Assembly (NCBI RefSeq): GCF_000220525.1
Contig: NZ_AFPK01000071.1
Location: forward strand, 1 to 64,000
Length of the DNA: 64,000 nt
Source of the DNA: Ochrovirga pacifica
Lineage (GTDB): Bacteria > Bacteroidota > Bacteroidia > Flavobacteriales > Flavobacteriaceae
Direction of reading: 5' to 3'
In this document: positions 1 to 64,000 of the stretch, in pieces
How positions within the stretch are numbered: position 1 is the stretch's first letter
Layout of the letters: each line of letters opens with the position of its first letter
Position numbers and translations under genes: made by a program
The notes under the pieces: model-generated
What the model was told of the DNA's origin: nothing
Databases searched by the model: none
What the model saw: only the letters and a program-made list of their open reading frames with translations

Positions 1-330
1 GCATCTCCTTGACCATCATTGTCTAAGTCAGCTTGATCTGCGTTAGCTACTGTAGGACAGTTGTCTACGTCATCGTTGATACCATCGTTGTCATCGTCCT
101 CATCACATGCATCACCTTGTCCGTCGTTGTCTAGGTCATTCTGAGAAGGGTTTGCCACCGTAGGACAATTATCAACATCGTCATTCACACCATCACCATC
201 ATCATCATTATCACAAACATCTCCTTGACCATCGTTGTCTAAGTCAGCTTGATCCGCGTTCGCTACTGTAGGACAGTTATCTACGTCGTCGTTGACACCA
301 TCATTATCTTGATCTTGATCAACATCACCA
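1..330 (-). repeat. 108-bp coding tandem repeat (36-residue TSP3 units)
   Basis: The phrase reading GCATCWCCTTG on the plus strand recurs at 1, 109 and 217, exactly 108 bp apart. Each unit encodes about 36 residues with two Asp-rich calcium-binding loops and one DNCP cysteine. Units 1 and 3 are nearly identical over their first 80 bases, unit 2 is more diverged, and unit 3 ends in a different Asp-rich tail where the array starts in the protein. The array continues past the left edge, so copy number is unknown. Confidence 0.85.
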
Positions 331-1787
331 CAATCTAGCACAGAGGTAAAGTCAGCTACAGAAAAAGTTGCAATCTGAGTATAATTGTTCCCCGCTTTTG
401 CCAAGAAAGATTGTTCTTGTAAATTCTCGATAGTGTAAGTCATCGTAAATGATCCTGCTTTGCCATTACCAATACCACTTACATTATCTAATTTAAACCC
501 TCCTTCAAAACCAGCATTTCTTTTATCATTGTTTCCTAGAGACAGAGCTATATTACCGTTAGCATTTCCAGACACAACACGCCAACTTACGTCTGAAAAT
601 GAATTTCCGTCATTAACCTCAACCGAAAAGTGACTTAACTCCTTACAATCTCTACCACTGCAACCGTCATGTTTAACTTCAATTTGTATTGTATAAGTAC
701 CATCAACATTTTCTACAACAGAATTTACCCTAGTAGAAAAACCTCCACCATTTTCTTTGTAATCAGTTTCACAAGACTCATTTCCTCCATTGTTATTTTC
801 ACTAATTACGTTGTTCGCAAAAGGATAATCATGTAACTCTCCATTAGACATTTCAAAAGATTCAACAATTACTTGTCCATCTATATTCCCTGAAGATTTT
901 TTATTAAAGTGAGCTTTAGGAGCAAAAACAGTTCCTTTTACAGTACGTCCGTTACTGGTAAACTCTAAATCTCTAGTGTTGTAAAAATTGAATAAAATAT
1001 ATTTCCCTTCTTGATCTCCAATTCCGTTAAAATTAAACATCTGTGTACTAAAAGAACCAGAAGCATCTACGTTAATGATGACTGGTTTGCTACTAGAAGG
1101 TTTTCCGTTTTCAAACTGCAATGCATTCAAACTATTTAACACATTCCCTGTGGTATTGATGACATTGACTCCATTTTGAAGCGTAATTTTACCTGTACCG
1201 TAGGCAACATTGATAGAAGTTGTAGCTGACATTTCGCTCATCTCCTTAGCATATTCCTCAAATTTATCAAATGCATCATCAAAATCTAACAAATCACTCC
1301 TGTTAACAGAAGACTTAGACTGTTTTACATTTAAGATAATTTTTGGATTTTGATCAATACTAGTAGCACTTTTGTTCACTCTTGTATTGATTCTTTGAGA
1401 AGGATTGTTGGGCATTACATCGTGAATGTAAACTCCTGAATCGTCTCCTAATTTTAAAAACGTATTGCTGTTGATGTTGATATCTCCTCCAACGTTTCCA
1501 AAAATAATTTTTCCGTCTACATACAAACCTACCTCTGTAGATTCTCCGTTTCCAGAATCGACAAAACCATTTCCTGTTCTGTGTGCAAAGCTGTAATTGG
1601 AATTAAAAGTAACATTACCTCCAATGGCACCCGACCCCTCGGAATGCCCTCCATTTAACTTTGCGTCTTTTTTTACAACCAAATCAAAACCCAAAGCAGG
1701 TTCTGTTGGGTTGATTTGCTGTGCGTTTAATAGACAGGTTCCCATTCCTATCCATAAAAGCATTAATACTTTAGTAATTTTGTTCAT
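1..1787 (-). CDS. Secreted choice-of-anchor A protein with thrombospondin type 3 repeats (3' end outside window)
   Basis: The frame opens at ATG 1787 and stays open to the left edge, so the C-terminus is missing. Residues 1-22 form a signal peptide ending in a LLNAQ-type cleavage site. Next comes a choice-of-anchor A domain: [15 protein letters not shown] then GAIGGNV near the start, and [19 protein letters not shown] with HDYPF towards its end. After a beta-rich stretch with paired cysteines, the visible C-terminal part is [13 protein letters not shown]-type calcium-binding thrombospondin type 3 repeats, one per 36 residues. In Flavobacteriaceae such proteins usually end in a T9SS sorting domain, which would lie left of the window (inference). 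Role: a large secreted or surface-attached protein, perhaps adhesin-like; no enzymatic motif is visible. The family assignment rests on recognised motifs, not on a search. Confidence 0.8.
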
Positions 1788-2071
1788 AGTAAAACTAGTT
1801 TAGTTTGTTTCTACCTAATAGTTCGAGCTTGCAAATATAGCACTTAGCATAACATTAGTTTAAAAACAAAGCTTTTAATACTCATTTTATTGACATATCT
1901 AAACAGATGTTTATTTAAAAGTTGACACAAATCAACAAACAGATCTACTTAAATCTACACAAAGGTAACTATAAGCCGTTTTTGTCTTTTTTGTTTTTAG
2001 ACGAAACGCATCAATCTTTAGATGAATGGTAATTTTTGATAACTTTGCACACAATACACAGAACCAAACCC
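1788..2071. other. Divergent intergenic region with rlmN promoter
   Basis: This AT-rich 284-bp stretch separates the leftward surface-protein gene from rightward rlmN. It holds a Bacteroidetes-type -7 element TAACTTTG at 2040-2047, placed about 25 bases before the rlmN ATG at 2072. No clear TTTG -33 partner is visible at the usual spacing. Nothing else gene-like was seen. Confidence 0.5.
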
Positions 2072-3106
2072 ATGTCCAAAAAAGATATTAGAGCGCTTAC
2101 CAAAGACCAACTACGCGATTTTTTTGTTTCGCAAGGAGACAAAGCTTTTAGAGGGAATCAAGTTTACGAATGGCTGTGGTCTAAATCCGCTCACAAGTTT
2201 GAAGACATGACCAACATTTCTAAAAAAACAAGAGAAATTCTGGAAGAGAATTTTGTGATTAATCATATTGAGGTAGACAACATGCAACGTAGTAGCGATG
2301 GTACCGTTAAAAACGCAGTAAAACTTCACGATGGTTTGATTGTAGAATCTGTATTAATTCCAACCGAATCTAGAACCACCGCTTGTGTATCTAGTCAAGT
2401 AGGTTGTAGTTTGGACTGCGAGTTTTGTGCAACTGCTAGATTAAAGCGCATGCGTAACCTTAATGCTGATGAAATTTTCGATCAGGTTTCTGCCATCAAC
2501 CAAGAAAGTTTATTGTACTACAACCACAAGCTTTCCAATATTGTATACATGGGTATGGGAGAACCTTTGATGAATTACAATAACGTTATCAAATCCATTG
2601 AAAAAATTACTAGCGAAGAAGGTTTAGGAATGTCTCCAAAAAGAATTACAGTCTCTACTTCTGGGCTTCCGAAGATGATTAAGAAATTAGCAGATGACGA
2701 AGTAAAATTCAACTTAGCTGTTTCTTTACACTCAGCTATAGAGGAGACTCGAAACAAAATTATGCCTTTTTCTAAAAATTTCCCACTGACAGATTTACGC
2801 GAATCTTTAGAATACTGGTACAACAAAACCAACAGCAGGGTTACTTACGAATATGTTATTTGGAAAGACATCAATGACAAGCAAGAAGACATCAATGCAT
2901 TGGTTAAATTCTGTTCTTACATTCCATGTAAAGTCAACTTAATTGAATACAACCCTATTGACGATGGCGAATACCAACAAGCCAGTTCCAAAGCTACCGA
3001 TGCTTATATGCATACTCTTGAAAAAAATGGAATTGTGGTTAACGTTCGCCGTTCTCGCGGAAAAGATATTGATGCTGCTTGTGGGCAATTGGCGAATAAA
3101 AGCTAA
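2072..3106 (+). CDS. rlmN: RlmN, dual-specificity 23S rRNA/tRNA adenosine-C2 methyltransferase
   Basis: This radical-SAM enzyme methylates C2 of A2503 in 23S rRNA and A37 in some tRNAs. With the start at ATG 2072 (MSKKDIRAL) the protein has 344 residues, a normal length. The radical-SAM cluster motif CX3CX2C is C112/C116/C119. C105 and C337 (in AACGQL near the C-terminus) sit where the two catalytic cysteines of E. coli RlmN (C118, C355) would align. GMGEP follows as the SAM-binding segment. An in-frame TTG at 2036 would add 12 residues, but a -7 promoter element covers 2040-2047, which argues for 2072. It stands alone, upstream of the thiamin riboswitch. Confidence 0.95.
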   Translation: MSKKDIRALTKDQLRDFFVSQGDKAFRGNQVYEWLWSKSAHKFEDMTNISKKTREILEENFVINHIEVDNMQRSSDGTVKNAVKLHDGLIVESVLIPTESRTTACVSSQVGCSLDCEFCATARLKRMRNLNADEIFDQVSAINQESLLYYNHKLSNIVYMGMGEPLMNYNNVIKSIEKITSEEGLGMSPKRITVSTSGLPKMIKKLADDEVKFNLAVSLHSAIEETRNKIMPFSKNFPLTDLRESLEYWYNKTNSRVTYEYVIWKDINDKQEDINALVKFCSYIPCKVNLIEYNPIDDGEYQQASSKATDAYMHTLEKNGIVVNVRRSRGKDIDAACGQLANKS

Positions 3107-3212
3107 ACATTATAGTTTTCATAAACTATTTCAATCAGTTCTAAACAGAACTAAAACCTCCTAAAATCACAGACTTAACATTTTTTTTATAACTTAGCAT
3201 TCGATAAGCTTT

Positions 3213-3331
3213 AGGGGTGTCGATTTTGAATTTAAAGATTCAATACTTAAAGATTGAAAAATCTTGAATAATAACCGACTGAGAATTACCCTTTGAACCT
3301 GAATAAGTTAGCACTTACGTAGGAAAAAGCA
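3213..3331 (+). promoter_or_regulatory. TPP riboswitch (THI element)
   Basis: The aptamer shows the expected order of conserved blocks: AGGGGTG at 3213-3219, a variable P3 arm around 3225-3275, CTGAGA at 3279-3284, ACCCTTTGAACCTGA at 3288-3302, then GTTAGCACTTACGTAGGAA leading to the closing strand near 3331. It lies directly upstream of thiS-thiC, the standard target of thiamin pyrophosphate feedback. An intrinsic terminator begins at its 3' edge, so it most likely acts by premature termination when TPP is bound. A TAACTTAG sequence near 3190 may be its -7 element. Confidence 0.95.
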
Positions 3332-3352
3332 AGGTCGCAGACCTTTTCTTTT
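3331..3352 (+). terminator. Riboswitch expression-platform terminator
   Basis: AAGGTC-gca-GACCTT forms a 6-bp stem immediately followed by TTCTTTT. It starts at the last bases of the TPP aptamer, so the aptamer closing stem and this hairpin can compete, giving ligand-controlled termination before thiS. Confidence 0.8.
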
Positions 3353-3442
3353 ATGACAACTGTAACGCAAAAACTGAGCGTATTACATAGTTCAAAATTC
3401 AAGCAAGTTTCTCTTGCAAAGGTTATCAACATAAATGTTTAA
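3353..3442 (+). other. Possible 29-codon leader ORF between riboswitch and thiS
   Basis: An ATG falls directly after the U-tract of the terminator and opens a frame of 29 codons (MTTVTQKLSVLHSSKFKQ...) ending at TAA 3440-3442. It has no recognisable relative and no clear ribosome binding site. It could be a short translated leader, or simply the untranslated region between riboswitch and thiS. Confidence 0.2.
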
Positions 3443-3469
3443 ATTATTGAATCTTTTAATCATTCAACA

Positions 3470-3673
3470 GTGATAACAATTAAAATAAACAATCAATCCA
3501 AAGAAATTTCAGAAAATAGTTCTGTGGCCAATTTGCTATCCGAATTAAATCAGCCTGAAAATGGAATTGCTGTAGCCATCAATCAACAAATCATCACTAA
3601 AACAGATTGGGAAACCAAAGAAATTTCTGATGGAGATGATATTTTGATTATACAAGCTACACAAGGAGGATAA
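3470..3673 (+). CDS. thiS: ThiS sulfur-carrier protein
   Basis: ThiS carries sulfur as a C-terminal thiocarboxylate and donates it to ThiG during thiazole synthesis. The 67-residue protein has the ubiquitin-like beta-grasp pattern and the mandatory Gly-Gly C-terminus (QATQGG). ThiF, which adenylates that terminus, is the last gene of the same operon. The start is GTG at 3470; the downstream sequence MITIKINNQ is the usual flavobacterial ThiS start and no ATG is available. It is the first gene after the TPP riboswitch. Confidence 0.93.
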   Translation: MITIKINNQSKEISENSSVANLLSELNQPENGIAVAINQQIITKTDWETKEISDGDDILIIQATQGG

Positions 3674-5644
<1,971 letters not shown>

Positions 5645-5734
5645 TCAATATACAATTAGCAATGTACAATTAACAATTTTATTGGTGTGCATTGCTAATT
5701 GACAATTGTTCATTGTTAACTACTAATTGTAAAA
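5645..5734 (+). repeat. thiC-tenI spacer built of CAATT-type words, inverted repeat
   Basis: A perfect 12-bp inverted repeat, CAATTAGCAATG at 5653-5664 and its complement at 5690-5701, encloses 25 bases. The rest is made of variants of the same word (ACAATTAACAATT, GACAATTGTTCATTG, TACTAATTG). The same words reappear at 6324-6351 and 6724-6756. Confidence 0.8.
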
Positions 5735-6346
5735 ATGATTGTTTTAATCGCACCCGAAACAGACATTCCTAACGAACTTGAAATACTCAACCAGTTATTT
5801 CAAGAAGGATTGCAGTTTTTTCATTTGCGAAAACCGAATAAGAATTACAAGGAACATTGTGCATATCTACATCAAATCGATGCAAAATATCACAATAGAA
5901 TCGTAACGCATTATTTTCATGAATTGATAAATGAATTTGATTTAAAAGGAATTCATTTTCAGGAACAAAAACGTAGAGACTGTTTAAATACACCAAGCGA
6001 TTATTTTGTAAAATTTAATAATATGTATGGCAAAACTATCAGTAGCTCTTTTCACGAACCTGAAGAAGTAGAACAATGTGATTTTGAATTCGATTACCAT
6101 TTGCTGAGCCCGGTATTTTCATCTATTTCCAAACAAGGATATGAAGGTCGAGGTTTTGATGTAAATCATATCAACAAACTGATTATAGGAATGGGAGGAG
6201 TAACAACCGACAATTTATCTGAATTTGACAAATTAGGTTTCAAAGGAGTTGGAGTTTTGGGAGGTATTTGGAAAAGCAAATCGCCTATTGAAGATTTTGT
6301 TAAAATGCAAGCATTTTTCAATGCACAATTAACAGAGAACAATTAA
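5735..6346 (+). CDS. tenI: TenI-like thiazole tautomerase (ThiE paralog)
   Basis: This 203-residue TIM-barrel protein belongs to the ThiE/TenI superfamily. It resembles TenI more than ThiE: it has a SSSFHEPEEVE stretch where TenI has a conserved His after Ser, then LLSPVFSSISKQGYEGRG, matching the TenI GHVF...SKxGxxGRG pattern. It lacks the ThiE INDxxxLA and GxHLGQxD phosphate/HMP-binding signatures. Expected role: aromatisation of the ThiG thiazole product. A canonical thiE is present at 7929, which supports the split. The last residues (QLTENN and stop) are encoded by the CAATTAACA repeat word. Function is inferred from motifs. Confidence 0.75.
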   Translation: MIVLIAPETDIPNELEILNQLFQEGLQFFHLRKPNKNYKEHCAYLHQIDAKYHNRIVTHYFHELINEFDLKGIHFQEQKRRDCLNTPSDYFVKFNNMYGKTISSSFHEPEEVEQCDFEFDYHLLSPVFSSISKQGYEGRGFDVNHINKLIIGMGGVTTDNLSEFDKLGFKGVGVLGGIWKSKSPIEDFVKMQAFFNAQLTENN

Positions 6347-6359
6347 CAATTCAAATAAC
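6324..6359 (+). repeat. CAATTAACA words across the end of tenI and its spacer
   Basis: CAATTAACA occurs twice in tandem (about 6326-6334 and 6340-6348), joined by GAGAA. The first copy and the stop codon lie inside tenI; the second runs into the 13-base gap before the next start. Same word family as 5645-5734. Confidence 0.65.
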
Positions 6360-6719
6360 GTGTCCGACAATATAATTTTAAATAAGACGTATCAATTTGC
6401 AGTTCAAGCTGTAAAACTCTCACAATATTTAGTTGATGAGAGAAAAGAGTACGTTTTATCAAAACAAATATTACGTTCGGGAACTTCCATTGGAGCTAAT
6501 ACAGAAGAAGCAATAGGTGGATTTTCAAAAAAAGATTTCATCTATAAATTAAACATAGCATACAAAGAAGCCAGAGAAACAAAATACTGGTTAAGAATCC
6601 TTAAAGACACAGGGTATATTGAAAATGAAGAATTTGAAAAGTTATTTGATGAACTTGAACAAATTTTGAAAATACTATTCACAATTATCAAAAAATCAAA
6701 AGAAAATGGAGATAGATAA
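6360..6719 (+). CDS. Four-helix bundle protein (23S rRNA intervening-sequence protein family)
   Basis: A 119-residue all-helical protein of the family named after ORFs in 23S rRNA intervening sequences. It shows the family core: YQFAVQAVKLSQYL, LSKQILRSGTSIGANTEEA, then YKLNIAYKEARETKYWL. The start is GTG 6360. It overlaps thiD by 14 bases, so it is translated as part of the thiamin operon. No thiamin-related activity is known for the family; related folds serve as nucleic-acid-binding or accessory proteins (Avd of retroelements). A second family member lies at 7536. No rRNA is near. Its role here is unknown. Confidence 0.85.
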   Translation: MSDNIILNKTYQFAVQAVKLSQYLVDERKEYVLSKQILRSGTSIGANTEEAIGGFSKKDFIYKLNIAYKEARETKYWLRILKDTGYIENEEFEKLFDELEQILKILFTIIKKSKENGDR

Positions 6720-7533
6720 GATTGATAATTGCACATTGCCAACTGCTAATTGTATACTGACTATCGCAGGACATGACCCGTCTGGTGGTGCTGGACTCAC
6801 TTCAGATATCAAAACGTTTGAAGCACATGGTTTGTATGGACTTTCAGTTTGCACTGCTGTTACTGTTCAGAACGATATTGATTTTAAAGAATGTATTTGG
6901 GTTGAAAAAGATTTGATTATAGCTCAAGTAGAAACCTTGTTCGACCGTTTTGAAATTTCTGTCGTCAAAATTGGCATCATCAAATCCTGGCAAGCATTGC
7001 TTGATATTTTATCACTATTGCACCGTTTAAATTCAGATATAAAAATCATTTTAGACCCAATTATCAAAGCAACAGCAGGTTTTGATTTTCATTCAACCGA
7101 AAACCAAGATTTATTAGATAAAATATGGGAAAAATGTTTTCTTATCACTCCTAATTACGATGAGATTCAGCTTTTATACCCCGAAAAAGATATTGAAGAT
7201 ACCATTGAACACATTGCTGGTAAAACCAATATTTATTTAAAAGGCGGACACAGAACAGATAAAAAGGGAACGGATGAATTGTACCATAGCGGAATTGTAA
7301 TGGTCAATATTCTTCCAAATGCGGATAAAGTTTTTGATAAGCATGGGAGCGGTTGTGTGTTATCATCATCCTTAGCTTGTAATATTGCTTTAGAAATGGA
7401 ATTAGAGGATGCATGCCGAGAAGCTAAACTTTACACTGAAGAATTTTTGAATTCTAATGAATCGTTATTAGGAACACACAAAGGAATTCAGAATGTAGGA
7501 GTTAAGGAATCAGAATTTGATAAAAATTTATAG
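6706..7533 (+). CDS. thiD: ThiD, HMP/HMP-phosphate kinase
   Basis: ThiD phosphorylates hydroxymethylpyrimidine and its monophosphate to the pyrophosphate used by ThiE. The 275-residue ribokinase-fold protein has the ThiD N-terminal core ILTIAGHDPSGGAGLTSDIK at residues 17-36, the substrate segment GLYGLSVCTAVTVQN, and the C-terminal anion hole DKHGSGCVLSS. The ATG lies inside the preceding gene (14-base overlap). Residues 7-17 (DNCTLPTANCI) are a non-conserved extension encoded by a CAATT-type repeat word. The in-frame TTG at 6736 is a possible alternative start that would remove most of it. Confidence 0.92.
   Translation: MEIDKIDNCTLPTANCILTIAGHDPSGGAGLTSDIKTFEAHGLYGLSVCTAVTVQNDIDFKECIWVEKDLIIAQVETLFDRFEISVVKIGIIKSWQALLDILSLLHRLNSDIKIILDPIIKATAGFDFHSTENQDLLDKIWEKCFLITPNYDEIQLLYPEKDIEDTIEHIAGKTNIYLKGGHRTDKKGTDELYHSGIVMVNILPNADKVFDKHGSGCVLSSSLACNIALEMELEDACREAKLYTEEFLNSNESLLGTHKGIQNVGVKESEFDKNL
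6724..6756 (+). repeat. CAATT-type repeat word inside the thiD 5' coding region
   Basis: The sequence GATAATTGCACATTGCCAAC followed by TGCTAATTG matches the words of the thiC-tenI spacer (AATTGCTAATTG, CATTGCTAATTG). It encodes the non-conserved residues just before the ThiD core. This is the third appearance of the family within 1.1 kb. Confidence 0.65.
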
Positions 7534-7535
7534 CT

Positions 7536-7904
7536 ATGGAAAAGACAAACACATTTCAAGATTTAATTGTTTGGCAAAAGGGACATGAATTTGTTCTTGA
7601 GGTATACAAGTTAACGAAACAATTTCCAAAAGAAGAAATATATGGTTTAACTTCTCAGTTTAGGAGAGCAGCTATTTCAATCACTGCAAATATTTCTGAA
7701 GGTTATAAAAGAACTAGCAATAAAGAGAAATTACGTTTTTATAATATAGCACAAGCATCATTGGAAGAATGTAGATATTCCCTAATTCTTTCTAACGATC
7801 TAAACTATATGAATTCAAATACACAACAAATAAAACTAATTGAGGAAGTCAGTAAACTTTTAAACGGATACTGCAAGAGCATTCTTAACTCCTTAAATTC
7901 TTAA
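7536..7904 (+). CDS. Four-helix bundle protein, second copy (23S rRNA intervening-sequence protein family)
   Basis: This 122-residue helical protein starts two bases after the thiD stop. It carries the family signatures FQDLIVWQKGHEFVLEVY, FPKEEIYGLTSQFRRAAISI, NISEGY and FYNIAQASLEECRYSL. It belongs to a different branch from the neighbour at 6360: it has the IVWQKG and FPKEE motifs, which that protein lacks. This suggests two independent arrivals rather than a local duplication. The C-terminus ILNSLNS and stop are encoded by the TTAACTCC-type repeat word. Its function in the thiamin operon is unknown. Confidence 0.85.
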   Translation: MEKTNTFQDLIVWQKGHEFVLEVYKLTKQFPKEEIYGLTSQFRRAAISITANISEGYKRTSNKEKLRFYNIAQASLEECRYSLILSNDLNYMNSNTQQIKLIEEVSKLLNGYCKSILNSLNS

Positions 7905-7928
7905 CTACTGAACCACCTATCCATAACA
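7878..7928 (+). repeat. TTAACTCC words across the end of the four-helix gene and the spacer before thiE
   Basis: ATTCTTAACTCC, TTAAATTCTTAACT and related pieces begin within the last eight codons and continue past the stop at 7902-7904. The same word recurs at 9020-9070, 9868-9990 and, in reverse, in the GatB-AspRS linker. Confidence 0.65.
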
Positions 7929-8570
7929 ATGATCAACAAACTACACTACATATCACAAGGAGCAAATCCAAAAGAGCATCTAGAGAACATACAGCAAGCA
8001 TGTCAATCTGGAGCTGAGTTGGTACAATTGCGTTTGAAGAACTTATCAGACAAAAAGATTTTAAAAGCAGCAGAAGAAGCCAGAGAAATCACCAACCATT
8101 ACCAAACAAGACTGATTATTAACGATCATTATAAGATTGGTAAAGCCATCAAAGCAGATGGTATTCATTTAGGTTTGACAGATACAAATCCAATCATCGC
8201 TAGAAAAGAATTGTACTCATGGCAAATCATTGGCGGAACTGCAAATACACTTCAAAACTGTCAACAAAGAATTGAAGAAAAGGTAGATTATATCGGTTTA
8301 GGGCCTTTTAGATTTACCAATACCAAAGACAATTTAAGTCCTGTATTGGGAAAAGAAGGTTATTTGACCATTTTAGAAGAGTTAAAAAATAATACTCCAA
8401 TCATCGCTATTGGGGGGATTACTTTAGAAGATATACCTGAATTATTGACGACTGGAATTCATGGAATTGCTATTTCTGGTGAAATCACTAGAGATTTTAA
8501 TAAAATCAATCAGATTCATCAACTATTAAAAACAGGAAGCTCACAAGAGCAACATTATAAATTTGACTAA
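7929..8570 (+). CDS. thiE: ThiE, thiamin-phosphate synthase
   Basis: ThiE couples HMP pyrophosphate with thiazole phosphate to give thiamin phosphate. The 213-residue TIM-barrel protein has all the expected blocks: LVQLRLKN, LIINDHYKIGKAIKADGIHLGLTD, GPFRFTNTKDNLSPVLG and IIAIGGI. It is therefore the canonical synthase, in contrast to the TenI-like paralog at 5735. It follows a repeat spacer and precedes the DUF1801 gene by 11 bases. Confidence 0.94.
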   Translation: MINKLHYISQGANPKEHLENIQQACQSGAELVQLRLKNLSDKKILKAAEEAREITNHYQTRLIINDHYKIGKAIKADGIHLGLTDTNPIIARKELYSWQIIGGTANTLQNCQQRIEEKVDYIGLGPFRFTNTKDNLSPVLGKEGYLTILEELKNNTPIIAIGGITLEDIPELLTTGIHGIAISGEITRDFNKINQIHQLLKTGSSQEQHYKFD

Positions 8571-8581
8571 AACCAAGAAAA

Positions 8582-8989
8582 ATGGCCAACAAGACCCAAC
8601 CTACACAAGCTAGCGTTGTTGATTTTTTAAACAACGTTGAAAAAGAACAAAAGAGGAAGGATTCTTTTGAGATTTTAGCCATGATGGAATCTTTGACAGG
8701 TGAAAAACCTGTAATGTGGGGAGAGAGTATTGTTGGATTTGGTCAATATAGATATAGAACAAAATCAGGTTGTGAAGACAATTGGTTCATCTGTGGATTC
8801 TCTCCTAGAAAAGCCAATATTTCTATGTATTTAATGGGCTGTGACATCAAACAAAGTCAAGACTTATTAGATAAATTAGGAAAACATAAAACTGGTGTAG
8901 GATGTTTATACATCAACAAATTAGCAGATGTGGATACAGACGTTTTAAAAGAGATTATACAAAGAACAATTTTAAAAGTTAAGAAGTAA
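8582..8989 (+). CDS. DUF1801 (YdhG/frataxin-like fold) protein
   Basis: A 135-residue small protein with DUF1801 features: an N-terminal helix (VDFLNNVEKEQKRKDSFEILAMME), then VMWGESIVGFGQYRYRTKSG, FICGFSPRKANISMYLMG, and a C-terminal segment GCLYINKLADVDTDVLKEII. Members adopt a fold likened to frataxin/YjbR, but their biochemistry is poorly defined. It sits between thiE and thiG with no promoter of its own visible. Two operon products, ThiC and ThiH, need 4Fe-4S clusters, so a supporting role in cluster supply is possible, but this is speculation. Confidence 0.8.
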   Translation: MANKTQPTQASVVDFLNNVEKEQKRKDSFEILAMMESLTGEKPVMWGESIVGFGQYRYRTKSGCEDNWFICGFSPRKANISMYLMGCDIKQSQDLLDKLGKHKTGVGCLYINKLADVDTDVLKEIIQRTILKVKK

Positions 8990-9086
8990 AGTAGTATGGC
9001 TCGTAAACGAGCAGGAGTTAAGGATTCTAACACATCCAAACTCCTTAACTCCTAGAATTCTTAACTCCCTAACCACTCAATAAAAT
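8990..9086 (+). repeat. DUF1801-thiG spacer: perfect mini-hairpin plus TTAACTCC inverted words
   Basis: GCTCGT-aa-ACGAGC is a perfect stem at 8999-9012. It is followed by GGAGTTAAGGATTCTAA and, after a short loop, the opposite-strand version CTAGAATTCTTAACTCC (15 of 17 paired). A close relative of the mini-hairpin, GCTCG-tttg-CGAGC, sits in the next spacer at 9945-9958. Confidence 0.75.
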
Positions 9087-9854
9087 ATGGGCACACTAAA
9101 AATAGCAGATAAAGAGTTCAACTCTAGATTATTTACAGGAACAGGAAAATTCAGTTCTAATGATTTGATGGCACAAGCCATTTTAGCATCGGAAAGCGAA
9201 TTGGTAACCGTAGCGTTAAAACGTGTTGATGTTGACAACGAACAGGATAAGATGTTACAAAGCATCAATCAATCTCATGTAAACCTGTTACCTAATACCT
9301 CAGGGGTAAGAGATGCTAAGGAAGCTGTGTTTGCAGCTCAATTAGCTAGAGAAGCTTTGGAAACGAATTGGATCAAATTAGAAATTCATCCAGACCCAAA
9401 ATATTTATTACCAGATCCTATTGAGACATTAAAAGCTGCCGAAGAGCTGGTGAAACTTGGTTTTGTGGTGATGCCATACATCCACGCGGATCCAGTTTTA
9501 TGTAAAAGACTTGAAGAAGTAGGAACACAATGCGTGATGCCTTTAGGAGCACCTATTGGAACCAATAAAGGATTAAAAACCATGGATTTCTTGGAGATCA
9601 TTATTGAGCAAAGCAACATCCCCGTGATTGTGGATGCTGGAATTGGAGCACCATCACACGCAGCTTATGCAATGGAATTAGGAGCCGATGCTGTGTTGGT
9701 AAATACAGCCATTGCCGTTTCACAAAACCCCGTAGAGATGGCCAAAGCCTTTAAGATGGCTGTAGAAGCTGGTAGAATGGCTTATAATGCAAAATTAGCT
9801 ACCATTAAGCAACATGCAGAGGCAAGTAGTCCGTTAACGAGTTTTTTACAGTAG
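9087..9854 (+). CDS. thiG: ThiG, thiazole synthase
   Basis: ThiG forms the thiazole phosphate ring from DXP, dehydroglycine and ThiS thiocarboxylate. The 255-residue length is normal. The Schiff-base lysine lies in NWIKLEI (K97), followed by the conserved [18 protein letters not shown]. The phosphate-binding segments are [15 protein letters not shown] and [29 protein letters not shown]. It precedes thiH, which supplies dehydroglycine from tyrosine. The start at ATG 9087 matches the family. Confidence 0.96.
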
Positions 9855-9998
9855 CAATGTATATAGAAGTTAAGAATTTAAGGAGTTATAGTTCCCTTTG
9901 GGAACAGAAGTTAAGAAGGCACAAACATTCTCTTCTTAACTCCCGCTCGTTTGCGAGCTTTAACTCCTCAAATTCTTAACTCCTCAAATTCTAAAAAC
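9855..9998 (+). repeat. thiG-thiH spacer: nested inverted repeats with two mini-hairpins
   Basis: The outer arms are 9868-9888 and 9961-9981, 21 bp with one mismatch, built of the word AGTTAAGAATT plus AAGGAGTTA. Inner arms are AGTTAAGAAG at 9909-9918 and its perfect complement at 9932-9941. Two perfect small hairpins are embedded: GTTCCC-ttt-GGGAAC (9890-9904) and GCTCG-tttg-CGAGC (about 9945-9958). An upstream in-frame ATG at 9951 would read this spacer as part of ThiH, but the encoded residues are not conserved. Confidence 0.85.
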
Positions 9999-11111
9999 AT
10001 GAACAAAACATTTCAAAATATATTCGACACTTATAATTGGGATGAAACCTTAGCAAGCATCAACGCAAAAACAGCACAAGATGTAGAATATGCTCTAAAC
10101 AAATCAAAAAGAGATCTAGAAGATTTTAAGGCCTTAATTTCTCCTTCGGCTGCACCATATTTAGAGCAAATGGCTCAGCTAAGTCAACAAATCACAAAAA
10201 AACGATTTGGAAATACCATACAAATGTATGTGCCCATGTATTTATCTAACGAGTGTCAGAACATTTGTACTTACTGCGGATTTAGCATGACCAATAAAAT
10301 TCCTCGCAGAACTCTTACCGATGCGGAAATTTTAAAAGAAGTAGATTTTATCAAATCTAAAGGATATGACCATATTTTACTGGTAACAGGAGAAGCAAAT
10401 AAAACCGTTGGTGTGGATTATATCAAGCACGCAATGGAGTTGATTAAAAACCAATTTGCTAACATTACCATCGAAGTCCAACCCTTAGATCAGGATGAAT
10501 ACGAAAGCTTGATTGAAGCCAATTTATATGCTGTGTTAGTGTACCAAGAAACCTATCATCGAGATGAGTACAAGAAACACCATCCCAAAGGAAAAAAATC
10601 AAACTTTAATTATCGATTGGAAACTCCAGACCGTTTGGGAAAAGCAGGTGTACATAAAATTGGTCTAGGTGCTTTGTTTGGTTTGGAAGATTGGCGAGCA
10701 GATAGCTTTTTTACAGCATTGCACTTAAAATATTTGCAAAAAACTTATTGGAAAACAAAATATTCCATCTCTTTTCCTAGACTGAGACCCCATAGTAGAG
10801 GACTTGATCCTAAGGTAGAAATGACGGATAAAGATTTGGTACAGACCATTTGTGCTTTTCGTTTGTTAGATGAAGATGTAGAACTCTCTATGAGTACCAG
10901 AGAAAGTGAAACATTTAGAAACAACATTGTGCATTTGGGAATTACTTCATTAAGCGCAGAGTCTAAAACCAATCCAGGAGGTTATGTCGTTGATCCGCAA
11001 ACCTTAGAACAGTTTGAAATATCCGACGAAAGACCTACCGAAAGCATTGCAGAAATGTTAACAAGTCAAGGATTAGAACCCGTGTGGAAAGATTGGGAAA
11101 CGTTTAATTAG
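9999..11111 (+). CDS. thiH: ThiH, 2-iminoacetate (dehydroglycine) synthase
   Basis: ThiH is a radical-SAM tyrosine lyase that supplies dehydroglycine to ThiG. From ATG 9999 the protein has 370 residues, the normal size. The cluster motif CX3CX2C is C86/C90/C93 (CQNICTYC). Other conserved parts include VTGEA, the TYHRDEYKKHHPKGKK-like segment and SFPRLRPH. The frame is open 48 bases further upstream to ATG 9951, but that extension is spacer repeat. Using ThiH rather than the oxygen-dependent ThiO fits many Bacteroidetes. The TAG stop is itself part of a repeat word. Confidence 0.95.
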   Translation: MNKTFQNIFDTYNWDETLASINAKTAQDVEYALNKSKRDLEDFKALISPSAAPYLEQMAQLSQQITKKRFGNTIQMYVPMYLSNECQNICTYCGFSMTNKIPRRTLTDAEILKEVDFIKSKGYDHILLVTGEANKTVGVDYIKHAMELIKNQFANITIEVQPLDQDEYESLIEANLYAVLVYQETYHRDEYKKHHPKGKKSNFNYRLETPDRLGKAGVHKIGLGALFGLEDWRADSFFTALHLKYLQKTYWKTKYSISFPRLRPHSRGLDPKVEMTDKDLVQTICAFRLLDEDVELSMSTRESETFRNNIVHLGITSLSAESKTNPGGYVVDPQTLEQFEISDERPTESIAEMLTSQGLEPVWKDWETFN

Positions 11112-11183
11112 TACTAAGTACTGAGTATCAAGACTTTTTCACAACGGATAGTTCTTCATACCTGATACCTGATACCTGATACC
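11108..11183 (+). repeat. thiH-thiF spacer: GTACT word plus CTGATAC tandem repeat
   Basis: TTAGTACTAAGTACTGAG at 11108-11125 differs by one base from the left arm in the thiS-thiC spacer (3687-3704) and provides the thiH stop codon. At about 11158-11182 the heptamer CTGATAC is repeated three times in tandem, ending directly at the thiF ATG. The intervening 30 bases show no pattern. Confidence 0.8.
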
Positions 11184-12227
11184 ATGAAATTAAATCAAAA
11201 CGAAAAAATATTATACAGCCGACATTTATTGTTAAATGAAATTGGCAAAGAGGGACAAGAAAAAATAAAAGCAGCTAAGGTGTTGGTAATTGGTGCTGGT
11301 GGTTTGGGTTGTCCTATATTACAGTATTTAACGGCTGCTGGTGTAGGAACTATTGGAATTGTAGACGGAGACAAAGTTGATGTTACCAATTTACAACGTC
11401 AAATTTTGTACGGGGTAGATGATATAGGAAAATCCAAAGCGCGTAGTGCGGCAAAGCGATTAAAGCAGCTAAACCCCTATGTGAAGTTTGTTGTTCATGA
11501 GTTTTTTATCAGCTCTAAAAATGCTTTAGCCATTTTTGAACAATATGATATTATTATAGATGGTTCTGATAATTTTCAGACTCGCTATTTGTGCAACGAT
11601 GCCGCAGTATTGACCAATAAACCTTTAGTGTTCGGTTCTATTTTTAAGTTCGAAGGGCAAGTGTCCGTTTTTAACTATCAAGATGGGCCTACCTATCGCT
11701 GTTTGTATCCAGAACCACCAAAATCAGGATCGGTTCCCAACTGTTCAGAAATTGGTGTATTAGGAGTGTTGCCAGGAATTGTAGGTAGCTACCAAGCCAA
11801 TGAAGTCTTAAAGATAATTTGCAATTTGGGAAATGTTTTGTCTGGAAAATTACTAACCATCAACACCTTAAACAATCAGAGTTATGTGTTGTCTTTTGCT
11901 AAAAACGACACCATTCAGATCAAAGAATTGATTGACTACAATGTTTTTTGTGGATTTGAATTCTTTGAAAATGAAATCGAATTTAAAAGTCTTACCGAAA
12001 ATCATCAACTGGTAGATATTAGATCTGATTTAGAGAGAGAAATAGACCATATTGGAGGCATACATATTGCTGAAGAAAAACTCCGCAACAACCCTCTTTT
12101 ACTAAAATCAGATAAAAAAATAGTACTGTATTGTCAAACAGGAAACAGGAGCAAACAACTCATTCAGGATTTAGACTTAAACATTCAATCTTTAAAAGGA
12201 GGTATAAAAAAAGCATCACAAAAGTGA
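11184..12227 (+). CDS. thiF: ThiF/MoeB-type adenylyltransferase with C-terminal rhodanese domain
   Basis: The enzyme activates the ThiS C-terminus by adenylation and, through its rhodanese domain, can deliver sulfur. Residues 1-245 form the E1-like domain, with ATP loop GAGGLGCPILQYL, DKVDVTNLQRQ and IIDGSDNFQTR. The C-terminal rhodanese domain carries the active-site loop YCQTGNRS. The total of 347 residues is slightly short. The zinc pairs usual in MoeB/ThiF are incomplete: TYRCLYPEPP has Thr in place of the first Cys, and the second CxxC pair is replaced by VFCGFEFF. The last codons lie inside the transcription terminator. Neighbourhood favours ThiF over MoeB. Confidence 0.88.
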   Translation: MKLNQNEKILYSRHLLLNEIGKEGQEKIKAAKVLVIGAGGLGCPILQYLTAAGVGTIGIVDGDKVDVTNLQRQILYGVDDIGKSKARSAAKRLKQLNPYVKFVVHEFFISSKNALAIFEQYDIIIDGSDNFQTRYLCNDAAVLTNKPLVFGSIFKFEGQVSVFNYQDGPTYRCLYPEPPKSGSVPNCSEIGVLGVLPGIVGSYQANEVLKIICNLGNVLSGKLLTINTLNNQSYVLSFAKNDTIQIKELIDYNVFCGFEFFENEIEFKSLTENHQLVDIRSDLEREIDHIGGIHIAEEKLRNNPLLLKSDKKIVLYCQTGNRSKQLIQDLDLNIQSLKGGIKKASQK

Positions 12228-12236
12228 TGCTTTTAC
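12206..12236. terminator. Bidirectional terminator closing the thi operon
   Basis: AAAAAGCATCAC-aaaa-GTGATGCTTTTA forms a strong stem flanked by A and T runs. It encodes the final codons and TGA stop of thiF, and lies next to the stop of the convergent gene at 12237, so it can serve both strands. Confidence 0.85.
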
Positions 12237-12725
12237 TTATTTTACAGAGCTTATATGATTGAATCCATCCAATCGTGTAAACTGATAAACTTTGTTTGCA
12301 AGGTGTTTTTCTAATTCCGTTTTTACTTCTTTAACTTTATTTTTATTATAATGTTGTGCATACAAATCTAGCTTGCCATCTTTTGTTCTGTACTCTACAA
12401 AAACAGCATCATATATACAAGTAGTTCCGTGTTTGGTGGTAAAGGAATCACTGGTATTTCTCTTTACCACAGGGGTACTTCCTGTTCTTATCTTTACTTG
12501 ATTTTGCGCACAATCAATAAAAATATCGTTGTACAACTCTTTAGACTTGTAATCATTGGTTAGAAAATAACCACTATATTCCTCAAAGTAACCAACAAAA
12601 ACGACTTTTTCAATCTTATCCCAATCGACAAAAAACCTCTCAGAATCCGTATTTACGACTTCTATTCCGTTTTGATTAAAGTTTAGGAAACTTTTTACTC
12701 CTAATTTTGCTAGTAACTTTTTCAT
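12237..12725 (-). CDS. Conserved hypothetical protein, 162 residues
   Basis: Not recognised. The protein is soluble with no signal peptide or membrane segment. It starts MKKLLAKLGVKSF and contains VDWDKIEKVVFVGYFEEYSGYFLTND followed by a basic C-terminal half (HYNKNKVKEVKTELEKHLANK). The beta-strand-rich middle (TTCIYDAVFVEYRTKDGKLDLY) suggests a PH-like or small alpha/beta domain, but this is a guess. It lies downstream of gatB::aspS on the same strand with a 78-base gap and shares a terminator with the thi operon. Confidence 0.65.
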   Translation of the reverse strand: MKKLLAKLGVKSFLNFNQNGIEVVNTDSERFFVDWDKIEKVVFVGYFEEYSGYFLTNDYKSKELYNDIFIDCAQNQVKIRTGSTPVVKRNTSDSFTTKHGTTCIYDAVFVEYRTKDGKLDLYAQHYNKNKVKEVKTELEKHLANKVYQFTRLDGFNHISSVK

Positions 12726-12803
12726 ATGGCAAATATATGTATTCTTAGCTGCAATTACGCTATCCTACAATTGAGTAATTGTACTCTTTTCTTATATTAT
12801 TAT

Positions 12804-15800
12804 TTATTTTTTAGCGATTACTCTCACATTCATCTCCTCTACTTTTTTAGTAGACAATTTAGATGGTGATTTAAACAATAAATCTTCAGACGAACCTGTT
12901 TTAGGGAAAGCCATTACTTCTCTAATAGATGCTTTCTTTTCTAAAATCATCATCAATCTATCTACTCCCCATGCAATACCTCCGTGTGGTGGTGCTCCGT
13001 AATGGAATGCTTCATACATCGTGCCAACACTTTTTAACATTTCTTCTTTATTGTAACCCATATTTTTATAGGTTGCTTCTAAGATTTCAGGTTTGTGAGC
13101 ACGAACAGATCCTCCTCCAATTTCATAACCATTTAAAATTAAATCGTATTGTTGGGCAATAATAGTTCCTATTTCCTCTTCTTTACCATTCATATGCTTT
13201 TCTAAATCATATATAGCTGGCATAGAAAATGGGTTGTGTGTAAAAGTCCAACGTCCTTCGTCAGTTTTTTCAAACATCGGGAAATCTACTACCCACGCAG
13301 GTCTTAATTCCTTAGGGTTGATGAGTTTTAACATCGCTCCTAATTCTTGACGAACTGCATCTAACGCTTTGTTTGCAGTAGCATAATCCGCAGCTGAGAA
13401 GAATACAACATCTCCTACTTGCGCATCAGCAGCTTTAATGATACTCTCAGCAATCTCTTCTCCTAAGAACTTGATAATTGGCGATTGTAAATCGTTTTCA
13501 TTCACAAAAATGTAAGCCAATCCACCTAAACCATGTTGTTGTGCAATAGAAGTTAACTTTTCTATTTGTCCTTTAGACATACGTTTGCTTCCTTGCTCCT
13601 CAGCAGAAACCTTAATACACTTAACGATTCCTCCTTCATCAATAGGTTTAGAAAATACTTGGAAAGTAGTCCCTTTTACAATTTCTGTAATGTCTTGCAT
13701 TTGCAAACCAAAACGTAAATCTGGTCTATCACAACCATATTTATCCATTGCTTCTTTGTAAGTAATCACTTCAAAAGGACGTAAAAGCCACTTGTTACCA
13801 TAAATTTTCTTTACAATGGTGTTAAACATTTCAGTGTTTAAGTTGATGATGTCTTGCATAGAAGCATAAGCCATCTCAATATCCAATTGTGTAAACTCTG
13901 GCTGACGGTCTCCACGTGAATCTTCATCACGGAAACAACGTGCAATTTGGAAATACTTATCAACCCCCCCCACCATCAACATTTGCTTGAACTGTTGTGG
14001 AGCTTGTGGTAAGGTATAAAACGCTCCTGGTTCTTTACGAGAAGGCACAATAAACTCTCTTGCTCCTTCGTCTGTACCTGCTGTTAAAATTGGTGTTTCT
14101 ACTTCTAAGAAACCATCCTCATCCAACATATCACGTAACAACTTAATCACTTTATGTCGATTAACTATAGCTTTACGTACATCTTGATTTCTGTGATCTA
14201 AAAACTTATATTCAAAACGAACGGCTTCGTTAGAACGTGTTGCTTTTTTAATTTCAAAAGGTAAGGTTCTAGACAAGTTTAAAATATCTAAATCCGTAGC
14301 TTCTAATTCAATTTTCCCTGTTCTTAATCCAGCATTGTAATCATCTTCTCTACGTTGTACTATTTTTCCTGTAACAGTAATAACAGATTCTGGTTTCAAT
14401 TTCATCAACTCATCTAAGTTAGGGAAGGATTCTCTACTTAAACGAACTTGAATAATTTCGTAAGAGGCATCACGCAAATCAATAAAAATTAATTCTCCAT
14501 GATCTCGCACACTTGCTACCCATCCTGCTAAACCTACAGTAGTATCAATCGTTTCTTCGGTAATATCTGTAACAACATGTGTTCTGTAATCTTCTTTTAT
14601 TACTAAAGGAATTTCTGGTAATACTTCTTTTTCGTTGTTGGTTGTTGGTTCCTGGTTCTTAGCTCCTTGAATCCCTTCTTTAACTCCTTCATTCTTAACT
14701 TCTGAAGTACTAGAACTCAGCGTAGCTATAATCATCTCACGAATTACATTCCCTGGTGCTCCTTTACCAATTTTTGCAATTACTTTACCAACTAAAACTC
14801 CTGCTTTTCCTTTGTTTCCTCCTTTTATATCATTCGCAATCGCTTCGTTTTCTGCAATAGCAGCATTTACAGCTTCTTGAATTTGTGCTTCAGAAATGGT
14901 ATTATCAGCAAAATATTTTTTGTAATCAAACTTAGGGTTCGTCAACAATTCTTCAATTGCTTTTTGAACCAATACATTGGTTACTTTTCCATCTTTAAAA
15001 GATTTAAAAATAGAGATTAAATCATCTATATTCTCAATCTTATCGTAATCCTCTGCTTTAATGTTATTGGTTAATGTTTTGGCTACAAAAGCTACATCAC
15101 CAATAGCATCAATCAATGCCATTACCGTGCTAGAACGTAAAGCATCCGCAGTAAAGAACTTGGCATCTTGAGGTTTTACCTTTCCATCAATTAAAATAGT
15201 TTCTACCGCATGTGGTAAAATACTGTTGTCTACTTTTATACTATCTACTACATCTTTAATAGCTACAAACGGCAAATCTGGTTCAGAAATATAACGATAA
15301 TCAGCATCGTATTCTTTCTTACGCATGGTTTTGGTTTGCTTTAAAGCTTCATCCCACAAAACTGTTGTTTGATCTGGTCTAAACTCTTTGTGCTCTATGT
15401 AATAGTTTAATTGTTTTTCTATTTCTTCTTTTAAAGCCTCTACCATAAACTTAAACGAGTTTAAGTTTTTAATTTCGGTACGAGGATTTAACACATCAGT
15501 TCCTTTTAACCTTAACGATACAGAAACATCCGATTTGAACTGTCCTTTTTCTAAGTTTGCTTCTGAAACTCCTAAGTTCTGTACAATACGTTGCACATAT
15601 TGAGCATAAGTAGAGGCATCTTCTATATTTCTGATACAAGGTTTGGTTACAATTTCAATTAACGGAACTCCCGCTTTGTTAAAATCAACCAAAGAAATAG
15701 TTTTCTCGTGCACCAATTTTGCAGCATCTTCTTCTACATGCACTTGCTCAATTTGTACAGAAAATTGAGAACCATCGTTTCTATAACAAGCCACCTCTCC

Positions 15801-16145
15801 ATCTGGAATGATAGGATTGTGAAACTGGGTTATCTGAATATTCTTTGGATTATCTGGGTATTCGTAATGTTTACGATCCCATGACGTAATTTCGTTAGAA
15901 AAAGTTGAATTGATGGCCTTTCCAAAATAAATAGCTTTGGTTATAGCCTCTTTGTTGATGGCTGGCAACACTCCCATTTGCCCTGTACAAACCGGACAAA
16001 TATTTACATTTGCTTCTTCGCTTTCCTCATTCGCACATCCACAAAACAACTTAGATTTTGTGTTTAAACGAACGTGAGTTTCTAAACCAATTACTAATTC
16101 TATTCCGTTTTCTTCTATTAGAGAATTTAATCTTTCTAATTCCAT
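12804..16145 (-). CDS. gatB-aspS: GatB::AspRS fusion (Asp/Glu-tRNA amidotransferase subunit B - aspartyl-tRNA synthetase)
   Basis: A single 1113-residue frame joins two complete enzymes. Residues 1-476 are GatB: cradle domain with zinc site C35/C37/C50/C53, the VHVEEDAAKLVHE block, and the C-terminal YqeY-type tRNA-binding tail ending GAPGNVIREMI. Residues about 477-510 are a Ser/Lys/Asn-rich linker encoded by spacer-like repeat DNA. Residues 511-1113 are bacterial-type AspRS: OB anticodon domain (GWVASVRDHGELIFIDLRD), class II motif 2 (RCFRDEDSRGDRQPEFTQLDIE), the GAD insertion, and motif 3 (GIAWGVDRL). No ATG, GTG or TTG occurs in frame across the linker, so AspRS should be made only as the fusion. 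His549 in RDHG is the residue seen in non-discriminating AspRSs, where E. coli has Leu30. It overlaps gatA by one base (TAATG). Confidence 0.93.
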   Translation of the reverse strand: MELERLNSLIEENGIELVIGLETHVRLNTKSKLFCGCANEESEEANVNICPVCTGQMGVLPAINKEAITKAIYFGKAINSTFSNEITSWDRKHYEYPDNPKNIQITQFHNPIIPDGEVACYRNDGSQFSVQIEQVHVEEDAAKLVHEKTISLVDFNKAGVPLIEIVTKPCIRNIEDASTYAQYVQRIVQNLGVSEANLEKGQFKSDVSVSLRLKGTDVLNPRTEIKNLNSFKFMVEALKEEIEKQLNYYIEHKEFRPDQTTVLWDEALKQTKTMRKKEYDADYRYISEPDLPFVAIKDVVDSIKVDNSILPHAVETILIDGKVKPQDAKFFTADALRSSTVMALIDAIGDVAFVAKTLTNNIKAEDYDKIENIDDLISIFKSFKDGKVTNVLVQKAIEELLTNPKFDYKKYFADNTISEAQIQEAVNAAIAENEAIANDIKGGNKGKAGVLVGKVIAKIGKGAPGNVIREMIIATLSSSTSEVKNEGVKEGIQGAKNQEPTTNNEKEVLPEIPLVIKEDYRTHVVTDITEETIDTTVGLAGWVASVRDHGELIFIDLRDASYEIIQVRLSRESFPNLDELMKLKPESVITVTGKIVQRREDDYNAGLRTGKIELEATDLDILNLSRTLPFEIKKATRSNEAVRFEYKFLDHRNQDVRKAIVNRHKVIKLLRDMLDEDGFLEVETPILTAGTDEGAREFIVPSRKEPGAFYTLPQAPQQFKQMLMVGGVDKYFQIARCFRDEDSRGDRQPEFTQLDIEMAYASMQDIINLNTEMFNTIVKKIYGNKWLLRPFEVITYKEAMDKYGCDRPDLRFGLQMQDITEIVKGTTFQVFSKPIDEGGIVKCIKVSAEEQGSKRMSKGQIEKLTSIAQQHGLGGLAYIFVNENDLQSPIIKFLGEEIAESIIKAADAQVGDVVFFSAADYATANKALDAVRQELGAMLKLINPKELRPAWVVDFPMFEKTDEGRWTFTHNPFSMPAIYDLEKHMNGKEEEIGTIIAQQYDLILNGYEIGGGSVRAHKPEILEATYKNMGYNKEEMLKSVGTMYEAFHYGAPPHGGIAWGVDRLMMILEKKASIREVMAFPKTGSSEDLLFKSPSKLSTKKVEEMNVRVIAKK
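14628..14705 (-). repeat. Spacer-type repeat words encoding the GatB-AspRS linker
   Basis: Read on the minus strand this begins GAAGTTAAGAATGAAGGAG and continues TTAAAGAAGG, matching the word in the thiG-thiH spacer. It then turns into CAGGAACCAACAACCAACAAC, a second low-complexity word. It encodes residues 481-506, between the conserved ends of GatB and AspRS. Confidence 0.75.
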
Positions 16146-17542
16146 TATTGCACTTGGTTTAAAAAGTTAGCAAACTGTAAAATTGTTTGTTCTTTATTTT
16201 TGGCTCCTGTAACCTGTATTCCTGTTTCTGTTCCAAAAGGACAAGTTAAAGTTGGTAATTGCCCTAAACTGAACCCTACCGTATAAGCATCTGACAAATA
16301 CATGGCATGCGGGTTGCTTAGTACTTCTCCAATTTTTGGAACTGGTCCTGGTGTTACAGGTGATAAAATAATATCAACTTTATTAAAATCAGCTTCAAAA
16401 GCAGCTTCTATTTCTTTTCTTAATTCCTGACCTTTTAAGTAAATCGCATCAGAAAACCCTTGAGACAATACTTGATTTCCTCCTACAATTCTACGTTGGG
16501 TTTCTTCGGTAAATTTTTCTGAACGCGTAATCATGTAGGTATCCTTCAAATTTTTTCCTTCTATTCTATCTCCATAATTGGTTCCATCCAAACGAGATAA
16601 GTTCGATGCTGTTTCTGCCATCGCTAAGGTATAGTAGGTAGAAACTAAAGTATCTGCATTAAAAAAGTCCAATTCTTGAACTTCGTACCCTGATGCTTTT
16701 ATTTTTTCAATCGTTGCTAAAAAGTCTGCTTTTACTTTTGGGTCGATGGCATCATTCTCAATAAAGTTCTTAAAATATCCAATTTTAATTCCTGCTGGTT
16801 TTGATTCAATTACCTCAGCATTGATCTCTTCTGATGCAATGGTTGTTTGATCTTTTGGATCTTTCCCACTCATCACATTCATCACAATCGCAACATCTTC
16901 TATAGACTTAGCCAAAGGTCCAACGGTGTCTGTAGACGATGCATAAGCCATTAACCCATAACGAGACACTCGACCGTAAGTTGGTTTTAAACCATAAATT
17001 TTATTATATCCTGCTGGCTGACGGATAGAACCTCCTGTATCTCCACCAATAGAAAACACGGTATAATCTGCAGCAACATTTACTGCAGAACCTCCAGAAG
17101 AACCTCCTGCTACTAAACTTGTATCAATGGCATTTTTAACACTTCCAAAAACGGTATTTTCAGAAGAAGAACCGTGACCAAAACTGTCACAATTTTCTTT
17201 GGCCATAGGAATGGCTCCAGCATCTAACAATTTTTGAATAGCAGTTGCCGTATATGCAGACTTGTATTGTTTTAACAAATCGGAACTTGCAGATGTATAG
17301 GTTCCTTGCACCATGTATACATCTTTAATTCCAAACGGAATTCCCTCTAACAAACCTATTTCTTCTCCATTGGCAATTTTAGCATCTACTTTTGCAGCAG
17401 CTTCCAAAGCCAAATCTTCTAAAACAGTGTTTACAGAATTATATTTATTCTCTTTTAGTAACGCTAATTTTTCTTGAACCAAAGCGGTACAAGTGTATTT
17501 TTTAGCAACTAAATCTTGATGTATTTTTTTTATCAAACTCAT
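16145..17542 (-). CDS. gatA: GatA, amidotransferase subunit A
   Basis: GatA releases ammonia from glutamine for the amidation of Asp-tRNA(Asn) or Glu-tRNA(Gln). The 465-residue protein has the amidase-signature triad at K73 (GIPFGIKDV), S148 (GGSSGGSA) and S172 (GGDTGGSIRQPA), with the spacing known from GatA. It is followed with a one-base overlap by the gatB::aspS fusion and preceded by gatC, so the full amidotransferase is encoded in one operon. The C-terminus lacks any extension. Confidence 0.95.
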   Translation of the reverse strand: MSLIKKIHQDLVAKKYTCTALVQEKLALLKENKYNSVNTVLEDLALEAAAKVDAKIANGEEIGLLEGIPFGIKDVYMVQGTYTSASSDLLKQYKSAYTATAIQKLLDAGAIPMAKENCDSFGHGSSSENTVFGSVKNAIDTSLVAGGSSGGSAVNVAADYTVFSIGGDTGGSIRQPAGYNKIYGLKPTYGRVSRYGLMAYASSTDTVGPLAKSIEDVAIVMNVMSGKDPKDQTTIASEEINAEVIESKPAGIKIGYFKNFIENDAIDPKVKADFLATIEKIKASGYEVQELDFFNADTLVSTYYTLAMAETASNLSRLDGTNYGDRIEGKNLKDTYMITRSEKFTEETQRRIVGGNQVLSQGFSDAIYLKGQELRKEIEAAFEADFNKVDIILSPVTPGPVPKIGEVLSNPHAMYLSDAYTVGFSLGQLPTLTCPFGTETGIQVTGAKNKEQTILQFANFLNQVQ

Positions 17543-17618
17543 TGTATTCGTTTTGGATAAAAAGATTTTAGTAAAAAGATGTAAAGTAAGTTCCTTTTAC
17601 ATTTTGTCTTTTTACGTT
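17543..17618 (-). repeat. gatC-gatA spacer built of GTAAAAAGA words
   Basis: On the minus strand the words GTAAAAAGAC, AATGTAAAAGG, CTTTACATCTTTTTAC and ATCTTTTTAT alternate in orientation, so that the two halves can pair imperfectly. This is the same architecture as the thi operon spacers, but with a different word. Confidence 0.6.
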
Positions 17619-17885
17619 TTACCCCTCTATAACTTTAGAAACCACTAAATATCCGTCCTTTTCTTTTGGAAAATTCTCTTTAATGATTTGTTTGGTAATC
17701 TCTGAACTATGTTCCACAACATCTGCACGTAAACTGTCTATAGACACGGCATTCTTTGCATTTTGATTTGATGAATTTTGATTGATTTCAGCTTTTTTAA
17801 TTACATCAAACAACTTATCCACCGCCTCAGAAGACTTAGCTCCTTTGATGCTAGACAAGATGTCTATAGGCATTATTTTACTCAT
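17619..17885 (-). CDS. gatC: Divergent, shortened GatC, amidotransferase subunit C
   Basis: GatC is the small belt subunit that wraps around GatA and GatB. Only the C-terminal half of this 88-residue protein looks like GatC: LRADVV at 52-57, then KENFPKEKDGYLVVSKVIEG at 69-88, matching the usual LRxD...AP...DGYFxVPxVIE ending. The N-terminal helical region with the usual ARLxxxxEE motif is replaced by a different helix and an Asn/Ser-rich stretch. The call depends on that ending and on the position directly before gatA. An accessory role with altered contacts to the fused GatB is possible. Confidence 0.8.
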   Translation of the reverse strand: MSKIMPIDILSSIKGAKSSEAVDKLFDVIKKAEINQNSSNQNAKNAVSIDSLRADVVEHSSEITKQIIKENFPKEKDGYLVVSKVIEG

Positions 17886-17979
17886 TCCTTTAAATATTTA
17901 GGTTCAGACTTCAAGTGTGCGAAATTACAAAAGTTTTAGTGGAGTTAAAAGGTTTATTGAAACGAGTTGTTTTAAATAA

Positions 17980-18018
17980 GAAAACAGCCAAATCTCTTAT
18001 TGAAACCTGGCTGTTTTC
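17980..18018 (-). terminator. Terminator downstream of the porin gene
   Basis: GAAAACAGCCA at 17980-17990 and its perfect complement at 18008-18018 form an 11-bp stem with a 17-base loop. It lies about 80 bases past the porin stop, and a T-rich run follows on the minus strand. It separates the porin transcript from gatC, whose start is at 17885. Confidence 0.6.
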
Positions 18019-18099
18019 ACGAACAACTAATAAAAAAAACAACTATATTTTTTACTAAAAACAAAGATTCAAAAGATATCTTTTGCTTTTAACCTAACC

Positions 18100-19353
18100 T
18101 TAATGTATGGTAATTTGATATTGTATAACCGCCATCCCTTTACGCTCTTTTTCTTTTAAAGTGATGGTATCAAAAATAGGACGATACTGATAACCCAAAC
18201 TAATTTTATTTCCATGCCCCATTCCGTTTAGAAAAAAGTTTACCGTAAAATCGTATACAGACATCATACCTGCTAAGGCATCGTAATCGGAATGTTGAAT
18301 CGCAACATTAGGTTGCACAATAGCTTTTTTATGAATAGGAAAAGCGTATCCAAATTGTAAATACCAAGTTGCCCCTGTCCCCATCATCGGATATCCATTT
18401 CCATCACCATTAAAAGAAGTTCCAGAACTACTATCAAACATAGATCCGTTAGCATCTACATTGCGGACATAATTTTGCCCCATATCTAATTGGTAATACC
18501 CTAGGTAAGCAGTAATTCCTTGCTCATTAGCCAAAGGCCAACTTAGAAAAGAATCTATAGCCCAGTTTTTCATATCGTACAAATGGGTGTCAGGAGCTAA
18601 AGCATCTCCATCGGCAAAGGCTTTTTGTTGATACTGTCCTCCTACTCCAATATTCCACACCTTCTTTTTATTAATATATGTTCCTGTTTGATAAGCAGAC
18701 TTATTTGATTCTTCTTCAAAAAACTGATATTTAACATAGGTAGAATAACGTTTTCTAGGTCGATTGTTAGCAAAGTCTACTTTTCCTGTGCTTGGAGCTT
18801 TGTCTACCGAAATAGGATTAGAAATTACTAAACGGTAATCGAATTTAGCTACTTGCCCTTTGAACCATACACTTAAATTTCTTCCCAAATCATCGTCTTT
18901 GTTTACCGTAGAAAGTGAAAACAATGGAGAATCTAACCCCATTAGCGATTTGGAGGAACGCACATTCCATCTGTCCAACCCCTGCCAACCAGATTTCCCC
19001 ATACCTACTTCAAACTTTTTGCTAAATGCATATTCAAAGTATAAATCCAACACTTGCAATGGAAAGTTTTTAGACTTGTGATTAAAATTATTCCCACCAA
19101 ACAAGGCGTACCCATATATTTTATCTGTAATCTGAGATGTTACCGGAATTCTTAGTCTACGAATAGAAACATCTGTATAATAATTTGTTTCCTCTCCATT
19201 GATGGTAGTTCCCTCATTCAACTCCGAATATCTTGCCCAAAACTGAGTTGTGATATTCCATTTTACTTTTGGTTTATCTTGTGCCTGCAACCCTATAACA
19301 GACAATAAAACGATTGTTAAAATTCTGTACCTCATCATTATTTTTCTTTTCAT
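18100..19353 (-). CDS. Outer-membrane porin-like beta-barrel protein
   Basis: A 417-residue protein with a signal peptide (MRYRILTIVLLSVIGLQAQ) and alternating aromatic/polar strands typical of a 16-18-strand barrel: TTQFWARYSE, VSIRRLRIPV, KIYGYALFGG, FEVGMGKSGW and so on to the terminal strand MAVIQYQITIH. It resembles phosphate-selective porin O/P-like proteins of Bacteroidetes. It lies 31 bases downstream of the DASS transporter on the same strand, suggesting that porin and inner-membrane carrier serve the same anionic substrate. The exact substrate is not visible. The start could also be the Met at residue 6 or 7. Confidence 0.75.
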   Translation of the reverse strand: MKRKIMMRYRILTIVLLSVIGLQAQDKPKVKWNITTQFWARYSELNEGTTINGEETNYYTDVSIRRLRIPVTSQITDKIYGYALFGGNNFNHKSKNFPLQVLDLYFEYAFSKKFEVGMGKSGWQGLDRWNVRSSKSLMGLDSPLFSLSTVNKDDDLGRNLSVWFKGQVAKFDYRLVISNPISVDKAPSTGKVDFANNRPRKRYSTYVKYQFFEEESNKSAYQTGTYINKKKVWNIGVGGQYQQKAFADGDALAPDTHLYDMKNWAIDSFLSWPLANEQGITAYLGYYQLDMGQNYVRNVDANGSMFDSSSGTSFNGDGNGYPMMGTGATWYLQFGYAFPIHKKAIVQPNVAIQHSDYDALAGMMSVYDFTVNFFLNGMGHGNKISLGYQYRPIFDTITLKEKERKGMAVIQYQITIH

Positions 19354-19384
19354 TTTACGAATTGCTCTACACTTTCAATCACTC

Positions 19385-20836
19385 TTAAATCAATCCTACC
19401 ATTTGGAATCCAAGAATCACTAACACCACGATTAGTGGCCCTAACAACCCTGCTATAATTCCACCAAATCGAAAGTCTTTTTGTTCTATTAACCCCGTAC
19501 TAAATGCAATTGCATTGGGAGGTGTAGAAATTGGAAAAAACAAAGCTGTTGATGCACTAAACCCAATAACTAAAGGTAGAATTAAAGGGTTGTCTGTTGC
19601 CAAAATAATGGCAATAGGAATTAAAATAGTCGTAGTAGCCGTATTGCTCATAAAATTAGACAACACTACGGTGATAAGCGCAAAAACCCCAATCATTACT
19701 CCAAAATTTAAGTTGTATTCCTGAATTAATCCCACGTAATATGCAGCTAATCCTGTTTCTTTAATCGCCAACCCTAAAGACAAACCTCCTGCTACTAACA
19801 TCAACGTATCCCAAGGCAATTTTCGTACATCTTCCGAATTTACAATACGGAACATGGTAAGCATCATAATTGGCAACATAGAAACGGTTGATGCAGAGAT
19901 ACCATGCAACTTTCCTGTAAGCCAAAGCAACATCGTTACTACCAACACGCCCAAAACAAATTTCTTTTTTAATAAGAACATTTTTTCTGTAGATCCTTCT
20001 TCGGGCTCACCTTCGCTTAAAAAGCCTAAATCTATTGTAGATACTCTTGGAATGAATTTGCTAATCAAAATCAACCAAAAAATTAGAACCAATACAATTG
20101 CTACCGGAAACCCAATCATCATCCATTCTAAAAACCCAAACTTAATACCATTTTGTAACAAACCATCTACCGCAACTGCGTTTGGTGGCGAACCGATAAT
20201 GGTTCCCATTCCACCTAAAGAAGCCGCTGCTGGAATACCTATTAATAAGGCTTTGGTGATTTTTGCATCTTTGGGTAGTGTTTTTAAAAATGGCAAAACC
20301 GAAGCAATCATCATGGCTGTGGTTGCAGTGTTGCTCATAATCATAGAAAAAATAGCAGTTACCAACATAATTCCTAACAAAACAAATCTTGGCTTGGTAC
20401 CAAACCTTTTAATGGTCATTTTAAAAATCGTTCTGTCTAGACCTACTTTTTGCATCGCTTCGGCCATAAAAAAACCACCTAGCATTAACCATATTACAGA
20501 GTTAGACCAAGTTTGCACGTATTTTTGAACAACTTTGTTAGAGGTGGTAGGATCTATATCGTGATAATGTTTTCCGAGGGCGAAGACCAAAAATCCAAAA
20601 ATGAGTAGTCCTACCGTAAAAGGAGGAATGGCTTCGGTTACCCACAAACAAACTGATAAGATTAGTAAAAATAACACATAGATTTGGGGAGTATCGAGCT
20701 CAGGAGATTGCAAAAAGTAAGTCCCTCCAAAAGCTAAAATAATACTGATTAAAAAGTTGATGATTCTCCCTTGAAAATCGACCATAGTCTGGACTTGTTT
20801 AAATTTTCTTAGGGAATCTAGTCTAGAATCTGCCAT
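19385..20836 (-). CDS. DASS/SLC13-family sodium-coupled anion transporter
   Basis: Inner-membrane symporter for dicarboxylates, sulfate or related anions. From ATG 20836 (MADSRLDSL) it has 483 residues and about 11-12 hydrophobic segments. The two inverted-repeat signatures of the DASS family are present: SNTATT followed by GSPPNAVA in the first half, and SNTATT followed by STPPNAIA in the second. Both pairs form the sodium and carboxylate sites. An upstream in-frame start at 20926 would add a poor N-terminus. The porin-like gene follows immediately and probably shares the transcript. Confidence 0.9.
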   Translation of the reverse strand: MADSRLDSLRKFKQVQTMVDFQGRIINFLISIILAFGGTYFLQSPELDTPQIYVLFLLILSVCLWVTEAIPPFTVGLLIFGFLVFALGKHYHDIDPTTSNKVVQKYVQTWSNSVIWLMLGGFFMAEAMQKVGLDRTIFKMTIKRFGTKPRFVLLGIMLVTAIFSMIMSNTATTAMMIASVLPFLKTLPKDAKITKALLIGIPAAASLGGMGTIIGSPPNAVAVDGLLQNGIKFGFLEWMMIGFPVAIVLVLIFWLILISKFIPRVSTIDLGFLSEGEPEEGSTEKMFLLKKKFVLGVLVVTMLLWLTGKLHGISASTVSMLPIMMLTMFRIVNSEDVRKLPWDTLMLVAGGLSLGLAIKETGLAAYYVGLIQEYNLNFGVMIGVFALITVVLSNFMSNTATTTILIPIAIILATDNPLILPLVIGFSASTALFFPISTPPNAIAFSTGLIEQKDFRFGGIIAGLLGPLIVVLVILGFQMVGLI

Positions 20837-21086
20837 TGTTTTTGTTGTTTTAGTTTGATACTGTAAAATTCGACAGAAACACATCCTAATTATATGATAA
20901 TACTCATAAAGAATTAGTTTTAACATATTATTAAAAACAGCTAAACAAAGTATTGCTTTTTTTAATCGATAACGATTTCTATCTATTTTTTTTTAAAACA
21001 ATAAGCAATATTTACTGCTTTTCTCAAAACAAACAACTTTAATTCTTTCTTAAGTCTTAAATAAAGTGTTATCTAAAAAACATAAT
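20837..21086. other. AT-rich intergenic stretch
   Basis: No gene, hairpin terminator or strong promoter motif was recognised in these 250 bases. It presumably carries the promoter of the leftward DASS-porin unit and the 3' end of the LysE-like transcript. Confidence 0.4.
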
Positions 21087-21707
21087 TTAACGGAGCAAGG
21101 TAATTATGTTTATCAAGCCAACAACACCTGTTAAGAATCCTAAAATCAAATCCATCTTAGTTGCTACATAGGTTAACTTATCTTTAACATTACTAGCAAT
21201 AACAGCATACAAAACATATGTTGTGAAGGAACCTAGACTTGATCCAACAGAAAAAATTAGACTATTTTGTATAGAATAACTAAAATAATCCATACTAATA
21301 AGAAACGAAATAATTGTAAAATAAAATGGTATGGCAAACATATTTAGTAGTGCCATTCCTACTCCATGCAAGTAAGCTTTAGACTTAGGAATGCGTTTCT
21401 TTTTTACTTTTTTTGATGATTTAAAATGCAATCTAAAAAAGTTGACAGAAAGCAGCAATACAATACCTGTTGCTATTTTTTGTATGGTGGTTAAATATTC
21501 GGAATTTTTCATTAAAACATTAGCCAAGTAGGCTCCAATATTCGCTTGAAAGAACAATACCGTAATGAAACCAACTACCAAATATATGGCAGAACGTTTT
21601 CCGTTTTTTAAACTTGTTTTAACAATGGTTAAGTTCAAAAAACTTGGGGTTATGCTCCCTAATGCAGCAATAATATATCCGGAAAATAAACTCACTAAAA
21701 AACTCAT
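21087..21707 (-). CDS. LysE-family membrane exporter
   Basis: A 206-residue membrane protein with about six hydrophobic segments and the LysE-type N-terminus (FLVSLFSGYIIAALGSITPSFLNLTIVKTSLKNGKRSA), in which the Pro after the first helix and the following basic loop are typical. A basic cytoplasmic loop (KSSKKVKKKRIPKSK) separates the two halves. Such carriers export amino acids or similar small metabolites; the substrate is unknown. The start at Met 21707 is preferred over an upstream ATG at 21752, which adds a non-hydrophobic basic stretch. It is divergent from gyrB. Confidence 0.75.
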   Translation of the reverse strand: MSFLVSLFSGYIIAALGSITPSFLNLTIVKTSLKNGKRSAIYLVVGFITVLFFQANIGAYLANVLMKNSEYLTTIQKIATGIVLLLSVNFFRLHFKSSKKVKKKRIPKSKAYLHGVGMALLNMFAIPFYFTIISFLISMDYFSYSIQNSLIFSVGSSLGSFTTYVLYAVIASNVKDKLTYVATKMDLILGFLTGVVGLINIITLLR

Positions 21708-23984
<2,277 letters not shown>

Positions 23985-24009
23985 CTAAAGATAGGTATAA
24001 CAAAAAATT

Positions 24010-24043
24010 AAAGGAGATAAGTGATGACTTATCTCCTTTTTTT
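24010..24043 (+). terminator. gyrB terminator
   Basis: AAAGGAGATAAGT-gatg-ACTTATCTCCTTT forms a 13-bp perfect stem followed by TTTT, 25 bases after the gyrB stop. Confidence 0.9.
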
Positions 24044-24120
24044 AATTACTTAATATGCAAATAAAACCAAAACACGTTATTTTTCGTAAATTGGTTCACA
24101 ACTTATAAACATATGCTATT

Positions 24121-25167
24121 ATGAAAAAAATACTGTTGATTTTTGCTTTTGTAGCTTCTATTAATTCTGCAAAAGCACAAGACATTGAAGAGTTTTTGGT
24201 ATTAGGAAAAGATGCAGGCACCATGCTACAATCCTACTTAGACCCAGCTTTTAAAGGAAGTATGTACAACCTAAACAGCGGTTGGTATAGAACTGCCAAG
24301 CCACATAAATTATTAGGTTTTGATATTACTTTAAACGCAACTTTATCTGCGGTTCCTAACGGACAAAAAAACTTTACGTTCAAAAACGGAGACTACGAGA
24401 ACTTGTACATCCAAGGAACTCAAAAATCCAATACTGAAGCTAGTGTAAGCCTACCTACTGCTTTTGGAAAAAGCACCAACCAAGTGTTAATTTACGAAGA
24501 AGAAGTAAGTTATTTAGGAGTAAGCGAAACTAGAAAATTTGAGTTTGATGCACTTAACGGCCTAACAGATGATATCGGCTTTGATCAGGTTCCTCTTGCT
24601 ATGGTACAAGCAGGTATCGGACTTCCTTTTAAAACAGACCTTACCGTAAGGTTTGTACCAGAAGTTGGAAGTGATGATTTTAAAACAGACCTATTTGGTA
24701 TTGGAATAAAACACAACATCTTACAATATTTCCCCATTGCAAATAGAATTCCGCTAGTTGATATTTCTTTATTTGGTGGTTATACAAAGCTAAACTCACA
24801 ATACCTACCAGGAGGAGAAGGACAAAGCATAGACATGGAAGTACAAACCTACACAGGTCAACTCTTAGGTTCCATAGATTTAAAGTTGGTTAACTTTTTT
24901 GTTGGGCTAGGTTATTCTAAAGGAACTTCGTCTTTGGTAGTAAGTGGTGACTATAGTTTTGATTACGATGTTACTATCGGAGGAATTACCACAACACAAA
25001 CGAGAACTATTGATCCAGATACATTACCAAATTTAGAAAACGATATCAACAGTTTTATGACTACTGCTGGAATGAGTATTAATTTAGCTTTCTTTAAAAT
25101 TTATGGTAGTTATACACTTCAAGAATACAATAGTATTAATGCAGGAATTGCATTTAGCTTTAGATAA
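24121..25167 (+). CDS. DUF6588-like exported outer-membrane protein
   Basis: A 348-residue protein with a signal peptide (MKKILLIFAFVASINSAKAQ). The mature part is rich in amphipathic beta strands and glycine, ending in a typical barrel strand (SINAGIAFSFR). The segment LDPAFKGSMYNLNSGWYRTAKPHKLLGFDITLNA is characteristic of the DUF6588 family of flavobacterial outer-membrane proteins. No function is established. It is monocistronic with a terminator at 25188. Confidence 0.75.
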   Translation: MKKILLIFAFVASINSAKAQDIEEFLVLGKDAGTMLQSYLDPAFKGSMYNLNSGWYRTAKPHKLLGFDITLNATLSAVPNGQKNFTFKNGDYENLYIQGTQKSNTEASVSLPTAFGKSTNQVLIYEEEVSYLGVSETRKFEFDALNGLTDDIGFDQVPLAMVQAGIGLPFKTDLTVRFVPEVGSDDFKTDLFGIGIKHNILQYFPIANRIPLVDISLFGGYTKLNSQYLPGGEGQSIDMEVQTYTGQLLGSIDLKLVNFFVGLGYSKGTSSLVVSGDYSFDYDVTIGGITTTQTRTIDPDTLPNLENDINSFMTTAGMSINLAFFKIYGSYTLQEYNSINAGIAFSFR

Positions 25168-25187
25168 CAAATCAACACTGTAAAAAT

Positions 25188-25224
25188 AAAGCCTATTGTA
25201 AATAAGTTTACAATAGGCTTTTTT
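25188..25224 (+). terminator. Intrinsic terminator after the DUF6588-like gene
   Basis: AAAGCCTATTGTAAA and its complement TTTACAATAGGCTTT (25188-25202 and 25207-25221) form a long stem with a 4-base loop and a T run. Confidence 0.9.
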
Positions 25225-25267
25225 GTTTTCAATTAGTATATTTAGGGAAAGATAAAAAATCAACCTA

Positions 25268-25741
25268 ATGAAAAAAATTCTATTCAGCCTATTGTTTTGC
25301 ATTGTATCACTAGCAACACAAGCACAAACTTCTAGAGAAAAAGTATTAGAGCTAATTGAGGCAATGCAAGCAGACCAAATGATTAAACAAACTATGGATC
25401 AAATGCTACCTGTAATGCTACAACAAGTAGAAGCTAGCCTAAAAACCGAAGAAGAAAAATCTAAAATGAAACAAGCAAAAGTCATTTTAAACGAAGAACT
25501 AAAAACTTACGGTCAAAATATTGTAAAAGGTCCAATGGTTGCAATCTACTCTAAACATTTTACCAGTCAGGATATCGACAGCCTTATTGCTTTTTACAAA
25601 ACAGAAACAGGAAAAAAGCTTATCAAACTAACACCTGTTATCAGTGCTGAATTGATGCAGACTATTATGCAAAAAGAAATTCCGGAACTGCAAAGCAGAA
25701 TTAAAAAAAGAATCAAAGCGTTAAAATCTACAAACTCCTAA
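25268..25741 (+). CDS. DUF2059-domain exported protein
   Basis: A 157-residue protein with a signal peptide (MKKILFSLLFCIVSLATQAQ). The mature part matches DUF2059: an N-terminal helix REKVLELIEAMQADQM, and the conserved core VAIYSKHFTSQDIDSLIAFYKTETGKKLIKLTP ending in PELQSRIKKRI. The family is widespread in envelope proteins of Gram-negative bacteria and has no settled function. A TATATTTA sequence near 25237 may be its -7 element. Confidence 0.85.
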   Translation: MKKILFSLLFCIVSLATQAQTSREKVLELIEAMQADQMIKQTMDQMLPVMLQQVEASLKTEEEKSKMKQAKVILNEELKTYGQNIVKGPMVAIYSKHFTSQDIDSLIAFYKTETGKKLIKLTPVISAELMQTIMQKEIPELQSRIKKRIKALKSTNS

Positions 25742-25842
25742 ATATTTTTTTAGGATACTGACCAATATCATAGGTACAACACAATACGATTTGCTAATTT
25801 TAATACATCAAAAAAGAAATTAATCACTAAAAACAAACTTCT

Positions 25843-26769
25843 ATGAAAGTAACCGTAGTTGGTGCAGGAGCGGTTGGAGCTTCTTGTGCAGAATACATAG
25901 CAATTAAAGACTTTGCTTCTGAAGTAGTAATTGTAGACATCAAAGAAAATTATGCCGAAGGAAAAGCAATGGACCTGATGCAAACCGCTTCTTTAAACAA
26001 TTTTGACACCAAAATTACAGGATCTACCAACGATTACACCAAAACAGCAGGCTCTGATGTAGCAGTCATTACCTCTGGGATTCCAAGAAAACCGGGAATG
26101 ACTCGCGAAGAATTGATTGGTATTAATGCTGGAATTGTAAAATCTGTTGCCACTAGCATTTTAGAACATTCGCCTGAAGCCATTATCATTGTAGTATCGA
26201 ACCCGATGGACACGATGACATATTTGGTGAAAACGCAGTTAAACATTCCTAAACACAGAATTATTGGTATGGGTGGTGCTTTAGACTCTGGTAGATTTAA
26301 ATACAGACTTGCCGAAGCTTTAAACGCTCCATTATCTGATGTAGACGGAATGGTAATTGGTGGACACTCTGATACCGGAATGCTTCCCCTAACTCGTTTG
26401 GCCACTAGAAACTCTATGCGTGTTTCTAGATTTTTAAGCGATGAAAAATTGAATGAAATTGCCGAAGCGACTAAAGTTGGAGGAGCAACCTTAACCAAAA
26501 TGCTAGGAACATCTGCTTGGTATGCACCAGGAGCAGCAGTATCTGCCATGGTGCAAGCTATTGCAACAGACTCTAAAAAACTATTCCCTTGTTCTGTTTA
26601 TTTAGAAGGAGAATACGGACAAGAAGGGCTGTGCATTGGTGTACCTTGTATCTTAGGAAAAAACGGACTAGAAGAGATTGTAGAAATAGAACTAAATGAA
26701 GAAGAAAAAGCAAAATTTGCCTCTTCTGCCGATGCCGTTAAGAAAACTAACAGCTTATTAGAAGTCTAA
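25843..26769 (+). CDS. mdh: Malate dehydrogenase
   Basis: NAD-dependent malate dehydrogenase of the LDH-like type used by Bacteroidetes. The 308 residues include the Rossmann loop VVGAGAVGASCAEYIA, the mobile active-site loop ITSGIPRKPGMTREELI with its catalytic arginines, VVSNPMDTMTYL, and the catalytic histidine in VIGGHSDTGMLPL. It is monocistronic between a DUF2059 gene and a strong terminator. Confidence 0.95.
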   Translation: MKVTVVGAGAVGASCAEYIAIKDFASEVVIVDIKENYAEGKAMDLMQTASLNNFDTKITGSTNDYTKTAGSDVAVITSGIPRKPGMTREELIGINAGIVKSVATSILEHSPEAIIIVVSNPMDTMTYLVKTQLNIPKHRIIGMGGALDSGRFKYRLAEALNAPLSDVDGMVIGGHSDTGMLPLTRLATRNSMRVSRFLSDEKLNEIAEATKVGGATLTKMLGTSAWYAPGAAVSAMVQAIATDSKKLFPCSVYLEGEYGQEGLCIGVPCILGKNGLEEIVEIELNEEEKAKFASSADAVKKTNSLLEV

Positions 26770-26783
26770 TTTAATTGTAAATT

Positions 26784-26820
26784 AAAAAGCCTTTTGTAAT
26801 TATTACAAAAGGCTTTTTTA
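26784..26820. terminator. Bidirectional terminator between mdh and the glucan locus
   Basis: AAAAAGCCTTTTGTAA (26784-26799) pairs perfectly with TTACAAAAGGCTTTTT (26803-26818), flanked by A and T runs. It can end mdh on the plus strand and the glucan operon on the minus strand. Confidence 0.9.
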
Positions 26821-26895
26821 TAAAAAAGGCCACTATTTTGTGGCATAGTAGCCCCAACAAAATATCAAAAACAAAGATTTATAAACAACCTTAAA

Positions 26896-29796
26896 CTAAT
26901 CTTTGATGATTTTTTTTACCACAGACGTAGTTCCTTTTTGTATTTTTAAAAAATACACTCCCTTACTTAAAAAAGCTATATTATACGATTGATTTGACGG
27001 ATTCCCTCCATTCCATTTCACCAATTCATTACCGGCAACATCATACAAAACAACACTGTCTGCTGCCGTAGTTAACACAAACTCTTCCTTTACAGGATTT
27101 GGAACTACTAATACGCGGTTGTCTTTGCTAAACACATCTGTACTTAATGTACTAATAGACGGCTGATTTCCATATATTTTAAATTGACCTGGCTCAATAA
27201 CAATCCCTGATTGGGTATTGGTTACCTCAATAAAAGAAGTTCCGCTTTTATCCATTAAATCGTACCATGTACCTGAAAAAGGGAAATTAGGCACTATTGT
27301 CTGACTCGCTACAGAAAAGTTACAAAGTACCACTACGTTTTTCAGTTTGGTGCTTTCTATAGCATCATCCCAAACATATATTCTTTGTTTTACAGTGTTA
27401 CCATCAGGAAGTATAGAAAAATCCCCTTCAAAAACAGGCTCATTTATTTTCAATTCAATCAACCTTGCCCAATCTTGATAAATTTTCTGTCTTGCTACAT
27501 CAAATGTCCAATTATTTACCCATTGAGGCTGCGGTTTGGTCTCTAATTTACAATCGCCAGAAATAGGATCATTAGGTGTATTTACGGTTCCGCTATTACA
27601 GGTAAAAATTGAATTTTCCATTCCCAGTTCAGCAAAATGCCAAATCATTTTAGGTCCTGGAATTGTAAACAAAGATGCTCCGTGAGCAGACATTCTTGAC
27701 AAAGCAACTGTTAAATCTTTTACATTATGATTGGACATGGCTGAATTTCCATGCATTAAATTTTTATACATCAACCTTTCTTCGTCATGGCTTTCTGCGT
27801 ACCCCATCAACATTGGCTTAAGAAAGCCTTTTGTTCTGTAATCCATCGCAGAAATATTTGCATTCTGAGAATATCCCATGGTTAGTTGATTGTAGGCATC
27901 TGTTACTTTACCCCACATCATAATTCCCTTAGAAATTCCATCTGCCTCTCCTGTAACTCTGTAATTAGCCCACTCTTGCTCTTCAGTACTTGTTCCCAAA
28001 TGCTCAAAAATAACGTATTGTGTTGGATCTATTTGCCATTGATAATCTGCATACTGCTTTAAAATAGCTACCCTATCTTGCTGATAAGCATTGGTACAAG
28101 ATTCTCCTGACTCTGTACAGTTTTGTGTAAATCCTTTGGTTAAATCCCAACGGTATCCATCAATATGATATTCTTCTATCCAATATTCAACTACCTGTTT
28201 TACATATTCCTGCGTTCTGGTTTGTTGGTGATTAAAATCCGCCCCTACATTATAACTATGCTTAGGAGTTTCATTAAAATAGGGATTTTCAGAATTGGGC
28301 TCTCCCCATCCATCTCCATCTGCATCTTTCATCCACATTCTAACCAACGGATTTCTTCCAAAAGCGTGATTCAAAGCGATGTCTAAAATCACCGCAATTC
28401 CATTTTGATGACAAACATCTACCAACTCTTTAAATTTAGCCGAAGTCCCATAAGCTTTATCCAAAGCCATATGAAAAGAAGTATTGTACCCCCAACTTTC
28501 GTTCCCTTCAAACTCCATCACAGGCATCAACTCTATCGCATTGATGTTTAACCCTTTAAAATAGTCTATTTTATCAATTAAATCTTGGTAATTCCTATCC
28601 GCATCAAAATCTCTTACCAAAACCTCATACACCACCAAATCTTCTTTCTTAGGTTTGGTAAAATCTGAAACTTGCCAAACATAACCGTCTTTTTGTGTTT
28701 TTAATACCGATACTTCTCTTTCTTGTCCCTGAGGATATTCTGGTAGATTAGGATCCATTTGTGAAGAAATATAAGAATCATCAAAAGGAGACAATACCAA
28801 TGTTGAAAAAGGATCGGCAGTTTTTACCACACTTGGTGAGTTGGCAATTGGTGTTTTGTCTACCACCCAATATTGATAGGTTTCTATAGAAGACAACCCA
28901 GACAATGATAGCCAAAATTTACCTGTGGCAGGATCCTTTTTCATGGCATAATTTACATCAGGATGGTACTTATTAAAACTTCCCGCAACATAAACAAAAT
29001 CTTTATACGGTGCATCTAAAACTAAAATAGCTTCGGTAGCAGAAACTCTATTCGCTCCGTTTTTCATCCCCGCTGGCATTGTTTGATTTGTTGTTGTAGG
29101 TGCCAACAAAACGTTAAAAGTTCTCGTAATTATTTTCCCTGATTTCTCTACTTCTAAAACATAGGTTTCATTATTACTAATTTCGCCAAGTTCGTAGGAG
29201 TAAGAAACACTGCTTTGTTGCGTATTTAAAACAACTCCTTTAGAAGTCTTTAAGGTATAGATAGCATTTCCATTGGTATGACTGGCATTTATTGTTAAAC
29301 TTTCTCCAGAATTTACAATTGTGGTACTCCCCGATAACGGACTTGTTAAATTCACCTGAAAAGAGCCTATGCTAAAAAAGAAATCTGCGTTTCCATTGGC
29401 TTTTAGTTGCTGACTCCCATTTTCGTTTCTAAACACCATTCCCATTTGGGTAATACTAGAAAAATCTGAACTGGTTAAACCATAATAATCTTTAGGAACA
29501 AAAGTAATAGACCATAAACCATCAATTAGAGTCATTTCTCCCACTCCATCATCTTGCCCCCAATTTCCAACTACATGTTGCCATGCATTGCTGTCCGAGC
29601 CCACACCAGAATGCAGATACACTTTATTAGGATTATTAAACCCATTACTATCTGTTGCATTGCTATTAGCATCTAAGGTAATAGTTATTGCGGCTTCTTG
29701 ATTTATATCAAAAGGAAAAGGACGAATCGTAACCTGTGCGTAAGACGATACACATCCTACTAAAAACAGGATGACTTTTAAGTATTGTTGAATCAT
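26896..29796 (-). CDS. Secreted GH13 alpha-amylase-type enzyme with T9SS C-terminal domain
   Basis: A 966-residue exported enzyme. After the signal peptide (MIQQYLKVILFLVGCVSSYAQ) come an N-terminal beta domain with starch-binding look (to about 150), an Ig-like domain, and a CBM48-like/E-set domain (FVYVAGSFNKYHPD near 275). The GH13 barrel starts near 387 with region I DIALNHAFG, region II DGYRWDLTKG, region III VIFEHLG and region IV AESHDEERL, all catalytic residues present. The last 75 residues (VPNPVKEEFVL...VYFLKIQKGTTSVVKKIIKD) are a type IX secretion sorting domain, so it should act on polymer at or outside the surface. Start Met 29796 is chosen over 29823, which lies inside the upstream gene. 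Confidence 0.9.
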   Translation of the reverse strand: MIQQYLKVILFLVGCVSSYAQVTIRPFPFDINQEAAITITLDANSNATDSNGFNNPNKVYLHSGVGSDSNAWQHVVGNWGQDDGVGEMTLIDGLWSITFVPKDYYGLTSSDFSSITQMGMVFRNENGSQQLKANGNADFFFSIGSFQVNLTSPLSGSTTIVNSGESLTINASHTNGNAIYTLKTSKGVVLNTQQSSVSYSYELGEISNNETYVLEVEKSGKIITRTFNVLLAPTTTNQTMPAGMKNGANRVSATEAILVLDAPYKDFVYVAGSFNKYHPDVNYAMKKDPATGKFWLSLSGLSSIETYQYWVVDKTPIANSPSVVKTADPFSTLVLSPFDDSYISSQMDPNLPEYPQGQEREVSVLKTQKDGYVWQVSDFTKPKKEDLVVYEVLVRDFDADRNYQDLIDKIDYFKGLNINAIELMPVMEFEGNESWGYNTSFHMALDKAYGTSAKFKELVDVCHQNGIAVILDIALNHAFGRNPLVRMWMKDADGDGWGEPNSENPYFNETPKHSYNVGADFNHQQTRTQEYVKQVVEYWIEEYHIDGYRWDLTKGFTQNCTESGESCTNAYQQDRVAILKQYADYQWQIDPTQYVIFEHLGTSTEEQEWANYRVTGEADGISKGIMMWGKVTDAYNQLTMGYSQNANISAMDYRTKGFLKPMLMGYAESHDEERLMYKNLMHGNSAMSNHNVKDLTVALSRMSAHGASLFTIPGPKMIWHFAELGMENSIFTCNSGTVNTPNDPISGDCKLETKPQPQWVNNWTFDVARQKIYQDWARLIELKINEPVFEGDFSILPDGNTVKQRIYVWDDAIESTKLKNVVVLCNFSVASQTIVPNFPFSGTWYDLMDKSGTSFIEVTNTQSGIVIEPGQFKIYGNQPSISTLSTDVFSKDNRVLVVPNPVKEEFVLTTAADSVVLYDVAGNELVKWNGGNPSNQSYNIAFLSKGVYFLKIQKGTTSVVKKIIKD

Positions 29797-29809
29797 ATAT
29801 TGTATTTTT

Positions 29810-31714
29810 TTAGTAACCAGCAACTAACAAAGAGGATGATTTTGCTGGAATGGTTATTTCTTTTTGTTGAATTGTAGCTCCTCCCAAAACATCTATATAC
29901 TTTTTTCTTGATAGATCTAAAGTGATGGTTTTGGCATGCTCTGATGTGTTAAAAACAGCAAAAACCTCATTAGATTCATCAAATCTTTTGTAGATCAAAA
30001 CCTCATCATCTCCTTTTAAAAATGTTATATCTCCATGAATTAAAACAGGATATTCTTTTCTTATTCTGATAAGTTTTTGGTAATAATTATATAACTGATG
30101 ATTAAAAGCTACTTTATCTACAGGTCTTTCTGCTTCTAATGGATGTGCTACTTCATCTTCAAAAATATAGTCCGACCAAATTAAAGGCTTTCTACACGAG
30201 GGATCGTCTGCCCCCCACATTCCCATCTCATCACCTGCATAAATATGTGGAGCTCCAAAATAGGTATACTGTTGTGCTAACAAAAGTTTTACTTCTTGAT
30301 AAGTAGCAGCGTTGGGTTTATTGATTTTATAGATAGGATTTTCGTGTACTTTTCCGCCTAGTTTGTATTTATTTTTGTTATACATAGAAGTTAACAATCT
30401 AGGAGTATCAAATCCGCAAGTGTAATTCATCATAGCATAACGAGTGTTTTTTCTTAGTCCTTTATCAAAACTAGTTAAACTATCTATAAATTCTGTAGTA
30501 CTGATTTTATTGGGTGCTGCTGCAAAATAGTGTCTAGAAGCTCTGTACCATCGGTAATTCATTACACCATCAAACACATCTCCCTGTAAAAAAGGTGCCG
30601 GATTTAATAATTTATCAGGAAACTCTTCCCACCAAATTTCTCCTAACAAATAAGCATTCGGGTTAACAGTTCTAACGGTTTTTCTAAAATCTCTCCAAAA
30701 ATCTAAAGGCATTTCTCCTGCAACATCTAATCGATAACCATCTACTCCATCACTTGGGTCTCCATCATTATTAGGATCTAGCCATCTTTTGGTTATGTTA
30801 AAAATATGTTGCTTTGCCTGTGAACTGTACACGTTTCCTTCAAAAGATCTAACCTTGGTTGATAAATCTTGTTTTTGTGTTTCTTTTATTTCTGGCAGAC
30901 TAAAAACTCCAGCCCATCCATGATAACGAAATTCGTTTTTTTCTGTTTCTGGATCATCAAATTCCTCTATCCAATACCAGTCTTTGTATTTGGATTTCTC
31001 TTGATTTTTTAGCACATCTTGCCAAGCCCAAAAGGTATGCCCTGTGTGGTTCCATGAATAATCTAAAATTACTTTTATTCCTTTTTGATGAAATTCTTGA
31101 ATGACTTTCAAGAACATTTTATCGGCCTCTGTAAACTTCCAAGTTGTTGGATCTTCGGGAATTTCACTATTTATAATCTCTGCATCTTTTTTAGGGTTTG
31201 GACCAAAGTTTCTGTCTATATGCCTCCAGTTTCTTGCATCGTATTTATGCAAAGAAGGAGCATCATTTAGCGGACGAAAATAAACAGCTGTAACCCCTAA
31301 AGAATCTAGATAATCTATCTTATCTAACACTCCTTGCAAATCACCTCCATAACGTCTTAACTGAACCTTTTCTACAAACTTGTTTAGCGTGTTTCCAAAG
31401 AAGTCTTTGTGATTGTCTGTGTTTTTAAAATAGCCATCTTCTTTGTACCAATCTTGTGTCCATGGGGTTATTTTCCATCCCTTTGGAACAAAACCTGGGT
31501 AGGCACCTTGAATATCTTCGGGAGTAGGATCGTTAGAAGGGTCTCCGTTTCTAAATCGTTCTACTGCAATTTCGTACCAAACCACTTCTTTTGCCCATTT
31601 AGGAGGCTCGTTAAAAGCGGTTTCTTTGGTTGCTTTTTTTGAAGAATTTGAGGTTGATTGTTGACATGAAACAACCATTAAAATTACAGCAACAAACAAG
31701 GTTAACTTTTTCAT
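29810..31714 (-). CDS. GH13 lipoprotein glycosidase (neopullulanase/alpha-amylase type)
   Basis: A 634-residue GH13 enzyme with a lipoprotein signal (LMVVSC, lipidated C17). The residues after the Cys (QQSTSNSSKK) are not acidic, unlike those of the SusD and SusE-like lipoproteins here, so it may face the periplasm. Region I is DYSWNHTG (D218, N222, H223), region II GYRLD (nucleophile D330), region III GE (acid/base E359). Region IV reads CGFDTPR: the stabilising D436 is present, but the usual His before it is Phe435. Expected action is cleavage of imported maltodextrins. It ends 14 bases before the T9SS amylase start. Confidence 0.88.
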   Translation of the reverse strand: MKKLTLFVAVILMVVSCQQSTSNSSKKATKETAFNEPPKWAKEVVWYEIAVERFRNGDPSNDPTPEDIQGAYPGFVPKGWKITPWTQDWYKEDGYFKNTDNHKDFFGNTLNKFVEKVQLRRYGGDLQGVLDKIDYLDSLGVTAVYFRPLNDAPSLHKYDARNWRHIDRNFGPNPKKDAEIINSEIPEDPTTWKFTEADKMFLKVIQEFHQKGIKVILDYSWNHTGHTFWAWQDVLKNQEKSKYKDWYWIEEFDDPETEKNEFRYHGWAGVFSLPEIKETQKQDLSTKVRSFEGNVYSSQAKQHIFNITKRWLDPNNDGDPSDGVDGYRLDVAGEMPLDFWRDFRKTVRTVNPNAYLLGEIWWEEFPDKLLNPAPFLQGDVFDGVMNYRWYRASRHYFAAAPNKISTTEFIDSLTSFDKGLRKNTRYAMMNYTCGFDTPRLLTSMYNKNKYKLGGKVHENPIYKINKPNAATYQEVKLLLAQQYTYFGAPHIYAGDEMGMWGADDPSCRKPLIWSDYIFEDEVAHPLEAERPVDKVAFNHQLYNYYQKLIRIRKEYPVLIHGDITFLKGDDEVLIYKRFDESNEVFAVFNTSEHAKTITLDLSRKKYIDVLGGATIQQKEITIPAKSSSLLVAGY

Positions 31715-31721
31715 TTGGTTT

Positions 31722-32669
31722 TTAGTTTTTTTGTGTTTTTTTTAGCAAAAACTCTAAGGGAATATGTACGCGTTTTTTCCAAGCATTTTCGCTGTGGTTT
31801 TCTCCTGGAAAATATCTAGTTTGCCAATTGCTTGCACTGTATCCTTTTTGAGTCATAATCTTATCTACCTTTTGTTGAATTTTTGGGTATAAAGCATCTA
31901 AAGTTACATCACCACAATCAAAATAAATCTTATGATTTTCAGGACAAGGCAATTGTTTTAATAAATAGTTTTGAAATGCAAAAGGAATAGGGTTGTTAGC
32001 TAAAGTAAACGCACCAGGCCAGTGAGTAGACAAACACGCTGCTCCTCCAAACACTTTTGGATATTCAGAAATTGCATAAAATGATATGAGTCCGCCCATG
32101 CTACTACCCATAATAAAGGTGTTTTCTCTATCAGTTAAAACTGCGTACTTTTTATCAATCATGGGTTTTAATTCCTTTACTAAAAATTGCAAGTAGTTAT
32201 CTGATGTAGGTTGAAAATCTTTGTTAGCAATTCCTACTTTTCTTAATTGAGCACGCACTGTATCTTTTTTTACTTGCGATAAGTTTTCAAAAGGCTTTTG
32301 CGGAAAGTAATCAAAGTGACGGGTTGCACCTCCATTCCAAATTCCAACAACAATCACCTTTTTAATCTTGTCCTTTTTTAAAAGTTCTGCAATCGCATCA
32401 TCTACATCCCAAGATTGTTTGTTCCAAGCTGCTTCTGCTTCTGAATCATATATCATTTGCCCATCGTGCATATACAGTACAGCATATTTTGAAGTGTCCG
32501 AATATCCTTGAGGCAACCAAACATCAATATTTCTTGCTGTTACATACTTAGATTCAAAATTTTCTATACGTTCTACCCTTCCATGTACCACTTTGGGCAA
32601 TGAAACTTGTGCCTGTACAGCCCCAAAAAAGGTGATAAACAAAATAGAAACTAGTGTGTTTAGTGACAT
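31722..32669 (-). CDS. Exported esterase-D-type alpha/beta hydrolase
   Basis: A 315-residue protein with a signal peptide (to GAVQAQ). It has the esterase D/CE1-like fold: VWLPQGYSDTSKYAVLYMHDGQ, the oxyanion segment VVGIWNGG, the nucleophile elbow GSSMGG, and a late His in FPGENHSENAW. It lies between the SusE-like gene and the GH13 genes. Esterases of this type accompany several flavobacterial alpha-glucan loci; the substrate might be acyl groups on glucan or something unrelated. The stop is 7 bases before the lipoprotein GH13. Confidence 0.8.
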   Translation of the reverse strand: MSLNTLVSILFITFFGAVQAQVSLPKVVHGRVERIENFESKYVTARNIDVWLPQGYSDTSKYAVLYMHDGQMIYDSEAEAAWNKQSWDVDDAIAELLKKDKIKKVIVVGIWNGGATRHFDYFPQKPFENLSQVKKDTVRAQLRKVGIANKDFQPTSDNYLQFLVKELKPMIDKKYAVLTDRENTFIMGSSMGGLISFYAISEYPKVFGGAACLSTHWPGAFTLANNPIPFAFQNYLLKQLPCPENHKIYFDCGDVTLDALYPKIQQKVDKIMTQKGYSASNWQTRYFPGENHSENAWKKRVHIPLEFLLKKTQKN

Positions 32670-32703
32670 TTTTATATTGTTTTATAGTTCTCAAGTAATA
32701 ATA

Positions 32704-32737
32704 AAAAGCCTGTTTAACCAAAGTCAAACAGGCATAT
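32704..32737 (-). terminator. Hairpin between susE-like gene and hydrolase genes (possible partial terminator)
   Basis: GCCTGTTT at 32708-32715 pairs with AAACAGGC at 32726-32733 (8-bp perfect stem, 10-base loop). On the minus strand it is followed by a run of five T. It lies just after the SusE-like stop and 35 bases before the esterase start, so it may lower expression of the downstream enzymes. Confidence 0.7.
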
Positions 32738-32748
32738 TTATACCTCAA

Positions 32749-33816
32749 TTAATTTTTAGTAATTGTATAAGTATAGGATCTAGGAGTAGTTAAATCTAAA
32801 ACAATGGTATAGTTTCCTGCTTCGGCAATAGCAATGTTTGTTCCTGCATTAAAATCTAAAATTCCATCTGCATCTTCATCACCGTAGTTCCAATCCCATC
32901 CATCGTTGGCTCTAAATTTTAGCTCTCCTGCTACCAAATCTGTAGTCAGTTCCCAAACACCCGTGGATGCATTGTACATCATATCTTGGTCGGCATCCCA
33001 ACCTCCTGCAGTTGCACTACCAATAATTCCCCAATCGTATTTGGCAATAGCGTACACTAGAGTTGTTGTGTTGACTTGCACAAAATAATGACCTGTTGCT
33101 GCTTGTGCATTTGATTCCCCATCGGCAGTTAATATTCCTGAAAAACTACCATCATCTCCATAATCTATATTCCCCCAAGCATACACACCATTGGCATCTG
33201 GTTCTACAAATTTAAATTCTCCGTCTAACCATACATACCCTTCGTAATCTGTTTCTCCAAAAGCCGAAGAGGCAATTAACGGAGCTGTTCCCGGATCCCA
33301 ACCTTGATGATTTCCAGGCACCGACAACGCAGGTAATTGAGCTGTATATGGTGTAATTGCTATGGTCAGCACATCAGAAACTGATTGTACCGAATTTTGA
33401 GAACCAATTGAAGAAACAATTCTAAGTTCTAAATTTCCTTTTTGAAAAGCAGGCAATCCAACACCAATGGCTAGCGTGTTCAACTGATCTACTGTCCACG
33501 TATAAAATGTTTGGTTTGTTGTTTGACCTGCAACCACAGGAGATTCGAAATTAGTTCCTGCCAAAGCGAGTTCTATGGTATAAGTTACTTCTGTATCATA
33601 ACCGAAATCACTTGCTTTCCATACAAGCGTGGTTGCTGTTTTGGTCTCGTCTTGAATTTTAAGTTCTAAATCTACACTGCTCGTTGGATTTAGCAACTGC
33701 GGCCCTACCACCTGACTTGTATCTAACACCAAGTTAGCGTCTTCGCTACACGAAGCTGTTAGGACCAAAGCCATCATTGCAATTGCTTTTGCTATTTTTA
33801 TATATGTATTTTTCAT
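32749..33816 (-). CDS. SusE/SusF-like surface starch-binding lipoprotein
   Basis: A 355-residue lipoprotein (signal LVLTASC with acidic residues SEDAN after the Cys, consistent with surface export). The N-terminal Ig-like domain of SusE type (LLNPTSSVDLELKIQDETKTATTLVWKAS...) is followed by two repeated beta-sandwich modules, PGNHQGWDPGTAP and GSATAGGWDADQDM, with Trp-rich glucan-binding faces. It follows susD by 12 bases. In the Sus paradigm such proteins assist binding of starch at the cell surface. Sequence alone cannot separate SusE from SusF. Confidence 0.85.
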   Translation of the reverse strand: MKNTYIKIAKAIAMMALVLTASCSEDANLVLDTSQVVGPQLLNPTSSVDLELKIQDETKTATTLVWKASDFGYDTEVTYTIELALAGTNFESPVVAGQTTNQTFYTWTVDQLNTLAIGVGLPAFQKGNLELRIVSSIGSQNSVQSVSDVLTIAITPYTAQLPALSVPGNHQGWDPGTAPLIASSAFGETDYEGYVWLDGEFKFVEPDANGVYAWGNIDYGDDGSFSGILTADGESNAQAATGHYFVQVNTTTLVYAIAKYDWGIIGSATAGGWDADQDMMYNASTGVWELTTDLVAGELKFRANDGWDWNYGDEDADGILDFNAGTNIAIAEAGNYTIVLDLTTPRSYTYTITKN

Positions 33817-33828
33817 CCTATTTGCTTT

Positions 33829-35451
33829 TTAGTATTGATCATTTTGTTTGATGTTTGGATTGGTACTGATAATATTGTTAGGGAACGGAAATAATGCTCT
33901 ATACTTCCCTACGCTGGCACCCTGAGCTGCTCCTCCTTTAAAAGGCCATAAATAGCTGTTTTCCGTAAACTGATTGTTTCTAATTAAATCCGTTCTTCTT
34001 AGTCCTTCCCAATACAACTCTCTAGCTCTTTCATCCATTACAAAGGCAATGGTTAAATCTCCTGCTGTAATATTTCCTGATGCATCTCCGTAAGCTCTTT
34101 CTCTTAATTGGTTGATTAGGTTTACCGCTGTGGCTGGGCTACCTCCTCCTCCTCTTACCGTTGCTTCTGCATAGTTTAGGTAAATTTCTGCTAAGCGGAT
34201 AATCGGTAAATCTGTATCCGTATGATTTCCTGTAGGATCGCTACCTGCCACTCCGTTAACATCTACGTTTTTAAATTTTGTTACAGCATAACCATCCGTA
34301 AATTCATTTGCAATGGTTGCAATTTCATAATTCTGTCCGTCTGTGTAAAACATGGCTCTTGCATCCGCCCAAGTAATAGGTTCACCACCCGTTCTTGTTC
34401 CTGTTACTGCATCAGAAAACTTATCAACCAAAGCTTTAGTAGTTCTTAACCCAGACCAACCACCGTTTACTCCAAATTCAGCAGCATTCATAGACCCCCC
34501 AATAGCAGCGTGTATTAAAAAGGTAGTCCCTGCCCAAGTTTTGCTATTCAATCCATCAAAGTTTAAGGCATAGATAAACTCATTTTGTGCTCCGTTGGTA
34601 TGGTTGTCTGCCAAAAACAATTCGTCGTACGCAGATCCATTTCCATTGGCATCGTTTGTATTGATGATGTAAGATGAGTTGATCACTTTTTCTGAAAAAG
34701 AAACACTTTCGTTGTATTTTGCTTCTCCTGTATATACCTCTGCATTTAGATACAAGCGAGATAATAATGCCCAAGCTGCTACCCTGTCTACCCTTCCATA
34801 CTCATTCGTTCCAGACTCTTTTAACAAATCTTGAATCTCTAGCAATTCTGCCTCCACAAAATCAAACACCTCTTTTCTGCTATTTTGCAAAGGCAATTCT
34901 GTTGAAATCTCTGTGGTAATAGGTACCCCCCCATACAAATCCATTAAATTGTAGTATGCATAGGCACGAATAAATCTTGCTTCAGCAATAAAGTACTGCA
35001 CTTCATTCGTTCCACTAAATTGAGCAGCATTAGCAATAAACGAATTGCTAAAAGATACTACCTGAGCCAATCTGTAATACAAAGCTTCTATTAATGTATT
35101 GTTAGCAGACCAAGACATTTCGTGTAAATCTGGTAGTCCTGGGTCTCCCCAACCTACAACTGCAGCATCTGTGGTTAGCTCGTTCATATAAAACAGCATT
35201 CTTGAAAACTGAGAAGTCCCTTCATCAATTCCATCTATATCAGCCAAACCATCAGGTCCTTTTTGCCCTGTTAGCACTAAACTAGCATATACTTTGGCCA
35301 AAGCACTTTTTACGCTTTCTTCATTTGCAAATACATTTTGCTCTGTAAAGCTGTCTGGATCTATTGGATTTTGATCTAATTCGTCTGTACAACTAGAAAG
35401 AGCCATAACAGCTATTATTGATACAATCCCTAAATATTTATTGTATTTCAT
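33829..35451 (-). CDS. susD: SusD-like glycan-binding lipoprotein
   Basis: A 540-residue RagB/SusD family protein that caps the SusC transporter and binds glycan. The lipoprotein signal ends ALSSC and is followed by acidic TDELDQNPID. Family features: EQNVFANEESVKSALAKVYASL, WGDPGLPDLHEMSW, the TPR-type AEARFIRAYAYYNLMDLYGGVPI, and the C-terminal RLAEIYLNYAEA ... RERAYGD ... FVMDERARELYWEGLRRTDLIR. It is adjacent to susC with an 11-base gap. The substrate is inferred as alpha-glucan from the neighbouring GH13, GH65 and GH97 genes. Confidence 0.94.
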   Translation of the reverse strand: MKYNKYLGIVSIIAVMALSSCTDELDQNPIDPDSFTEQNVFANEESVKSALAKVYASLVLTGQKGPDGLADIDGIDEGTSQFSRMLFYMNELTTDAAVVGWGDPGLPDLHEMSWSANNTLIEALYYRLAQVVSFSNSFIANAAQFSGTNEVQYFIAEARFIRAYAYYNLMDLYGGVPITTEISTELPLQNSRKEVFDFVEAELLEIQDLLKESGTNEYGRVDRVAAWALLSRLYLNAEVYTGEAKYNESVSFSEKVINSSYIINTNDANGNGSAYDELFLADNHTNGAQNEFIYALNFDGLNSKTWAGTTFLIHAAIGGSMNAAEFGVNGGWSGLRTTKALVDKFSDAVTGTRTGGEPITWADARAMFYTDGQNYEIATIANEFTDGYAVTKFKNVDVNGVAGSDPTGNHTDTDLPIIRLAEIYLNYAEATVRGGGGSPATAVNLINQLRERAYGDASGNITAGDLTIAFVMDERARELYWEGLRRTDLIRNNQFTENSYLWPFKGGAAQGASVGKYRALFPFPNNIISTNPNIKQNDQY

Positions 35452-35462
35452 TTTTCTACATT

Positions 35463-38369
35463 TTAAAAGTTAACATTTAATCCAAGTACAAATGTTCTTG
35501 GTCTAGGATACACATTGTTATCTATTCCTAAATTTACTTCTGGATCTAAACCACTATAATCTGTTATAGTAAGCACATTTTGTACTGAACCATAAACCCT
35601 AACACTTGTTTCTTTATAAAAATCTGGCAACGTATAACCTAGTACTACATTGTCTATTTTAAAAAAAGAAGCCTCTTCTATATAATGATCGCTAAACAAG
35701 TTGATTTTTTGAAATCCAGTTTGCTCGTAGCTCTTGTGTATGTTATTTAAAATAGCATTGTCTGTTAGCATATCTGAAAATCCAATGCTAGAAGCCACGT
35801 TGTTATACACATAGTTTCCTATGCTAGCTCTGGTAACCATATTAAAATCAAAGTTTTTATAGGTAATATTGGTATTGAATCCCATAGTAACATCTGCATA
35901 AGGGTCTTTGTGCATGTACATGTCTTTGTCATTTAGCACTCCGTTTCCATCTCTGTCTACATAAGCTCCTTCGATAGGTCTTCCGTTGGTATCGTAAAGT
36001 TGCTCAAAAACTAAGTAGTTAAAAGGTGCATATCCTTGTACATGTGTTTGGATTTTGTTTCCTGTTCCTCCGCTAATATCTCCTGTAAATTGTTGATCTG
36101 GTAGTCTAGTGATTTCATTATCATTATAAGAAATATTGTATCCAAAGGCTACGGTTATATCACTCGTAGAGATGGCTTTCCAATTTACATTAAACTCAAT
36201 CCCTTTGTTTACCATATCTCCTAAGTTTGCAGCAATTCTATTTCCAAAATTGGTAAAAGGATCTACTACAGTATTGGCAATAACATCTCTGGTTTCTTTT
36301 CTATACACATTTAATGAACCTGATAATTTATGATTTAAGAATGCATAATCGATACCCGCATTGTAAGTTCTTCCTACCTCCCACTTTAACTCTTTGTTAA
36401 CAGGATCGGGTCTGTATGTTTGATAATATTGATTTCCAAATTGATAGTTTGCTGCAGATGTACTTGCCGTATAGCGAGTTAAGAACATATAATCATTTAA
36501 TCCGTTTACGTTCCCGACTTCTCCATAACCCAATCTTAATTTTAAATCGTTTATAAAATCAACATCTTCTAAAAAACTTTCTTTGTGTAGGTTCCATGCT
36601 GCAGCAAAAGAAGAGAAGATTCCCCAACGATCATCTGGACTTAATTTAGAAGAAGCATCCGCTCTAACGGTTGCAGTTAACAAATATTTTCCATCAAAAT
36701 TATAGTTAGCTCTACCAAAGTAAGACAACAGGGTACTTCTGTATTTATCTACATATTCAAAATCATTTCCTTGCTCTTCAGCTTCACTATCGTAGTCGTA
36801 CTTATCTGTTTCAAATTTTTGATAAGAATATCCTCCCATAACATTTAACCCATGTTTTCCAAAATCTTTTTTATAGGTTAGATAAAAGTCAAACAAGGTG
36901 TTTTGTGTATTGTTTCTGTAAGAGGTTCTAGAACCATTAAACGTTGCATCTGAGGTCGGAATGCTTTCTGAAGTTACCTTTCTTCCATGAGTATTTGTTA
37001 AGTCTACCCCTGTATTGATGGTTGCTGTTAGCTCTGGTAAAAAATGTAATTTGTAATCAACTTTTGCATTTCCTATAAAACTTCTTACCTCGGAGCTATC
37101 ATCTACCAAGTTTAACAAAGCTACAGGGTTTGTTGGCACCAAGTTTAATTGATAACCATTGTCTCCTGTCCACGCATAATATCCATCAAAAATAGAGTTT
37201 TCATCACGAACAGCTTGTGTAGGATCAAAACCTACAGCAGCCCCAATAGCATCTCTGTTAGCAAAGGTATTCTCTGTAAAACTTCCTCTGGTATTCAACT
37301 CTACTTTTAAGTGATCATCTAAAAAAGAAGGCATTACGTTTACAGAAGCCGTTGTTCTTTTAAAATTGTCTGTTTTTAAAATTCCATCCTGATCGCTGTA
37401 ACCTAAAGAAACTCTTAGTGGCATGTTTAAAACACTTCCCCTTGCACTAAAATTATGTTGATGACCAATTGCTGTCTGATAAATCTCATCTTGCCAGTTG
37501 GTGTTAGCATCTCCTAACTTGGCAATGTCATCTGCATCTCCTATGGTGTTTATCAACTCTCTAAACGCATCCGCAGTATACACATCAGATTTTTCGGCAG
37601 GCGTATATACAGATGTAGCTGCATTGTACGAAAATTTAAATCCTCCCTTTTTTCCTTTTTTGGTGGTAATTAAAATCACTCCGTTTGCCCCTCTAGATCC
37701 GTATATAGAAGTTGCCGATGCATCTTTTAGTACCACCATACTATCTATATCATCTGGATTGATGGTATTTAGCACATCTCTTGCTCCTCCTAAAGTCTCA
37801 TCACTTAAAGGCAATCCATCTAACACAATTAATGGTGAGCTAGACAACACTAAAGATCCTGTACCTCTAATTACAATATTTTGTTTGTCTCCTGGTGCTC
37901 CACTTGCCGAAGTAACCGTAACTCCAGCTACTTTACCAGTAATTAACTGCTGAGGAGATTGTTGTGGACCTGGGTTAAAAGATTTAGATGTGATTAAATC
38001 TGCAGAACCTGTTAAATCTTCTTTTTTAGAAGAACCATATCCTACACTTAAAGTAACAGCATCTAGACTTGTTACATCTTCTTCTAACAAAATTTCTAAT
38101 TTTCCGTTTGATGGAATTGTTAGCACTTGTGTTTTGTAGCCTATAAAAGAGACTTCAATTGTCTTAGGGCTATTTTCTGCTAATTTTAAAGTAAACATTC
38201 CTTCAAAATCTGTTACGGTTCCGTTGGTTGTTCCTTGTACCAAAACCGAAACACCTGCTAAAGGCAAATCCATTGCCTTATCTTTTACCATTCCAGAAAC
38301 ACTTTTTTGTGCCATCATTCCCATCGGAATTAGAATAGTAACAAACAATATAATTAACGTTTTTTTCAT
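35463..38369 (-). CDS. susC: SusC-like TonB-dependent glycan transporter
   Basis: A 968-residue outer-membrane receptor. After the signal peptide (to MAQ) come a carboxypeptidase-regulatory-like domain (VSGMVKDKAMDLPLAGVSVLVQGT...), the plug with SVGYGSSKKEDLTGS and the SusC signature VVLKDASATSIYGSRGANGVILITTKKG, then the 22-strand barrel ending RPRTFVLGLNVNF. It is the first gene of the leftward operon. The promoter at 38413-38444 overlaps a putative operator. Confidence 0.95.
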   Translation of the reverse strand: MKKTLIILFVTILIPMGMMAQKSVSGMVKDKAMDLPLAGVSVLVQGTTNGTVTDFEGMFTLKLAENSPKTIEVSFIGYKTQVLTIPSNGKLEILLEEDVTSLDAVTLSVGYGSSKKEDLTGSADLITSKSFNPGPQQSPQQLITGKVAGVTVTSASGAPGDKQNIVIRGTGSLVLSSSPLIVLDGLPLSDETLGGARDVLNTINPDDIDSMVVLKDASATSIYGSRGANGVILITTKKGKKGGFKFSYNAATSVYTPAEKSDVYTADAFRELINTIGDADDIAKLGDANTNWQDEIYQTAIGHQHNFSARGSVLNMPLRVSLGYSDQDGILKTDNFKRTTASVNVMPSFLDDHLKVELNTRGSFTENTFANRDAIGAAVGFDPTQAVRDENSIFDGYYAWTGDNGYQLNLVPTNPVALLNLVDDSSEVRSFIGNAKVDYKLHFLPELTATINTGVDLTNTHGRKVTSESIPTSDATFNGSRTSYRNNTQNTLFDFYLTYKKDFGKHGLNVMGGYSYQKFETDKYDYDSEAEEQGNDFEYVDKYRSTLLSYFGRANYNFDGKYLLTATVRADASSKLSPDDRWGIFSSFAAAWNLHKESFLEDVDFINDLKLRLGYGEVGNVNGLNDYMFLTRYTASTSAANYQFGNQYYQTYRPDPVNKELKWEVGRTYNAGIDYAFLNHKLSGSLNVYRKETRDVIANTVVDPFTNFGNRIAANLGDMVNKGIEFNVNWKAISTSDITVAFGYNISYNDNEITRLPDQQFTGDISGGTGNKIQTHVQGYAPFNYLVFEQLYDTNGRPIEGAYVDRDGNGVLNDKDMYMHKDPYADVTMGFNTNITYKNFDFNMVTRASIGNYVYNNVASSIGFSDMLTDNAILNNIHKSYEQTGFQKINLFSDHYIEEASFFKIDNVVLGYTLPDFYKETSVRVYGSVQNVLTITDYSGLDPEVNLGIDNNVYPRPRTFVLGLNVNF

Positions 38370-38409
38370 ACTTTTAAGTTTAGTAATTAACTTATTTTTT
38401 TACATCTCG

Positions 38410-38471
38410 ACGTAAACGTAGCTAAAAATAAAAGTGATGTCAAATTGGGAAATCAACTATCACGTTTTCGT
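38410..38471 (-). promoter_or_regulatory. susC promoter with two LacI-type operator candidates
   Basis: On the minus strand TTTG (plus 38441-38444) is followed after 20 bases by TACGTTTA (plus 38413-38420), a good match to the Bacteroidetes -33/-7 pair. The palindrome-like ACGTTTACGT (plus 38410-38419) covers the -7 element. A second copy, ACGTTTTCGT, with the wider dyad CACG-TTTT-CGTG, lies at 38461-38472 upstream of the -33. The centres are 52 bp apart, about five helical turns. Confidence 0.65.
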
Positions 38472-38581
38472 GTTAATAAGTTTTATAAAAAAGTACATAA
38501 AAGTAAGTTTTTTAACCATTTCATAATTCAGATATTGCTTTTTTATGATTATGTTTATTTTAGCACCTCAAAACTAAAAAT

Positions 38582-39625
38582 ATGTCAAAAAGAATCACTC
38601 TTAAACAAATTGCAAAAGAGCTTAATTTATCGATTTCTACAGTGTCAAAATCGCTAAGAAACAGCCATGAAATTAGTGAGGAAACTAAAAATTTAGTCCA
38701 AGCTTTTGCCAAGTTCTACAATTACAAACCCAATAGCATTGCTCTTAATTTAAGAAACAACAAATCTAAAACCATAGGAATTATCATTCCAGAAATAACA
38801 CATTATTTCTTTTCTAATGTAATTGCTGGTATAGATAGTGAAGCAAATAAAAAAGGATACCGTGTTGTGGTAAGTCTTTCTAATGAAACTTTTGATACCG
38901 AGGTAATTAATATGGAAACTTTAGCCAATGGAAGTGTAGATGGCTTTATCATCTCCGTAGCCAAAGAAACCCTACTAAACAAAGACTTTCATCACTTTAA
39001 AGAAACCATTAACCAAGGAATGCCTATTGTTATGTTCGATAGGGTTACCAATGAAGTTGGTTGCGACAAAGTAATTATTGATGACAAAGCCGGTGCAAAA
39101 AAAGCAGTAAACAAATTGGTTGGTAGCGGATGTAAAAAAATAGCCCTTGTAACCACAGAAGACTATATTACCGTAGGAAAACTTAGAACGGATGGCTATA
39201 AAGAAGCCTTAGAAGATCATGAAATTCCTTTTGACCCAAATTTGTTAATCCGCATTCAAGACCAAGGAGGTGATAAAGATGAAGTTGTTAGAATATTGGA
39301 ACAAGACATAATTAAACTACTTTATCAGCATCCAAATATTGATGCCTTTTTTGCTGTAAACGAACTTTCTGCCATTACTGTAATGAAAACAGCCATGAAC
39401 ATGGATTACAAAATTCCTGATGACATTTCAATCATTGCTTTTACAGACGGTGTTTTATCAAAATACTCTATTCCAGCCATGACTACTGTTAGCCAACATG
39501 CGTTTGAAATGGGAGTTGCATCTGCTAAATTACTGATAGACAAAATAGAAGAAAACACCAACTCAGAATTCTTTGTTACACAAACCATGGAAGCAACTTT
39601 GATTGAAAGACAGACAACTAAATAA
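38582..39625 (+). CDS. LacI-family transcriptional regulator of the glucan locus
   Basis: A 347-residue LacI/GalR protein. The N-terminal helix-turn-helix is TLKQIAKELNLSISTVSKSLRNSHEISEETK (residues 6-36), followed by the hinge YKPNSIALNLRNNKSKTIGIIIPEI and a periplasmic-binding-protein-like sensor with FDRV, IDDKAGA and FAVNELSAITVM. It lies divergent from susC and directly upstream of the sugar transporter operon, so it most likely responds to maltose or a maltodextrin and controls both directions. The CG-centred sites at 38410 and 38461 fit a LacI-type operator. Confidence 0.92.
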   Translation: MSKRITLKQIAKELNLSISTVSKSLRNSHEISEETKNLVQAFAKFYNYKPNSIALNLRNNKSKTIGIIIPEITHYFFSNVIAGIDSEANKKGYRVVVSLSNETFDTEVINMETLANGSVDGFIISVAKETLLNKDFHHFKETINQGMPIVMFDRVTNEVGCDKVIIDDKAGAKKAVNKLVGSGCKKIALVTTEDYITVGKLRTDGYKEALEDHEIPFDPNLLIRIQDQGGDKDEVVRILEQDIIKLLYQHPNIDAFFAVNELSAITVMKTAMNMDYKIPDDISIIAFTDGVLSKYSIPAMTTVSQHAFEMGVASAKLLIDKIEENTNSEFFVTQTMEATLIERQTTK

Positions 39626-39631
39626 ACTTTT

Positions 39632-39662
39632 TTTGAAATTTTGAAAAAAAACTCTACTTTTG
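39632..39662 (+). promoter_or_regulatory. Promoter of the MFS-PGM-GH65-GH97 operon
   Basis: TTTG at 39632-39635, a 19-base spacer and TACTTTTG at 39655-39662 match the Bacteroidetes consensus TTTG-N19-TAnnTTTG exactly. Transcription would start about 90 bases before the MFS ATG, leaving a long leader. Confidence 0.75.
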
Positions 39663-39670
39663 TAGAAATA

Positions 39671-39720
39671 TCGAGACTTATTTTTTTACATCTCTCAACT
39701 AAATTAATAATAAGTCTTGA
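39671..39720 (+). promoter_or_regulatory. Inverted repeat in the leader of the MFS operon
   Basis: TCGAGACTTATT at 39671-39682 pairs with AATAAGTCTTGA at 39709-39720, 11 of 12 positions, with 26 bases between. It lies just after the predicted start of transcription and before the MFS gene. There is no T run, so it is not a simple terminator. It could be an RNA hairpin or a protein site; it does not match the ACGTTTWCGT motif. Confidence 0.5.
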
Positions 39721-39761
39721 TGAGTCTTCGTACTTATCGGCAATAAAATACTATTGCGATA

Positions 39762-41096
39762 ATGAAAAAACGCACACTTCGTTTTACAGAAATATGGAAC
39801 ATGAGTTTTGGGTTCTTGGGCATCCAAATGGGTTTTGCTTTGCAAAATGCCAATGCTAGCAGAATTCTACAAACGTTTGGTGCAGACATTCATCAATTAT
39901 CTTGGTTTTGGATTATTGCTCCGCTAATGGGGCTTATTGTACAACCCATTGTAGGGTACTACAGCGACAAAACCTGGACAAAACTAGGAAGAAGAAGACC
40001 TTACTTTTTAGCAGGTGCATTACTAGCCTCAATTGGGCTAATCTTAATGCCACAAGCCCATTTATTTATTGCTTTTTTACCACCACTCTGGATAGGAGCA
40101 GGTATGCTTATGATAATGGATGCATCGTTTAACGTTGCCATGGAACCTTTTAGAGCATTGGTAGGTGATAATTTGGGAGATCATCAAAAGACTTTAGGAT
40201 TTAGTATTCAGACTGTATTAATAGGTATTGGTGCAGTAATAGGTTCGTGGTTACCTTATGTTTTGGCAAAAGGATTAGGACTTACTGCTGTAACCAGTAG
40301 CGGTATACCTCAAAATCTTATTGTTTCTTTTATTATAGGAGCTATCATCTTAATCGCTTCTGTACTCGTTACAGTATTTACTACAAAAGAATATACTCCA
40401 AAAGAGTTAGCTTCTTTTACTGTTAATAAAAACGAATTAAAAGAAAACAAGCACAAAGCTTTTGGACTACAATCTATTGCTACAGATTTTAAAAACATGC
40501 CCAAAACCATGAAACAACTATCAGGAGTTCAGTTTTTTTCATGGTTTGGTCTCTTTGGTATGTGGGTATTTACTACGCCTGCCATCGCACAACATATATT
40601 TAACACAAACGACACACACTCAACACTATATAACGAAGCTGGAGATTGGGTAGGAATCATTTTTGGTATTTACAACCTAACCTCTGCTATAGTTGCTTTT
40701 TTCTTAACCTCCCTTTCTAAAAAAATAGGGCGTAAAGAAACACATGCCATCTCGTTATTTATAGGAGGACTAGGTTTGATCTCTATTTTTTTTGCTACCG
40801 ATAAATATTTTTTAATAGGCAGTATGATTGCCGTAGGAATTGCTTGGGCTAGTATCCTTAGCATGCCTTATGCAATGCTTGCTGGTGCTATCAACCCAAA
40901 AAAAATGGGAGTATACATGGGGATTTTTAACTTTTTTATTGTCATTCCTCAAATCATCAATGCACTTATTGGTGGACCTATCGTAAAATACCTGTATGGA
41001 AATCAAGCAATTTATGCTCTTATAACTGCAGGTGTGTCTTTTGTTATTGCAGCTATTTTAGCCCTACGTATTAAAGACGTATCGTTTGTAAAATAA
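39762..41096 (+). CDS. MFS sugar transporter (SLC45-like, probable maltose importer)
   Basis: A 444-residue inner-membrane carrier with about 12 hydrophobic segments. It shows the SLC45-type signatures NMSFGFLGIQMGFALQNANASRILQTFGA and the first cytoplasmic loop GYYSDKTWTKLGRRRPYFLAG. It leads the operon with beta-phosphoglucomutase, maltose phosphorylase and GH97, which points to maltose or short maltodextrin import into the cytoplasm. Substrate is inferred from context. Confidence 0.88.
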   Translation: MKKRTLRFTEIWNMSFGFLGIQMGFALQNANASRILQTFGADIHQLSWFWIIAPLMGLIVQPIVGYYSDKTWTKLGRRRPYFLAGALLASIGLILMPQAHLFIAFLPPLWIGAGMLMIMDASFNVAMEPFRALVGDNLGDHQKTLGFSIQTVLIGIGAVIGSWLPYVLAKGLGLTAVTSSGIPQNLIVSFIIGAIILIASVLVTVFTTKEYTPKELASFTVNKNELKENKHKAFGLQSIATDFKNMPKTMKQLSGVQFFSWFGLFGMWVFTTPAIAQHIFNTNDTHSTLYNEAGDWVGIIFGIYNLTSAIVAFFLTSLSKKIGRKETHAISLFIGGLGLISIFFATDKYFLIGSMIAVGIAWASILSMPYAMLAGAINPKKMGVYMGIFNFFIVIPQIINALIGGPIVKYLYGNQAIYALITAGVSFVIAAILALRIKDVSFVK

Positions 41097-41175
41097 CAAG
41101 AACTCCACAAATACATAATCAACAAAACATTTAACTAAGACAGTATATCTGTGTTTGGTTTAAAAAAACAACAAG

Positions 41176-41829
41176 ATGATCAAAGGATTTATATTCGATT
41201 TGGATGGAGTCATTGTAGACACCGCTAAGTACCATTATTTAGCATGGAAAGAGCTTGCCAATTCCATTAATATCGACTTTACGGAAACTGAAAACGAACA
41301 ATTAAAGGGAGTTAGTAGAGCAGAATCGCTGCAAAGAATTTTAAACTGGGGAAATGTAGAATTATCAGAAACGAAATTTAACCGTATGATGAGCGATAAA
41401 AACAAAATATATATAGACTATATAAACAAGATGGATGAAACAGATATTTTGCCCGATGTACCAAGAGTTTTAAACTTTTTAAAAACACATAAACAATTAA
41501 TTGCCCTGGGTTCTGCGAGTAAGAATGCTAAATACATTTTAAAAAAACTAGATCTTTTTGATGAATTTCATGTAATTATTGATGGTGCATCGGTTACGAA
41601 TCCCAAACCTAATCCTGAAGTATTTTTAACAGCCGCAGAAAAATTGCACGTGTCTCCGATTGATTGTTTTGTATTTGAAGATGCTGAAGCTGGAATAGAA
41701 GCCGCTAATGCTGCCCATATGAAAACTATTGGCATTGGAGACCCAAAAATTTTAAGTAAAGCCAACAAAATTTTTAGTGATTTTACACAAATCCCAAATG
41801 TTTACTTAAAAAACCTAATCTATAAATAG
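41176..41829 (+). CDS. pgmB: Beta-phosphoglucomutase
   Basis: A 217-residue HAD-family mutase converting beta-glucose-1-phosphate to glucose-6-phosphate. The nucleophile/acid pair is in FIFDLDGVIVDTA (D8 and D10), the cap has LKGVSRAESL, and the later motifs are LGSASKNAK and KPNPEVFLTAAEKL with VFEDAEAGIEAA. It is directly upstream of maltose phosphorylase, whose product it consumes, separated by 7 bases. Confidence 0.94.
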   Translation: MIKGFIFDLDGVIVDTAKYHYLAWKELANSINIDFTETENEQLKGVSRAESLQRILNWGNVELSETKFNRMMSDKNKIYIDYINKMDETDILPDVPRVLNFLKTHKQLIALGSASKNAKYILKKLDLFDEFHVIIDGASVTNPKPNPEVFLTAAEKLHVSPIDCFVFEDAEAGIEAANAAHMKTIGIGDPKILSKANKIFSDFTQIPNVYLKNLIYK

Positions 41830-41836
41830 AAAAGAA

Positions 41837-46257
<4,421 letters not shown>

Positions 46258-46286
46258 TCATTTTATTATTTTAGTTTTTTATGTTC

Positions 46287-46325
46287 AAAAGGCTATTCTA
46301 CTTTTATAGGGAATAGCCTTTGTTT
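46287..46325. terminator. Bidirectional terminator between GH97 and pirin genes
   Basis: AAAGGCTATTC at 46288-46298 and GAATAGCCTTT at 46311-46321 form an 11-bp perfect stem, between two converging genes. Confidence 0.85.
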
Positions 46326-46328
46326 TCA

Positions 46329-47039
46329 TTAAACCATAGGAACTTCCATCAATAAAATATGTGAACTAGTTTTAAATTCAAAATGTACCTCATCAGCCTC
46401 TTGTATTCCCAAACCATCTCTACTTATTAACTCTGTATCATCCACTCTTAAATCACCATACAGAACAAAAACATACAGTCCGTTTTCTTTGTTTTGTAGC
46501 TGATATGTAGCTGTTGTAGTCCCATCAAACTTTCCCATAGAGAAATAAGCATCTTGATGAATCCACACTCCCTCATCTTCTGCATTGGGTGATAAAATTT
46601 GGTAAAATTCGTTTTGCTTTTCCAGTTCTTTAATAGACTGCTGATCGTATCTTGGTGTTACGTCTTTTTTATTTGGGAACAACCAAATCTGAAGAAATTC
46701 CACAGGAATATCAGCATTTTTATTAAACTCGCTATGATATACTCCCGTACCCGCACTCATTACCTGAATATCTCCTTCCTTAATCACCCCATGAGTTCCC
46801 ATAGAGTCTTTATGTTCCAAATCACCTGATAAAGGAATTGAAATAATTTCCATGTTATCATGCGGATGGGTTCCAAACCCCTTTCCTCCTGCAACTTTAT
46901 CATCATTTAAAACACGCAATACCCCAAAATTCATTCTTGTAGGTTCATGATACCCAGCAAAACTAAAAGTGTGATGGCTATCTAACCATCCATGATTGGC
47001 ATGCCCTCTTGTACCTGCTCTGTGTATTGTTTTTTTCAT
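46329..47039 (-). CDS. Pirin family bicupin protein
   Basis: A 236-residue protein with the pirin N-terminal cupin: THRAGTRGHANHGWLDSHHTFSF, then GFGTHPHDNMEIISIPLSGDLEHKDSMG, which carries the metal-binding histidines, and MSAGTGVYHSEFN. Some pirins act as quercetin dioxygenases or redox-responsive regulators; which applies here is unknown. It lies head to tail with the CPXCG gene, 58 bases apart. Confidence 0.92.
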   Translation of the reverse strand: MKKTIHRAGTRGHANHGWLDSHHTFSFAGYHEPTRMNFGVLRVLNDDKVAGGKGFGTHPHDNMEIISIPLSGDLEHKDSMGTHGVIKEGDIQVMSAGTGVYHSEFNKNADIPVEFLQIWLFPNKKDVTPRYDQQSIKELEKQNEFYQILSPNAEDEGVWIHQDAYFSMGKFDGTTTATYQLQNKENGLYVFVLYGDLRVDDTELISRDGLGIQEADEVHFEFKTSSHILLMEVPMV

Positions 47040-47097
47040 TGGATTTGTATTTTGTTAGAGTATACAATAAGTCGTAAAAAAACTACTTACTTGCAAT

Positions 47098-47274
47098 TTA
47101 TTGACCTATGGGATTTGCTTCAAAAAAAATCAAAACGTCTTTATCCCACTGTGTTTTTACCTCTATTGGATTGCAACAAACTTCACAATCTTGTATATAG
47201 GTTTCACTAATAGAAAACTCTAAAAACATGCTAATTGTTTCCCAACAATAGGGACACGTAAATTCCTGCTCCAT
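47098..47274 (-). CDS. CPXCG-type small cysteine-rich protein
   Basis: A short gene of 58 codons from ATG 47274 to TAA 47098. The protein MEQEFTCPYCWETISMFLEF... has a first zinc-knuckle pair CPYC (C7, C10) and a second cluster QDCEVCCNPIEV (C30, C33, C34), the layout of the CPXCG family. In this copy the usual Gly after CPYC... is Trp. Such proteins probably bind zinc; their role is not known. It lies between trkH and the pirin gene on the same strand. Confidence 0.85.
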   Translation of the reverse strand: MEQEFTCPYCWETISMFLEFSISETYIQDCEVCCNPIEVKTQWDKDVLIFFEANPIGQ

Positions 47275-47321
47275 ACTACTTAATTTGTTGTTAAAAAGTT
47301 ACAAATTAAGCACGACCCCCC

Positions 47322-48821
47322 CTAATTTGTTTTCCAGAAATACGGAGTAATTACAATCAATACGGTAAAAAGTTCTAATCTTCCTAATAGCATTAAAAAG
47401 GAGCAGAACAACTTGGCTGCATCGTTTAAATGTGCAAAATTATCTACAGGACTTAACGTTCCTAATGCAGGACCAATATTCCCTAAACAAGAAGCAGCAG
47501 CTCCTAAAGCCGAAAGAAAATCTAACCCTAAAAACGCTAGAATAATGGTACTTAGAATAAAAATCAACATATAGATTACAAAAAACGAAAGAATGTTAAA
47601 AATAATCACTCTAGAGACCCTACTTCCGTTGTATCGTACCGAAATAATCGCTTTAGGATGCAATTGTTTTTTAAGTTCTAGCAAAGAGTTTTTAATCATA
47701 ATAACATGACGAACTATTTTTACTCCCCCACTTGTTGAACCAGCAGAACCTCCTATAAAAAACAAAGAGAACATTAGTGCAGTTGCTAGGTGGTTCCACA
47801 TGGTAAAATCTGCCGATACAAAACCTGTTGTTGTAATAACACTTAGCACTTGAAAAGCAGAGTGCCTAAAAGCACTTTCTAAACTTCCGTAAGGTTTTGG
47901 ATGATCTATTGTAGTTTGTAAGTTAGGATCTTGATACCAGTTGATTAACACTGTAATTGTAACTGTAACTAAAGCTACAATAATAAAGTACCATTTAAAC
48001 TCATCATCTTTATAAATTCTAGAAGTTTTTCCTTTTAAAGCAAAGTAACTCAGTACAAAATTTGCTCCAGCAATAAACATAAATACTATAATAATGTACT
48101 GAATTAAAGGATTGTTATTCCAGTAGGCAATACTGGCATTTTTTGTAGAGAATCCTCCTGTACTTAAGGTTGCCATCGCATGATTAATAGCATCAAACCA
48201 GGTCATTCCAGCCATTTTTAACAGTAAAAATTCTAAAACGGTATATCCGAAATAAATCAACCAAAGACGTTTTGCAGTTTGTGTAATTCTTGGATGCAAC
48301 TTATCTGTTGACGGTCCTGGAGCTTCGGCTACAAACAACTGCATCCCTCCAATTCCTAAAAGTGGCAAAATAGCCACCGTAAGTACAATAATCCCCATTC
48401 CTCCAATCCAATGGGTTGCACTTCTCCAAAACAACACGCCTTTGGAAACAGACTCTATATCGGTTAAAATTGAGGCTCCTGTAGTAGAATAACCCGAAAT
48501 GGTTTCGAAAATAGCATCAGGAAAAGATTGAATAGAACCTGTTAACAAATAAGGCAGCGTACCTGTTAAGGTTAGCATTAACCAACCTAGTGTTACAATC
48601 AAATATCCGTCTCTTTTGTGTATTCTTTTTTCGGCATTCCTATTATTGTACCATAACAAAAAACCGATAGAAATGGTAATTAAACCAGCGTATAAAATTC
48701 CTGAACAGGCTTCTTTGGAATAAAACCAAGAAATAGGTTCTGTAATTAACATAAAAAAACCATTCATCATGGATGTTAACCCCAAAAAGCTAGCAATAAT
48801 TTTAAAGTTTATTCCCTTCAT
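47322..48821 (-). CDS. trkH: TrkH-type potassium uptake membrane subunit
   Basis: A 499-residue integral membrane protein with four M1-P-M2 units. The filter-like loops TTGASILTDIES, STGGFSTKN, TTTGFVSADF and LGNIGPALG are all present, each with the conserved glycine. It is three bases downstream of trkA, giving a complete Trk/Ktr-type potassium system. The length and the N-terminal extra helices fit TrkH. Confidence 0.94.
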   Translation of the reverse strand: MKGINFKIIASFLGLTSMMNGFFMLITEPISWFYSKEACSGILYAGLITISIGFLLWYNNRNAEKRIHKRDGYLIVTLGWLMLTLTGTLPYLLTGSIQSFPDAIFETISGYSTTGASILTDIESVSKGVLFWRSATHWIGGMGIIVLTVAILPLLGIGGMQLFVAEAPGPSTDKLHPRITQTAKRLWLIYFGYTVLEFLLLKMAGMTWFDAINHAMATLSTGGFSTKNASIAYWNNNPLIQYIIIVFMFIAGANFVLSYFALKGKTSRIYKDDEFKWYFIIVALVTVTITVLINWYQDPNLQTTIDHPKPYGSLESAFRHSAFQVLSVITTTGFVSADFTMWNHLATALMFSLFFIGGSAGSTSGGVKIVRHVIMIKNSLLELKKQLHPKAIISVRYNGSRVSRVIIFNILSFFVIYMLIFILSTIILAFLGLDFLSALGAAASCLGNIGPALGTLSPVDNFAHLNDAAKLFCSFLMLLGRLELFTVLIVITPYFWKTN

Positions 48822-48824
48822 ATA

Positions 48825-50171
48825 CTAGCTATTGAATAGTTTTTCTACTTGTGGAATTGCTTCTGGTAAACACAACACAATAGCTCTATCTCCGGGTTGA
48901 ATGGTAAAATCTCCTGTGGTCATATGTGCAACACCTTGCCTTACAACACCTCCAAGAACAATGTTTTCTGGCAACTCTAGGTCTTTAATTTTGTTTTCTG
49001 TAATAGCAGAATGTCTTCGTACAAAGAACTCTAACACCTCTGCTTCTACATTGTGCAAATTTGCCAAAGCCAATACTTTTCCTTTACGAACATGCCTAAA
49101 AATAGCACTAGCTGCCAATACTTTTTTGTTGATTAATGTATCTACTCCAATATTCTGAGAAATATCCATGTAGTTCATATTTTCTACCAAAGCAATGGTT
49201 TTTTTAACTCCTTTTGATTTGGCTACCAAACTTGTCATAATATTCGTTTCCGAACTCCCTGAGACAGCTACAAAAGCATCCATCGTATCTAAAGACTCTT
49301 CTTCTAATAGCTCAATATCTCTACCATCACCATTTACAACCAACGTGTTTTTAAGAGAGTCTGATAGGTCAAAACATTTTTCTCTGTCTTGTTCAATCAT
49401 TTTTACTCTTAAATTCTTACTACAAAATCGATTGGCTATTTTTTGTCCTATTCTTCCTCCTCCAATAATCATTACATCTTTTACTCCTACAATAGTTTTG
49501 TCTACCAGCAAGTTAATCTTACCAATACTTTCTCTTGGAATAGAAAAATAGACCTGATCGTTTTCTTCAAAAACAGTATTTCCTCTTGGAATTACAATAT
49601 CATTAGAGTTTTCGTGTTTTACGGCAATTACAATAAACTCAAACTTATACTTTTCTTTAATTTCTTGAACCGTTAAACCTAATATTGGCGAATCTTGAGA
49701 GAGTTTAGCCCCCAATACACTTAAAGCTCCTTTTTCAAACTCAAACTTATCGTTAAAAGCTGTTTCTTTAATTAGAATTTCAATCTCGTTAGCAGCCAAT
49801 TCTTCTGGAGAAATCATATAGTCTATTCCTACATCTGAAAAATTGATTTCTTTGGTTTTTAGATATTCTGTATTGGCTATACGAGCAATGGTTTTTTTGA
49901 CTCCTAATTTTTTTCCAATTCCTGCTATGGTCAAGTTGGTATTCTGGAATTCTGTTACCGCCACCAGCAAGTCTGCTTCACCAATTCCTACTTCTTTTAG
50001 CACTTCTATAGAGGCAGCATCTCCTTTTTTTGTAAACACATCCAAATGTGTGTTCATGTGGTTTAGTCGTTGAGAGTTTAAATCAATCACATAAATATCG
50101 TGTGCCTCCATGGACAACAACTTAGCTAGGTGATAACCAATTTCTCCTGCTCCTGCAATGATGATTTTCAT
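48825..50171 (-). CDS. trkA: TrkA, NAD-binding regulatory subunit of potassium uptake
   Basis: A 448-residue cytoplasmic protein with two RCK modules. The first Rossmann motif is IIAGAGEIGYHLAKLL at residues 3-18, the second IIGGGRIGQKIANRF near 235. Each is followed by a TrkA-C domain; the second ends VLGGVVRQGVAHMTTGDFTIQPGDRAIVLC. It gates TrkH, encoded directly downstream. Confidence 0.95.
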   Translation of the reverse strand: MKIIIAGAGEIGYHLAKLLSMEAHDIYVIDLNSQRLNHMNTHLDVFTKKGDAASIEVLKEVGIGEADLLVAVTEFQNTNLTIAGIGKKLGVKKTIARIANTEYLKTKEINFSDVGIDYMISPEELAANEIEILIKETAFNDKFEFEKGALSVLGAKLSQDSPILGLTVQEIKEKYKFEFIVIAVKHENSNDIVIPRGNTVFEENDQVYFSIPRESIGKINLLVDKTIVGVKDVMIIGGGRIGQKIANRFCSKNLRVKMIEQDREKCFDLSDSLKNTLVVNGDGRDIELLEEESLDTMDAFVAVSGSSETNIMTSLVAKSKGVKKTIALVENMNYMDISQNIGVDTLINKKVLAASAIFRHVRKGKVLALANLHNVEAEVLEFFVRRHSAITENKIKDLELPENIVLGGVVRQGVAHMTTGDFTIQPGDRAIVLCLPEAIPQVEKLFNS

Positions 50172-50232
50172 GTTGAAATATTTGGTACAAATATATTATA
50201 TTTAGTTGTACTCACCTCAAAATAAAAACGCT

Positions 50233-50931
50233 ATGAAATCGGAGGCAAAAATGCTGACCATTAAACAATGGAATGAAGAAGACCGTCCTAGAGAAAAATT
50301 GACTTTAAAAGGAAGCAACTCGCTGTCTGATGCCGAGTTGATTGCCATTTTAATTGGTTCTGGAAACAGAAAAGAAACTGCCGTAGAACTTTCTAAAAAA
50401 ATACTAGTGCATTTTAACAATAACTTAAACCAACTTGCCAAAGCTAGTCTTAACGACTTGCAACAGTTTAACGGAATTGGAGAAGCCAAAGCCATTAGCA
50501 TTATTACTGCCTTAGAGCTAGGAAAACGCAGACGGTTAGAAAAAGCATTGGCTGTTCCAAAAATAGGCTGTAGCAAAGATGCTTACGAAATTTTACAACC
50601 TTTATTAGGAGATTTGCCTCACGAAGAGTTTTGGGTATTACACCTAAATAACAGCAATAAGGTAATAGAAAAACAATTGATTAGCAAAGGAGGACTTACA
50701 GGCACTTTAGTTGATTTGCGCATTATTTTTAAAAAAAGCCTAGAATTGTTGGCAACAGCTATGATTTTAGGGCACAATCATCCTTCCGAAAAACTACAGC
50801 CTAGTAGTGCAGACAAGCATATCACACAAAAAATTAAAACCGCAGCTCTTACCTTAGATATTAAAGTTTTAGATCACTTAATAGTCACCCAAAAAACGTA
50901 TTTTAGCTTTGCAGACGAGGGAATTCTATAA
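50233..50931 (+). CDS. radC: RadC-type JAB-domain protein
   Basis: A 232-residue protein with an N-terminal helix-hairpin-helix region (SDAELIAILIGSGNRKETAVELSKKIL, FNGIGEAKAISIITALELGKRR) and a C-terminal JAB/MPN domain containing the metal motif GHNHPSEKLQPSSAD. Despite the name, a role in DNA repair is not established. The start at ATG 50233 or the Met at 50251 is preferred over TTG 50206. The next gene starts four bases after its stop. Confidence 0.92.
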   Translation: MKSEAKMLTIKQWNEEDRPREKLTLKGSNSLSDAELIAILIGSGNRKETAVELSKKILVHFNNNLNQLAKASLNDLQQFNGIGEAKAISIITALELGKRRRLEKALAVPKIGCSKDAYEILQPLLGDLPHEEFWVLHLNNSNKVIEKQLISKGGLTGTLVDLRIIFKKSLELLATAMILGHNHPSEKLQPSSADKHITQKIKTAALTLDIKVLDHLIVTQKTYFSFADEGIL

Positions 50932-50934
50932 CGC

Positions 50935-52248
50935 ATGTCAGACGAATTACTTATATATACGCCCAAAATTACACCAAGAATAAGCTATATTTTTAAGCAT
51001 ATTTTTGTTCGTATTCTTAATATACCCATCAAGTTCACTTCTACAATAGAGGAATTTGTTGCTTTTGAAAACTTAAAAATGAGTTATGCCAAAGCTCCTT
51101 TGGGAAATGAATTTTTTATTCAAAGCCATGGTTTATTATCTGAACAGGGTATTCACGATCCTGAAATAGCTATTTCGCAATGGGAAAGTACTCCCTGTTT
51201 TTTTGGAACTGGAAAAAAATCAAAATTGCCTTTTGATATTTTTGCTGCTAGCTTTTATTTACTAAGTAGATATGAGGAATATTTACCTTCTGTTTTAGAC
51301 GAAAACGACTGTTTTCCTGCTGAACAAAGCTTGGCTTATCAACATAATTTTTTAGACAAACCTTTAATTGATGTTTGGGCTTATAAAATGTTAAAAAAGC
51401 TAAAAGAAGACCACCCCGACTACCAACATCAACCCAATCAATATCAATATATTTCTACTTTTAATATCAGCCAGACTTATCTTTATAAACGAAAAGGAAT
51501 TATCAGAACTGTTTTTGGTAGTTTTTACGATTTTTTTACGTTGAAATTGTTCCCTTTTTGGACCCGAGCCATCACCTTACTTGGTTTTAAAGAAGATCCT
51601 TACGATACATATGATAAGATTATAGGATTGCAAAAAAAATACAACATCCAAACCATTTTCTTTTTTTTACTTTCTAACTATACCACTTACGACAACAATA
51701 TTTCTTTCACCAAAAGAAAATACAGTTTGTTGATAAAATCTATAGCAGATTATGCCAAAGTAGGTTTACTAAACTCTTACTTTACTATGGAAGACGACGA
51801 TTTGTTAAAGAAAGAGACCAACCGTCTAGAAAAAATAATCAATACACCCACCAAACTAAGTCGTCAGCATTACAGCAGAAATCAACTACCTGAAACCTAT
51901 CACAAGCTAATTGATTTAAATATAGAGGAGGACTACACCATGGGATACCCTAAACATTTAGGGTTTAAAGCCAGTACATGTACCCCTTTTTACTTTTACG
52001 ATTTAAATTTCGAGATTCAGACTCCTCTAAAAGTAATTCCTTATGCTTTTACCGATAAAACATTTCGTTTTGAATTACAGTTAAGTCCCAAACAAGCATT
52101 GATGCGTGTAAACCACCTGACCAATATGGTAAAACAAGTGAACGGCACGTTGGTATCTGTATTTCACAACGAAAGTTTGTCTAACTATGAAAAGTGGAAA
52201 TATTGGGGAAATTTTTACGAAGATGTATTAAAAATTGTAAAGCCCTAA
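50935..52248 (+). CDS. DUF7033/polysaccharide-deacetylase-like protein
   Basis: A 437-residue cytoplasmic protein. The N-terminal 150 residues (LLIYTPKITPRISYIFKHIF...FDIFAASFYLLSRYEEYLP) match a domain found before polysaccharide deacetylase-like barrels in Bacteroidetes. The second half keeps the barrel outline (TFNISQTYLYKRKGI, SYFTMEDDDLLKKE, GFKASTCTPFYFYD, VSVFHNESLSNYEKWKYW) but has weak metal-site conservation: the usual TxDVD reads TFNIS and the SSxHP pattern is missing. It may therefore not be an active deacetylase. It starts four bases after radC. Confidence 0.65.
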   Translation: MSDELLIYTPKITPRISYIFKHIFVRILNIPIKFTSTIEEFVAFENLKMSYAKAPLGNEFFIQSHGLLSEQGIHDPEIAISQWESTPCFFGTGKKSKLPFDIFAASFYLLSRYEEYLPSVLDENDCFPAEQSLAYQHNFLDKPLIDVWAYKMLKKLKEDHPDYQHQPNQYQYISTFNISQTYLYKRKGIIRTVFGSFYDFFTLKLFPFWTRAITLLGFKEDPYDTYDKIIGLQKKYNIQTIFFFLLSNYTTYDNNISFTKRKYSLLIKSIADYAKVGLLNSYFTMEDDDLLKKETNRLEKIINTPTKLSRQHYSRNQLPETYHKLIDLNIEEDYTMGYPKHLGFKASTCTPFYFYDLNFEIQTPLKVIPYAFTDKTFRFELQLSPKQALMRVNHLTNMVKQVNGTLVSVFHNESLSNYEKWKYWGNFYEDVLKIVKP

Positions 52249-52646
52249 TTGTTTTTAACATAGCTTAAAAACTCTTGATAGTCTCTGATATAATCTGCCT
52301 CAAAATAAACCTCGGATGCCAATACCAAACAGACACTTCCACTAGAAAAGTTTGCCAACTCTCTCCAAACACCTGGTTTTATTAACAATCCTTTGGTGGG
52401 TTTGTTTAGCATTATTTTCTCTTCTGTAATTCCGTCTTTTAATACCACATCAAAACTGCCAGCTAACGGAATTAAAAATTGATACAGCTCTTTGTGTGCA
52501 TGACCTCCACGATAGGAATCCGAAGGCACATCAAACAAATAATAAACTCTCTGAATCTTAAAAGGAAGAATGTCTTTTTCTATTACCGCTAAGTTCCCTC
52601 TAGGATCTGATATCTTAGGAATTTCTATAAGTTCTATGTTTTTCAT
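52245..52646 (-). CDS. FdtA/QdtA-like dTDP-sugar 3,4-ketoisomerase
   Basis: A 133-residue single-domain cupin. The typical motif SYRGGHAHKELYQFLIPLAGS carries the catalytic His pair of the FdtA/QdtA/WxcM isomerases, which convert dTDP-4-keto-6-deoxyglucose to a 3-keto sugar. ISDPRGNLAVIE and VYYLFDVP flank it. The FdtB-like aminotransferase at 54902 is the expected next step. ATG 52646 (MKNIELIEI) is the natural start; an upstream ATG at 52700 adds an unrelated stretch. The 3' end overlaps the preceding convergent gene by four bases. Confidence 0.85.
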   Translation of the reverse strand: MKNIELIEIPKISDPRGNLAVIEKDILPFKIQRVYYLFDVPSDSYRGGHAHKELYQFLIPLAGSFDVVLKDGITEEKIMLNKPTKGLLIKPGVWRELANFSSGSVCLVLASEVYFEADYIRDYQEFLSYVKNN

Positions 52647-52739
52647 CACACAAAAATTGTTAAAAAAAATAAAGATACATGGATTGCATCTTTGCCACAA
52701 GTAAAATAAAATGCTTTATTTTATACAAAAATATTTTTG

Positions 52740-53627
52740 ATGCATTTTTTTCCTTGGGTTACCGTAATCTGTTCTTGCTACAATCATCAAGACTATGTAA
52801 TTACTGCTTTAGAGTCTGTAAAAGCTCAAACTTACGCTCGGGTAGAGCTAATTGTGGTAGATGATTTTAGCAATGATGATTCTAGAAAAATCATCAAAAC
52901 ATGGATTGCCAATCACCCTGAAATTGTTTACATAGAAAACCCCATCAATTTAGGATTGAATGCCTCGGTAAATCATGCTCTAAAAAAAGCAAAAGGGACT
53001 TATTTTATGGATTTTGCTGCAGACGATGTACTGCTTCCTAATTGTATTGAGAGTTTAGTAGAAAAATACCAAACAAACCCTAATTACGGTTTTGTATTTG
53101 GAAACGCAGACATTATTAATGCCACAGGAGAAAAACTGAACACTTACTTTAATTCACAAAGAGTTGAAAAAATAGAAAACGCTATTTCGGATCATTTTTA
53201 CCAACACCTCTTAAAAAAATCGGATGTGATTTGTAGTGTAAGTGCCTTGTACAACAAAACCATTTTTAACCAACTGAAAGGCTACGATGAAGATTTGTAC
53301 TTTGAGGATTTAGACTATTGGCTAAGGGTTAGTAAAAAGCATCCCATTGCCTTTGTTAACAAAGTTTTGGTACAAAAACGACATTTAGAAAACTCCTTAG
53401 AAAACGCTTTTTTTTACAACAATCACCATACAAAACAACTACATATTACTCTGTATTTAATTTTTAAAAAAGCGTACAAACTAAACACAAAAAAGTCTGA
53501 GTATATAGCCTTATTACCACGAATTTACAAAGAAAGTAGGTGGGCTATAAAATCGTTTAACATAACCTATTTGATTAGATACAAGCTTTTGTTGATTCAG
53601 GTTTTGTATAAAATTTCAGTTCACTAA
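52740..53627 (+). CDS. Family 2 glycosyltransferase
   Basis: A 295-residue GT-A glycosyltransferase. The nucleotide-binding N-terminus is TVICSCYNHQDYVITALESVKAQTYARVELIVVDDFSNDDSRK, and the DXD-type site DFAADDVLLPN follows near residue 98. The acceptor region has YDEDLYFEDLDYWLRVSKKHP. No transmembrane segment is evident. It is divergent from the FdtA-like gene and overlaps the flippase gene tail to tail by four bases, so it belongs to the surface-glycan cluster. Confidence 0.88.
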   Translation: MHFFPWVTVICSCYNHQDYVITALESVKAQTYARVELIVVDDFSNDDSRKIIKTWIANHPEIVYIENPINLGLNASVNHALKKAKGTYFMDFAADDVLLPNCIESLVEKYQTNPNYGFVFGNADIINATGEKLNTYFNSQRVEKIENAISDHFYQHLLKKSDVICSVSALYNKTIFNQLKGYDEDLYFEDLDYWLRVSKKHPIAFVNKVLVQKRHLENSLENAFFYNNHHTKQLHITLYLIFKKAYKLNTKKSEYIALLPRIYKESRWAIKSFNITYLIRYKLLLIQVLYKISVH

Positions 53628-54901
53628 AAGCTAATGTTTAATGCTTTCCTAAAACAAAATAACATCATTAGAAAATAAGCTACATAAGCCAGACAATAGC
53701 CGTAAAGTACTCCTTGTACACCATATTCTACTATAAATAGCTGTGCAAACAACAAATACACCGCAAAAAACAAAACTTCGGTAACAATGTAAGGAATCGT
53801 TAGCCTTTTTGCCAAAAACTGCTGTGCAAAAGCGTAGGAAGCAATTTTAAAAAAATCACCTATCAATTGGTAAATCAATAAGTTTTTTACGCTAGCAAAA
53901 CTTGTGCTTAAGGCGATATCAACAATCAAACTTCTACAACCGTAAATCACTAAAAACATAAGCAAACACAATGGCATAAATGTTTTAAAGTATCCTACTA
54001 TTTCTTTTCGGAATGCTCTATCGTTATCAATTTTAGATAGCTTGGGCAGATAATACATTCCTATTCCAGAAATTAAAATAAGTAAATAATAATCTGAAAT
54101 TCTATTTACAGCTTCCCATAAACCTGCCTGCACTAAACCATAATGGTTGATGAGGTTGTTACGCAAAAACAACATAGAGAAAGGAATAATTAAGGCCGTT
54201 GTAAAAGTCATTAACGAATAAGAAGTTAATTTTTTAGCATAGCTTTTAGAAACCAAAGACCATTTTAATTCTGGTAAAAGCAGCCTATTTTTCACAAAAT
54301 AAATAAGGTAAACAAATACAATTAGAGACTCTACCACTGCCAATGCCATAAGTGCACCCAACGTTTTGTAATACACAATAAACACAACTGTTAGCAACAA
54401 GGCAAAAACCGAAGCTATTATAGACAACAGCACCAGTGCTTTAAACTTTTGCAAACCATTGATGACCGCTATAGAAAATACTTGAAAAGCATACAAGGGC
54501 AGCAACAAACCAAACGCCAAAATACATATTTGATAATCATTGGTTTTAAACAAATACCAACCTATAGATTTAGAAAACAGTATGGAAAAAATTCCTAAAA
54601 AAAGACTAGAAAACAAAATCATATAAAAAGCAGTGCTTAGTACAATTGCTCTTTGCTTGCTATTGTTTTTTGTAGCAGCCGTATAGGTAACTACACCACT
54701 TTGTACCCCCAAAGTAGCAAAAGACTTTACTGCATTTTTTACATTTTTAAAGTTCCCCAGCAAAGCCAATGCCGATGGCCCTAACCATACAGAAATTACT
54801 TTTATAGAGACCAATCCTGCTAGCATTTTTACAAACACTGCAAGCGAGTTAAAGCTCATTACTTTAAAAAAAGTAAACTGTCTAAAGTCCGTAAGTCTCA
54901 A
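53624..54901 (-). CDS. Wzx-type polysaccharide flippase
   Basis: A 425-residue membrane protein with about 12 hydrophobic segments. The N-terminus (SFNSLAVFVKMLAGLVSIKVISVWLGPSALALLGNFKNVKN) resembles WzxE/O-antigen translocases. It is preceded by the aminotransferase gene with no gap, so it is translated in one operon with acyltransferase and aminotransferase. Function: flipping of a lipid-linked oligosaccharide across the inner membrane. Confidence 0.88.
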   Translation of the reverse strand: MRLTDFRQFTFFKVMSFNSLAVFVKMLAGLVSIKVISVWLGPSALALLGNFKNVKNAVKSFATLGVQSGVVTYTAATKNNSKQRAIVLSTAFYMILFSSLFLGIFSILFSKSIGWYLFKTNDYQICILAFGLLLPLYAFQVFSIAVINGLQKFKALVLLSIIASVFALLLTVVFIVYYKTLGALMALAVVESLIVFVYLIYFVKNRLLLPELKWSLVSKSYAKKLTSYSLMTFTTALIIPFSMLFLRNNLINHYGLVQAGLWEAVNRISDYYLLILISGIGMYYLPKLSKIDNDRAFRKEIVGYFKTFMPLCLLMFLVIYGCRSLIVDIALSTSFASVKNLLIYQLIGDFFKIASYAFAQQFLAKRLTIPYIVTEVLFFAVYLLFAQLFIVEYGVQGVLYGYCLAYVAYFLMMLFCFRKALNISF

Positions 54902-56002
54902 TTAAAACTGATTTAAAACATTGATAATTTTAGTAATTTCTTCATCCGTTAATACAGGGCTTATAGGTAAGCTTAACGCTTGTTGATGTATTTTTTCGGT
55001 GATAGGGTACTTTTGCTCTTTCCATTCTTTATAAGCCTTTTGTTGATGGATTGGAACAGGATAATGAATTAGTGTTTGAATTTGATGATTTTGCAATTCC
55101 GCTTGCAATTGATCTCTTTGCTGACATAAAACCACAAACAAATGAAAAACATGATTGGTGCTTCCGTCGTAAAAAGGCAATTTTATTTTTGGATTGCTTA
55201 TTTCCGTTAAATATCGATTGGCAACGTACCTTCTGTAAGCGTTGTCTGCATCCAAATAGTTAAGTTTGATACGTAACATTCCCGCTTGCAGTTCGTCCAA
55301 ACGACTGTTAATACCTTTGTAGTGATGATGGTATTTTTCTCTAGCTCCGTAATTTGCTAAAGTTCTAATTAGTGTGGCTACTTGGGCATTGTTTGTCGTT
55401 ACTGATCCTCCATCTCCTAAAGCTCCCAAATTTTTTCCAGGATAAAAACTAAACGCAGCAGCATCGGATAAACTCCCTACTTTTTGTTGACGAGAATATT
55501 CCGCTCCATGTGCTTGTGCAGCATCTTCAAAAACCCATAAATTGTATTGTTTTGCTAGTTTAGCAATTTCCTTCATGTTTGCCACCTGCCCGTACAAATG
55601 TACCACTAATATTGCTTTGGTTTTGTGGGTAATTTTAACTGCTATTTGTTTTGGGTCTATTGTAAAACACTGTATTGTAGGTTCTATCAAAACAGGAACC
55701 AATCCTACCTCGCTAATAGCCAATACTGTAGCAATATACGTATTGGCAGGTACAATAATCTCGTCTCCTAGCTCAAGTTTTCCTAATTCTATATAGGCTT
55801 TTAATATCAATTTTAGTGCATCAAAGCCATTGCCTACCCCTACGCAAAAATCCGTACCACAATACTTGGCAAATTCTTTTTCAAATTGATTTACTTGATT
55901 TCCATTAATGTACCAGCCTGTCTCTAAAAAAACATCAAAGTTTTGTTTGAATTCTTCCTGAAAACGTTGGTTGATTTTCTGTAAATCCAAAAATTTTATC
56001 AT
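54902..56002 (-). CDS. DegT/DnrJ/EryC1 sugar aminotransferase (FdtB-like)
   Basis: A 366-residue PLP enzyme that aminates a nucleotide-linked keto sugar. The PLP lysine is K190 in [16 protein letters not shown], and D160 in [10 protein letters not shown] holds the cofactor nitrogen. [14 protein letters not shown] and the C-terminal [15 protein letters not shown] are typical of the FdtB/QdtB group acting at C3. With the FdtA-like isomerase at 52245 this suggests a dTDP-3-amino-3,6-dideoxyhexose. It overlaps the upstream acyltransferase gene by four bases. Confidence 0.88.
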
Positions 56003-56985
56003 AGCAAAACCTGATTTAATAGTTGGTAATTTTCTGTTTCAACGGAATAAAAATCTTGTGTTACTGTTCTGGCACCAAAACTTTCTTTCCAGTACATTAA
56101 TCCTGTATTTACTTTAGTTCCATGTGCTTCGTTGCTAATACCAAAATCAAAATAGTCTTTGTTTTTAAACACTTTTTTTACCAAATAATCGTGTAAAAAA
56201 TCTAAGCTTCCTAATTCATTCTTGTCAGCATTTCCTGAAATGTATTGAGAATGTGCTACTTTATGGGTTTCAAAAATTGTTGTTCCTGCCACAATTTGCC
56301 CTTTGTAATACACATTAAACTGTCTTATTGTGTGTGGAAATCTACTTTTTAACAAGTTGATTTCTTCTAAAGTATGAACTGGCTTTGCTTGATGTTTTTG
56401 TTGCAAGTTTGGAATTAAGATTTGATTCCAAAAAGCATCAAAAGCAGTCACTTCTTTTACCTCTAATTTATGCTTGACTCCTCTTTTTACTCCTGCTTTT
56501 CTATCTCTAGAAAAAAACAAAGGATGCTGTAAATTGATTACAGAAAGACTGTCTCTTCTAAACAATTTTGCTTTGCATAAAAATAGCCAATGCAAAACCT
56601 CATCACTAGGATATTTGTGATAAATACTCGGAATTTCTTTTAGTTCTAAATGTTGAAAACCTGCTTGCCAATAGTGTTTTAGTAAAGCTTGAAAAATTTG
56701 CATTCCCAATGAGTATTTTTCTTTTTTTGACAAAATCATCCCTCCATAACTCAGCCCTTGATGAGAGTATATTTTTTGATCGCAGCAATTTGCAGGAAAC
56801 AAAGCAACCAATTTTTGTTGATGATAAATTAGTACCGATGCATCTGTAAATCGGTGAGAGTGGTAGTCCATAAAATTTCTATCAAACAAAAACGTACCAT
56901 TTTTAGAGGCTGCTACAAACGCATTCCACTCCTGTTTTTTATCTGCTGTATAGGCTACAACTTGTATGTGCTCTAAGTTAATCAT
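55999..56985 (-). CDS. FemAB/GNAT-type acyltransferase
   Basis: A 328-residue protein with two GNAT-like halves: [36 protein letters not shown] in the first and [59 protein letters not shown] in the second, as in the FemAB-like acetyltransferase family. It directly precedes the FdtB-like gene, at the position where a sugar N-acyltransferase would be expected. N-acylation of the amino sugar is the likely job (inference). It overlaps rarA by eight bases. Confidence 0.78.
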
Positions 56986-58249
56986 ACTTATCTCCCCAAC
57001 GGTCTTTCATTATTTTTCTAAACTCATTCTCTCTTGCATTTACTCCTGGTTGATAAAAAGATGTTCCTACCAAAGAGTCTGGTAAAAACTCTTGCTCTAC
57101 AAAATTGCCTTGATAGGCATGAGCGTATTTGTATTCTTTTCCGTAGTTTAAATCTTTCATCAGTTTGGTAGGAGCATTTCTTAAATGCAAAGGGACTGAT
57201 AAATCTCCCGTTTGTTTTACTGTTCTGATTGCCTGATTTATAGCTTCGTAACTAGCATTACTTTTGGCAGAATTTGCCAGGTAAATAGCACACTGGCTTA
57301 GTAAAATTCGTGCTTCTGGGTAACCAATGGTAGTTACTGCCTGAAACGTATTGTTTGCCATAATCAATGCTGTAGGATTGGCATTTCCAATATCTTCCGA
57401 TGCAGAAATTAGCATTCTTCGTGCTATAAATTTAACATCTTCTCCACCTTCAATCATTCTAGCCAACCAGTAAACTGCTCCGTTAGGGTCGGAACCACGA
57501 ATGGATTTTATAAATGCCGAAATAATATCGTAATGCTGTTCTCCTGTTTTATCGTACCTAACAACGTTTCTTTGTACTTTTTTTAGTACTAAATCGTTCG
57601 TAATTACCAATCCTTCGTCTTCCGATTCTACAATTAGCTCAAACACATTCAATAGTTTTCTAGCATCTCCGCTAGACACCTGTAGCAAAGCATCAATTTC
57701 TTTTAGCTGCACATTTTTGGCAGCAATGTCTGCATCTTTTTCCATAGCTCTGTGCAACAAAGCTTCCATATCGGTTTTTTCAAAAGGATTTAAAACATAC
57801 ACCTGACATCTAGAAAGTAAGGCAGGAATGACTTCAAAACTTGGATTTTCAGTAGTTGCACCAATCAGCGTTACCCAACCTTTTTCTACAGCTCCTAACA
57901 GAGAATCTTGTTGCGATTTGCTAAAACGATGGATCTCGTCTATAAATAAAATAGGATTTTTAGCGGTAAACAATCCGCCACTTTGTTTGGCTTTGTCTAT
58001 AACTTCTCTTACATCTTTTACTCCTGCATTGATAGCACTAAGGGTAAAAAAAGGTCTTTTAGAAGTTTCTGCAATAATGTTGGCCAATGTCGTTTTTCCT
58101 ATTCCTGGAGGCCCCCATAAAATTAAAGAAGGAATTAATCCTTTTTGGATGTGTTGTGTTAACACCCCTGTGGGCCCTACCAAATGTTGTTGGCTGATAT
58201 AATCTTGTAATGTTTTGGGTCTGATGCGTTCTGCCAATGGTGCTTTCAT
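56978..58249 (-). CDS. rarA: RarA/MgsA, replication-associated recombination ATPase
   Basis: A 423-residue AAA+ ATPase acting at stalled replication forks. It starts MKAPLAERIRPKTLQDYISQQHLVG. Walker A is GPPGIGKTTL, Walker B ILFIDEIHRF, sensor 1 GATTENPSFE and the arginine-finger box LLSRCQVY; the C-terminal tetramerisation domain has SAFIKSIRGSDPNGAVYWLARM. Met 58249 is the family start; the frame extends to 58285 without similarity. The FemAB-like gene starts inside its 3' end. Confidence 0.95.
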   Translation of the reverse strand: MKAPLAERIRPKTLQDYISQQHLVGPTGVLTQHIQKGLIPSLILWGPPGIGKTTLANIIAETSKRPFFTLSAINAGVKDVREVIDKAKQSGGLFTAKNPILFIDEIHRFSKSQQDSLLGAVEKGWVTLIGATTENPSFEVIPALLSRCQVYVLNPFEKTDMEALLHRAMEKDADIAAKNVQLKEIDALLQVSSGDARKLLNVFELIVESEDEGLVITNDLVLKKVQRNVVRYDKTGEQHYDIISAFIKSIRGSDPNGAVYWLARMIEGGEDVKFIARRMLISASEDIGNANPTALIMANNTFQAVTTIGYPEARILLSQCAIYLANSAKSNASYEAINQAIRTVKQTGDLSVPLHLRNAPTKLMKDLNYGKEYKYAHAYQGNFVEQEFLPDSLVGTSFYQPGVNARENEFRKIMKDRWGDKYD

Positions 58250-58344
58250 AAAGTAAAGATACGAGTTCCTTTTAGGAATTTGCAACTGGTATACAGCAAT
58301 TGTTTGTATAGATTGCTTGGTGTGTGATTGTTTCTATACCTCGA

Positions 58345-58352
58345 TAACTTTG
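58345..58352 (+). promoter_or_regulatory. -7 promoter element upstream of the OsmC-like gene
   Basis: TAACTTTG matches the Bacteroidetes -7 consensus TAnnTTTG and lies 31 bases before the ATG at 58384. No well-spaced TTTG partner is visible. Confidence 0.5.
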
Positions 58353-58383
58353 CTTATTTTTGATTTATAAAAAACACAACAAT

Positions 58384-58806
58384 ATGGCAACTCAAAAAAT
58401 AAAACTTAATTGGAAAGAAGCGGTACATTTTGAATCTGAAGGTCCTGGAGGAAATGTATTGATTGATGGTTCTGAAGAAGTAGGAGGACAAGGAAAAGGT
58501 GTAAGACCCAAAGCCTTAATGCTATCTGCTTTGGCAGGTTGTTCTGGAATTGATATTGCTTCTTTGTTTAAGAAAATGAGAGTAGCAGTAGATACTTTTT
58601 CTATTGATGTAGAAGCCGAACTAACCGACGAGCATCCTAAATACTACCAAAAAGTTTGGGTAACCTTTAATTTTTACGGCAAAGATTTAGATAAGAAAAA
58701 GATTGAAAAAGCAGTAAACTTATCTGTTGACAAATATTGTGGTGTTATGGAAATGTTTAGACAATTTGCTAAAGTAGAAACAGAAATTGTGTATCATGAA
58801 GCATAA
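58384..58806 (+). CDS. OsmC/Ohr family protein
   Basis: A 140-residue OsmC-fold protein. It contains the conserved region GVRPKALMLSALAGCSGIDIASLFKKMR, in which the Cys after AG is the peroxidatic position, and a C-terminal block KIEKAVNLSVDKYCGVMEMFRQFAKVETEI with the second Cys. Such proteins reduce organic hydroperoxides. The start at ATG 58384 (MATQKIKLNWKEAVHFESEGPGG) follows a -7 element. The gene is divergent from rarA. Confidence 0.9.
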   Translation: MATQKIKLNWKEAVHFESEGPGGNVLIDGSEEVGGQGKGVRPKALMLSALAGCSGIDIASLFKKMRVAVDTFSIDVEAELTDEHPKYYQKVWVTFNFYGKDLDKKKIEKAVNLSVDKYCGVMEMFRQFAKVETEIVYHEA

Positions 58807-58835
58807 AAAAAGGAAGCCCTTAGGCTTCCTTTTTT
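58805..58835. terminator. Bidirectional terminator after the OsmC-like gene
   Basis: AAAAAGGAAGCC-ctta-GGCTTCCTTTTTT forms a strong stem beginning at the stop codon, between converging genes. Confidence 0.92.
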
Positions 58836-58885
58836 ACTTCCATTAAACACTGTTCAACAAACAACAGGCTTAAATTATAATTTCT

Positions 58886-60469
58886 CTACACGCAATCCTT
58901 ATTAAAAAAACCTCCTTTGTTTTCTTTTCGTTCCATCGAAGATTTAATAATTAAATAGGCATTGGTAATTAAGTTACGTAACTCGCAAATTGGCACCGAT
59001 AACTTGGCCGTTTTGTACAATTCTTTATTTTCCTGATACAAAATTTCCAAACGATTGGCTGCTTTTTGTAAACGAATATCTGAACGAACAATAGCCACGT
59101 AGTTACTCATTATTTTTTGAATATCTTTTCTATCGTGGGTAATTAAAATGTTTTCTTTGTTTAGCGACGTGTTGGTATCATCCCAATCGGGAATATCTTT
59201 TCTAAACTGAAGCTTTTTAAAAATGGTTTTGGCATGTACATAACTGCGGTGTGCATAAACTACCGCTTCTATAAGAGAGTTTGATGCAAGTCTGTTAGCA
59301 CCGTGCAAACCTGTTCTAGAACATTCTCCACAAGCATATAAATTTTCTATAGACGTTTGTCCGTTGGTGTTCACATCAATTCCGCCACAAACATAGTGAG
59401 CCGCGGGGGTTACTGGAATGTAATCTTTATGAACATCAATCCCTAAGCTTTTGCATTTTTCGGTAATGTTTGGAAAATGGTTTACAAATTCTTCTTTATT
59501 TAAATGGGTACAATCTAAATACACATAATCTTCTCCCGAAAGTTTTAACTCGGTATCAATAGCTCTGGCAACTATATCCCTAGGTGCTAGCTCTAAACGC
59601 TCATCGTATTTTTCCATAAAGCGTTCTCCCTGCGTGTTTCTAAGATAAGCTCCTTGCCCTCTTACAGCCTCGGTAATTAAGAATGCGGGCGATTGTGCTG
59701 GCTCTTGGTACAAAGCTGTTGGGTGGAACTGAATGAATTCAAAATCTTGAATTTTTGCTTTGGCCCTATAAGCCATGGCAATACCATCTCCTGTTGCAAT
59801 TTTGGGATTGGTTGTGGTTCTGTAAACCTGACCACTTCCCCCAGCAGCAATCAAAGTGATTTTTGCTTGTATGGTTTTTATTTCTTGGGTTTCCTCATCC
59901 AACACATAGGCACCGTAACAGGTTATATGATCGCGATGAGTAACGGTTTTTTCATGTCCTTGAGCCCTTAGAATATGATGATTTGTGATAAAATCTATCG
60001 TAAAATGATTTTCTAACAACTGGATATTAGGTACTGTTGCTACTTTGTTTAATAAAGCTCTGGCAATTTCGTGTCCCGTGATGTCTTTGTGATGTAGAAT
60101 TCGATTCTGTGAATGACCTCCTTCTCTTCCAAGACTGTAATCACCATCGTCAGTTTTGTCGAATTCTGCTCCCCAAGAAATCAGTTCTTTTAAACGATCT
60201 GGTGCTTCTTCTACCACCATACGCACTACCTGCTCATCACACAAACCATCTCCAGCAATCAGGGTATCTTGTATGTGTTGCTCAAAAGAGTCAATATCAT
60301 TATTTACCACAGTTGCAATACCTCCTTGTGCGTATTTGGTGTTGCTTTCTTCTTTATTGGCTTTGGTTACTAAAGTTACCTGTGCATCAGGAAAATTTTC
60401 TGCTACTTTTAGTGCATAAGAAAGTCCTGCAATACCAGAACCAATGATTAAAAAATCAGATCGAATCAT
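58886..60469 (-). CDS. nadB: NadB, L-aspartate oxidase
   Basis: A 527-residue flavoenzyme oxidising L-aspartate to iminoaspartate, the first step of NAD synthesis. The FAD-binding N-terminus is FLIIGSGIAGLSYALKVAE, followed by KYAQGGIA, GREGGHSQNRILHHKD, DFEFIQFHPTALY, FLITEAVRGQGAYLRN and YVCGGIDVN. It starts three bases after the nadA stop, so the two enzymes that pass iminoaspartate between them are co-translated. Confidence 0.96.
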   Translation of the reverse strand: MIRSDFLIIGSGIAGLSYALKVAENFPDAQVTLVTKANKEESNTKYAQGGIATVVNNDIDSFEQHIQDTLIAGDGLCDEQVVRMVVEEAPDRLKELISWGAEFDKTDDGDYSLGREGGHSQNRILHHKDITGHEIARALLNKVATVPNIQLLENHFTIDFITNHHILRAQGHEKTVTHRDHITCYGAYVLDEETQEIKTIQAKITLIAAGGSGQVYRTTTNPKIATGDGIAMAYRAKAKIQDFEFIQFHPTALYQEPAQSPAFLITEAVRGQGAYLRNTQGERFMEKYDERLELAPRDIVARAIDTELKLSGEDYVYLDCTHLNKEEFVNHFPNITEKCKSLGIDVHKDYIPVTPAAHYVCGGIDVNTNGQTSIENLYACGECSRTGLHGANRLASNSLIEAVVYAHRSYVHAKTIFKKLQFRKDIPDWDDTNTSLNKENILITHDRKDIQKIMSNYVAIVRSDIRLQKAANRLEILYQENKELYKTAKLSVPICELRNLITNAYLIIKSSMERKENKGGFFNKDCV

Positions 60470-60472
60470 AGT

Positions 60473-61471
60473 TTATTTAGAAAGAGCCAACATTTTTTCG
60501 ATAGGAGCTAGCGCAGCCGCTGCTAGTTTTTTATCTACTTCAATAGCAGGCAATTCGTGCTCTAAGCACAAAAATAATTTTTTCATAGTGTTCATTCTCA
60601 TATAGAAACACTCGCTACACGCACAAGTATTGTCTTCTTCAGCTGGAGCCGGAATCAAGTGTTTTTCGGGTACTTGCTTGATCATTTCATGTAATATACC
60701 TGCTTCGGTGGCAACAATAAACTTTTTATTTTTACTCTCGCGCGCGTATTTTAACAACCCAGCAGTAGAACCAATATAGGTAGCTGTTTTTAATATATGT
60801 GAAGGAGATTCTGGATGTGCAATGATTTCTGCATCGGGATGTTCAGCTGCTAAGTCTAATAGTTTTTCGATAGAAAAAGCTTCGTGTACCATACACGCCC
60901 CATCCCACAATACCATATTTCTTCCTGTTTGTTTATTTAGGTAGTCTCCTAAGTTTTTGTCAGGAGCAAAGATTATTTTTTCGTCCTTAGGAAAGGAATT
61001 GATAATTTTTACCGCGTTGGATGAAGTACATACAATGTCGCTTAGCGTTTTAATTTCTGCCGAACAGTTGATGTACGTTACCACTTTATGGTCTGGATAT
61101 TTTTCTTTGAATTTTTTAAAATCTTCTGGCGGACAAGAGTCGGCCAACGAACAACCCGCTTTTAAATCGGGTAGTAATACTTTTTTATTCGGATTTAAAA
61201 TTTTAGCAGTTTCTGCCATAAAATGCACTCCTGCAAAAACTATAATATCCGCTTCTGTTTTAGCAGCTTCCTGAGCCAATTGCAAACTATCTCCAACAAA
61301 ATCAGCAATGTCTTGAATGGCTTCTTCTTGATAGTAGTGTGCAAGAATTACCGCATTTTTCTCTTTTTTAAGGCGATTGATTTCTGCTACATAATCGGTA
61401 TTATCGGCTACACTGATATCTAAAAATCCTTTGTGATTGATGTTTTCTTTTGCGTTTGCTAAGGTTTCCAT
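60473..61471 (-). CDS. nadA: NadA, quinolinate synthase
   Basis: A 332-residue 4Fe-4S enzyme condensing iminoaspartate with DHAP. The three-fold pseudo-repeat shows [22 protein letters not shown], the cluster cysteines lie in [12 protein letters not shown], in the middle region, and in [14 protein letters not shown]. It lies upstream of nadB on the same strand. No nadC or nadR site was recognised in the window. Confidence 0.96.
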
Positions 61472-61500
61472 TGGAATAAATTTTAGATTACAAATTTACA

Positions 61501-61529
61501 AAAAAAAGAGCCTTGTTGTTAAGGCTCTT
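61501..61529 (-). terminator. Terminator after ilvE
   Basis: AAGAGCCTT at 61506-61514 pairs with AAGGCTCTT at 61521-61529. On the minus strand it is followed by a run of T, 22 bases after the ilvE stop, and it separates ilvE from nadA. Confidence 0.85.
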
Positions 61530-61550
61530 CTTTTGTTATGTCGGTAAGAC

Positions 61551-62624
61551 CTACAAAGTTCTTACTTGATATCTCCACCCAAAAGTATCTTCTGCTTTTC
61601 CTCTTTGGATGTCTGTAATTTTCTTTTTGAACAAGGCTGCAAAACTGTTTTCTAGCTTTGGCAAATCGTAATCATTTCCTTTAAAGTGAAAACTTACAAT
61701 TGGATTAATTACAGCAGCAGTACCTGCTCCAAACATTTCTTTTAAGCTTCCGTTTTTGGCAGCTTCTTCTATTTCGTAAACAGATACATTTCTCACTTCT
61801 ACGTTAATTCCTTCTTTTTCTGCAATGGCAATTACACTTTTTCGTGTAATTCCGTCCAAAATTCTATCAGAAGTAGGAGCAGTAATCAACGTATCGTTTA
61901 TTCTAAAAAACACGTTCATCGTACCTGCTTCTTCTAAGTTTTCGTGCGTACTTGCATCTGTCCAAACCACTTGTTGGTAACCTGCTTGGTTGGCCAATTT
62001 GGTTGGATAAAATTGTCCTGCATAATTTCCTGCACACTTGGCAAAACCTACCCCACCATTGGCAGAACGGCTATATTTATCGGCAAATAACACCTTTACC
62101 TCTCCGCTGTAGTAAGACTGCGCAGGAGATAAAATAATCATCAGCTTGTACTTTTTTGCGGGTGATGCCGATACTCCAGGCTCGGTAGCAATCACAAATG
62201 GGCGAATGTACATAGAGCTTCCTTCAGAAGTTTGTATCCATTCTTTGTCAATGTTCAACAAAGTTTCCATTCCATCAAAAAATAAATCTTTTGGAAATTC
62301 TGGAATAGCCAAACGCTCAGCCGATTTATTTAATCGATTGATATTTTCTTCAGGTCTAAATAACCAGACGACATTGTCTAACGATTTGTAGGCTTTCATT
62401 CCTTCAAAAATAGCTTGACCGTAGTGAAACACTTTTGCCGATGGATCTAGTGAAATGGGACCATAAGGTCTAATTTGTGCATTGGTCCATTTTCCATCCA
62501 CATAGTCACATTCAAACATGTGATCGGTAAAGATTTCTCCAAACGATAGGTTGCTAAAATCTACCTCCTTAATTTTTGTTGTTGTAGATTTGGTAATCGT
62601 GATGTTCTGGTTGTTAATTCCCAT
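61551..62624 (-). CDS. ilvE: IlvE, branched-chain amino acid aminotransferase
   Basis: A 357-residue class IV PLP aminotransferase, type II BCAT. Features: SLDPSAKVFHYGQAIFEGMKAYKS, YIRPFVIATEPGV, and the PLP lysine in GFAKCAGNYAGQFYPTKLA, followed by EEAGTMNVFFRI and SDRILDGITRKSVI. ATG 62624 (MGINNQNIT) is preferred; the frame continues upstream to 62708 with a hydrophobic stretch not found in the family. It is divergent from mnmD. Confidence 0.95.
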   Translation of the reverse strand: MGINNQNITITKSTTTKIKEVDFSNLSFGEIFTDHMFECDYVDGKWTNAQIRPYGPISLDPSAKVFHYGQAIFEGMKAYKSLDNVVWLFRPEENINRLNKSAERLAIPEFPKDLFFDGMETLLNIDKEWIQTSEGSSMYIRPFVIATEPGVSASPAKKYKLMIILSPAQSYYSGEVKVLFADKYSRSANGGVGFAKCAGNYAGQFYPTKLANQAGYQQVVWTDASTHENLEEAGTMNVFFRINDTLITAPTSDRILDGITRKSVIAIAEKEGINVEVRNVSVYEIEEAAKNGSLKEMFGAGTAAVINPIVSFHFKGNDYDLPKLENSFAALFKKKITDIQRGKAEDTFGWRYQVRTL

Positions 62625-62722
62625 GATTCGTTTGTAAAAAATAAATAATGCAACAGCAAAATTAAGTATAAAATTCGTAAAGTATACAATAAAAACACTT
62701 TTTCGCAACGTAGATTATTAGC

Positions 62723-62730
62723 TATCTTTG
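62723..62730 (+). promoter_or_regulatory. -7 promoter element upstream of mnmD
   Basis: TATCTTTG is a perfect TAnnTTTG match, 20 bases before the TTG start of mnmD. This leaves a very short leader without a Shine-Dalgarno sequence. Confidence 0.6.
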
Positions 62731-62750
62731 CCAAAACAAATTTTATCAAT

Positions 62751-63413
62751 TTGAAACGAAAAATTATCATAACATCTGACGGTTCTACCACCATACACCT
62801 GCCAGGTTGGAATGAAAGTTATCATTCTACCCACGGTGCTATACAAGAAGCTTATCATGTGTTTATAGATAATGGATACAAGGCTGTAGTCAAAAACGAG
62901 CTTTCCGTTTTAGAAATTGGTTTTGGAACAGGACTCAACGCTTTTATTACCTTATTAGAAACAGCTAAAGACCAAAAAAAGGTAAATTATGTAGGTATAG
63001 AGGCATACCCTGTTAGAGAGGATGAATTGTTGGCTTTAAATTATGTTTCGGAATTAGAAACTAGAAATTTATCGCACAAGTTCGAAGAAATGCATCTAAC
63101 TCCGTGGAACAAACCACAACAAGTAACGCCACATTTTACGTTGACCAAACGTCAGATGTTTATACACAACATACAAGACTTGGCTACTTTTGATTTGATT
63201 TATTTTGATGCGTTTGGAGCTAGAGTGCAACCTGAATTGTGGACCGAAGAAATTTTTGAATTGATGCTAAACGCTCTGAAACCAGGAGGAAAATTAGTAA
63301 CCTATGCGGCTAAAGGAAGCGTTCGTAGAGCCATGCAAGCTGTCGGTTTTGAGGTGGAAAGATTGCCTGGCCCTCCAGGAAAAAGAGAAATGTTAAGAGG
63401 AACTAAAAAGTAA
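62751..63413 (+). CDS. mnmD: MnmD, tRNA 5-(aminomethyl)-2-thiouridine methyltransferase
   Basis: A 220-residue Rossmann-fold SAM methyltransferase, equivalent to the N-terminal half of bifunctional MnmC. Features: DGSTTIHLPGWNESYHSTHGAIQEAYHVFI, the SAM loop VLEIGFGTGLNAFITLL, FDLIYFDAFGARVQPELWTEEIF, and the C-terminal TYAAKGSVRRAMQAVGFEVERLPGPPGKREMLRG, the MnmC/D signature. The start codon is TTG; no ATG lies between the promoter and the conserved region. The oxidase half (MnmC C-terminal) is absent, as in other bacteria with stand-alone MnmD. Confidence 0.9.
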   Translation: MKRKIIITSDGSTTIHLPGWNESYHSTHGAIQEAYHVFIDNGYKAVVKNELSVLEIGFGTGLNAFITLLETAKDQKKVNYVGIEAYPVREDELLALNYVSELETRNLSHKFEEMHLTPWNKPQQVTPHFTLTKRQMFIHNIQDLATFDLIYFDAFGARVQPELWTEEIFELMLNALKPGGKLVTYAAKGSVRRAMQAVGFEVERLPGPPGKREMLRGTKK

Positions 63414-63417
63414 AAGT

Positions 63418-63552
63418 ATGACTGAATTTTCTAGACCAAGAAGAAAAAAGCCCAACAGAATCCGTATTGTAATTCTGGTATTGGTGTTGTTTGTAGTCTT
63501 GTATTTGTTAAAAAATGCCGATACTTTGGTTGCTCAGTTCTTAGGAAAATAA
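63418..63552 (+). CDS. Small single-span membrane protein, 44 residues
   Basis: A short frame from ATG 63418 to TAA 63550, starting four bases after the mnmD stop. The peptide has a strongly basic N-terminus (SRPRRKKPNRIR) followed by one hydrophobic segment (IVILVLVLFVVLYLL) and a short polar tail (KNADTLVAQFLGK). The positive-inside rule gives the N-terminus in the cytoplasm. Tight coupling to mnmD supports translation. No family recognised. Confidence 0.65.
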   Translation: MTEFSRPRRKKPNRIRIVILVLVLFVVLYLLKNADTLVAQFLGK

Positions 63553-63556
63553 GTTT

Positions 63557-63871
63557 TTATTGATCTAATGCTTTTAAAGCTTTTTCTGTAGTTATAATCA
63601 TATTTACAGTCAACACTAGAATCATGCTGATTTCTAAAACCAATCCCCAAAGAGTTTCGTATAAACAAGAAATTACACCTATAAGTACGATTAATATTCC
63701 TGAAAGAACCATTTTTATTGCACTAAACTTTTGAGCAAAATCCCAATTCTTTTGATCTCTCATCGACCTTTTGGTACGGTATCCATATAAATAATTGATT
63801 TTTTTAGGTGGAAATTTATACAAGATCCAACCTGCAATGAGGTAACAAATTCCTGTTGTAATTGCCAGCAT
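63557..63871 (-). CDS. SdpI-family membrane protein
   Basis: A 104-residue protein with three hydrophobic segments and the SdpI-type signature GWILYKFPPKKINYLYGYRTKRSMRDQKNWDFAQKFS between the first and second. B. subtilis SdpI gives immunity to a cannibalism toxin, but most homologues in other phyla have no known function. It is convergent with the small membrane-protein gene, four bases apart. Confidence 0.85.
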   Translation of the reverse strand: MLAITTGICYLIAGWILYKFPPKKINYLYGYRTKRSMRDQKNWDFAQKFSAIKMVLSGILIVLIGVISCLYETLWGLVLEISMILVLTVNMIITTEKALKALDQ

Positions 63872-63958
63872 ATCTTTTAGATTGAGTTTCTCTAAAATAA
63901 CAAAACACGAATTAAGATACGTTACAAACCACCTCTAAATCACCACATATATTTTAGG

Positions 63959-63966
63959 TATCTTTG
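63959..63966 (+). promoter_or_regulatory. -7 promoter element at the right edge
   Basis: TATCTTTG is a perfect TAnnTTTG match pointing out of the window. The last 34 bases after it may be the leader and start of a gene beyond the edge (a TTG GCA ACA GAA frame is visible), but too little is present to call it. Confidence 0.5.
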
Positions 63967-64000
63967 CCTTTACAGAAACACAAGTCATTGGCAACAGAAA

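Follow-up and report, generated by a model that had tools for sequence, protein, structure and literature searches.

A single conserved operator upstream of susC and a predicted pairing between the susC mRNA and the leader of the intracellular operon in an alpha-glucan locus of Flavobacteriaceae

In Bacteroides the starch and maltose susCD genes are activated by SusR, which does not belong to the LacI family, unlike the regulator analysed here, and most LacI-family regulators act as repressors. For CcpA activation of Bacillus subtilis ackA, the part of PMC3463425 used here describes a LacI-family operator upstream of the core promoter, a dependence on the face of the helix and an extra conserved sequence upstream of the operator that is needed for full activation. 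A comparable arrangement is presented below, although CcpA is a global regulator working with HPr-Ser-P and the regulator in question is a local one, encoded beside a susC locus in Bacteroidota. With regard to RNA-level control, whose mapping in the glycan loci of Bacteroidota is only starting, the DonS-type RNAs of Bacteroides PULs act on susC-type genes and, as described in the excerpt of PMC7366714 that we cite, are divergently encoded cis-antisense RNAs. The locus studied here resembles them in that an RNA would act within a glycan locus, whereas the complement of susC lies about 1.3 kb away, beyond lacI (39677–39694) and in an mRNA leader, instead of being encoded opposite its susC. Pairing in trans between two mRNAs, coupling functionally linked genes, is reported for hly and prsA2 of Listeria, where the interaction joins a 3' UTR to a 5' UTR and gives protection from RNase J1 (PMC8079631, in the portion consulted); in our case the pairing is predicted and involves the extreme 5' end of one mRNA and a leader hairpin of another from the same locus.

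The window, that is, the whole 64-kb stretch of DNA analysed, contains an alpha-glucan locus which, according to gene calls and Pfam/TIGR matches, consists of a susC side and of a side carrying lacI and an intracellular operon. The former includes susC on the minus strand (35463–38369; TIGR04056), encoding a TonB-linked outer-membrane receptor, and also encodes SusD-like, esterase and GH13 genes. On the plus strand, the lacI-type gene (38582–39625), which adjoins the operator, is followed by an MFS/GPH-like sugar transporter (39762–41096; PF07690, PF13347), the first gene of the intracellular operon, and by a HAD-type phosphomutase-like gene (41176–41829), a maltose-phosphorylase-like GH65 gene (41837–44131) and a GH97 gene (44143–46257), the last three assigned from Pfam matches with putative substrate labels. 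The regulator matched PF00356 and PF13377 above cut-off, showing the helix-turn-helix and sugar-binding core of the LacI/GalR family, and its recognition and hinge region was nearly invariant among 110 orthologues. Two comparison sets were employed: 80 related loci of named genomes, a large share of which came from close relatives within Flavobacterium, and the results of a LacI protein search of 299 family genomes, 241 of which had a match. From these, 110 family genomes were taken by rank of their best LacI match, one locus each (30 + 80), leaving out G049 because its match lay at a contig edge. The divergent arrangement of lacI and susC was found in 108 of 110 loci (80 named and 30 family loci), the two exceptions (L039 and L048) being contig ends. 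Wenyingzhuangia marina was the nearest named relative, with 84% identity in lacI.

A first-pass annotation had placed two ACGTTTWCGT operator candidates around the susC promoter and proposed repression, possibly by looping between them. Both 10-mers are present, 52 bp apart (ACGTTTACGT, minus strand, 38410–38419; ACGTTTTCGT, plus strand, 38462–38471), and they are the only exact matches in the 64 kb; with one mismatch allowed, 9 copies were found compared to 5.75 expected, a number reached by 14 of 100 shuffles, so in this form the motif is not rarer than chance. The susC promoter was also correctly described, with TTTG (minus strand, 38444–38441), N20 and the -7 box TACGTTTA (minus strand, 38420–38413), as was the start of lacI at 38582, 110 bp from the upstream 10-mer. 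However, the two sites are not a pair of looping operators. The upstream 10-mer makes up the 10 right-hand base pairs of a conserved 16-bp palindrome at 38456–38471, so that both the unit and its centre had been misplaced, and the supposed second operator is the -7 box of susC with chance neighbours. The 10-mer was consequently rejected as a unit, being half of the 16-mer plus a promoter box. When orthologous susC genes were searched, as that annotation had suggested, the upstream motif was recovered whereas the one at the -7 box was not conserved: as a motif it was unique to the window among the 110 genomes, the nearest relative carrying TACGTTTACCT and other relatives TAGATTTAAC or similar at that position, in alignment with their TAnnTTTA boxes. 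A further ACGTTTWCGT-type copy outside the operator occurred in 2 of the 110 genomes, the window and L198, and in the latter it was part of a tandem operator. Looping is thus left without its second site, and a single operator suffices in most loci. What stood of the proposal was a CG-centred operator beside a LacI-type gene, conserved upstream of susC across the family.

The predicted operator has the consensus ACGAAAACGTTTTCGT and reads ACTATCACGTTTTCGT in the window (38456–38471, centre at 38463/38464), matching at 13 of 16 positions, with one good half (CGTTTTCGT) and the other degenerate. It is an even palindrome built around a CG, the form described for LacI-family operators in the part of PMC4052901 cited here; this CG did not vary among the 76 genomes profiled, and the palindrome is kept at the same place between the divergent lacI and susC genes across genera of Flavobacteriaceae. 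A best match of at least 13/16 was obtained in 100 of the 110 genomes, compared to about 0.8 of 110 expected from shuffled regions; the scores upstream of lacI were 16 in 27 genomes, 15 in 42, 14 in 20, 13 in 11, 12 in 6 and 11 in 4. The LacI-type protein would be expected to bind the 16-bp operator. A minority of loci carry several true operators, none of them at the -7 box: tandems 22 bp apart (L145 and L160), tandems 41 bp apart (L003, L013, L051 and L137) and three copies in L198. A few search terms applied to openly licensed papers returned no earlier report of this operator.

On its upstream side, in the direction of susC, the operator is abutted by a partner block (38472–38484, minus strand; consensus AAAAGTTnTCAAC), detected at -86 to -74 in the information profile of the 76 genomes and degenerate in the window. 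The block is as conserved as the operator, yet it is not a LacI half-site and is without a known protein. It was also seen beside operators of LacI paralogues near other susC genes (L241 and L247), and in L137 it is duplicated along with the operator.

The spacing between operator and promoter was counted towards susC, beginning at the start of the operator and ending at the -7 box, after dropping 7 of the 110 genomes for weak promoter scores. It was 50–51 or 60–62 bp in all 103 scorable genomes, with counts of 50 (1), 51 (9), 60 (3), 61 (78), 62 (10), 83 (1) and 84 (1), the last two being 22-bp tandems whose nearer copy, at 62, was the one used in the total. The two classes are about one helical turn apart. 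With the -7 box set at -12 to -5, the place given to the flavobacterial -7 box in the part of PMC9723704 consulted, the operator centre falls near -65.5, or -55.5 in the group of the window, relative to the predicted start. On the LacI tree the classes require 8 changes, 2 of them forced by well supported branches, and the distance from operator to lacI ranges between about 80 and 370 bp. In the named set of 80 loci the spacings were 51 (2), 58 (1), 60 (72) and 61 (1), the value of 58 corresponding to an ambiguous box in L009; L003, L013 and L051, in which no box was found by pattern, and L048, which has no upstream region, went unscored. The profile of the 76 genomes with spacing 61 showed three conserved blocks. 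One, at -86 to -58, consists of AAAAGTTnTCAAC and the operator; the next is an extended -7 element (TTTACATAnnTTTAAC); and the third covers the initial ~17 bases of the transcript, counted from the predicted start. No conserved TTTG was detected at -33 in this profile, and the -33-like TTTG of the window (38441–38444, minus strand) is not conserved in relatives.

The layout is therefore class I-like, with a single site upstream of the core promoter and on one helical face. The LacI-type regulator would bind this one 16-bp operator between lacI and susC and, from this position ahead of the core promoter, control susC, most likely as an activator in contact with RNA polymerase on a single face of the helix. 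A site placed upstream, at two distances related through the helical repeat, is more readily explained by activation than by repression, and the similarity to the layout of CcpA at ackA, including the extra upstream block, points in the same direction, so that the protein probably activates susC. Classical repression, with the protein shutting off susC at the operator, either by itself or through looping, until maltose releases it, would agree with the usual role of the family and with the two or three true operators of some loci, and an upstream position is by itself compatible with repression too. In the part of PMC3463425 used here, CcpA too acts for the most part as a repressor, and it can repress from upstream, as in the lev operon. 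Nevertheless, none of the 103 scorable genomes has an operator overlapping the core promoter, the supposed second site coincides with a -7 box and is not conserved as a motif, and the helical spacing to the -7 box is kept while the distance to lacI varies, all of which make repression unlikely.

The second part of the analysis concerns the transcript of susC. Its predicted first 18 nt (GAGATGTAAAAAAATAAG; 38391–38408, minus strand) are complementary at 18 of 18 positions to a segment of the leader of the MFS mRNA (CTTATTTTTTTACATCTC; 39677–39694, plus strand), lying within a hairpin, H1. At the DNA level this complementarity appears as two identical 18-bp stretches in direct orientation on the plus strand (38391–38408 and 39677–39694), one on either side of lacI. 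A search with the conserved susC start (CGAGAAGTGAAAATATAA) revealed a second same-strand copy beyond lacI in 7 of 10 genomes, within the MFS mRNA leader and antisense to that mRNA. Among loci L248–L278, those matches to the start motif that lay off this locus gave no hit to the PUL proteins of the window.

In 101 of 105 genomes, susC +2 to +17 was clearly complementary to the MFS-leader hairpin. The best complementary 12-mer between susC +1 and +19 reached 12/12 in 75 of the 105, 11 in 23, 10 in 3, 9 in 3 and 8 in 1, compared to 12/12 in 0 of 315 shuffled leaders (11 in 11, 10 in 74) and in 0 of 105 same-sense controls; in the named set, with 71 scorable loci, the values were 12 in 54, 11 in 12 and 10 in 5. 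With the 101 genomes aligned on that 12-mer, the fraction of matches by position was 0.24 at -1, 0.58 at +1 and 0.97 at +2, remained near 0.95 to +14 and fell to 0.77 at +17 and 0.33 at +19; the values inside the 12-mer are inflated because the 12-mer was chosen for matching, and those at the edges are not. The onset of the complementarity thus coincides with the predicted 5' terminus of the susC mRNA. In the window, the predicted pairing energy was -25.5 kcal/mol, compared to a mean of -8.2 and a minimum of -17.8 in 1,000 shuffles of the MFS leader.

The two partners also vary together. In 79 genomes with both parts, complementarity to the own partner averaged 15.06/16 compared to 13.37 when permuted, and 0 of 20,000 permutations were as high. 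When the segments of 100 genomes were placed independently against the consensus, the own partner gave 15.38/17 and swapped ones 13.55, with a maximum of 13.92 in 5,000 swaps. Genus-specific variants (the window, L151, L168, L170, L201 and L202) match best only each other, and the susC start of the window fits its own leader better than that of any other genome. Compared to the partner of the nearest relative on the LacI tree, the own partner was better in 46 of 98 genomes, worse in 11 and equal in the rest. Among the same 100 genomes, 114 cells of the comparison were changed on both sides and still complementary, and 162 were discordant, 37 of these at position 17; tests of single positions on independent tree pairs went in the expected direction at positions 8 and 12, with too few pairs to reach 0.05. 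Conserved and co-varying intermolecular complementarity, the mark of an mRNA–mRNA pair, is thus present, and the susC mRNA very probably pairs with the MFS leader; such pairing would be expected to take place in cells. No earlier report of a susC–MFS pairing was found with a few search terms in openly licensed papers.

The MFS leader is predicted to start from a promoter TTTG-N19-TACTTTTG (39632–39662, plus strand), and 155 of 157 loci have a TAnnTTT[AG] box at 70–170 nt ahead of the MFS start. No operator-like site beyond chance was detected in the lacI–MFS gap or near the MFS promoter in a scan of the 110 genomes. Three plus-strand hairpins can be drawn in the leader. Hairpin H1 (39669–39722; consensus ATCAAAACTTAT-loop-ATAAGTTTTGAT), with a 14-bp stem and a 26-nt loop, is supported by the fold and by an alignment; H2 (39719–39738) reuses the 3' arm of H1 (GATAAG..CTTATC), and H3 (39734–39764), taken from the fold with its core counted in the alignment, overlaps the 3' arm of H2 and reaches the MFS start codon (39762–39764). 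In the alignment of 55 sequences, 94.5% of the cells were paired for H1, 97.6% for H2 and 91.6% for H3, compared to 34–57% in slid-partner controls. The overlapping hairpins are mutually exclusive. Few two-sided changes were seen in H1 and H2, most being one-sided G-U changes, as expected if one segment must serve two partners. For most of 12 loci, joint folding with susC opened H1 and produced an H2-type hairpin, whereas in predicted folds of the leader alone the region of the H2 3' arm tends to be the partner of the start codon.

A covariance model of the leader found one copy in the genome of the window, which is a training sequence. It also matched in 101 of the 299 family genomes; of 246 genomes sampled from the order, 27 gave a match, and each of these belongs to the same family. 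Those of the matches that were checked against the LacI search lay beside lacI except in G056, where the match is far from its lacI; G291 fell outside this comparison. In G019 two neighbouring matches were observed (C1:553796-553906 and 553968-554049). Rfam gave no match in the window between 38200 and 39900 up to E = 1 and none in six relatives at gathering.

The repeated stretch might instead be a site for one more DNA-binding protein at both promoters, in agreement with the exact 18-bp direct repeat of the window, but the copies are opposite in orientation relative to transcription, one of them lies within a conserved hairpin, the match starts where the 5' end of the mRNA is predicted, and the best matches of the genus-specific variants are confined to one another, which leaves this reading very improbable. 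That the repeats flank lacI could also suggest the scar of a lacI insertion, in the form of a target-site duplication; such a scar would decay, whereas a diverging yet matched pair has been kept in about 100 genomes inside a conserved hairpin, and with the co-variation already contradicting it, this origin is hardly credible. A direction of effect opposite to ours, in which pairing with the MFS leader, or with a small RNA processed out of it, would change how stable the susC mRNA is or how well it is translated, is a possibility of some weight if on the doubtful side. The paired stretch is the predicted extreme 5' end of the susC mRNA, and DonS provides a precedent for antisense control of susC genes (PMC7366714, in the part cited). 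On the other hand, in the window about 20 nt separate the end of this stretch from the susC start codon, and the overlap of H1 and H2 in the MFS leader would stay unexplained. An effect of the pairing on susC itself is regarded as conceivable, with more doubt than confidence.

The reading preferred here is a switch in the MFS leader. The first ~17 nt of the susC mRNA would pair with the 5' arm and loop of H1 in the leader of the MFS–phosphomutase–GH65–GH97 mRNA, opening H1 so that the overlapping H2 could form; in its preferred version, the 3' arm of H2 would thereby be removed from its alternative partner at the start codon. The susC mRNA would in this way turn on the intracellular operon, which lacks an operator at its own promoter. 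The combination of a single upstream operator, likely activating, with a switch between the susC mRNA and the MFS leader appears the likelier joint explanation on balance: comparison among genomes gives the operator, its helical spacing, the complementarity, its co-variation and the conserved H1 and H2, while binding of the operator by the LacI-type protein, the sign of its effect on susC and of that of the pairing, and the pairing in cells are what we infer.

Activation of MFS by the pairing is put forward tentatively. Blocking the susC-paired stretch raised the mean predicted accessibility of the start codon from 0.366 to 0.466 (up in 45 and down in 7 of 79 leaders); blocking arbitrary stretches of the leader was nearly as effective (mean 0.437), so this comparison speaks weakly for the ON direction, and start-codon accessibility was rejected as proof of direction. 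In the window, blocking the whole predicted duplex raised the accessibility of the six start bases from 0.07 to 0.59, whereas with only the 18 paired bases blocked the MFE fold was unchanged at the start codon, which stayed paired.

If the scheme is correct, direct pairing between two mRNAs, with a defined and testable register, ties together two operons of a glycan locus and has persisted in about a hundred genomes, most of them from separate genera, and a LacI-type protein can act as an activator at a susC promoter. As a working proposal, regarded with somewhat less confidence than doubt, the 5' end of the susC mRNA could be a trans-acting regulator across Flavobacteriaceae which, induced by a LacI-type activator, flips the MFS leader between two exclusive folds, so that import through the outer membrane would license the intracellular pathway without a second operator.

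The family-wide consensus of the operator could be used for predicting regulons of this kind. A loose palindrome was rejected for a genome-wide regulon, as its 88 matches per strand in the genome of the window, compared to 461 in the reversed control, were uninformative; the partner block alone gave 314 and 286 matches in that genome, compared to 258 and 246 in the controls. The exact palindrome was found in 83 of the 299 family genomes, and its matches outside the locus included several in apparent coding sequence and a few in loci of LacI paralogues (L218, L241 and L247), two of which (L241 and L247) have the same design as the locus of the window. The exact palindrome with similar flanks (AATATT...AATAATGA) also recurs in eight unrelated loci (L221–L224, L229, L231, L233 and L236), where it lies apparently inside or at the end of a conserved gene.
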